Source of the DNA: Flavobacteriales bacterium
Lineage (GTDB): Bacteria > Bacteroidota > Bacteroidia > Flavobacteriales > Flavobacteriaceae
Assembly: GCA_027061855.1 (NCBI GenBank)
Contig: JAMOVT010000072.1
Coordinates: forward strand, 1-34,188
Length of the DNA stretch: 34,188 nucleotides
Direction: 5' to 3'
Below are positions 1 through 34,188 of this stretch, piece after piece. Each line of letters begins with the position of its first letter. Within the stretch, counting starts at the first letter, position 1. The notes under the pieces were generated by a model that had not been told where the DNA came from, made no database searches, and saw only the letters and a list, made by a program, of their open reading frames with translations. A program made the position numbers and the translations under genes.

Positions 1-38
1 TGAACCAGCGACACTCCCGAAGCAATTTCGGGATGCTC
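1..38 (-). pseudogene. pseudo-tRNA-Asn unit 1 (cut by window edge)
   Basis: Only the T-arm part, the substitute hairpin (TCCCGAA-ATTGC-TTCGGGA on the minus strand) and the 3' end of the D-arm are inside the window. Its 5' flank matches the type A spacer. The acceptor end lies outside the window, so the array continues to the left for at least this unit. Confidence 0.7.
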
Positions 39-58
39 TATATCCCTTAATTCATTAT

Positions 59-89
59 AAAAAAAGGCAAGTGAATTTTTCCACTTGCC
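59..89 (-). terminator. terminator of pseudo-tRNA unit 2 (type A)
   Basis: Perfect 8-bp stem GGCAAGTG/CACTTGCC (66-73 with 82-89) and an 8-nt loop, followed on the minus strand by a run of seven T. Confidence 0.8.
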
Positions 90-97
90 TTTCTCTG

Positions 98-162
98 CTC
101 CTCCAGCTGGACTTGAACCAGCGACACTCCCGAAGCAAGTTCGGGATGCTCTAACCAATTGC
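98..162 (-). pseudogene. pseudo-tRNA-Asn unit 2
   Basis: The T-arm and 3' acceptor strand (99-105) are identical to the functional tRNA-Asn, and the D-arm stretch TTGGTTAGAGC is kept. The anticodon arm is replaced by the TCCCGAA...TTCGGGA hairpin. The 5' acceptor strand is replaced by an AT-rich flank, so a normal acceptor stem cannot form. In tRNA numbering the 7-nt loop would read ACTTGCT, with C instead of the near-universal U at position 33. Confidence 0.75.
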
Positions 163-164
163 AT

Positions 165-195
165 AAAAAAAGCACCTGCAAAACTTGTAAGTGCT
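165..195 (-). terminator. terminator of pseudo-tRNA unit 3 (type B)
   Basis: Imperfect hairpin with outer stem AGCAC/GTGCT (171-175 with 191-195), an inner stem and one mismatch, then a T-run on the minus strand. Confidence 0.7.
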
Positions 196-206
196 GGTCT
201 TCTATG

Positions 207-270
207 CTCCTCTATTTGGTCTAGACCGGCGACACTCCCGAAACAAGTTCGGGATGCTCTAACCAATTGC
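207..270 (-). pseudogene. pseudo-tRNA-Asn unit 3 (most diverged)
   Basis: This unit has the same layout as unit 2, but the T-arm and acceptor are mutated (plus-strand 211-229 differs at several positions from the other copies). The substitute anticodon hairpin, with loop ACTTGTT, and the D-arm stretch are kept. The greater decay suggests it is an older copy or is not under selection. Confidence 0.7.
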
Positions 271-272
271 AT

Positions 273-304
273 AAAAAAAGCACCTACAAAAACTTGTAAG
301 TGCT
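273..304 (-). terminator. terminator of pseudo-tRNA unit 4 (type B)
   Basis: Hairpin AGCAC.TACAA/TTGTA.GTGCT (279-289 with 294-304) with one mismatch, followed by a T-run on the minus strand. Confidence 0.75.
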
Positions 305-317
305 TAGTCATTTTTTG

Positions 318-373
318 CTCCTCCAGCTGGACTTGAACCAGCGACACTCCCGAAGCAAGTTCGGGATGCTCTA
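318..373 (-). pseudogene. pseudo-tRNA-Asn unit 4
   Basis: The T-arm and acceptor 3' strand (319-325) match the functional gene, and the TCCCGAA...TTCGGGA hairpin replaces the anticodon arm. Upstream of the D-arm remnant TAGAGC the sequence is the type A flank, so most of the D-arm and the whole 5' acceptor strand are missing. Confidence 0.75.
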
Positions 374-391
374 TATCCCTTAATTCATTAT

Positions 392-422
392 AAAAAAAGG
401 CAAGTGAATTTTTCCACTTGCC
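392..422 (-). terminator. terminator of pseudo-tRNA unit 5 (type A)
   Basis: Stem GGCAAGTG/CACTTGCC (399-406 with 415-422) followed by a run of T on the minus strand. It repeats the hairpin that follows the functional tRNA-Asn. Confidence 0.8.
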
Positions 423-430
423 TTTCTCTG

Positions 431-483
431 CTCCTCCAGCTGGACTTGAACCAGCGACACTCCCGAAGCAATTTCGGGATGCT
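431..483 (-). pseudogene. pseudo-tRNA-Asn unit 5
   Basis: This is the unit immediately downstream of the functional tRNA-Asn. The T-arm and acceptor 3' strand (432-438) are intact, the substitute hairpin has loop ATTGC, and the 5' flank is type A. It is nearly identical to unit 4 apart from one hairpin-loop base and the downstream spacer type. Confidence 0.75.
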
Positions 484-504
484 CTATATCCCTTAATTCA
501 TTAT

Positions 505-535
505 AAAAAAAGGCAAGTGAATTTTTCCACTTGCC
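505..535 (-). terminator. tRNA-Asn terminator (type A)
   Basis: Stem GGCAAGTG/CACTTGCC (512-519 with 528-535), 8-nt loop and T7 on the minus strand, starting 9 nt past the tRNA 3' end. This is the natural end of the tRNA-Asn transcript. Confidence 0.85.
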
Positions 536-543
536 TTTCTCTG

Positions 544-617
544 CTCCTCCAGCTGGACTTGAACCAGCGACACCCTGATTAACAGTCAGGTGCTCTAACC
601 AACTGAGCTATGGAGGA
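544..617 (-). tRNA. tRNA-Asn (anticodon GTT)
   Basis: A full 74-nt cloverleaf on the minus strand. The 7-bp acceptor TCCTCCA/TGGAGGA (611-617 with 545-551) carries discriminator G at 544. The D-arm contains TTGGTTAGAGC, the anticodon stem CCTGA/TCAGG encloses loop CTGTTAA with anticodon GTT, and the T-arm has loop TTCAAGT. CCA is not encoded, since the discriminator is followed by CAG, so it must be added after transcription. It has its own promoter upstream and a terminator just downstream. The tRNA-like array that follows derives from this gene or a sister copy. Confidence 0.97.
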
Positions 618-635
618 ATTTTGCGATTGCGAGTG

Positions 636-665
636 CAAATATAAAACGAATTCTATAAATACCAA
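636..665 (-). promoter_or_regulatory. tRNA-Asn promoter, Bacteroidota type
   Basis: On the minus strand, TTG (663-665) is followed 19 nt later by TATATTTG (636-643), a perfect match to the Bacteroidota housekeeping consensus TTG-N(17-23)-TAnnTTTG. The -7 element and its downstream flank (629-646) share 18 identical bases with the promoter of the tRNA-Asp region at 22127-22144. Initiation should fall near 625-630, giving a short tRNA leader. Confidence 0.85.
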
Positions 666-719
666 AAAATTTTTTATAATTTTTTTACTCGCAAATCACT
701 ATTTTGGTAATCCTTTGAT

Positions 720-1544
720 TTATAACATCTTTAGAAAATCCACCTCTTTTTTGGTCAAATGGCGCCAGTGTCCGCGTTTCAAATCTTTTTTGGTTAAACC
801 GGCAAATAATACACGATCCAATTTGATTACATCATATCCCAAGTGTTCAAAAATGCGGCGGACTATGCGGTTTCTTCCCGAATGGATTTTTACTCCTACT
901 TCCGAATGAGGTGCCCCTTTGATAAAGGAGATATCATCCACTTGGATTTCTCCGTCTTCCAGTTTCAATCCGTTTCGGATTTTGTCCAAATCGGAAGGTT
1001 TGAGATTTTTATCGAGTTTTACATGATAAATTTTCTCCACATTATGACGTGGATGTGTCAATTTTTTTGCCAAATCGCCATCATTGGTAAACAATAAAAC
1101 GCCCGTAGTGTTTCGATCCAATCTACCAACGGGATAAATACGTACGGGAGCGGATTTTTCTACCAATTCCATTACTGTTTTCCTTCCTTTTTCATCTTCG
1201 GTAGTGGTGATAAAATTCTTCGGCTTGTTTAGCAATACATATACCTTTTTCTCAGGTTTTATGGTTTCTCCGTTAAACTGTACTTTGTCTCCGGGCTTTA
1301 CTTTATAACCCATTTCCGTGACAGTTTTCCCGTTTACGCTTACTGCTCCCGTTTGAATCAATACATCCGCTTCTCTACGTGAGGCGATTCCCGCATGTGC
1401 CAAATATTTGTTTAAACGCATTGTTCCGTCATCTTTGGGAAGCGGTTTGGGTTTCGGCCCTCTCTTTTTATAAGGTTTACCGAATTTGTTTTTCGGCGCA
1501 AATTGTTTCTTGTTTCCTTTCTTTCCTTGTTTTCTCTCTTTCAT
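720..1544 (-). CDS. rluB: RluB/RsuA-family 23S/16S rRNA pseudouridine synthase
   Basis: This 274-residue protein should isomerise a specific uridine of rRNA to pseudouridine in the cytoplasm. A lysine/proline-rich N-terminal tail (residues 1-40) precedes an S4 RNA-binding domain (about 42-90, beginning MRLNKYLAHAGIASRREAD). The RsuA/RluB/RluE/RluF catalytic domain follows (about 100-265), with the GRLDRNTTG motif carrying the catalytic aspartate near residue 143. I chose the ATG at 1544 rather than the in-frame ATG at 1592 because the extra 16 residues have no family character and would overlap the divergent gene's promoter region. Basic N-terminal tails are common in Bacteroidota members. 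Family assignment is firm; RluB versus a sister enzyme such as RluF or RsuA is not settled by sequence alone. Confidence 0.9.
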   Translation of the reverse strand: MKERKQGKKGNKKQFAPKNKFGKPYKKRGPKPKPLPKDDGTMRLNKYLAHAGIASRREADVLIQTGAVSVNGKTVTEMGYKVKPGDKVQFNGETIKPEKKVYVLLNKPKNFITTTEDEKGRKTVMELVEKSAPVRIYPVGRLDRNTTGVLLFTNDGDLAKKLTHPRHNVEKIYHVKLDKNLKPSDLDKIRNGLKLEDGEIQVDDISFIKGAPHSEVGVKIHSGRNRIVRRIFEHLGYDVIKLDRVLFAGLTKKDLKRGHWRHLTKKEVDFLKML

Positions 1545-1645
1545 AGTTGTATTTTTTAATATGCATCTTTTCGCAATAACTATACCATGCAAAGATATGA
1601 CAAATTGTCACAGCTTTATGGAAAATTCCTGTGGCACATTTATTG

Positions 1646-1653
1646 TAAATTTG
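1646..1653 (+). promoter_or_regulatory. possible -7 box for the thioredoxin/glutaredoxin gene
   Basis: TAAATTTG matches TAnnTTTG and lies 23 nt before the chosen ATG at 1677. No TTG occurs at the expected distance upstream, so this is a half-match only. Confidence 0.4.
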
Positions 1654-1676
1654 CTGGTAAAAAAAACAGAAAGCCG

Positions 1677-2246
1677 ATGGAATTTATTCCCGTAAGAAAA
1701 AAGGAAGACATCAAATCCGGAAAAGACGGTAAAACTTATATTTTATTTTATAAAAAAGGAACTCCCAATTCCGACTGTGCATATGATAATTTAGCACGCG
1801 TAAAAGATGCAAAAGTTTATACCGTAGATGTCAATAATGTAAGAGATTTACATCAAATCTACGGAGTGAATTCCGTTCCTTCTCTTGTGATATTAAAGAA
1901 TGGGAAAGTCCAAAATATAGTGAAAGGTTGTCAAACGGATAACTATTTTTCACAATTGATACATGAGGAAGCCTCTTCCTATACTTCCGGAGAAGGAAAG
2001 CCGCAGAAAAGAGTGGTGGTATATACTACACCCACATGTCCGTATTGTACCAAAGTAAAACAATATTTGACCAAACACGGAATAAAATTTACAGAAGTAG
2101 ATGTGGCTTCCAATCCGGTTGCCGCGCAAGAGATGGTAAGGAAAAGCGGACAACGCGGAGTTCCGCAAACAGAAGTGGGAGGTCACATGATTATTGGATT
2201 TGACACCCAAAAATTAAGTAGAACATTAAATATACCAACAGAATAA
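1677..2246 (+). CDS. thioredoxin-like / glutaredoxin fusion protein
   Basis: A 189-residue cytoplasmic protein made of two thioredoxin folds. Residues 1-100 resemble thioredoxin, with the typical VPSLVILKNG cis-proline region near 68-76, but the CxxC site is gone: the expected place reads TPNSDCAY, a single cysteine near 34. Residues 112-189 are a glutaredoxin with an intact CPYC site (121-124) and the GVPQ cis-proline loop. The glutaredoxin half should carry the redox activity, reducing disulfides or glutathione/low-molecular-weight thiol adducts. The first half may only bind or position a partner (inference). The ATG at 1677 is preferred over the one at 1587, whose extra 30 residues show no domain and would include the putative -7 box. 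groES follows 21 bp later and may be co-transcribed. Confidence 0.8.
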   Translation: MEFIPVRKKEDIKSGKDGKTYILFYKKGTPNSDCAYDNLARVKDAKVYTVDVNNVRDLHQIYGVNSVPSLVILKNGKVQNIVKGCQTDNYFSQLIHEEASSYTSGEGKPQKRVVVYTTPTCPYCTKVKQYLTKHGIKFTEVDVASNPVAAQEMVRKSGQRGVPQTEVGGHMIIGFDTQKLSRTLNIPTE

Positions 2247-2267
2247 AAAAACCAAAAATTTACAGAT

Positions 2268-2555
2268 ATGAGAGAACTACAACCTTTAAACGAAAATGTA
2301 TTATTGGAATTAACCGATGAGTTTACCGAAGAAAAAACTCCTTCCGGAATCATTATTCCCGATAGCGCCAAAGAAAAACCTTCTTTGGGAAGAGTAATTG
2401 CATTGGGTAATATAGAAAAACCCGCTGTAAATGCAGGTGATGTGGTAATGTATAAGAAATTTGCCGGAAATAAAGTAGAACTAGACGGCAAAGAGTACTT
2501 GATTTTGCCCTATGCAGACATTTTGGCTAAAATATCCGAAGTAGACAGTATTTAA
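2268..2555 (+). CDS. groES: co-chaperonin GroES (Hsp10)
   Basis: A 95-residue protein of normal GroES length. It shows the mobile loop that docks on GroEL (about residues 18-33, ending SGIIIPDSAKEK) and the beta-barrel signature GDVVMYKKFAGNKVELDGKEY, closing with ILPYADILAKI. In the cell it would form the heptameric lid of the GroEL folding chamber. groEL is not next to it: a terminator and then acpP follow. It is either separated from groEL in this genome or a second GroES copy. No CIRCE-like operator is visible upstream. Confidence 0.9.
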   Translation: MRELQPLNENVLLELTDEFTEEKTPSGIIIPDSAKEKPSLGRVIALGNIEKPAVNAGDVVMYKKFAGNKVELDGKEYLILPYADILAKISEVDSI

Positions 2556-2581
2556 TTTAGAAATATGCTAAATGACCCTCT

Positions 2582-2616
2582 AAAGCCCTGTTATAAGCAG
2601 GGCTTTATTGTTTTGG
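2582..2616 (+). terminator. Rho-independent terminator after groES
   Basis: Perfect 9-bp hairpin AAAGCCCTG/CAGGGCTTT (2582-2590 with 2598-2606), 7-nt loop, followed by ATTGTTTT. It ends the thioredoxin-groES transcript and shows that no groEL is read from this unit. Confidence 0.85.
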
Positions 2617-2695
2617 AGAGGTGATAAAAGTCCAAAAAATAAGCTCATAATCAGCTTAAAACAAGGCTATTTTTAAAAAAACTGACCAAAAAAAT

Positions 2696-2724
2696 TTGTA
2701 TATTTACAAAGTTTGTTATTTTTG
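2696..2724 (+). promoter_or_regulatory. acpP-fabF-rnc promoter
   Basis: TTG (2696-2698), 18-nt spacer, TATTTTTG (2717-2724): a full match to the Bacteroidota sigma-70 consensus. The acpP ATG lies 30 nt downstream of the -7 box. It probably drives acpP, fabF, rnc and the overlapping small gene, since no terminator interrupts them. Confidence 0.8.
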
Positions 2725-2754
2725 CCGAACATTAATCAATTAAAAATTAAAATT

Positions 2755-2991
2755 ATGTCTGACATTGCATCAAGAGTAAAAGCAATTATCGTTGACAAAT
2801 TAGGCGTTGACGAAAACGATGTAACCCCCGAAGCAAACTTTACAACTGACCTTGGGGCTGATTCGCTTGATACTGTAGAATTGATCATGGAGTTTGAAAG
2901 AGAATTTAATATCCAAATTCCTGACGATCAAGCCGAACAAATCCAAACAGTAGGTCAAGCGATCAAATACATTGAAGAAGCACTAAACTAG
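2755..2991 (+). CDS. acpP: acyl carrier protein
   Basis: A 78-residue acidic protein that carries growing fatty acyl chains on a 4'-phosphopantetheine arm during type II fatty acid synthesis. The attachment serine is Ser37 in the signature [11 protein letters not shown]. Length and helical pattern are those of typical AcpP. The ATG at 2755 was chosen because the upstream in-frame residues fall inside the promoter. fabF follows after 6 bp, the usual arrangement across bacteria. Confidence 0.97.
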
Positions 2992-2997
2992 AATTTT

Positions 2998-4245
2998 ATG
3001 GAGCTAAAACGAGTAGTAGTTACCGGGATGGGAGCATTAACTCCCATTGGGAACAATGTGCAGGAATACTGGCAAGGTCTAAAATCCGGAGTCAGTGGAG
3101 CCGGGCCCATTACCCGCATGGATCCCGAAAAATTCAAAACTCGTTTTGCTTGTGAAGTTAAAAATTTCGATCCACTTGCCCACTTCGACAGAAAAGAGGT
3201 GCGCAAGATGGATCTTTACACACAATTTGCCATGGTTGCTGCAGACGAGGCGATCAACGATGCAAAATTTGATTTTGAAAAGCTCAATAGAAATCGAGTA
3301 GGAGTAATATTCGGTTCGGGTATAGGCGGATTAAAAACCTATGAAGACGAACTTAGAAACTTTTTTTCGGGAGACGGAACACCGCGTTTCAATCCTTTTT
3401 TTATTCCTAAAATGATTTCGGATATGGCCGCAGGGCTGATATCCATTAAACATAAATTTCACGGTCCCAATTATGCGACCGTTTCGGCTTGTGCCACTTC
3501 TTCTCATGCCATTATCGATGCCTTTAATATTTTACGATTGGGAATGGCTGATGTGATTATTTCCGGAGGAGCGGAAGCATCGATTACTAATGCAGGTGTG
3601 GGCGGATTTAATGCCTTACGTGCATTATCAACCCGTAATGATGACCCTAAAACGGCTTCCCGCCCTTTTGATAAAGATCGTGACGGATTTGTTATCGGAG
3701 AAGGAGCAGGCGCCCTGGTTTTGGAAACTTATGAGCATGCCAAAGCACGCGGTGCTAAAATATATGCCGAAATTTTGGGTGTGGGTATGTCCGCAGATGC
3801 CTATCATATGACAGCCCCTCATCCGGAAGGACTGGGCGCCGCTCTGGTAATGGAAAATGCCTTGAATGATGCCAACCTCCAACCCCAAGCCATTGATTAT
3901 GTAAACGTGCACGGAACTTCCACTCCATTGGGAGATATTTCAGAAGCACAAGCTATTACCAAAGTTTTTGGTGAGCATGCTTATAAATTGAATATCAGTA
4001 GTACAAAATCCATGACCGGCCATTTGCTGGGTGCAGCCGGAGTTGTTGAAGCCATTGCCTCGGTATTGGCTATTCAAAATAATTTGGTGCCACCTACCAT
4101 CAATCATTTTACAGATGATCCCGAAATTGATTCTAAATTGAACTTTACCTTTAATGAACCTCAGGAAAGAGCTGTAAATGTGGCTATTAGCAATACGTTT
4201 GGGTTTGGTGGTCATAACGCATCTATTATTTTTGGAAAATTCTAA
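2998..4245 (+). CDS. fabF: beta-ketoacyl-ACP synthase II
   Basis: This 415-residue condensing enzyme elongates acyl-ACP with malonyl-ACP in fatty acid synthesis and is full length for KAS II. The nucleophilic cysteine is in VSACATSSH (Cys165). The two catalytic histidines are in NVHGTSTPLGD (near 305) and TKSMTGHLLGAAG (near 342), and the C-terminal NTFGFGGHNAS motif is present. It lies between acpP and rnc, 6 bp and 12 bp away, in the classical cluster. Confidence 0.97.
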   Translation: MELKRVVVTGMGALTPIGNNVQEYWQGLKSGVSGAGPITRMDPEKFKTRFACEVKNFDPLAHFDRKEVRKMDLYTQFAMVAADEAINDAKFDFEKLNRNRVGVIFGSGIGGLKTYEDELRNFFSGDGTPRFNPFFIPKMISDMAAGLISIKHKFHGPNYATVSACATSSHAIIDAFNILRLGMADVIISGGAEASITNAGVGGFNALRALSTRNDDPKTASRPFDKDRDGFVIGEGAGALVLETYEHAKARGAKIYAEILGVGMSADAYHMTAPHPEGLGAALVMENALNDANLQPQAIDYVNVHGTSTPLGDISEAQAITKVFGEHAYKLNISSTKSMTGHLLGAAGVVEAIASVLAIQNNLVPPTINHFTDDPEIDSKLNFTFNEPQERAVNVAISNTFGFGGHNASIIFGKF

Positions 4246-4257
4246 ATATTTTCTCTT

Positions 4258-5007
4258 TTGAAATTCCTTAAAAGCTTTTTTTCGACCAAGAAAAGAGAGC
4301 ATAAAGAGCTGCAAAACAAACTAAAAAGTATTTTGCCTTTTAAGCCCTCCGATTACTCTTTGTATGAAGAAGCCTTGACACATAAAATAGAAAATATTAC
4401 CGACGAGCAAGGAAATAAAATCAATAATGAAAGATTGGAATTTCTGGGTGATGCCGTTATCGAAAATGTAATTTCCGAATTCCTTTTTAAAGAAATGCCT
4501 ATGGCAAAAGAAGGAGAGCTGAGTATTATGCGTGCCAAAATTGTAAACCGCAAACATCTGAATGAATTAGGGAATAATCTCAGAATCACCGATCTTCTTC
4601 AAAAGCATTTTCATAACAATCAATTAGGAAAAAACATAAGCGGAAATCTATATGAAGCCTTGGTAGGCGCTATTTTTCTGGATAAGGGCTATAAAGGGGC
4701 CAAGCGTTTTATTTACAAAAGCATGATCGATCCTTATATCGACTTGGAAAAACTCGATAAAAAAATAAGCAGTTACAAAAGCTATATTATTGAATGGGCG
4801 CAAAAAAATCATCTCGATTATCAATTCAATGCCGAAAAGGATGTGAATAACGGACGTAATAATTACTATAAAGTAAACTTTTATTTGGATAACAATAAGG
4901 TGAGTTACGGTCGTTCAAGCAGTAAAAAGAAAGCCGAGGAAATAGCCGCCCGGAGAGCTTATTACACTTTAAATATCGAGTCGAATGGCAAGAATCAAAA
5001 AACATAG
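4258..5007 (+). CDS. rnc: ribonuclease III
   Basis: A 249-residue double-strand-specific endoribonuclease that processes rRNA precursors and structured mRNAs. The RNase III signature NERLEFLGDAV is at 57-67, with the second metal-binding stretch YEALVGAIFLDKG downstream, and a double-stranded RNA-binding domain fills about 175-245. The start is the TTG at 4258. An in-frame stop (the fabF TAA) lies 12 bp upstream and the first downstream ATG falls inside the catalytic domain, so a non-ATG start is forced. The 3' end overlaps the next gene by 23 bp. Confidence 0.93.
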   Translation: MKFLKSFFSTKKREHKELQNKLKSILPFKPSDYSLYEEALTHKIENITDEQGNKINNERLEFLGDAVIENVISEFLFKEMPMAKEGELSIMRAKIVNRKHLNELGNNLRITDLLQKHFHNNQLGKNISGNLYEALVGAIFLDKGYKGAKRFIYKSMIDPYIDLEKLDKKISSYKSYIIEWAQKNHLDYQFNAEKDVNNGRNNYYKVNFYLDNNKVSYGRSSSKKKAEEIAARRAYYTLNIESNGKNQKT

Positions 5008-5473
5008 ATTACGTTCCGGCTATCATCTTGAAGATACTTTTACTGTGATAGGAATCACAACGGATGTTTCACCGGTGAAAATAATTTTTGATTTTAACCG
5101 GCTTTTACCTGTTCAGTTTACTTTAAATAAAATTCCTTTAATTTCGACTATAAATGATTTTGGAGAAATAAAAATTCCTATTTATATCTCTATGGAAGAG
5201 AAAAAGGAAGATACTGCCGTGGTAATATTCGGAAATCAGATTCGTTTGGAAAAGAAAAATCCGGCCGAGATGTTTGCGGTTGAATCATTGCATTATATTG
5301 TTCCCGCTTTAAAGACTTTCCAGTATTTTATTTTTATTCCGGCAAATCACAGGTTATCATTTGATGAAATTCAATCCAAATTTAAAACCGGTTATTTTAC
5401 CTATCTTGAAGAAGTGGATATTCATAAGTTTACTCCCTTTCCGGTTTTTCCTCCACGGGAAGCCTATTCTTAA
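4985..5473 (+). CDS. IPExxxVDY-family-like small protein of unknown function
   Basis: 162 residues, no signal peptide and no membrane segment. In many Flavobacteriia the gene straight after rnc encodes a protein of this size with a conserved IPExxxVDY motif and no known function. Here the equivalent stretch reads VPALKTFQYF (residues 106-115), keeping the proline and the final tyrosine but losing E, V and D. Position, overlap with rnc and length support the assignment, but the motif is clearly diverged. Pyruvate kinase often comes next in relatives; here an OmpA lipoprotein gene does. It is translationally coupled to rnc by the 23-bp overlap. Confidence 0.6.
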   Translation: MARIKKHRLRSGYHLEDTFTVIGITTDVSPVKIIFDFNRLLPVQFTLNKIPLISTINDFGEIKIPIYISMEEKKEDTAVVIFGNQIRLEKKNPAEMFAVESLHYIVPALKTFQYFIFIPANHRLSFDEIQSKFKTGYFTYLEEVDIHKFTPFPVFPPREAYS

Positions 5474-5518
5474 TTTTTTTTATACAATTTTTAATGCTTT
5501 TTTTGAGTTATATTGTAT

Positions 5519-5526
5519 TATCTTTG
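5519..5526 (+). promoter_or_regulatory. possible -7 box for the OmpA lipoprotein gene
   Basis: TATCTTTG fits TAnnTTTG and lies 25 nt before the ATG at 5552. The nearest upstream TTG is only 13 nt away (5503-5505), shorter than the usual spacer, so the promoter is uncertain. Confidence 0.45.
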
Positions 5527-5551
5527 TTTTAAAATAAATACAATAATATCT

Positions 5552-6490
5552 ATGAAAAAAGTAGTTTTTGTCTTATTGATACTGACAGGTTTATCTTCTT
5601 GTGTCAGCAGTAAGAAATATCAAGAATTGGATGATAAGTACATCAAATTAAGAAGTGAAAATGTCGAACTCAAAGAGAAAGTCGATACCTTGGAAAACAA
5701 ATTGCTGAAATGTTCTTCGGCTTTGGAGCAAGTGAAATTTGACTATGAATCCTTGAAACAACAATATGAAACCTTGAATAAATTATATACCGTCAAGGAA
5801 AATGCTTATAAAAAATTACAAGCCAGTTACGATGCTCTTTCTCAAAGTAGTAGTCAAACCTTGGCATATGAAGCGGAAAAAAGTAAAAAATTATTAAAAG
5901 AATTGGAAAAGAAAGAAGCCGAACTCGCCAAAGAAAGGCAAGAACTCGATGCCAAGATTAAGAAAATACAACAATTGGAAAGTATGATTGCCGAAAAAGA
6001 CGCCAAGTTGGAAAACCTTAAAAGTTCGCTCTCACGTGCATTGGTGGACTTTGAAGGGAAAGGCTTGAAGGTTGAACAAAAAAACGGCAAAATTTATATT
6101 TCTATGGAAAACAAACTCTTGTTTGATTCCGGCAGTTGGAATGTAAAACAAAACGGACGGGATGCCATAGAGACTATTGCCAATGTATTATCTATCAATC
6201 CCGATATGGAAATTATGATTGAAGGACATACCGATAACGTTCCTTATAAACCACACGGAGCTATATTGGATAACTGGGATTTATCCGTAAAAAGAGCAAC
6301 TTCGGTAGTGCGTCAAATAATGAAAAACAAACATATTGACCCCAAACGATTGATTGCCGCAGGACGTAGTAAATATATGCCGGTGGCTGATAACTCCACT
6401 CCCGAGGGAAGAGCAAAAAATCGCCGTATTGAAGTGATTTTGACTCCTAACTTGGATAATATAATGGAATTATTGAAATCAGATCAATAA
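5552..6490 (+). CDS. OmpA-family peptidoglycan-associated lipoprotein with coiled coil
   Basis: 312 residues. A lipoprotein signal (residues 1-17, lipobox LSSC with acylated Cys17) is followed by a long charged heptad-rich coiled coil (about 22-150) and an OmpA C-terminal peptidoglycan-binding domain (about 180-305). The latter contains the GHTDNVPY and NRRIEV motifs that bind diaminopimelate. It should sit in the periplasm anchored to the outer membrane and tie it to the wall, with the coiled coil as spacer. The ATG at 5552 gives a clean signal peptide; the upstream in-frame codons would spoil it. The gene is monocistronic as far as can be seen, with a hairpin following it. Confidence 0.88.
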   Translation: MKKVVFVLLILTGLSSCVSSKKYQELDDKYIKLRSENVELKEKVDTLENKLLKCSSALEQVKFDYESLKQQYETLNKLYTVKENAYKKLQASYDALSQSSSQTLAYEAEKSKKLLKELEKKEAELAKERQELDAKIKKIQQLESMIAEKDAKLENLKSSLSRALVDFEGKGLKVEQKNGKIYISMENKLLFDSGSWNVKQNGRDAIETIANVLSINPDMEIMIEGHTDNVPYKPHGAILDNWDLSVKRATSVVRQIMKNKHIDPKRLIAAGRSKYMPVADNSTPEGRAKNRRIEVILTPNLDNIMELLKSDQ

Positions 6491-6502
6491 TTGATAAAAT
6501 CC

Positions 6503-6524
6503 GGGGAGAAACTCCCCTGTTTAT
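6503..6524 (+). terminator. weak terminator-like hairpin after the OmpA gene
   Basis: Hairpin GGGGAG-AAA-CTCCCC (6503-6508 with 6512-6517) followed by TGTTTATTT. The stem is strong but the T-run is broken, so termination may be partial before the polysaccharide locus. Confidence 0.55.
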
Positions 6525-6562
6525 TTAATGTCTTTGTTTAAAAGCCAAAATATTTATTTGTA

Positions 6563-7681
6563 GTGAAAAAAAAAGTAGCGCTTATTACCGGTGTAACAGG
6601 GCAAGACGGAGCCTATTTAAGTGAGTTTTTGCTTGAAAAAGGTTATGAAGTCCATGGAATCAAACGCCGTTCTTCATTATTTAATACCGACCGTATAGAT
6701 CATTTATATGAGGATCCGCATGAGGAAAACCGTAAATTTATTTTGCATTATGGAGATTTGACCGATAGTACCAATTTGATTCGGATTATAAAAGAAGTGC
6801 AGCCGGATGAAATTTATAATCTGGGAGCAATGAGTCATGTCCAAGTTTCCTTTGAAATGCCCGAATATACCGCTGATACCGATGCCCTGGGTACTTTGAG
6901 AATTTTGGAAGCCGTTCGTTTATTGGGATTGGAAAAGAAAACAAAAATATACCAAGCTTCCACCTCAGAACTTTATGGAAAAGTGCAAGAGATTCCACAA
7001 TCCGAAACCACTCCGTTTTATCCTCGCAGCCCTTATGCCGTGGCAAAATTATATGCTTATTGGATTACCGTAAACTATAGAGAAGCTTATAATATGTTTG
7101 CATGTAACGGTATTTTATTTAATCATGAATCGCCATTGAGAGGAGAAACATTTGTCAGTAGAAAAATAACCAGAGCGGCGGCAAAGATTGTGTTGGGTTT
7201 ACAAGACAAACTATATTTGGGGAATTTGGATGCCAAACGTGATTGGGGACATGCCAAGGATTATGTGCGAATGATGTGGATGATTCTACAATACCATCAA
7301 CCCGAAGACTGGGTGTTTTCAACCGGAATTACTACCTCCGTGAGAGATTTTGTAAAAAAAACCTTCGGAGTATTAGGGGTAGAACTGGAATTTGAAGGAG
7401 AAGGTATAAATGAAGTGGGAAAAGTAAAGAAATGCAACAATCCCGAGTTTCAATTACCGGAAGGTAAAGTGGTTGTTTCTGTGGACGAAAGATATTTCAG
7501 ACCTACGGAAGTAGATTTACTTTTAGGTGATAATAGCAAAGCCAAAGAAAAATTGGGTTGGGAACCGCAATACAGTTTGGATCAACTTGTAGAGGAAATG
7601 ACATTAGCTGATTTGGAACTAATGAAAAAAGAAAAACTATTAAAAGAAAACGGTTATAAAATACCGAGAAATTTTGAATAG
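6563..7681 (+). CDS. gmd: GDP-mannose 4,6-dehydratase
   Basis: 372 residues, normal length. It converts GDP-mannose to GDP-4-keto-6-deoxymannose, the first step to GDP-L-fucose. The extended-SDR NADP-binding motif GVTGQDG is near the N-terminus, and the active-site set is present (serine/threonine in STSELYG, then the YxxxK pair in [13 protein letters not shown]). The [17 protein letters not shown] substrate loop is typical of Gmd. The start is GTG at 6563, where the family N-terminus begins. It is the first gene of the plus-strand polysaccharide locus, 2 bp before fcl. Confidence 0.95.
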
Positions 7682-7683
7682 CC

Positions 7684-8814
7684 ATGGAAAAACATTCCAA
7701 AATATATATAGCGGGACATCGAGGGCTTGTAGGGAGTGCAATAGTAAAAGCACTGCAAAAAAAAGGCTATACAAATTTAATATATAGAACACATCAAGAA
7801 CTCGATCTTACCGATACAGACGCAGTATCGGATTTTTTTCAGCAAGAAAAACCGGATTATGTTTTTCTTGCTGCCGCAAAAGTCGGGGGAATAATGGCAA
7901 ATCATTTATACCGGGCCGATTTTATCTATCAAAATTTGATGATTCAAAATAATGTGATTCATCAAAGCTATTTACACGGAGTAAAAAAATTGCTTTTTTT
8001 AGGGAGCACTTGTATTTATCCTAAAAATGCTCCACAACCCATGAAAGAAGAGGCGCTTTTAACGGGAGTTCTGGAGTACACCAATGAACCTTATGCAATA
8101 GCCAAAATTGCCGGTATAAAAACCGTCGAAAGCTATAACCTGCAATACGGTACCAACTTCATGTCGGTAATGCCTACCAATTTGTATGGCCCAAACGATA
8201 ATTTCAACTTGGAAAAATCACATGTATTGCCGGCGCTTTTGCGAAAAATGCATTTGGGAAAGCTATTGGAAACCGATGATTGGAAAGCTATTCGTAAAGA
8301 TTTGAATACAAATCCCATAGAAAATATAACCGGACAAAACAGTGAAGAAGAAATTTTAACTATTCTAAAAAAATACGGAGTTTATAAAAAGGGAACACAA
8401 ACAGAAGTAATGATTTGGGGAACCGGAAAACCCATGCGAGAATTTTTGTGGTCGGAAGATATGGCAGATGCCTGTGTATTTATTATGGAAAACTTGAATT
8501 TTTCTGATATAGTAAAACAACAGTTCGGTATAGATGAAATTGATAGATATGACACCAAAACCGAAATAAGAAATACTCATATCAATATAGGAACAGGAAA
8601 AGAAATAAGTATAAAAGATTTGGCTCAAACAATTAAAAAAATATCCGGTTTCAATGGTAAATTATTTTTTGATACCGGTAAACCGGACGGTACATTGCGT
8701 AAACTCACGGACCCTTCCAAATTGAAACAACTAGGTTGGCAATACCAAGTGGAATTGGAAAATGGAATTGAAAAATTATATGCATGGTATTTAAACACTT
8801 TACATGAGGATTGA
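7684..8814 (+). CDS. fcl: GDP-L-fucose synthase
   Basis: 376 residues. This epimerase-reductase turns GDP-4-keto-6-deoxymannose into GDP-L-fucose, directly after Gmd in the pathway and in the locus. It shows the NADP-binding GHRGLVGSA motif, the catalytic GSTCIYPK segment with its serine and cysteine, and the YAIAK pair. It is about 50 residues longer than the E. coli enzyme because of an insertion near residues 200-240; Bacteroidota versions are often extended here. The 3' end overlaps the flippase start by 11 bp. Confidence 0.94.
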   Translation: MEKHSKIYIAGHRGLVGSAIVKALQKKGYTNLIYRTHQELDLTDTDAVSDFFQQEKPDYVFLAAAKVGGIMANHLYRADFIYQNLMIQNNVIHQSYLHGVKKLLFLGSTCIYPKNAPQPMKEEALLTGVLEYTNEPYAIAKIAGIKTVESYNLQYGTNFMSVMPTNLYGPNDNFNLEKSHVLPALLRKMHLGKLLETDDWKAIRKDLNTNPIENITGQNSEEEILTILKKYGVYKKGTQTEVMIWGTGKPMREFLWSEDMADACVFIMENLNFSDIVKQQFGIDEIDRYDTKTEIRNTHINIGTGKEISIKDLAQTIKKISGFNGKLFFDTGKPDGTLRKLTDPSKLKQLGWQYQVELENGIEKLYAWYLNTLHED

Positions 8815-10048
8815 GAAAAAAATAGATAAAAGAGTTTTATCAAACTATATTTATTTAATGTTATTGCAAGGAGCCAACTTTCTCTTGCCTCTTATTACTT
8901 TACCCTATTTAATAAAAGTCCTCGGATTGGAAAAATTCGGAGTGGTAATGATGGCCGCTTCTTTTATCACCTTTTTTAATATCTTGGTTGATTTTGGTTT
9001 TAATATAAGTGCCACTCGAGAAGTGTCTTTAATCAGGGAAGACAAGGAACAACTTTCCAAATTTTTTTGGACGGTTTTTTTAATTAAGTTTCTGTTATTG
9101 GTATTTGCTTTCTTTTTATTAACTCTTTTGGTATATGCAATACCTAAATTAAGAGAAGAAGCATATGTATATATATTTTCCTTTGGGGTGGTAATAGGAC
9201 AAGCATTGTTTCCCGCCTGGTTTTTTCAAGGTATAGAACAAATGAGAATGATTACCATTATAAATGTTACGGCCAAACTAATTTTTACGGTTTTAATTTT
9301 TCTGTTGATAAAAAAAGCAGATCAATATATCTATATACCTGTTTTGAGTAGCTTGGGATTTATTATTGCAGGTATTATTGGTTTTGTTATTAGTCTTAAA
9401 TATGTGTTTGCTCGAAAACCTAATATGAGGCAAAGCATTAATTTGGCCAAAGACAGTGCTTTTTTATTTGTTTCCAATTTTTCTACAAATTTATATACTT
9501 CTGCCAATACTTTTATTTTGGGGATTTTTGCCGGAGATTATTTGGCGGGGATCTATTCGAGTATGGAAAAATTAGTAATCGCAATCAAATCCATGTATAT
9601 TCCGTTTTATCAAGCTTTATTCCCATGGTTGTCACGTAAAAAATATAAAGAACAGATTGCTTTTATTCATAAAATAAAACCATTTATAACTTTGACAGGT
9701 TTAGGAATAGTGCTTTTTATTCTTTTATTTGCAGACTCCATATTGAATTTTATTTATCATAAACCCGAAATAAATGAGTATAGCAATGTGTTTAGAATTT
9801 TGAGTTTTATAGCTTTGTTCTCGGGATTGGGAATGATGTATATTTCATTATTATTCCCCGCTTTAAAATTGTACAAAGAAAGAATGAAAATAATGATTTC
9901 AGGGGGAATTTTTAATATTATAATGGCCATAATTCTTGTCCGGTTTTTTACTATATACGGAGTAGCCGTTTCTGCTGTTATTACAGAATTATTTCTTTTA
10001 TTAATGGCCGTCTCAATTTTTAAACGGAAAATCAACAAAACGGAATGA
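8804..10048 (+). CDS. wzx: Wzx-type oligosaccharide flippase
   Basis: A 414-residue, strongly hydrophobic protein with roughly twelve or more membrane segments. It begins in the polysaccharide-transporter pattern (LMLLQGANFLLPLITLPYLIKVLG) seen in RfbX/Wzx proteins. Its role would be to move the undecaprenyl-linked repeat unit from the cytoplasmic to the periplasmic face. It overlaps fcl by 11 bp and the next glycosyltransferase by 4 bp (ATGA), so translation is coupled. Substrate specificity cannot be read from the sequence. Confidence 0.88.
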   Translation: MRIEKKIDKRVLSNYIYLMLLQGANFLLPLITLPYLIKVLGLEKFGVVMMAASFITFFNILVDFGFNISATREVSLIREDKEQLSKFFWTVFLIKFLLLVFAFFLLTLLVYAIPKLREEAYVYIFSFGVVIGQALFPAWFFQGIEQMRMITIINVTAKLIFTVLIFLLIKKADQYIYIPVLSSLGFIIAGIIGFVISLKYVFARKPNMRQSINLAKDSAFLFVSNFSTNLYTSANTFILGIFAGDYLAGIYSSMEKLVIAIKSMYIPFYQALFPWLSRKKYKEQIAFIHKIKPFITLTGLGIVLFILLFADSILNFIYHKPEINEYSNVFRILSFIALFSGLGMMYISLLFPALKLYKERMKIMISGGIFNIIMAIILVRFFTIYGVAVSAVITELFLLLMAVSIFKRKINKTE

Positions 10049-11109
10049 AGAAATTAGTAATTATACAAACGGCTTCTCCTGACTACCGGAAACCTTTTTT
10101 TCAACTTTTAAAGAAAAAATTAAAAGACCGGTTTCAGCTTTATACGGGAAATGAATATTTTGAAACTTCAGTAAAAACGGATAAAAATATTGATTTCTTT
10201 CCGGTTAAAAATCATTTTTTATTGGGAAGACAACTTTTGTTTCAAACCGGAATGTGGAAAGAGATTTTTAAAGATAATATTATTGTGTTGGAAATGAATC
10301 CGAGGAATTTATCAAACTGGATTATTCTGATACTAAGAAAAATATTTAACAAGAAAACTATTCTTTGGGGACATGCTTGGCCCCGGAAAGGGAAAAACAG
10401 TAAAAGCGATCGTTTGAGGAATTTGATGCGTGTATTGGGGTCGAAAATTATAGTATATACAAAGCAACAAAGAGCCGAACTAAAACAAAAGATGCCCAAA
10501 AAAGAGATTTTGGCTGCTCCCAACGCTTTGTTTACCCGAGAGCAAATGCAAGTGACCTTATCCGATAATATTAAAGATATTATATATGTAGGAAGGTTAA
10601 CCAAGGATAAAAAAGTGTTTTTTTTGCTTCAGGCTTTTCATCTTTCCATTCCGGATATTCCTCAGGAGGCAAACCTCTTGATAGTGGGTGCAGGAGAAGA
10701 AGAAAAAAAATTAAAAGAATATGTAGAGAAAAATCATTTACAAAACCGGGTATTTTTTTATGGACATATTTCGGATTACCAAAAGCTTAAAAATCTGTAT
10801 TCACAATCGGTTTTTAGTGTATCTCCCGGATATATAGGACTTTCAGTAACGCAAAGTTTTGGCTTTGGTGTGCCTATATTAGTGTCAAAAAATGAAAATC
10901 ATTCACCTGAAATTGAAGCGGTGATAGAAAATGAAAACGCTTTGTTTTTTGAAACGGATGATGCATTGGATTTTAAACATAAACTTAAAAATATTTATCA
11001 AAATCCGGATTATTGGATAAATAAAAGGCAGAAAATAGCCGATTTTTGTAAAAAAGAATATTCTGTTGAATCTATGGCGCAAGTTTTTATAAATTTGTTG
11101 CATTCATGA
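10045..11109 (+). CDS. glycosyltransferase, family 4-like
   Basis: 354 residues, soluble or peripherally membrane-bound. The C-terminal half has the GT-B nucleotide-sugar domain (DIIYVGRLTKDKKV, then LLIVGAGEEEKKL and VFFYGHIS). The usual donor-binding EX7E stretch is altered: the segment reads SPGYIGLSVTQSFGFGVP, with no glutamate at either position. It presumably adds one sugar of the repeat unit; donor and acceptor are unknown. It overlaps both neighbours by 4 bp. Local base composition is AT-rich from here to about 14.7 kb, as is usual for polysaccharide variable genes. Confidence 0.8.
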   Translation: MKKLVIIQTASPDYRKPFFQLLKKKLKDRFQLYTGNEYFETSVKTDKNIDFFPVKNHFLLGRQLLFQTGMWKEIFKDNIIVLEMNPRNLSNWIILILRKIFNKKTILWGHAWPRKGKNSKSDRLRNLMRVLGSKIIVYTKQQRAELKQKMPKKEILAAPNALFTREQMQVTLSDNIKDIIYVGRLTKDKKVFFLLQAFHLSIPDIPQEANLLIVGAGEEEKKLKEYVEKNHLQNRVFFYGHISDYQKLKNLYSQSVFSVSPGYIGLSVTQSFGFGVPILVSKNENHSPEIEAVIENENALFFETDDALDFKHKLKNIYQNPDYWINKRQKIADFCKKEYSVESMAQVFINLLHS

Positions 11110-12416
11110 GTACATTGATTATCATATTATTTATAATTGAATTTCTTTTGATTTTGAATTATTTTATTAAAACATTATTTAATAAAGGTTTCACTTTCAA
11201 ACTGGGCTTATCATTTGCGGTATTATATTTTATTTTCATTCCTATCTGGATTTTAATAATAACCGGAAAAGTAGATCTTGTGAAAATTGATTTCGGATGG
11301 ACCAGTTTAACAGATGTTATTTTGGAAAAAGATATTAAAGCCTCCTTTTTATTGATTTTATATTTACTAGGATTTATTATTTATTTATACCTTTTTAATT
11401 TTTATAAAAAAAAGCCTTTGCCCGAGGATAAAATCGAATTCAAGCCGAATTTAAAACTTTATTTTATTATTTATTTTGTTTCGTTTTTTATCATTCTCAT
11501 TGGCTCCGGCTTGCTGGAGGGAGGGAATTGGTATTCGTCAAGGCATTCTTTTCTGGAAAAATATGGAGTTCTGGCCGTTTTCACTTCCTTTGTGATGAAT
11601 TCCGCGAAAATATTGATTATTTCATCTATTATTTATTTATGGACTGATAATCAAATTAAATTCCGTACATTCTTAATATATATATTGACTTTTACCTTAT
11701 TTGACATGTTTTTTACCGGAAACAGAATTTACCTTTTTGCGACTTTTGCTATTATCGGGTTAATATTATTTAAAAGGTATCCTTTAAAAATATTGATCGC
11801 GTTGCCTGTTTTGGTTCCTGTTGTTTTTTATTTAGGCTATTTTGGTGCTATTTTCCGGCATATAAGAGGACCGTTATTTAAGGAAGGAATCCCGACTTTT
11901 AAGGTTTTTAGTAAAGCTGTGGAAAGAGCTATTCATTTGGACCCTCCCAATATCACAAACTTTTTTTTAAACATCTCTGAGTCGGTAAATTTTAACGTAA
12001 TTTATAATATTTTTAATAGATATGATGAAACCTTATATGGAGCAACCTATCTAAAACCTTTGGTTTATTTTGTGCCTAGATCTGTTTGGGCAGACAAACC
12101 TGAAAGCATAACTAAAATTGCAGCTAATATTTTTGGCTCCTCTTCTTTGGTAACCACTGTTATTGGAGAAATGCATATGAATTTTGCTTATCTCGGAATT
12201 CTGATTTTACCGGTAGCTTTACTTTTTATCGAATATCTCTTTTTAAAAATGAGATTAGATAGCCCCATTTACAACTACATACTATTTATTATGGGAATTC
12301 TAATTGTACGAATGCCTTTTTCAGATGATATTTTGATTTATATAATTATTACTTTAATTTTTTATTTATCCCATATGAAATTTGTTTTTAGAAATGAAAG
12401 ACTACAAAAAACATAA
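11106..12416 (+). CDS. wzy: Wzy-like oligosaccharide repeat-unit polymerase
   Basis: 436 residues with about ten to twelve membrane segments and a large periplasmic loop (roughly residues 255-340). That loop contains PRSVWADKPESITK, a pattern I associate with the O-antigen polymerase (Wzy) family. The protein would join flipped repeat units into a chain at the periplasmic face. The ATG at 11106 overlaps the preceding gene by 4 bp, and the 3' end overlaps the next gene. Such proteins are poorly conserved, so the call rests on topology, the loop pattern and context. Confidence 0.75.
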   Translation: MSTLIIILFIIEFLLILNYFIKTLFNKGFTFKLGLSFAVLYFIFIPIWILIITGKVDLVKIDFGWTSLTDVILEKDIKASFLLILYLLGFIIYLYLFNFYKKKPLPEDKIEFKPNLKLYFIIYFVSFFIILIGSGLLEGGNWYSSRHSFLEKYGVLAVFTSFVMNSAKILIISSIIYLWTDNQIKFRTFLIYILTFTLFDMFFTGNRIYLFATFAIIGLILFKRYPLKILIALPVLVPVVFYLGYFGAIFRHIRGPLFKEGIPTFKVFSKAVERAIHLDPPNITNFFLNISESVNFNVIYNIFNRYDETLYGATYLKPLVYFVPRSVWADKPESITKIAANIFGSSSLVTTVIGEMHMNFAYLGILILPVALLFIEYLFLKMRLDSPIYNYILFIMGILIVRMPFSDDILIYIIITLIFYLSHMKFVFRNERLQKT

Positions 12417-13605
12417 AGAGAATTTTTTAGAATATGCCATTTTATCCTTTGCCTTTTTTCCCCTTATTCCAAACGCAATAAAAGGCTTACCTGTAGTTCT
12501 CTTGCTGATTGCCGGATTAGTCAATTTCTCTTTCAAAAAGCCCAAAATAAAATTATTTATAATTTTTTCTTTTCTTTATATTTTATATCTACTTTCTTTA
12601 TCGCATACCACAAATTGGCAATATGCCTTTAAAAAGCTGGAAACAGCTCTGTCCATGCTTATTATCCCCTTAGTTTTTTTTGTATTATTGCCCGACTTTA
12701 AACCTAATGAAAAATTAAAAATTAAGTTTATTAAACTTTTTGTTTTATCTACTTCTCTTTTTTCAATTATTTCCATTTTAGCTATATGGTTTAACAAGTC
12801 GATACCTTATTATAAAGATTTTTACTCGAATAAATTCCGGACTGTTGTAAACGATTTGCCACTGATAGGTCAACATCCTATTTATGCTTCCTTTTTTCTG
12901 GCCGTTTCTATTCTGTTTACCGTTTATCTTTACTACCATTTTAAAAAAAAATACTTGTTTTTTTCTTTTCTTTTAAATTTAACGCTTTTGTTAATGTTAT
13001 CAAGCAAAGGCATAATGCTTTCGTTAATCATCATTATTCTTATTTTTCTTTTGTTTGTCATAAAAATTGATAGGAAGATCAAGTTGTTTAGCCTGTTTTT
13101 TATTGGAATAGGAATTATGTCTCTTTTTCTTTTGAATAGGAGAATGCATGAAATGTTGTTGCCTGAGACTTATAAACAAATAAACAAAAATTATTCAAAC
13201 AGTTACCGTGTGGCAATCAATTCATGTTCCATAAATTTAATTAAGAAGCAATGGTTGTTTGGTTACGGAATGGGAGATGTACAACAAAAATTGGATGAGT
13301 GTTACACTCAAAAAAATATCACAATAAAGAAAAACGCATACAATTCTCATAATCAATACTTTGATGCTTGGTTAAGAGCAGGTGTGGCCGGATTTATTTA
13401 TCTTATATTATTTATTTCATATTTGTTTTATACAAGTTTGAAAAGAAAAAATTACTTATTGTTGGCTCTTGTGCTACTATATAGTATTAACTTTCTATTT
13501 GAAAATATACTTTTACGGCAATCCGGCGTTATTTTGTTCTATTTTTTAATAATCTTTTTCTTTTTGGACAATAATTTATATACTAAACTGAATTATAAAA
13601 AATGA
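12394..13605 (+). CDS. O-antigen ligase-like membrane protein (Wzy_C/WaaL superfamily)
   Basis: 403 residues, around eleven to twelve membrane segments, with a periplasmic loop holding NSHNQYFDAWLRAGVAG, the diagnostic histidine-containing motif of the O-antigen ligase/polymerase superfamily. It could attach the finished glycan to an acceptor (lipid A core or another carrier) or be a second polymerase. I chose the ATG at 12394, which overlaps wzy by 23 bp; a TTG at 12382 would add four residues. It overlaps the next glycosyltransferase by 4 bp. Composition is markedly AT-rich. Confidence 0.75.
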   Translation: MKDYKKHKENFLEYAILSFAFFPLIPNAIKGLPVVLLLIAGLVNFSFKKPKIKLFIIFSFLYILYLLSLSHTTNWQYAFKKLETALSMLIIPLVFFVLLPDFKPNEKLKIKFIKLFVLSTSLFSIISILAIWFNKSIPYYKDFYSNKFRTVVNDLPLIGQHPIYASFFLAVSILFTVYLYYHFKKKYLFFSFLLNLTLLLMLSSKGIMLSLIIIILIFLLFVIKIDRKIKLFSLFFIGIGIMSLFLLNRRMHEMLLPETYKQINKNYSNSYRVAINSCSINLIKKQWLFGYGMGDVQQKLDECYTQKNITIKKNAYNSHNQYFDAWLRAGVAGFIYLILFISYLFYTSLKRKNYLLLALVLLYSINFLFENILLRQSGVILFYFLIIFFFLDNNLYTKLNYKK

Positions 13606-14678
13606 AAAAAATCCTTCTCATCGGTCCATTACCGCCACCTGTTACAGGTGTGAGTTTTTGTAATAAAATAGCTATTGAGCATCTTTCAAAGGAGCAAGAT
13701 TTTCAGATTGAATATATTAATACCGCTCCAAAAAAATTTGATGAAGAACTGGGGAAACTAAGTTTAAATAAAATAATTCATAATTTAAAAAATTATTTTA
13801 AAATTTATAAAATTTTCAATTCCCAAATTATATATGCAACAATTGGGCAAACCTTTGCCGGAGTGTTGAAATTCGCTCCCTACTTCTTAATTGCTAAACT
13901 TTTTAAAAGAAAAATTATTATACATCTTCATGGAAATAATCTATTGAATCAATATCAGCTGCAAAAAGGACTGAAAAAAAGAATTTTCCATTCAGTAGTC
14001 TCTTTAGGTGATAAAGGAATTGTTTTATCTGAGAATTTGAAAAGTAATTTTATTCCTTTTTTAAAAGATGAGAATATAGAAGTATTGCCTAATTTTGTAG
14101 ATAATAAACTTCTTAACAAAAACCTGAATATTGAAAATAAGGATTTTACAAAACTTAAAATTTTATACTTGAGTAATTTAATGACTCAAAAAGGAATTTT
14201 TGAGTTATTGGATGCTTTGGAAATTCTTCACCAAAAGGGCATAGAATATGAAGCGGTATTAGCAGGAAATATAGATGATAATATCAAAAAAACTATTCTA
14301 GATAAAATTAAAGCTCTTCCCAATGTTACTTATATTGGAGTGGTTTCCGGCAAAAAGAAACTTGATGCCTATTTAAATGCTAATGTTTTTATTTTACCTT
14401 CATATCTTGAAGGACAACCTTTATCCATTTTTGAAGCTATGGCTACCGGAAATATAGTAATCAGTACTCCCCACCCTGGGATTACGGATTTTTTTGATTC
14501 TTCACAAATATTATACATAGAAAAAAAATCCATTATATCTATTGTAAATGCGTTTGAAAAAATTAAAGACAATTTGCCAAGATATCATTCCATAGTACGT
14601 TTGAATTATAAATATATCATCGAAAATTTTACAGAAAAAAAATTTATAGAAAATTTAAAGAAAATATTTTTAAAATGA
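13602..14678 (+). CDS. glycosyltransferase, family 4-like
   Basis: 358 residues with a GT-B fold. The N-terminus reads MKKILLIGPLPPPVTGVS, a common GT4 acceptor-domain start. The C-terminal donor domain has LYLSNLMTQKGIFELLDAL and an intact EX7E motif in LPSYLEGQPLSIFEAMATG. It would transfer a sugar from a nucleotide donor to the lipid-linked oligosaccharide. Its stop overlaps the ATG of a 34-codon ORF (ATGA at 14675-14678). Confidence 0.85.
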   Translation: MKKILLIGPLPPPVTGVSFCNKIAIEHLSKEQDFQIEYINTAPKKFDEELGKLSLNKIIHNLKNYFKIYKIFNSQIIYATIGQTFAGVLKFAPYFLIAKLFKRKIIIHLHGNNLLNQYQLQKGLKKRIFHSVVSLGDKGIVLSENLKSNFIPFLKDENIEVLPNFVDNKLLNKNLNIENKDFTKLKILYLSNLMTQKGIFELLDALEILHQKGIEYEAVLAGNIDDNIKKTILDKIKALPNVTYIGVVSGKKKLDAYLNANVFILPSYLEGQPLSIFEAMATGNIVISTPHPGITDFFDSSQILYIEKKSIISIVNAFEKIKDNLPRYHSIVRLNYKYIIENFTEKKFIENLKKIFLK

Positions 14679-14779
14679 AAAATCAAAAGAATCAGTTGGA
14701 AAATAATATAACAGAAGCTCAACAAAATTATAGAGTGCAGTCTTTTATTTACAATCTATATCAAATTTTAAATGCCTAA
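14675..14779 (+). CDS. 34-residue ORF coupled to the preceding glycosyltransferase
   Basis: An ATG overlapping the previous stop codon (ATGA) opens 34 codons beginning MKNQKNQLENNI and ending QILNA, followed by TAA two bases before the wcaF-like ATG. The coupling pattern is the same as between neighbouring real genes. The peptide is glutamine/asparagine-rich, lacks a membrane segment, and I recognise no family. It could be a true small protein, the remnant of a deleted gene, or a chance ORF in AT-rich DNA. Confidence 0.4.
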   Translation: MKNQKNQLENNITEAQQNYRVQSFIYNLYQILNA

Positions 14780-14781
14780 TC

Positions 14782-15324
14782 ATGCAAAACTTAAATAAAT
14801 TTAAATTACCCGAAAATTTTAGAGGACGTTCAAGCATTACCGTTCAATTATGGTGGTTTATACAAGCGACACTATTTGCTTTATCACCTCAATTTTTATA
14901 CGGATGGAGAAGGTTTTTATTAAGGAGGTTCGGCGCTAAAATTGGCAAAAATGTCATTATTAGGCCAACCGTAAAAATTCAGTATCCGTGGAAAGTAAAA
15001 ATTGGTGATTATTCATGGATTGGCGATGATGTAAATCTTTATAGTTTGGGAGAAATAAGCATTGGAAAAAATACTGTTATTTCTCAAAAATCATATATCT
15101 GTACAGGAAGCCATGATTATCTTTCCGATGCTTTTGATATATATGCCGAACCGATTCATATCGGTGATAAAGTTTGGATTGCTACGGATGTATATGTTGC
15201 TCCCGGCGTTAAAATTGAAGATGAAGTGGTAGTCGGTGCGAGAAGTTCCGTCTTTAAAAATTTGGAAAAAGGAAATGTTTATGTAGGCTCACCTGCAAAA
15301 TTTATCAAAAAAAGAAAAGCATAA
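14782..15324 (+). CDS. wcaF: WcaF-like polysaccharide O-acetyltransferase
   Basis: 180 residues. The N-terminal portion carries the WcaF-type helix (LWWFIQATLFALSPQFLYGWRRFLLRRFGAKIG), followed by left-handed beta-helix hexapeptide repeats (IGKNVIIRP, IGDYSWIGDDV, ISIGKNTVIS). The catalytic histidine is in the CTGSHDY segment. It transfers acetyl from acetyl-CoA to a sugar of the growing polysaccharide. In colanic acid loci WcaF acts alongside WcaI; here the WcaI-like gene follows 12 bp later, which strengthens the call. The exact sugar is unknown. Confidence 0.88.
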   Translation: MQNLNKFKLPENFRGRSSITVQLWWFIQATLFALSPQFLYGWRRFLLRRFGAKIGKNVIIRPTVKIQYPWKVKIGDYSWIGDDVNLYSLGEISIGKNTVISQKSYICTGSHDYLSDAFDIYAEPIHIGDKVWIATDVYVAPGVKIEDEVVVGARSSVFKNLEKGNVYVGSPAKFIKKRKA

Positions 15325-15336
15325 AATCATAGAATA

Positions 15337-16569
15337 TTGAAATCAAAAAATAAACATATCACTCTTATAGGGATTAATTTCTATCCCGAGGATACCGCGA
15401 TCGGATTGTATTCCACCCAACTAATGGAATATTTAAAAGAAAAAGGTTATGAAATAAGCGTAATTACCGGTTTTCCTTATTATCCCGCTTGGGAAATTAA
15501 AGAAGATTACAAAAAAAAACCTCGATTTTTTCATGAGAAACACAAGGGAATTTCTATCTATCGCTACAAGCAATATGTGCCGGATAATCCCGGTTTTCTA
15601 AAAAGAATAATTCATCTTGTAAATTTTACATTAGGGAGTTATTTTAATTTAAAAAAAATAAAACATACCGATTTGGTGCTTTCCATAGTGCCGTTTACTA
15701 CGGATATTTGGCTAGGTAAAAAACTGGCAAAAAAACATAATGCCAAACTTTGGGTGCATATCCAAGATTTTGAATTTGATGCTGCCATCGAATCGAAGTT
15801 GTCCGGAGGAAATAATTTTATATTTAAGCAATTGTTTCGTATAGAACAAAAACTACTAACCTCTGCCGATGTGGCGAGTACCATCAGCCATGCCATGTTG
15901 AAAAAACTAAAAACAAAAACCAATCACAAACCGCAATCCTATCTTTTGCCAAATTGGGTGGATATAGATTTTATCAACTCCGAGAAAGCAAAGAGGCACC
16001 CGTATATTCAGAAAAACAAATTTAATATTTTATATTCGGGGAATATTGGAAATAAACAGGATTGGAACCTTTTTATAAACCTGGCAAAAAAAATGGAGGG
16101 AAATGATAATATTGTTTTTATTGTTGTGGGAGACGGGGCAAACAAACAAAAACTGATAAAAGAAACAGCCGGATTAAAAAATATATTTCATTATGAACCG
16201 GTTCCCTACAAAGAACTCCCCGATTTATTATGTAGTGCGGATCTTCATATTCTATTTCAAAAAAATGATGTGATCGATACCGTAATGCCTTCAAAAATTT
16301 TGGGAATGATGTCTAGTGCAAAACCTTCTGTAATTGCTGGAAATAGACAATCGGAAGTAGCTGAGGTATTGCAAGAATCAAAAGGAGGATTTTATTTTGA
16401 AAATAATCAAATAAAGGAAATCATAGACCAAATAAACCAATTGCAACAAAACAAGGAATTAGCAACTGAAATAGGGAAAAATGCAAGAGAATATATAAGC
16501 AAAAATTTTTCAAAAGAAGCTTTATTAATATCCTTTGAAGAAAAAATAAAAAATCTACTTGAAAAATAA
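15337..16569 (+). CDS. wcaI: WcaI-like glycosyltransferase
   Basis: 410 residues. The N-terminus (GINFYPEDTAIGLYSTQLMEYLKEKG and VITGFPYYPAWEI) is characteristic of the WcaI group of GT4 enzymes, and the C-terminal domain shows LYSGNIGNKQDW and MPSKILGMMSSAKP. In colanic acid synthesis WcaI adds fucose, and the gmd/fcl pair upstream supplies GDP-fucose, so a fucosyltransferase role is a fair inference. The start is TTG at 15337; no ATG or GTG precedes the conserved N-terminus in frame. About 170 bp separate it from ugd. Confidence 0.85.
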   Translation: MKSKNKHITLIGINFYPEDTAIGLYSTQLMEYLKEKGYEISVITGFPYYPAWEIKEDYKKKPRFFHEKHKGISIYRYKQYVPDNPGFLKRIIHLVNFTLGSYFNLKKIKHTDLVLSIVPFTTDIWLGKKLAKKHNAKLWVHIQDFEFDAAIESKLSGGNNFIFKQLFRIEQKLLTSADVASTISHAMLKKLKTKTNHKPQSYLLPNWVDIDFINSEKAKRHPYIQKNKFNILYSGNIGNKQDWNLFINLAKKMEGNDNIVFIVVGDGANKQKLIKETAGLKNIFHYEPVPYKELPDLLCSADLHILFQKNDVIDTVMPSKILGMMSSAKPSVIAGNRQSEVAEVLQESKGGFYFENNQIKEIIDQINQLQQNKELATEIGKNAREYISKNFSKEALLISFEEKIKNLLEK

Positions 16570-16702
16570 TTCTGATAATGGCTCCTTTTAATTATAATGG
16601 AAATTAATTTCTTGTTTTTCAAGCACATAAAAACAGGTTTTAATCCAAAGCTTTCAGAAGGATAAAAAATATAAATATCATAATAATTTAATCAATTATA
16701 AG

Positions 16703-16710
16703 TATCTTTG
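16703..16710 (+). promoter_or_regulatory. possible -7 box for ugd
   Basis: TATCTTTG fits TAnnTTTG and lies 29 nt before the ugd ATG, in the only gap (about 170 bp) inside the polysaccharide locus. No TTG lies at the proper distance upstream. It may start a second transcript covering ugd-uxs-wcaJ. Confidence 0.45.
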
Positions 16711-16739
16711 AACAAAATTTAAAATAAAAAACAATATTA

Positions 16740-18092
16740 ATGAAAATTTCAGTAATTGGCACGGGATATGTAGGTTTGGTAACCGGAACCTGCTTTGCAG
16801 AGTCGGGTAATGAAGTGGTTTGTATAGATATCAATGAGGACAAAGTAAACAAAATGAAAGCGGGCAAAGTACCCATCTATGAACCCGGATTGGAAAACCT
16901 GTTTACTCGGAATATTAAAGCCGGACGATTAAATTTTTCCACAGATTTGGAAGAAGGAGTAAATCACGGTGAAATCATTTTTCTGGCTTTACCCACCCCC
17001 GAAGATGAAGATGGCTCGGCAGATTTGTCCTATGTAATGGATGTGGCGGAAAAAATAGGGGAGATTTTGGAGAATAATCCCAATGCCGAGTATAAGATAA
17101 TAGTTAATAAAAGTACGGTTCCCGTAGGAACAGCCGATAAAGTGACGGAGGTTCTAAAAAATAAAACCAACAAAGAATTTGATGTAGTTTCCAATCCCGA
17201 ATTCCTCAGGGAAGGCTTTGCCGTGGAAGATTTTATGAAACCCGAACGGGTGGTAATCGGTACGAAAAGTGAGAAGGCGAGAAAAAAAATGCAACAATTA
17301 TATGAGCCCTTTGTGCGATCCGGAAATCCTATAATTATGATGGATGAACGTTCTTCGGAAATTACAAAATACGCTTCAAACGCTTTCCTGGCAATGAAAA
17401 TCACTTTTATGAATGAGATTGCCAATTTTGCAGAAAAAGTAGGTGCCGATGTAGATAAAATCAGAATCGGGATGGGGACGGACAGTCGTATTGGCAAGCG
17501 CTTTTTGTTTCCCGGAATCGGTTACGGCGGCTCATGTTTTCCCAAAGATGTAAAAGCTCTGTATAAAACCGGTCTTGATCACAATCACGAATTTAAGCTT
17601 TTGAAATCGGTAATTGAAATTAATGAAAGACAACGGAAAATATTGGTGCCAAGAATCAAAAATTATTTCAACCGGGATTTAAAAGGAAAAACCATTGCAG
17701 TCTGGGGACTTGCTTTTAAACCGGAAACCGATGATATTCGTGAAGCTCCCGCTTTATACATTATTGATGAACTGTTAAAAGAAGGAGCAAAAGTGCAAGT
17801 ATTTGACCCCGAAGCCATGGAAAATGTGAAAAGAAAATACGGAGATAAATTGACTTATGCCTCCAATATGTATGAAGCTTTGGAAGGGGCTGATGCTTTG
17901 ATTATTCCTACGGAATGGAATGTATTCCGGACGCCGGATTTTGATAAAATGAAAAGCTTGCTCAAAAATCCGGTAATTTTTGACGGAAGAAATTTATATA
18001 AGCCGGAAAGAATGAAAGATAAAGGTTTTCAATACTATTCTATTGGACGTGAATCGGTAAATATTCCCAGAAAATTATGGAAAGAGTTTTAA
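16740..18092 (+). CDS. ugd: UDP-glucose 6-dehydrogenase
   Basis: 450 residues, full length. It oxidises UDP-glucose to UDP-glucuronate with two NAD+. The N-terminal Rossmann motif [10 protein letters not shown] is at 7-16. The catalytic cysteine is in [13 protein letters not shown] (near residue 262), and the C-terminal UDP-binding domain contains [12 protein letters not shown]. It overlaps uxs by 16 bp, so its product is very probably passed to that enzyme. Confidence 0.95.
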
Positions 18093-19063
18093 TTACCGGA
18101 GCAGCAGGTTTCTTGGGTTCTCATCTTACGGATCGTTTTCTAAAAGAAGGTTTTGAAGTAATCGGGATGGATAATTTCATTACCGGTTCTCCCGAGAATA
18201 TTGAGCATCTTAAAAATAATCCTCATTTCACCTTTATAGAGCATGATGTTACCAGGCATATTGAAATAGAAGGAAAGTTGGATTATATTTTGCATTTTGC
18301 CTCTCCGGCCAGCCCAATTGATTATTTAAGAATTCCTATCCAGACTCTTAAAGTGGGTTCTTTGGGAACGCATAATGTGCTGGGACTTGCCAAAGCAAAA
18401 AATGCACGGATACTGGTAGCTTCTACCTCGGAAGTATATGGAGATCCGTTGGTTCACCCTCAAAATGAAGAATATTTCGGTAACGTAAATCCTATTGGTC
18501 CGAGAGGAGTATATGACGAGGCAAAGCGTTTTCAGGAAGCTATGGTAATGGCCTATCACAATTTTCACGGTGTGGACACAAGAATCGTACGGATTTTCAA
18601 TACTTATGGCCCCAGAATGAGACCCAATGACGGACGTGTGATCCCGGCTTTTATGGGACAAGTGCTCAGAGGGGAAGATTTGACAGTATTTGGAGATGGA
18701 AAGCAAACCCGTTCTTTTTGCTATGTAGACGATCAAATAGAAGGGATTTTCCGGTTACTGTTTTCCGAATATCAATTGCCTGTGAATATAGGCAACCCCG
18801 ATGAAATCTCTATATTGGAATTTGCCCGGGAAATTATCAGTCTTTCCGCTTCCGGCTCACAAATTATTTTTGAAGATCTGCCCGTAAATGATCCTCTGCA
18901 AAGATGTCCCGATATCACCAAAGCAAAAACATTATTAGGCTGGGAGCCAAAAATAGATCGAGCTAAAGGAATGAAAAAAACTTTTGAGTATTTCAAGCAA
19001 CTTCCACGAGAAAGGCTCTATGGAGAACCCTATAAAAATTTTGAAAAATACAATAAAAGCTAA
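18077..19063 (+). CDS. uxs: UDP-glucuronate decarboxylase (UDP-xylose synthase)
   Basis: A 328-residue extended SDR that decarboxylates UDP-glucuronate to UDP-xylose. It has the NAD-binding motif [10 protein letters not shown], the STSEVYGDP active-site serine/threonine segment and the YDEAKR YxxxK pair. The stretch with [19 protein letters not shown] is highly typical of UXS. It overlaps ugd by 16 bp. Together the two genes make UDP-glucuronate and UDP-xylose available for the repeat unit. Confidence 0.93.
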
Positions 19064-19065
19064 AA

Positions 19066-20415
19066 ATGAATCAAAATAAACATCGCTATTCTTTTCTAAT
19101 TTTCCCACTGATTCTTTTGTTGGATCTTTTGTTTGTATTTATTTTGATTTATCAATTGAATTATATTTCTAAGCTTCCATTAAGCTTAGCATTGATTTCG
19201 TTTTGGTTGGTAACTGCTTATTTTACAAAGTATTATAAAATAGATCGAATCACAAGACCTTCCAAATTACTCACCAAATCATTGGTGCAATTTTTTATTT
19301 TTGATTTGGAAGTCATAGCTTTCTATAAATTAAATTCTTCCAATATTCCCAATGATTTTTTATTGAGCTCTCTCTTGAACTTTAATCTTTTTGTGCTGGC
19401 CTTTAAATTGATGACCTATGTGCTGATTAAATATTATCGCACGACCCAGCATAATTTAAGAAATTACATCATTGTCGGGTATAATGAGCAGACGAAAGAA
19501 TTTCAAAATTTACTTTCAAAACGAAAAGATTACGGATATAAATTCAAAGGTTTTTGGTCCAATGAACCGGGAGATCTTATTGAAGGGAATTTACCTGCAC
19601 TTGATAAATATTTAAATAAAGCAAATATTGATGTTATATTTTGTTCCTTACAAAACAATACAGATGAGGATATAAACGATTTGATTCGTATTGCCGATGA
19701 ACATTTTGTAAGCCTAAAATTTATACCTGACACCAAACAAGTATTGAGATACAAACATAATTTGGAATTTTTTGATTATTTTCCTGTTCTCGCTATTCAG
19801 AAATCACCATTAGACAAACCCGAAAATCGTTTTATAAAACGCTCTTTTGATATTCTTTTCTCCCTATTGGTAATTGTTTTTATTTTGAGTTGGTTATATC
19901 CCTTGCTTTGGATTTTGATAAAACTCGACTCAAAAGGACCTGCTATTTTTGTCCAAAAAAGAAACGGTTTGAATTACGAACCTTTCAATTGTTATAAATT
20001 TCGCTCTATGCGCCCGAATTCCACTGCGCATACCAAACAAGTGAGTCGCGATGACGACCGAATTACCTATATCGGGCGTTTTATAAGAAAAACAAGCATT
20101 GACGAGTTACCTCAATTTTTTAATGTGTTGAAAGGAGATATGTCGATAGTGGGGCCTCGACCTCATATGATACATGAAAATGAACGCTTTCGCAAAAAAG
20201 TAGAAAAATTTATGGGCAGGCATTATATCAAACCCGGAATTACCGGTCTGGCACAGGTTAAAGGATATCGAGGGGAAATAGTTACTGAAAAAGATATTAT
20301 TAATCGTATTAAATATGATTTATTTTATATCGAAAATTGGTCCTTTTGGCTCGATATGAAAATAATTGTTTACACCATAATCAATCTCATAAAAGGAGAA
20401 GATAAGGCTTATTGA
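19066..20415 (+). CDS. wcaJ: WcaJ-type undecaprenyl-phosphate sugar phosphotransferase
   Basis: 449 residues. Four N-terminal membrane segments (about 1-125) are followed by a CoA-binding-like domain (about 130-220), a further membrane helix (near 265-290) and the catalytic bacterial sugar transferase domain. That domain carries FNCYKFRSMR, TSIDELPQFFNVLKGDMSIVGPRP and KPGITGLAQVKGYRG. It starts the repeat unit by moving hexose-1-phosphate from a UDP-sugar to undecaprenyl phosphate at the inner membrane. WcaJ uses UDP-glucose; galactose (WbaP-like) cannot be excluded. It is the last plus-strand gene of the locus and its 3' end overlaps the convergent deacetylase by 7 bp. Confidence 0.92.
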   Translation: MNQNKHRYSFLIFPLILLLDLLFVFILIYQLNYISKLPLSLALISFWLVTAYFTKYYKIDRITRPSKLLTKSLVQFFIFDLEVIAFYKLNSSNIPNDFLLSSLLNFNLFVLAFKLMTYVLIKYYRTTQHNLRNYIIVGYNEQTKEFQNLLSKRKDYGYKFKGFWSNEPGDLIEGNLPALDKYLNKANIDVIFCSLQNNTDEDINDLIRIADEHFVSLKFIPDTKQVLRYKHNLEFFDYFPVLAIQKSPLDKPENRFIKRSFDILFSLLVIVFILSWLYPLLWILIKLDSKGPAIFVQKRNGLNYEPFNCYKFRSMRPNSTAHTKQVSRDDDRITYIGRFIRKTSIDELPQFFNVLKGDMSIVGPRPHMIHENERFRKKVEKFMGRHYIKPGITGLAQVKGYRGEIVTEKDIINRIKYDLFYIENWSFWLDMKIIVYTIINLIKGEDKAY

Positions 20416-21041
20416 TTTATGGCTTTGAATTGATACCCTTTGTTTCTTAATTTTTTTATCAAGACCGGTAAAATATATTGCAAATTAGAAAAAGATTTTG
20501 GTGAATCATGTAAAACAATTATGTCTCCGGGTTTTAATTTTCTTACTAATTTCTCGACTACTTTTTGGGATGATAGATGCTTGGAATAATCGCCAACAAG
20601 ATAAGTCCATAAAATGATTTGGTGATTCTTGCTCAGTTTTTTTAAAAGAAAAGGAGAGATTCTTCCATATGGAGGCCGGAATAAACGCGTATGGATGTCA
20701 TTTTTATTTAAGGCTGTTTGTGCAAGCTCTACTTCTTTAATATAAAGGGAAGGAGGGGTTTTCCATCCATCCATATGATGATAAGTATGATTTCCGATGG
20801 AGTGCCCTTCGGTTTTTATTTGTTGTAAAATTTCCGGGTTTTTATTACTATTTTCACCTGTACAGAAAAAGGTAGCTTTAGCATTATTTTTTTTTAATAT
20901 TTCCAGAACCCATGGAGTTATTTCCGTATTAGGACCATCATCAAAAGTTAAAAAAATTTCCTTGTTATTTGTCTTTATTCTGCTTATAAGCATAGGAAAA
21001 ATTCTTGAAATAAACTTCGGGAATTTTAATGGATAAAGCAT
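20409..21041 (-). CDS. NodB-family polysaccharide deacetylase
   Basis: A 210-residue carbohydrate esterase family 4 enzyme that removes N- or O-acetyl groups from a polysaccharide. All main motifs are visible: TFDDGP (32-37) with the catalytic base aspartate and metal aspartate, the metal histidine motif HSIGNHTYHH (80-89), RPPYG (122-126), and the late LHDS. A short hydrophobic N-terminus might anchor it, but there is no clear cleavable signal. The upstream epimerase gene overlaps it by one base (TAATG), so the two are translationally coupled. Whether it acts on the polysaccharide of this locus or on peptidoglycan is open. Confidence 0.88.
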   Translation of the reverse strand: MLYPLKFPKFISRIFPMLISRIKTNNKEIFLTFDDGPNTEITPWVLEILKKNNAKATFFCTGENSNKNPEILQQIKTEGHSIGNHTYHHMDGWKTPPSLYIKEVELAQTALNKNDIHTRLFRPPYGRISPFLLKKLSKNHQIILWTYLVGDYSKHLSSQKVVEKLVRKLKPGDIIVLHDSPKSFSNLQYILPVLIKKLRNKGYQFKAINQ

Positions 21042-22048
21042 TATTCAACATTTTTTTCAAGCCTGAATTTATCCGCTATATTTCGTATGCTTAAATCAAT
21101 GGGTATAAATTGAAAATTCAAAGTTTTTATTAATTTATCAGAAGAATAGAAACTTTGTGAAAAAAGCGAATGAATCATAGAAGGTTCCAGGAGATATTTT
21201 CCTCTAAGGATTTTACTTAATGTATTAAAAGGCTTCAAAGGATAAAACATCCACGGCTTCAATTCTCTATGAGGAGGTTTCTTTTGTAAATATGAGGCAA
21301 TTTTGGTCAATAAATCCTTATAGGAAAGATTTTCGGCAGATACAATAAAGGATTCGTTATTGATATCGCTTTCCATCAATTGATGCATTGCTTTCACTAC
21401 ATCCCACACATCCACAAATCCCGAGACTCCGTTCATATAATATTTTAAACCTTTATCGATTTGTGAAAATAGTTTGCCCGTTCCCTCTTTCCAAAAACCA
21501 CTACCTAAAATCACTGATGGATTTATAATAATGGCATTTAATCCTTCTTGGGTGGCTCGCCAGACCTCCATTTCCGCCAAAAATTTTGACTTTGCATACT
21601 CTCCTGAATTCTCTTTCCAGCTCCAATAAGTTTTTTCTGTAATAGGCATGTCATATCCTCCCAATGCGGCTATGGAACTGACATGAAGAAACTTGCGAAT
21701 ATTATGATCAATGGCAAATTGAAGCATATTTTTTGTTCCTTCTACATTTACCAATTCCATTTTTCCGGTTTTGTCAGTGGTGATGTCTACAAGTGCAGCT
21801 GTATGATATACTTTTTCTATTCCTTCAAATATTTCATCCAATTCGGTAATATTGGTAATATCGCCTTGTATCCATTCAATACGATCAAACATTTCTTGCG
21901 GATTGGGATGGTATAAAGAAAAGAGATGCTTGGTTTTATTTAATGAGACCGGATTACGATATATAGCTCGGACTTGAACATCCTTTCTGAGTAAATATAA
22001 TAATAAATGTGAACCCAAAAAACCGGTTCCTCCTGTAACTAATACCAT
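21041..22048 (-). CDS. NAD-dependent epimerase/dehydratase family protein
   Basis: A 335-residue extended SDR. The NAD(P)-binding motif is TGGTGFLGSHL at the N-terminus, and the YAKSK motif provides the catalytic Tyr-Lys. The C-terminal half is less conserved and resembles the dihydroflavonol-reductase/3-beta-HSD-like branch more than sugar-nucleotide epimerases, so the substrate is unknown. I chose the ATG at 22048; the longer frame to 22156 would run into the tRNA-Asp-side promoter region and adds 36 residues before the Rossmann fold. It is coupled by TAATG to the deacetylase. Confidence 0.8.
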   Translation of the reverse strand: MVLVTGGTGFLGSHLLLYLLRKDVQVRAIYRNPVSLNKTKHLFSLYHPNPQEMFDRIEWIQGDITNITELDEIFEGIEKVYHTAALVDITTDKTGKMELVNVEGTKNMLQFAIDHNIRKFLHVSSIAALGGYDMPITEKTYWSWKENSGEYAKSKFLAEMEVWRATQEGLNAIIINPSVILGSGFWKEGTGKLFSQIDKGLKYYMNGVSGFVDVWDVVKAMHQLMESDINNESFIVSAENLSYKDLLTKIASYLQKKPPHRELKPWMFYPLKPFNTLSKILRGKYLLEPSMIHSLFSQSFYSSDKLIKTLNFQFIPIDLSIRNIADKFRLEKNVE

Positions 22049-22107
22049 AGGCTGATTTATATATTCAAAGTAAAAACAAATTTTTATGAAAAAAAAATAT
22101 TTTTGTT

Positions 22108-22137
22108 TTGCTGAATTAAAAAATGTTTTTATATTTG
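22108..22137 (+). promoter_or_regulatory. promoter of the tRNA-Asp transcript
   Basis: TTG (22108-22110), 19-nt spacer, TATATTTG (22130-22137): a perfect consensus match with the same spacer as the tRNA-Asn promoter. Bases 22127-22144 are identical to 18 bases of that promoter. The transcript would begin near 22145 and run through a pseudo-tRNA before the intact tRNA-Asp. Confidence 0.85.
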
Positions 22138-22152
22138 CACTCGCTAAGGCAA

Positions 22153-22195
22153 ACAAGCCCGGGCAAAAATCCCCGGCACGAGTTCGAGTCTTGTT
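22153..22195 (+). pseudogene. tRNA-Asp-like remnant in the tRNA-Asp leader
   Basis: The segment 22177-22195 contains a T-arm-like stretch (GAGTTCGAGTCTTG) close to that of the neighbouring tRNA-Asp. Before it lies a GC-rich hairpin, GCCCGGG-CAAAAAT-CCCCGGC (22157-22177), where the anticodon arm would be, and the outer ends AACAAG/CTTGTT (22153-22158 with 22190-22195) can pair. No D-arm and no normal acceptor remain. It sits between the promoter and tRNA-Asp, so it is probably transcribed as leader. Confidence 0.5.
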
Positions 22196-22250
22196 AAAAA
22201 CGAAATTGACATAATGAAATTATTCAGTTGCAAAAGCAACAAAAATATTT

Positions 22251-22324
22251 GGTCCGGTAGTTCAGTTGGTTAGAATACATGCCTGTCACGCATGGGGTCG
22301 CGAGTTCGAGTCTCGTCCGGACCG
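22251..22324 (+). tRNA. tRNA-Asp (anticodon GTC)
   Basis: Complete 74-nt cloverleaf: acceptor GGTCCGG/CCGGACC with discriminator G, D-arm with TTGGTTAGAA, anticodon loop CTGTCAC with anticodon GTC, and T-arm with TTCGAGT. CCA is not encoded. The upstream gap holds a small GTTGC-AAAA-GCAAC hairpin (22227-22240), possibly relevant to 5' processing. A terminator follows 8 nt downstream. Confidence 0.97.
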
Positions 22325-22332
22325 CAATTGTA

Positions 22333-22360
22333 AAAGCTCTCAATTTTGAGGGCTTTTTTT
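22333..22360 (+). terminator. tRNA-Asp terminator
   Basis: Hairpin AAAGCTCTCAA/TTGAGGGCTTT (22333-22343 with 22346-22356, one G-T pair) running into a T-tract. Confidence 0.85.
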
Positions 22361-22370
22361 GTATTGTACC

Positions 22371-22640
22371 ATGATTCATTACGTTTACATCCTTCATTCG
22401 CTTTCTTTTGATAAGTACTATAAAGGCTATTCTACGCAGCCATTGATCAGATTGGCACAGCATAATTCCGGTGAGAGCCGTTATACGAGTTCTTTTACCC
22501 CCTGGGAATTGGTTTATCTGCAATCTTTTTCCACCAAACGTGAGGCTCTTAAAAGAGAAAAAGCCTTAAAGAAGTATAGTAAATCTCAAATTCTTTCTTT
22601 GCTTTCCGTTATTAAAAAATCAATTACTTCTCCCCATTAA
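22371..22640 (+). CDS. small GIY-YIG nuclease-family protein
   Basis: 89 residues, a single GIY-YIG domain: YVYILHS at the start, YYKGYS for the YIG strand, the arginine in LIRLAQHN, and the catalytic-glutamate region REALKREKALKKY. This UvrC-like stand-alone group (UPF0213-type) is common and multicopy in Bacteroidota; its function is not established, though a DNA nuclease role is likely. The ATG at 22371 begins the domain and lies 10 nt after the tRNA-Asp terminator. The 3' end overlaps the convergent prenyl synthase gene by 21 bp. Confidence 0.82.
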   Translation: MIHYVYILHSLSFDKYYKGYSTQPLIRLAQHNSGESRYTSSFTPWELVYLQSFSTKREALKREKALKKYSKSQILSLLSVIKKSITSPH

Positions 22641-23588
22641 TTCCAGGGCAAATTGTTTCCAAAAGGATTTATATTTGGTTGGAATATTTGTGTTTTGGAG
22701 ATTTTCCAATGATTTATAGGTATAATTTTCTGCTAATTTTTTGATACGGGCGGGTGCACCTGATTTGTTATACAATTGAAGAACTTCATTGATATATCCT
22801 TTATCTTTCCGGTTGGATGCAAAAAGTGATTTTAATTTTTCTTTATCCTTATCATCCAGATGTTTCAGGCTGTCAATATATAAAATGGTTTTTTTTCTGT
22901 CGAGAATATCTCCACCTATTTTCTTTCCAAAGTTTTTTTCATCGCCAAAACTATCCAAATAATCATCTTGTATTTGGAAAGCTATACCTAAGTTTTCTCC
23001 AAACCGGTATATATTTATTAGATCTTCTTCCTTGGCATTGGAAATAATCCCGCCAAATTGGAGTGCTGCTCCAAGTAAAACGGCTGTTTTTAAACGAATC
23101 ATTTTCAGATAATCTTCTGCCGAAACATCATTGGCAGTTTCGAAATCCATATCCATTTGTTGACCTTCACAAACTTCAATAGCTGTTTTATTCAGGAGAG
23201 TATTTAATTTTTTATATTTTCCCGCCTCATATTTTTCCAGCATTTTATAGGCAAGTATAAGCATAGTATCTCCGGAGAGAATGGCAGTATTTTCATCCCA
23301 TTTTTTATGAACGGTAGGATGTCCTCGTCGTATATCCGCATGATCCATAATATCGTCATGAAGCAAGGTGAAATTATGGAATATTTCAATGGCTGCCGCT
23401 GCCGGAAAGGATTCTTTTTTAGATTGTCCAAAACTTTCAGCTGAGAGTATTACCATCAGGGCCCGGATTCTTTTTCCTCCGTTATGTAGAATATATTTAA
23501 TGGGTAAGTATAATTTTTCAGGGTTTTTATCGGGAATTTGTTGCAAAAGGAACTCCTCAAATTCTTCTTTATAATTTTTCAAATTCAT
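22620..23588 (-). CDS. polyprenyl synthetase (isoprenyl diphosphate synthase)
   Basis: 322 residues. A trans-isoprenyl diphosphate synthase that condenses isopentenyl diphosphate with allylic diphosphates. The first aspartate-rich motif is DDIMD (78-82), in LLHDDIMDHADIRRGHPTVH, and the second is DDYLD (near 207-211), in FQIQDDYLDSFGD. The GGKRIRA motif is at 37-43. Product length (geranyl, farnesyl or longer) cannot be fixed from sequence alone. Its ATG overlaps the tadA stop by 4 bp, so it is the third gene of the gpsA-tadA unit. Confidence 0.9.
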   Translation of the reverse strand: MNLKNYKEEFEEFLLQQIPDKNPEKLYLPIKYILHNGGKRIRALMVILSAESFGQSKKESFPAAAAIEIFHNFTLLHDDIMDHADIRRGHPTVHKKWDENTAILSGDTMLILAYKMLEKYEAGKYKKLNTLLNKTAIEVCEGQQMDMDFETANDVSAEDYLKMIRLKTAVLLGAALQFGGIISNAKEEDLINIYRFGENLGIAFQIQDDYLDSFGDEKNFGKKIGGDILDRKKTILYIDSLKHLDDKDKEKLKSLFASNRKDKGYINEVLQLYNKSGAPARIKKLAENYTYKSLENLQNTNIPTKYKSFWKQFALELMGRSN

Positions 23589-24028
23589 TTCCTCAGTTTT
23601 TTAAAAAAGCGATTCATCAATTCCTTACTTTGTTCGGCCATTATTCCACCTGTTACCTTTGTTTTGGGGTGCACCTTGCAATTCCAGTGTTTGTAACCTC
23701 TTTTTTCATCTTCGGCTGCATAGACAATCCGTCCGATTTGAGTCCAGAAAGCTGCCCCGGCACACATTTGACATGGCTCCAAAGTTACATATAAGGTGCA
23801 GTCGGGAAGATATTTGGCTCCTAAATAATTAGTAGCGGCGGTAAAAGCCAGCATTTCGGCATGAGCCGTCGGATCGTTTAATGTTTCTACTTGATTGTGT
23901 CCCTTGGCTATAATTTGGTCATTGCATACAATCACAGCACCTATGGGAACTTCTCCTTTTTGCAAAGCCAATTCGGCTTCTTGCAAAGCTTTTTTCATAA
24001 AATAGGTATCGTCAAAAGGATTTATCAT
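23585..24028 (-). CDS. tadA: TadA-type tRNA adenosine/nucleoside deaminase
   Basis: 147 residues, a cytidine-deaminase-fold zinc enzyme. HAE (56-58) provides the zinc histidine and the catalytic glutamate, and PCQMC (85-89) the two zinc cysteines. TadA converts A34 of tRNA-Arg(ACG) to inosine. Length and core fit TadA; the C-terminal portion (KRGYKHWNCKVHPKTK) differs from the E. coli form, so a general nucleoside deaminase (for example guanine deaminase) is possible. It lies 1 bp after gpsA. Confidence 0.82.
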   Translation of the reverse strand: MINPFDDTYFMKKALQEAELALQKGEVPIGAVIVCNDQIIAKGHNQVETLNDPTAHAEMLAFTAATNYLGAKYLPDCTLYVTLEPCQMCAGAAFWTQIGRIVYAAEDEKRGYKHWNCKVHPKTKVTGGIMAEQSKELMNRFFKKLRK

Positions 24029-24029
24029 A

Positions 24030-25034
24030 TCAATTTAATTGGTCTGTAAGTTCAATAAAAGTGGTTTTCGGATCGGCATTTTTATATAAAATTTTATATA
24101 CGGCATTTATAATGGGAGTTTTGGCGGGATTTTCATTTCGCTCATTGATTTTATAGGCACTTTTTACGGCATAATAACCCTCGGCTACCATTCGCATTTC
24201 TGCCATGGCCGATTTTACCGTATATCCTTTCCCGATCATGCTCCCGAACATTCTGTTTCTACTAAAAATTGAGTAGGCGGTGACCAACAAATCACCGAGA
24301 TAAGCCGAATTATCTATATTTCTTTTTCGTTTATCTACATTTTTCTTGATGAATTTTTTCATTTCGCGGATGGAGTTAGAGATCAAAACCGCTTGAAAAT
24401 TGTCTCCATAGCCCAACCCGTGAGCAATACCGGCAGCTATGGCATATACATTTTTTAGCACTGCCGCCCATTCAATTCCGTAAATATCTTTTGAGTAAGT
24501 GGTTTTAATATAATAACTGGATAAATCTTCCGACATTTTTTTTGCCATCGATTTTCGTTTGGAAGCAATGGTTAAATAGGAAAGCCGTTCCATGGCTACT
24601 TCTTCTGCATGGCAAGGACCGGCAATTACTCCCAAGCGTTTTTCGGGTACATTATGGTATTTTTTTAAATGTTCTCCAAGAATTAATAAACTTTCCGGAA
24701 CAATTCCTTTCACGGCCGAAAACACATTCTTTTCTTTCAAATCCACAGTAATTTTATCTAATTCTTCTTTCACAAAAGCAGAAGGTATAGCAATTATTAC
24801 CGTATCGGCATATTCTACAATTTCGTTAATATCCGTACTTAATTTCAGTCGTTCCGTATCAAACAAAACCTGTTGTAAGTATTTAGGATTGTGTTTATGT
24901 AATTTTAAATATTCCAATGTATAGGGGCTGCGGACATACCAGCCTACTTCGGGAAGATTTTCCATCAACATTTTTACCAGGGCTGTTGCCCAACTACCGC
25001 TTCCCAATACAGCGATTTTATGAAAATGACTCAT
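24030..25034 (-). CDS. gpsA: NAD(P)-dependent glycerol-3-phosphate dehydrogenase
   Basis: 334 residues. It reduces dihydroxyacetone phosphate to sn-glycerol-3-phosphate for phospholipid synthesis. It has the N-terminal dinucleotide motif VLGSGSWATALVKML, the GPCHAEEV substrate segment and the catalytic lysine in LKNVYAIAAGIAHGLGYGDN. I use the ATG at 25034 (MSHFHK) because the 11 residues encoded upstream are outside the family pattern. It is the first gene of the minus-strand unit gpsA-tadA-prenyl synthase. Confidence 0.93.
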   Translation of the reverse strand: MSHFHKIAVLGSGSWATALVKMLMENLPEVGWYVRSPYTLEYLKLHKHNPKYLQQVLFDTERLKLSTDINEIVEYADTVIIAIPSAFVKEELDKITVDLKEKNVFSAVKGIVPESLLILGEHLKKYHNVPEKRLGVIAGPCHAEEVAMERLSYLTIASKRKSMAKKMSEDLSSYYIKTTYSKDIYGIEWAAVLKNVYAIAAGIAHGLGYGDNFQAVLISNSIREMKKFIKKNVDKRKRNIDNSAYLGDLLVTAYSIFSRNRMFGSMIGKGYTVKSAMAEMRMVAEGYYAVKSAYKINERNENPAKTPIINAVYKILYKNADPKTTFIELTDQLN

Positions 25035-25375
25035 AGTTGTTTTGATTTTGGTAAGGTAAAGATACAAGTTTTTTGTTTTTATATTGATTGAAGATTGGTC
25101 CCCTCTAAAAATAGGTTTATGTACAGAACAAATAATTTGGTGTTTATATCTTTCTAATATGATTTTTTCTCTATTTATTTTAAACTTATAATCAGCTTAT
25201 AAAAAGAGAAAAATATCTTTTATAAAAAGGTATAGCAAAAGCTTCTTGCTGCAATTCCTTAATTAACAATCAATTACAAATATATTTTATTAGAGCCAAA
25301 CTGAAAAACGTCCTTTTAATTCACAAAAAAAAAAGTTAACTTTGTGCAGTCAAACTTTAAAAACAAAACTTAGAC
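25035..25375. other. 341-bp divergent intergenic region between gpsA and the first TonB receptor
   Basis: AT-rich, with no ORF or RNA gene recognised. It must hold promoters for both directions. For the receptor, TAACTTTG (25337-25344) fits the -7 consensus 31 nt before the ATG but lacks a correctly spaced TTG. The 12-mer ATAATCAGCTTA at 25188-25199 also occurs upstream of acpP (2647-2658). No obvious Fur-type or extracytoplasmic-sigma operator can be claimed. Confidence 0.6.
25337..25344 (+). promoter_or_regulatory. possible -7 box of the first TonB receptor
   Basis: TAACTTTG matches TAnnTTTG; the ATG follows 31 nt later. The upstream -33 position has TTTTAAT rather than TTG, so the promoter may be weak or need an activator. 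Confidence 0.5.
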
Positions 25376-28198
25376 ATGAGAACACTCAAAAATCTATTCT
25401 TATTGGCCATGATTAGTTTGATGGCTAATACGGCTTTCGGACAAGGTATTGTAAAAGGTATCGTAGTAGAAGCCGGTACAGACCAGCCCCTTCCGGGAGC
25501 TAACATTATCATCGTAGGAACCGATAAAGGAACTACGGCTGATTTTGACGGAAATTTTGTAATAGAAATTCCCGCCGGAAATCAAAAACTTAAAATTGCC
25601 TATTTGGGATACGACAACAAAATTATTGTTGTAGCTGTTCCTGAAGGACAAACTAAAAATTTGGGTAAAATTTCTTTAAAACCCGATGCTGAATCACTAA
25701 ATGAAATCGTCATTGTAGGTGTGGCCGATATTGCCAAAGACCGTCAAACGCCGGTAGCTGTTTCAACAATGAAAGCTGCTGAGATCGAAGAACGTATCGG
25801 AACCAAAGAACTTCCCGAGGTATTGAACTATACTCCTTCCGTATATGCAACCAAACAAGGAGGAGGTTTTGGAGATTCGCGAATCAATATCCGTGGGTTT
25901 GATCAACGAAATACGGCGGTAATGATTAACGGTATGCCCGTGAACGATATGGAAAACGGTTGGGTATATTGGTCCAACTGGGCAGGATTGGCCGATGTAA
26001 CTTCTGCGATGCAAGTGCAAAGAGGTCTGGGAGCTTCAAAATTAGCTATCCCTTCTGTGGGTGGAACAATTAATATTCTTACCAATTCTGCCGATATGAA
26101 AAAAGGAGGTATAATAGCCGCAACTTTTGGCAATGATAATTATAAAAAATTCTCAGCAGCTTATAATACCGGTTTAATGGAAAACGGACTTTCCGCTTCC
26201 GTACTATTGAGTAAATTCAGTGGTGACGGATATGTAGATGCTACACAAGGAGAAGGTTATACATGGTTTATTAGTTTAGGCTATAAAGTAAATGACAAAC
26301 ACAATTTAATGTTTACGGCAACAGGTGCTCCTCAATGGCATAACCAAAGATCTTATGCTCCGCCCATTAAAGATTATATTAGATATGGAGGAGAAAACGG
26401 AGAACCTAATATCCGATATAATTCAGATTGGGGATGGTATAAAGGTGAAGTATATACATGGAGAAGAAATTTTTATCATAAACCTGTTGCTTCTTTAAAC
26501 TGGGAATGGAAAATCAATGATGCTTCAAAACTTTCTACTGTTCTTTATGGCTCGTGGGGCCGTGGGGGAGGAACAGGTCCTATTGGTCAATATGTTTATT
26601 ATAAGGATTATAATCATGATGGAAATATTGAAGATAGTGAGAAATCTTATTATAAATATTACAGATTACCAAAAACTGATGAAGGAGTTTATGATTTTGA
26701 CTGGATAGAGCGCTTTAATACAGGTCAAGAAGTAATAAACTTGCCTTCATCTTATGTTGATGAATTTGGAAATCCTATTGGTCAATTTTATACTACACAA
26801 GATGGAGATGGAATGTTTACAAATAGTAGAGAAAATCATGGTTTTACCAGAAGAGCTTCAATGAACTCACATGACTGGTATGGAGTGATTATGAATTACC
26901 ATAATGATTTCAATGATAACCTTAGTTTTGATGGAGGAATAGATGGAAGGACTTATTCCGGATATCATTATCGTGTAGTTAATGATGTATTAGGAGCGGA
27001 TCGTTATTTTGATAACCGAGATATAAATCATCCTAACAGATATATTTATCCTAAAGATTTTGTTGAGGCAGAACCTTCATGGAATCCTTTTGTAAATATT
27101 AAAAATCAAGAGAAAATTGAATATTATAATCAAGGAAATGTTCGTTGGTTAGGAGCTTTCGGTCAAGTGGAATATAAAACCGAAGTTTATTCGGCCTTTG
27201 TACAAGGAGGTATTTCCAATCAACAATTCCAAAGAATAGATTATTTTAATTTACCGGAAGGCAGTCAAAAATCAGATTGGGTTTCTATGAACGGAGGAAA
27301 CATTAAAGGTGGATTTAATTATAACCTAAATGAAAATCATAATGTTTTTGTAAATGCCGGTTATTATAGCAAACAGCCTTTATTTAGAGCTGTATTCCCT
27401 AATTATACTAACAATGACACCAATGAGAATTTGAAAAATGAAACCATCCAAGCAGTAGAATTGGGTTATGGATTTAAAAATGAACATTGGAGAGTGAAAT
27501 TAAACGGTTATTTAACTTCTTGGAAAGATCGTTTTGCACAAATATCAGCAGATTTAGATGTTGATAATGATCCTAATACTCCTGATATTCGTGGAATAGC
27601 ACGTTTATATGGAATTCAAGAAATCCATAAAGGTATTGAATTGGAATCCAGAGCTAAATACGGTCCTGTGAAGATCTACGGAATGACTTCTATTGGAGAT
27701 TGGTATTATAAGGGAAATGTTACAGCTCCTTTTGTAGATGAAAATAATGATCCTATACCCGGGCAAACCAAAACACTTTATCTTGACGGTGTAAAAGTGG
27801 GTGACGCCGCTCAATTTACAGCCCGTTATGGAATAAATTACAACCCTGTAAAAGGTTTGTACTTAGACTTAAATCAATTTTATGTAGATAAACTTTATGC
27901 TAAAATTGACGCTACTCAATTTAGTCGTCCTAATCATAAAGGATCATTAGAATTACCTGCTTATAGTTTGGTAGATGCTAGTATTACTTATAAATTTGAT
28001 ATTGAAAAAGTAGGAAAAATTACTACTCGATTTACAGTTAATAATCTTTTTGATAAGAAATATATTTCAGAATCGGCTACTAATTATTTCCCTGGAGATA
28101 AACATAATAATGAAACCTGGAACGGTGTAAATACCGCAAACCGTGTATTCTTCGGTTGGGGGCGTTCTTGGAACTTTAGTGTAAAATTACGTTTCTAG
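25376..28198 (+). CDS. TonB-dependent outer-membrane receptor with carboxypeptidase-regulatory-like domain
   Basis: 940 residues. A signal peptide (1-23, ending AFGQ) is followed by a CarbopepD_reg_2-like beta-sandwich (about 24-105, with the PLPGANIIIVGTDKGTTADFDG pattern). Next come a TonB-box-like stretch (LNEIVIVGV, near 110), the plug domain (about 120-240, with INIRGFDQRN and VMINGMPVNDM) and a beta-barrel ending in an aromatic residue (SVKLRF). It should import a ligand across the outer membrane with TonB/ExbBD energy. No SusD-like partner lies nearby, so it is not a standard SusCD glycan importer; the substrate is unknown. A strong terminator follows, separating it from its paralogue. 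Confidence 0.9.
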   Translation: MRTLKNLFLLAMISLMANTAFGQGIVKGIVVEAGTDQPLPGANIIIVGTDKGTTADFDGNFVIEIPAGNQKLKIAYLGYDNKIIVVAVPEGQTKNLGKISLKPDAESLNEIVIVGVADIAKDRQTPVAVSTMKAAEIEERIGTKELPEVLNYTPSVYATKQGGGFGDSRINIRGFDQRNTAVMINGMPVNDMENGWVYWSNWAGLADVTSAMQVQRGLGASKLAIPSVGGTINILTNSADMKKGGIIAATFGNDNYKKFSAAYNTGLMENGLSASVLLSKFSGDGYVDATQGEGYTWFISLGYKVNDKHNLMFTATGAPQWHNQRSYAPPIKDYIRYGGENGEPNIRYNSDWGWYKGEVYTWRRNFYHKPVASLNWEWKINDASKLSTVLYGSWGRGGGTGPIGQYVYYKDYNHDGNIEDSEKSYYKYYRLPKTDEGVYDFDWIERFNTGQEVINLPSSYVDEFGNPIGQFYTTQDGDGMFTNSRENHGFTRRASMNSHDWYGVIMNYHNDFNDNLSFDGGIDGRTYSGYHYRVVNDVLGADRYFDNRDINHPNRYIYPKDFVEAEPSWNPFVNIKNQEKIEYYNQGNVRWLGAFGQVEYKTEVYSAFVQGGISNQQFQRIDYFNLPEGSQKSDWVSMNGGNIKGGFNYNLNENHNVFVNAGYYSKQPLFRAVFPNYTNNDTNENLKNETIQAVELGYGFKNEHWRVKLNGYLTSWKDRFAQISADLDVDNDPNTPDIRGIARLYGIQEIHKGIELESRAKYGPVKIYGMTSIGDWYYKGNVTAPFVDENNDPIPGQTKTLYLDGVKVGDAAQFTARYGINYNPVKGLYLDLNQFYVDKLYAKIDATQFSRPNHKGSLELPAYSLVDASITYKFDIEKVGKITTRFTVNNLFDKKYISESATNYFPGDKHNNETWNGVNTANRVFFGWGRSWNFSVKLRF

Positions 28199-28230
28199 TA
28201 AAAAGAAATCATTTAACCTATTGATAATTA

Positions 28231-28262
28231 ACAGTCCCGCATTTGCGGGACTGTTTTTTTGT
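28231..28262 (+). terminator. Rho-independent terminator between the two TonB receptors
   Basis: Perfect 10-bp hairpin ACAGTCCCGC/GCGGGACTGT (28231-28240 with 28245-28254), 4-nt loop, then T7. The second receptor is therefore transcribed separately. Confidence 0.92.
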
Positions 28263-28291
28263 TAAATAAATAAAAAAATACCTTCAATTAT

Positions 28292-28323
28292 TTGGTTTTT
28301 ATTATGCACGCATAGTATCTTTG
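28292..28323 (+). promoter_or_regulatory. promoter of the second TonB receptor
   Basis: TTG (28292-28294), 21-nt spacer, TATCTTTG (28316-28323), and the ATG 22 nt later. It is a full match to the Bacteroidota consensus. Confidence 0.75.
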
Positions 28324-28344
28324 TAACTCAAAAAAACAACCCGG

Positions 28345-30810
28345 ATGAGAAAAATATTATTATTAATTTTTTTATTAAGTTATATAGGAATAAACGCGCA
28401 AGAAAAACAGGATTCGGTAAAAACCGAACGTCTATTACCTGTTATCATCACTAACCTATCGGATTTTGCCAATGATAAATCCACTCCGGTTTCACTTTCA
28501 ACCTTACCGGCCAAAGAAATTGAACTGAAAGCAGGCAACCAATCCTTGCCTTCGGTTTTGTTGGGCTTGCCGTCAGTATATGTTACTCAACAAGGAGGAG
28601 GATATGGAGATGACCGCATTAACATTCGAGGTTTTGACCAGAGATATATCGCCGTTTTGATTAACGGAGTGCCGGTTAATGATATGGTGAGCGGTTGGGT
28701 TTATTGGAGTAATTGGATGAATTTAACGGATATTGCCTCTTCCGTACAAGTGCAACGCGGATTAAGTACCGTAAAACTGGCAGTTCCGGCTGTAGGAGGA
28801 AGTATTAATATTTTTACCAAATCCGCAGAGAAAACGCAAAACGGAATTTTGGGATATGAATACGGAAGCGAGGGCTATCATAAATTTTCTGCCGGATATA
28901 ATACGGGGATTTTGGATAATGGTTTGGCAGCTAGCTTCCTTCTAAGCTATTCGCAAGGAGACGGGTATGTGGATCAAACCCAGATGGAAGCCTATGCGTA
29001 TTTCTTTAATTTGGAGTATTTACCCAATGAAAAACACCGTTTTATGTTTACTCTATTCGGTTCTCCTCAATGGCATAATCAACATAATAATGCCTCTCCG
29101 TTAATAGATTATATTAACTATGGAGGTAGTTTTGAAAAACCGAATATCAAATACAACAGCGAATGGGGATACTTACAAGGTGAGGCCTATACATGGAGCA
29201 GAAATTATTTTCATAAACCGGTGGCTATCCTCAATTGGGATTATGAAATTGATTCGTCTTTACAATTGACCACTGCTTTATACGGGGCATGGGGACGAGG
29301 TGGAGGTTCCGGTCCTATTGGTGCAATCAATTATCAATATCCCAATAGTTCTGTTTTTAAAGATGAAAACGGGCAAGTGCGGTTTGATGATATTTATATA
29401 TGGAATAGTGGAGGGAATGTGCCTGATTTCGGTCCCTCACGTACTCCTTCAAACGGATTATTTATAAATGATATTTCAAATGGTTTAACTCGTTACGGCT
29501 TTATCAATAACCATAGTTGGTATGGAAGTGTAATAAATTTATCCAAAGAATTTTCTCCTGATTTTACTATGAATTTAGGACTCGATGTTCGTATCACAAA
29601 CAGCAATAGCGGGCTGGCTGTTAATGACGTTTTAGGAGCCGATGCTTATTATGATAATTTTGACATTAATCATCCCGACAGACTCATTTTCCCTAAAGAT
29701 TTTATTGACCTAAATCCCGATTGGAATGCTTTTAAAAGTATCCGGGATATTGAGAAAATCGTTTTTTATAATAGTTCTAACATTCGTTGGTTTGGTAATT
29801 ATATGCAAGTCAATTGGAAAAACGATAAATTCAAAACTTTTCTTCAAGCGGGAATTTCCGATCAACAATATCAGCGTGTGGATTATTTTAACCTTCCGCC
29901 GGATAAACAAAAATCCGGCTGGGTTTCTATCTGGGGAGGAAATATCAAAGCCGGAGCTAATTATTTCTTGACTGGAGAACAAACAATATATATAAACGGA
30001 GGTTATTTTAGTAAACAACCTCTTTTTAAAGCGGTTTTTCCCAACTATAATAATAATGAAGTAGCCGATAATATTAAAAATGAAAAGATTTCATCTTTCG
30101 AAATGGGATATAAATACAATTCCGGAAAATATCATTTGTCTTTTGGTATCTACCAAACCCTTTGGAAAGACCGTTTTGAAATGGCCAATGATTTTATCAA
30201 TAACCAAAATGTCTCAGGAAGAATGTATGGCATCGAAGAACTGCATAGAGGAATAGAAACCGAAGCAAGTTTAAATGTTGATAAGAGAATAAAAATAAAT
30301 ACTGCTATGTCTTTGGGTGACTGGAAATACAATAAGGATGTAAAAGGCGTGAAATTATATAATTTTCAACGTCAGGAAGTGGCTGTAAAGGATTATTATT
30401 TAAAAGATGTAAAAGTAGGCGATGCTCCGCAATTTACGGCTTCTTATGCCGTATATTATAAACCTGCATTGAAATGGCAATTTTATTTGGAACAAGTTTT
30501 TATCGACAAGCTTTATGCAAAAATTAATGCAGACAGTTTTTCCGACCCTAATCATAAAGGCTCCCTCCAATTGCCTGCATATAGTGTGATAAATACCGGT
30601 TTATCTTTTAATACTGAACTTAAAAATATCGGTAAAGCCTATTTTACTTTCGGGATAAAGAATCTGATGGACAAAATCTATATCAGCGAATCACAAACCA
30701 ATTATTTCCCTGATCGGAATTCATTGACTTGGAAAGGAGTGAATACACAAAATCGTGTATTTTTCGGCTGGGGAAGAACTTATAATTTCAGTATGAAATT
30801 GAAATTTTAA
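28345..30810 (+). CDS. TonB-dependent outer-membrane receptor, paralogue without N-terminal domain
   Basis: 821 residues, clearly homologous to the preceding receptor from plug to C-terminus (shared INIRGFDQR, INGxPVNDM, WVYWSNW, FGSPQWHNQ-like, VNDVLGAD and GSLQLPAYS segments). A signal peptide (1-18, ending INAQ) leads within about 15 residues to a TonB-box-like stretch (LLPVIITNL) and the plug, so the carboxypeptidase-regulatory-like domain is absent. The barrel ends SMKLKF. It looks like a tandem duplication that has diverged and lost, or never gained, the N-terminal module. It has its own promoter. The substrate is unknown but probably related to that of its neighbour. Confidence 0.9.
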   Translation: MRKILLLIFLLSYIGINAQEKQDSVKTERLLPVIITNLSDFANDKSTPVSLSTLPAKEIELKAGNQSLPSVLLGLPSVYVTQQGGGYGDDRINIRGFDQRYIAVLINGVPVNDMVSGWVYWSNWMNLTDIASSVQVQRGLSTVKLAVPAVGGSINIFTKSAEKTQNGILGYEYGSEGYHKFSAGYNTGILDNGLAASFLLSYSQGDGYVDQTQMEAYAYFFNLEYLPNEKHRFMFTLFGSPQWHNQHNNASPLIDYINYGGSFEKPNIKYNSEWGYLQGEAYTWSRNYFHKPVAILNWDYEIDSSLQLTTALYGAWGRGGGSGPIGAINYQYPNSSVFKDENGQVRFDDIYIWNSGGNVPDFGPSRTPSNGLFINDISNGLTRYGFINNHSWYGSVINLSKEFSPDFTMNLGLDVRITNSNSGLAVNDVLGADAYYDNFDINHPDRLIFPKDFIDLNPDWNAFKSIRDIEKIVFYNSSNIRWFGNYMQVNWKNDKFKTFLQAGISDQQYQRVDYFNLPPDKQKSGWVSIWGGNIKAGANYFLTGEQTIYINGGYFSKQPLFKAVFPNYNNNEVADNIKNEKISSFEMGYKYNSGKYHLSFGIYQTLWKDRFEMANDFINNQNVSGRMYGIEELHRGIETEASLNVDKRIKINTAMSLGDWKYNKDVKGVKLYNFQRQEVAVKDYYLKDVKVGDAPQFTASYAVYYKPALKWQFYLEQVFIDKLYAKINADSFSDPNHKGSLQLPAYSVINTGLSFNTELKNIGKAYFTFGIKNLMDKIYISESQTNYFPDRNSLTWKGVNTQNRVFFGWGRTYNFSMKLKF

Positions 30811-30845
30811 GTCGCTTTATTTACTTTTGTTGAAAATCAAATGGA

Positions 30846-31172
30846 ATGGATAAAGATTTTCATCAAAAGGTAGTTGAAATAGTAAAGCAAATTCCGAAAG
30901 GTAAAATTACTACTTACGGTCATATTGCCGGTTTCCTCGGTAGTAGAAGAAGTGCCCGAATGGTAGGTTGGGCACTTAACAAGCAAAAGAATAAACCGGA
31001 AGTTCCGGCACATCGCGTTGTGAATAAAAAAGGCTTGCTTACAGGTAAAATACACTTTGACGGAATCAATTTGATGCAAGAACTCTTGGAAATGGAAGGA
31101 GTGGAAATCAAAGATAATCAAGTGGTGAATATGGAAAAATATTTATGGGATCCTGTGAAGGAAATGAAATAA
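30846..31172 (+). CDS. alkyltransferase-like protein (ATL), MGMT fold without acceptor cysteine
   Basis: 108 residues, equal to the C-terminal DNA-binding domain of O6-methylguanine-DNA methyltransferase. It has the GKITTYGHIAGFLGSRRSARMVGWAL helix-turn-helix and arginine-finger region. The active-site motif reads PAHRVV (about 57-62) instead of PCHRVV, so the alkyl-acceptor cysteine is alanine. Known ATL proteins bind O6-alkylguanine without repairing it and hand the lesion to nucleotide excision repair; that is the expected role here. Of the two nearby ATGs only 30846 is in this frame. Interspersed repeats follow its 3' end. Confidence 0.9.
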   Translation: MDKDFHQKVVEIVKQIPKGKITTYGHIAGFLGSRRSARMVGWALNKQKNKPEVPAHRVVNKKGLLTGKIHFDGINLMQELLEMEGVEIKDNQVVNMEKYLWDPVKEMK

Positions 31173-31179
31173 ATTTTTT

Positions 31180-31225
31180 GTCATTCAGAATGCAGCGACC
31201 GCCGGGAGCGCAGTGAAGAATCTCT
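31180..31225 (+). repeat. interspersed repeat copy 1 (GTCATTCAGAA...GTGAAGAATCTC)
   Basis: The sequence runs from GTCATTCAGAATGCAGCGA to GCAGTGAAGAATCTCTC. This is the pattern of a short repeat scattered in many Bacteroidota genomes. It lies in the convergent gap between ATL and the GNAT gene and can pair with the inverted copy at 31310-31344. Confidence 0.75.
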
Positions 31226-31309
31226 CATTTGTCCTTCAAATGACTGGCGGAAGGACCGTGTCCCCAATTGATTGGGAAATAATCTAAAAAATTGAATATT
31301 TATTATATA

Positions 31310-31344
31310 AGATTCTTCGGTCGCTGCGCTCCCTCTGAATGACA
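31310..31344 (-). repeat. interspersed repeat copy 2 (inverted)
   Basis: AGATTCTTCGGTCGCTGCG through CTCTGAATGAC is the reverse complement of the copy 1 pattern. Copies 1 and 2 form an imperfect inverted repeat with an arm of about 40 bp around an 84-bp centre, which may act as a bidirectional terminator. Confidence 0.75.
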
Positions 31345-31347
31345 CCG

Positions 31348-31411
31348 TCATTCAGAACACTCTATCATTCAGAACGTAGCGATTACAGAGAGCGAAGTGA
31401 AGAATCTCTCT
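31348..31411 (+). repeat. interspersed repeat copies 3a (partial) and 3b
   Basis: TCATTCAGAAC occurs at 31349-31359 as a partial head, then a full copy runs from 31365 (CATTCAGAACGTAGCGATT) to GTGAAGAATCTCTC near 31411, just before the GNAT stop codon. Head duplication within the copy suggests slippage or nested insertion. Confidence 0.7.
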
Positions 31412-31419
31412 TTCAATCA

Positions 31420-31854
31420 TTACAACTCCTTACACATCTTATAATGTGGAATCCCTACTTCCATAAACTCCTCACCTTCTTTTTTGTAACCCAATTTTTC
31501 ATAAAAAGGTATAGCGGTTTTTCTGGCATGCATTTCGATTTTTTTATACCCCAGATTTTTTACCTGCTGTTCGGCAAATTGTACAAGACTTTTTCCCAGC
31601 CCTTTTTTTTGATGCTCGGGATGAACAGCCATTTGACGTAATTTAACGCTGAGATTGTCAAGAATTTTGAATTGAACCGAAGCCAGCGCTTCCTCATTCT
31701 CATTAAAAATACCGAATATGATTTCCTCCTTGTCACCTTCCAGATTTTCATCAAAAAGATTCATTCCCAGAGGTTTTCTCAAAACCAAATCTCTCAATAA
31801 AAGCACGGATTGATACTCCGGACTCTCAGTGGTTATTTTTTTGATCTTGTGCAT
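31420..31854 (-). CDS. GNAT-family N-acetyltransferase
   Basis: 144 residues, one GNAT domain that uses acetyl-CoA. The acetyl-CoA pyrophosphate-binding motif is in RQMAVHPEHQKKGLGKSL (motif A, QKKGLG), and the C-terminal motif B has ARKTAIPFYEKLGYKKEGEEF. The substrate is unknown; the general shape resembles ElaA-like members. The start overlaps the end of the ppx-like gene by 29 bp, so it is the last gene of the minus-strand unit. Its stop lies about 10 bp from the repeat cluster. Confidence 0.85.
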   Translation of the reverse strand: MHKIKKITTESPEYQSVLLLRDLVLRKPLGMNLFDENLEGDKEEIIFGIFNENEEALASVQFKILDNLSVKLRQMAVHPEHQKKGLGKSLVQFAEQQVKNLGYKKIEMHARKTAIPFYEKLGYKKEGEEFMEVGIPHYKMCKEL

Positions 31855-32722
31855 ATTGGTACTTTATCATTCCATCGGATAGCCCGATTTTGGGGACATA
31901 AATTTTATCCGCATTGGCCCATTGCATAGCTCGTCTGTAGATTTTAGTAGCAGGAATAATCACATCGGCGCGGTCGGGGTTTAGGTCCAATTCCTTGATG
32001 CGGTCATCATAATCAAAGGATTTGAGAAATTTATATTGGGCATCCATCCAGGTTTTGCTCAGCGGATTGCCCGGGACTTTCCCGGACATTTTAAATAATT
32101 TATTGATATTTCCTCCCGAACCGATTAAATACACTTTATCCAAATCTTTAGTGTGATCCTTTACCCATTTTTCGGCTTTATCCCATTCATTTTTGTCTAC
32201 CATATTATTGAGCAATCGAACGGTTCCGAGTTTAAAAGATTTCGAATCTTCTTTTTTACCGTTTTTAAAGAGGCTGAATTCAGTCGAACCTCCGCCTACA
32301 TCCACATAGAGATAATTTCTGTTTTGATCCAGCAAATCTTCCAGATCGGTAGCGGCAATGAGTTCCGCTTCTTTGGCTCCGTCAATAATTTCGATATGAA
32401 TACCGGTTTCTTTTTCAATCCTCTTTACGATTTCCATTCCGTTTTCCGCCTCTCTCATAGCCGAAGTGGCAACGGCCATGTACTTTTCCACTTCATAGGC
32501 TTTTAGAAGGTATTTAAAACCCTTGATGGCATTGACCAGACGTTCTTCATTACGTTTGGAAATTCGTCCTTTTACGAAGACATCTTCACCCAAACGAATA
32601 GGAACCCGTACCAAAGAAGATTTTTTAAATTTCACCTTATTTTTGGTGATAATTACATTGGCAACCAATAATCTTACGGCATTAGAACCTATATCTATGG
32701 CGGCATATTTTTTTATTTTCAT
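31826..32722 (-). CDS. ppx: Ppx/GppA-family phosphatase (exopolyphosphatase-like)
   Basis: 298 residues with the ASKHA-fold nucleotide-phosphate motifs: AAIDIGSNAVRLLV near the N-terminus, YVDVGGGSTEFSLF in the middle and IGSGGNINKLF later. Family members hydrolyse polyphosphate or (p)ppGpp. It holds only the two-domain catalytic core, without the HD-like C-terminal domains of the roughly 510-residue E. coli proteins; short forms are usual in Bacteroidota. Its ATG overlaps the symporter stop by 4 bp. Substrate preference is undecided. Confidence 0.88.
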   Translation of the reverse strand: MKIKKYAAIDIGSNAVRLLVANVIITKNKVKFKKSSLVRVPIRLGEDVFVKGRISKRNEERLVNAIKGFKYLLKAYEVEKYMAVATSAMREAENGMEIVKRIEKETGIHIEIIDGAKEAELIAATDLEDLLDQNRNYLYVDVGGGSTEFSLFKNGKKEDSKSFKLGTVRLLNNMVDKNEWDKAEKWVKDHTKDLDKVYLIGSGGNINKLFKMSGKVPGNPLSKTWMDAQYKFLKSFDYDDRIKELDLNPDRADVIIPATKIYRRAMQWANADKIYVPKIGLSDGMIKYQYAQDQKNNH

Positions 32723-34188
32723 TTTTTGCTTTTACTTTCTTTAATGGCTTTGAGGTATTTGACTAATTCTGTTCGTACTTTCGGTGCCAGGAAAAACAAT
32801 CCGACCATATTCGGGAAGACCATGGCAAAAATCATCGCATCGGAGAAATCCAAGACCGATCCTAATTTTACAGAAGCACCTACAACGACAAAAAACAGGA
32901 ACAAAAGTTTGTAAACGATATCTGCTTTTTTTCCTCTCCCGAAAATAAATTTCCATCCTTGTAATCCGTAATAAGACCAAGAAAGCATAGTCGAAAAGGC
33001 AAAAAGAATGACGGCAATGGTCAGAATAATCGAGAAATGAGGTATCACAGAGTCAAAAGCACTGGCTGTGAGCTCAACTCCTTTCCCGTCGAGGGAGCTG
33101 TCTCCATAACTGAATAATCCGTATTTTAAATTGGTAATCACAAGCACCAAAGCAGTCATGGTACAGATGACCACCGTATCTATAAAAGGCTCCAATAAAG
33201 CGACAATTCCTTCACTGGCGGGATATTTTGTTTTTACGGCGGAGTGTGCAATGGCAGCAGAGCCTACTCCGGCTTCATTTGAAAAAGTTCCTCTTCGGAA
33301 TCCTTGAATTAAAACACCTATAAAACCACCTACTGCCGCATCGGGAGTAAAGGCACTTTTAATAATTTGCATTACCGCTTCGGGAATTAAATTGAAATTC
33401 ATCACGATGATTACCAAAGCCGCTCCTACATAAATGACAGCCATCAAAGGTACAATACGTTCGGCTACTTTCCCGATTCGTTTGATTCCGCCGATAATTA
33501 CAATTCCTACTAAAATGGCCAGAAATATTCCGAAATAAAATCCGGCATCGGGGTGTTGGATATTAAAAAGTTTGACAAACTGGGCAGCCGACTGATTGGC
33601 TTGAAACATATTTCCCCCGCCAAAGGAGCCGCCGATTACCATCAATGCAAAAAATACAGCCAGGAATTTCCCTAAGGTCCCTTTTCCCATTTCTGCCAAT
33701 CCTTTTTTTAGATAATACATCGGACCGCCATACACCGTTCCGTCAGGACCAATATCGCGGTATTTGACACCGAGAGTACATTCGGTAAATTTGGAAGCCA
33801 TTCCCAATAAACCCGCAAGGATCATCCAGAAAGTAGCTCCGGGGCCACCGATAGCGACTGCTACGGCCACTCCCGCAATATTACCTAGACCTACCGTTGC
33901 CGATAAAGCCGCAGATAAGGCTTGAAAATGAGAAACCTCTCCATGGTGATCCCCCTCGATTTTTATGGTCTCCGGAATATCATCTCCCGGTTCAACGAGT
34001 GGGTCATCAGCGGGTTTATAAGAATCATGATGATCAAGATCATCATATTTTCCCATAACTACATTTACCGCTGTTTTAAAAAGTTTGAATTGTGGGAATT
34101 TAAAATAAAGAGTAAAATATAAGGCACCTAAAATAAGTAAAATCAGAACTATGGGTATTTCCACGCCAAACATTGGGATAGAATAAAA
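32719..34188 (-). CDS. alanine/glycine:cation symporter (AGCS) family protein, 5' end probably outside the window
   Basis: At least 484 residues, about ten membrane segments. The sodium-binding AGCS signature is clear: ALSATVGLGNIAGVAVAVAIGGPGATFWM, and NEAGVGSAAIAHSAVKTKYPASEG further on. It takes up alanine, glycine or related amino acids with Na+. The first in-frame ATG is at 34173, but the frame stays open to the window edge. Bacteroidota relatives I recall have some 40-80 extra N-terminal residues before the stretch matching IPIVLILLILGALYFTLYF, so the true start is probably beyond 34188. It heads a unit with ppx and GNAT (4-bp and 29-bp overlaps). Confidence 0.85.
   Translation of the reverse strand, partial: FYSIPMFGVEIPIVLILLILGALYFTLYFKFPQFKLFKTAVNVVMGKYDDLDHHDSYKPADDPLVEPGDDIPETIKIEGDHHGEVSHFQALSAALSATVGLGNIAGVAVAVAIGGPGATFWMILAGLLGMASKFTECTLGVKYRDIGPDGTVYGGPMYYLKKGLAEMGKGTLGKFLAVFFALMVIGGSFGGGNMFQANQSAAQFVKLFNIQHPDAGFYFGIFLAILVGIVIIGGIKRIGKVAERIVPLMAVIYVGAALVIIVMNFNLIPEAVMQIIKSAFTPDAAVGGFIGVLIQGFRRGTFSNEAGVGSAAIAHSAVKTKYPASEGIVALLEPFIDTVVICTMTALVLVITNLKYGLFSYGDSSLDGKGVELTASAFDSVIPHFSIILTIAVILFAFSTMLSWSYYGLQGWKFIFGRGKKADIVYKLLFLFFVVVGASVKLGSVLDFSDAMIFAMVFPNMVGLFFLAPKVRTELVKYLKAIKESKSKK

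Follow-up and report, generated by a model that had tools for sequence, protein, structure and literature searches.

The tandem array of tRNA-Asn-like units at the left end of the window, as the whole 34,188-bp stretch of DNA analysed here is called, is probably made up of non-autonomous members, lacking an open reading frame (ORF), of a family of tRNA-homing elements that encode a GIY-YIG nuclease, a reading that draws on the comparison of genomes. Elements of a common anatomy are found at tRNA genes of nine isotypes in several phyla, carry a conserved hairpin with covarying stem pairs, and occur in three states (empty, nuclease-bearing, and ORF-less) at the tRNA-Arg genes of one genus. In its full form, the element would consist of a functional tRNA gene, a terminator-like stem, a single-domain GIY-YIG ORF of about 80–90 codons, a partial copy of the tRNA, and a second stem, the anticodon arm of the partial copy (at some loci its T-arm or D-loop) apparently having been remade as a hairpin of the form T(C/T)CCGA...TCGG(G/A)A.

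Anatomy of the array downstream of tRNA-Asn

The window is the entire contig C72 of a 2.04-Mb genome assembled in 117 contigs and starts inside the array, which is therefore truncated by the assembly; as originally predicted, the array runs off the window, the contig ending within unit 5. Its parts are as follows.

543..617, minus strand: functional tRNA-Asn(GTT), from which the unit sequence derives (ARAGORN; Rfam RF00005, 72 bits at 544-617)
430..542, minus strand: unit 1, 113 bp, with an A/T-flanked stem-loop, a short spacer with the end of a D-arm remnant, the hairpin, and the variable region, T-arm, and acceptor 3' strand
480..504, minus strand: spacer of unit 1, ATAATGAATTAAGGGATATAGAGCA
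461..479, minus strand: hairpin of unit 1, replacing the anticodon arm
317..429, minus strand: unit 2, 113 bp, nearly the same sequence as unit 1
348..366, minus strand: hairpin of unit 2
206..316, minus strand: unit 3, with the second type of spacer, ATGCAATTGGTTAGAGCA, a perfect hairpin, and a mutated T-arm (206-234)
236..254, minus strand: hairpin of unit 3
97..205, minus strand: unit 4, second spacer type ATGCAATTGGTTAGAGCA, T-arm intact
128..146, minus strand: hairpin of unit 4
1..96, minus strand: unit 5, first spacer type ATAATGAATTAAGGGATATAGAGCA, truncated by the contig end
15..33, minus strand: hairpin of unit 5

The five hairpins, the tRNA-Asn gene, and Tandem Repeats Finder, which confirms the repeat, agree that the predicted array is real. 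Its hairpins follow one another at 113, 108, 112, and 113 bp, a range of 108–113 rather than the 109–113 bp first given. All five have perfect 7-bp stems and 5-nt loops (TCCCGAA-5 nt-TTCGGGA), and this 19-nt hairpin stands where tRNA-Asn has its 17-nt anticodon arm. On the minus strand, each unit runs from a stem-loop with an A-run and a T-run through a spacer ending in AGAGCA and the hairpin to the tRNA 3' part, in which the variable region, T-arm, and acceptor 3' strand are retained; the 5' acceptor strand is absent, in keeping with the initial description. Three T-arms are complete and intact, that at 206-234 is mutated, and the fifth is truncated with its visible 13 nt intact, so that the earlier count of four unmutated T-arms in five was nearly right; the hairpin stems are all perfect despite the one mutated T-arm.

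Two types of spacer are present, ATAATGAATTAAGGGATATAGAGCA in units 1, 2, and 5 and ATGCAATTGGTTAGAGCA in units 3 and 4. Compared by eye with two other loci (L058 and L016), the unit 1 spacer may be what is left of a deleted GIY-YIG ORF, its start-codon end plus its 3' end, fused to the D-arm remnant. The tRNA-Asn array in the window contains no nuclease ORF; the corresponding nuclease may lie beyond the contig end or have been lost. Inverted repeats of at least 12 nt, sought in window positions 1-620 and in the units of a nuclease-bearing tRNA-Arg locus (L186), were confined to the terminator-like palindrome and its copies. The stem that precedes the hairpin is called terminator-like here by reading.

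Related units in the same genome and in relatives

The pattern TCCCGAA-N3..8-TTCGGGA occurs 16 times in the whole genome against once for a reversed control, and a looser pattern, GAGCRTYCCGA-N3..8-TCGGRA, is matched 119 times, in 65 of 395 genomes from the phylum, against six matches for its control; the array hairpins are therefore not due to chance. Of the 16 genomic hairpins, five belong to the array in the window, six to a tRNA-Val locus on contig C78, and five, on contigs C47, C70, and C113, lie away from tRNAs, while the looser GAGCRTYCCGA pattern adds one copy at a tRNA-Arg gene (C64). The tRNA-Val gene is followed by three tandem units of 378–380 bp, each with a GIY-YIG ORF (PF01541, E 2.7e-17) and a hairpin-swapped tRNA copy, in the order tRNA 3' end, terminator-like stem, GIY-YIG ORF, D-arm remnant, hairpin, and T-arm. 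Two of the three ORFs contain a stop, and the GIY-YIG protein of this locus has 81 aa. By reading, a second hairpin lies in the T-loop of two of these units, and a further copy upstream of tRNA-Val comprises a 5' half with hairpins in both the D-loop and the anticodon arm. The second hairpins (L016, about 2180-2240 and 1815-1850) are followed by CAAGCT and lie in a context, TTCGA...CTCAG, similar to that in C113.

The window itself holds a second tRNA gene, which is accompanied by a nuclease ORF.

22251..22325, plus strand: tRNA-Asp(GTC), the second tRNA of the window (ARAGORN)
22371..22640, plus strand: ORF for a GIY-YIG nuclease, 45 nt past tRNA-Asp on the same strand; 89 aa when read from its first ATG

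No hairpin-swapped copy was seen by eye beside tRNA-Asp. Upstream of it, near 22180 (about 22180-22200), a T-arm-like stretch, GAGTTCGAGTCT, follows a GC-rich palindrome and is perhaps an old unit. Elsewhere in the genome, a further repeat array (C113:1-960) has units of the form GGTGGCTTCGATAC...CACTCAG, in which one position is occupied by the hairpin TCCCGAAGCGAGTTCGGGA in some units and by another insert in others, with no tRNA by ARAGORN, and two tandem copies of a GIY-YIG ORF, the first truncated, lie at a contig start (C67:1-540) with no tRNA found by ARAGORN in 3 kb.

Arrays at tRNA-Asn also occur in relatives. A genome of the same genus has a tRNA-Asn gene followed by two units 117 bp apart that reach the contig start, and two more such units on a second contig (L155), with one hairpin sequence common to both, are presumably part of the same array. 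Their hairpin loop and T-arm are unlike those of the window, and hairpins within that genome are identical or nearly so; possession by this genome of its own tRNA-Asn array, built of another unit sequence, argues against a duplication peculiar to one strain. No nuclease was detected in the 1500 bp that hold its second array piece, and since the array in the window is likewise without a nuclease ORF, the nuclease is linked to the array in the window by analogy. A stricter hairpin pattern, with the loop fixed at 5 nt, has copies in only three of a further 98 near relatives. In a different family of the same order (L160), a contig begins within tRNA-Asn-type sequence just past the anticodon arm and continues with a GIY-YIG ORF and then a copy bearing the hairpin TCACGC-TTAA-GCGTGA, the stretch of T-arm, acceptor, and stem forming a direct repeat that flanks the ORF; the first copy, inside which the contig starts, may or may not be the functional tRNA.

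In one genus of the order, a search of 20 genomes showed tRNA-Arg(TCT) genes, not all at one locus, in several states. One has no unit (L221); three are followed by one to three nuclease units (L241, L226, and L186, the last with three); others carry ORF-less arrays of four units and a decayed fifth at 127–128 bp (L238) or of three units at 196–197 bp (L237), a single ORF-less unit (L242), or three short units with a nuclease unit after them (L240). ORF-less arrays resembling that of the window are thus found both beside and mixed with nuclease units; ORF-bearing and ORF-less units stand together in L240, and in the genome of the window the ORF-bearing units are at tRNA-Val, not at tRNA-Asn. 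The contrast of an empty with an occupied site comes from one pair of genomes, G492 (L221) and G095 (L186), in both of which a tRNA-Pro–tRNA-Arg pair is present with the same gene beyond, and the two are taken as the same site because of that shared gene; immediately past the tRNA, their sequences differ. In L186, the last stem runs on into the flank and the first into the ORF, and from these continuations the insert lies between the stem and the D-arm remnant, with the tRNA 3' part and the stem duplicated.

The remade hairpin and its nuclease

The swapped copies match the local tRNA, with the anticodon arm recoded to T(C/T)CCGA-loop-TCGG(G/A)A. Seventy-six distinct copies were collected at 58 of 116 loci in a set that keeps only hairpins of at least six pairs, canonical pairing there being present by construction; without the hairpin criterion, there are 87 distinct copies at 69 of 133 loci, and at least six outer pairs form in 74 of the 87, nine of the other 13 departing through a single mismatch or a frame shifted by one base. 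Among the 87 copies, covariation at pairs 1–3 and 5–7 (strongest at 2, 6, and 7) lies above all of 500 shuffles, which ignore ancestry, and pairs 4 and 8 do not rise above all of the same shuffles. The outer pair of the 76 copies is T-A in 74, pair 3 is C-G in 73, pair 4 is C-G in 75, and pair 5 is G-C in 72; in the real anticodon arms of those tRNAs, C-G stands at pair 1 in 50, T-A at pair 3 in 68, and G-C at pair 4 in 66. The isotypes with swapped copies are Val, Arg, Ala, Met, Pro, Asn, Lys, Ser (L122), and Gly (L230). Loci L052, L053, L058, L060, and L171-L200 were found through hairpin patterns and are dependent with respect to the hairpin consensus; the 79 loci of the nuclease scan (best 80 of 139) are independent of it. 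One row of the 76 is a pseudo-tRNA miscalled as tRNA-Ile(TAT) (L069). The third unit of L225 (223 bp) was rejected as an ORF deletion, as it holds 99 N; this locus is kept in the counts on 87 copies and its intact nuclease in the tree described below.

Where the copies end can be gauged from how far they match the tRNA. Thirteen of 14 distinct upstream-type copies match for 6–15 nt past the hairpin and one for 28 nt, eight of the 14 keeping at least 27 nt before it, and the 62 downstream-type copies match for a median of 13 nt (4–35) before the hairpin and, in 39 cases, for 28 nt or more beyond it, frequently extending into the terminator-like stem. These lengths make the T-loop and the D-loop frequent copy ends, with scatter. 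At some loci, the anatomy departs from the rule by reading, the hairpin being carried by the T-arm or D-loop (L071, L104, and L130) or half of the anticodon stem persisting beside it (L102 and L230).

The tRNA's own anticodon occurs within the hairpin loop in 19 of 74 copies, L069 being excluded, against a permuted mean of 9.9 (0/5000), with 12 of 39 for Val, 0 of 8 for Arg(TCT), and 0 of 5 for Pro. Since loops resemble the local anticodon loop, the arm appears to have been remade rather than pasted whole at many loci; a constant foreign hairpin inserted as a block is weakened as an explanation by the same likeness, which does not extend to every isotype. A rigid duplex site for a dimer is similarly weakened by the 3–8 nt between the 6-nt half-stems, a variable distance that would favour a stem-loop.

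In the nuclease-alignment scan of named genomes, the best 80 of 139 relatives gave 79 loci, which are mostly from Bacteroidota and also include Ignavibacteria (Ignavibacteriota), Calditrichia, Poribacteria, several candidate phyla, Elusimicrobia, and a Deltaproteobacterium (Myxococcota). A tRNA on the same strand ends no more than 300 nt before the ORF at 50 of the 66 loci with at least 300 nt upstream, some of these tRNAs being possibly miscalled pseudo-tRNAs, and an opposite-strand tRNA does so at none of the 66; the other 16 have no tRNA within 300 nt upstream. Over all loci with such a tRNA, the distance from tRNA to ORF is 31–62 nt in 38 of 53. A hairpin follows the ORF at 67 of 79 loci and in 255 of 1096 control windows, which alone is a weak test, and four loci (L134, L136, L143, and L144) have neither tRNA nor hairpin. 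Conserved GIY-YIG residues are retained, for example E in 72 of 72. Outside Bacteroidota, the full anatomy is seen in Poribacteria (L124), Gracilibacteria (L120), Dojkabacteria (L126), and the Deltaproteobacterium (L137), and Ignavibacterium has an element with a remade T-arm (L104); several other nuclease loci outside the phylum have no tRNA. In L124, eleven tandem pseudo-tRNA-Pro copies at 107 bp precede the nuclease, and in L106, L113, L120, and L122 short arrays lie upstream of their tRNA.

From the hairpin side, the 30 loci obtained with the GAGCRTYCCGA pattern have a tRNA in 16 and none in the examined stretch in 14, and a GIY-YIG ORF in eight, seven of them beside a tRNA and one on the opposite strand without a tRNA. 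As the pattern includes five bases of the D-arm end, its association with tRNAs is partly built in; that with the nuclease is not. One such hairpin-swapped copy, of tRNA-Ala (L189), lies just past adjacent tRNA-Ile and tRNA-Ala genes, such as typically occur in ribosomal RNA spacers. Swapped copies at L052, L058, L060, L080, L087, L098, and L069 are called by ARAGORN as tRNA-SeC(TCA), tRNA-Stop(TTA), or tRNA-Ile(TAT).

Hairpin, nuclease, and isotype vary together. Over 37 loci, hairpin-stem distance correlates more closely with nuclease distance (Mantel r 0.44, 0/2000) than with isotype (r 0.225, 83/2000), and nuclease distance also correlates with isotype (r 0.624, 0/2000). A nuclease tree of 80 rows requires 22 isotype changes against 40.2 when shuffled (0/200) and places Ala and Arg elements from two Niabella records among elements of other families, although it is poorly resolved, with 37 of 77 inner branches open. 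Mantel and tree results alike contain shared ancestry, which may also account for a co-variation that fits nuclease lineages keeping to one tRNA isotype, as in homing.

Origin of the units and likeness to known systems

A homing mechanism would bring these features together as follows. The nuclease would break DNA in tRNA-like sequence, either at the hairpin or at the T-loop, as seems to be the case for the phage protein SegB, and repair templated by a different tRNA copy would place the element beside a tRNA, lead to tandem multiplication, and keep the tRNA-derived parts like the local tRNA. ORF-less units could then multiply through the action of a nuclease supplied in trans, or simply by unequal recombination. 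The hairpin may be either a preferred cut site or a protected one; as a counterpoint, a nuclease that cut the functional tRNA gene would harm its host. Of the three readings in the original prediction, a recombination target built on the tRNA comes closest to this evidence. A bolder version, to which we give somewhat less than even credence, holds that a minimal GIY-YIG nuclease and a disarmed copy of the host tRNA form an undescribed class of mobile elements in several phyla, in which the arm would be the structural site of the nuclease and breakage would always yield tRNA-matching ends, the array in the window being a gene-less, self-multiplying remnant.

Ordinary unequal recombination or slippage might instead have raised a satellite from a duplicated tRNA 3' end with no enzyme involved, the hairpin being accidental or common in the genome. 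The near identity of the units in the window would suit such an origin, as would the hairpin shared by the L155 pair, as in homogenised satellites, the existence of ORF-less arrays, and the hairpins away from tRNAs; it is nevertheless unlikely in view of the recurrence of the same stem at the same tRNA position across isotypes and phyla, the covariation of its pairs, and its association with one nuclease. The satellite born from tRNA duplication that had been envisaged is a fair description of the array that misses its likely cause. A quite improbable reading is that the units template tRNA-mimic RNAs, acting as decoys or, in the manner of type III systems, as an RNA antitoxin to the GIY-YIG nuclease. 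It can appeal to the folding of four units, in which the hairpin and the preceding stem form in 4/4 (z -4.95, -4.78, -3.02, and -0.29), to the likeness of loops to the local anticodon loop, to four promoter-like sites in the array region against 1.1 expected, three of them (TGGAAA-18-TATAAT) just before the hairpin part of 113-bp units, and to the single terminator-like site that passes a simple scan there (0.8 expected). The T-arm as such folds in only 1/4, however, and the best unit scores 16.7 bits against the Rfam tRNA cut-off of 29, which within positions 1-720 is passed by 544-617 alone. Downstream copies lack the 5' acceptor strand and upstream copies, including the sister arrays that sit upstream of their tRNA, lack the 3' part, so that neither type can mature as an ordinary tRNA, and the small tRNA mimics first proposed find little support beyond the promoter-like matches. 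PADLOC returned only weak UzuA and PDC-S14 hits for three GIY-YIG proteins (best E 1.1e-4), none of which qualified as ToxN-like. A whole-window Rfam scan gave no non-tRNA family above its gathering score; sub-threshold Plastid-ycf2 rows, antisense to the tRNA and its units, were set aside.

Integration by tyrosine recombinases at tRNA 3' ends duplicates the 3' part of the tRNA, and the duplicated 3' parts seen here could on that ground be regarded as attachment-site remnants of such an element. We judge this very improbable, since the conserved feature is the remade anticodon arm rather than the 3' end, 13 of the 14 upstream-type copies match the tRNA so briefly past the hairpin, and the gene found in the units is a GIY-YIG nuclease. 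An artefact of assembly, suggested by the start of the window at a contig end inside the array, and the assembly error that had initially been considered, is hardly credible, as the ORF-less arrays L237 and L238 lie inside long contigs of other species, of 283 kb and 1.25 Mb, and single units are present in the single-contig genomes G061 and G087.

Several known systems share some of these features. Downstream of E. coli tyrT, tandem copies of the tRNA 3' end form the rtT repeats, and the array in the window also repeats a tRNA 3' end downstream of its gene; here, however, a conserved hairpin stands in for one arm, there is a link to a nuclease family, and Rfam gave no rtT match, either in the whole window at the gathering score or in positions 1-720 at E up to 5. 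Short ORF-less copies beside ORF-bearing relatives and a conserved palindrome recall MITEs and REP/RAYT systems. In the latter, a Y1-type (HUH) transposase is linked to the palindrome, whereas the nuclease here is of the GIY-YIG type, and in place of the terminal inverted repeats of MITEs the units are joined by direct repeats of the tRNA 3' part and the terminator-like stem. Group I introns and free-standing homing endonucleases offer the GIY-YIG domain, occupied and empty sites, and nuclease lineages clustered by isotype; unlike in group I introns, the tRNA remains intact with a disarmed copy added, and the endonuclease model scores 20.3 bits against a cut-off of 56.05. A full-text search of the literature, mostly outside subscription journals and without preprints, found no description of this anatomy. 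In kind, they are best placed with the free-standing homing endonuclease elements that occupy tRNA genes, as a variant whose remade tRNA arm is unmatched to any family.

If this is correct, a recurrent selfish element resides at tRNA genes in many bacteria and is easily missed, as ARAGORN skips the tRNA-like copies or calls some of them tRNA-SeC, tRNA-Ile(TAT), or tRNAs with stop anticodons, which makes swapped copies a source of false tRNA annotation. The small GIY-YIG proteins of Bacteroidota would gain a concrete target, and the pairing of nuclease and hairpin would allow coevolution between a nuclease and the remade arm of an RNA gene to be tested.

The closest parallel is SegB of phage T6, a free-standing GIY-YIG homing endonuclease with cleavage peaks inside tRNA genes, which, together with its catalytic residues, is required for the tandem amplification of a tRNA segment via recombination and for which the motif RAWTSGAAC was found at 23 of 83 sites (PMC13096335). 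By our own reading, the complement of that motif resembles the T-loop. SegB has a further C-terminal part. A C-terminal truncation of it is mentioned (PMC13096335). The two systems share a GIY-YIG nuclease beside tRNA genes and tandem tRNA amplification; they differ in that SegB is a phage gene for which the available text describes no recoded tRNA copy, whereas the nucleases considered here are single-domain proteins of 80–90 aa in bacterial genomes. Should the proposed reading hold, the elements would be a chromosomal counterpart to the amplification of phage tRNAs driven by SegB.
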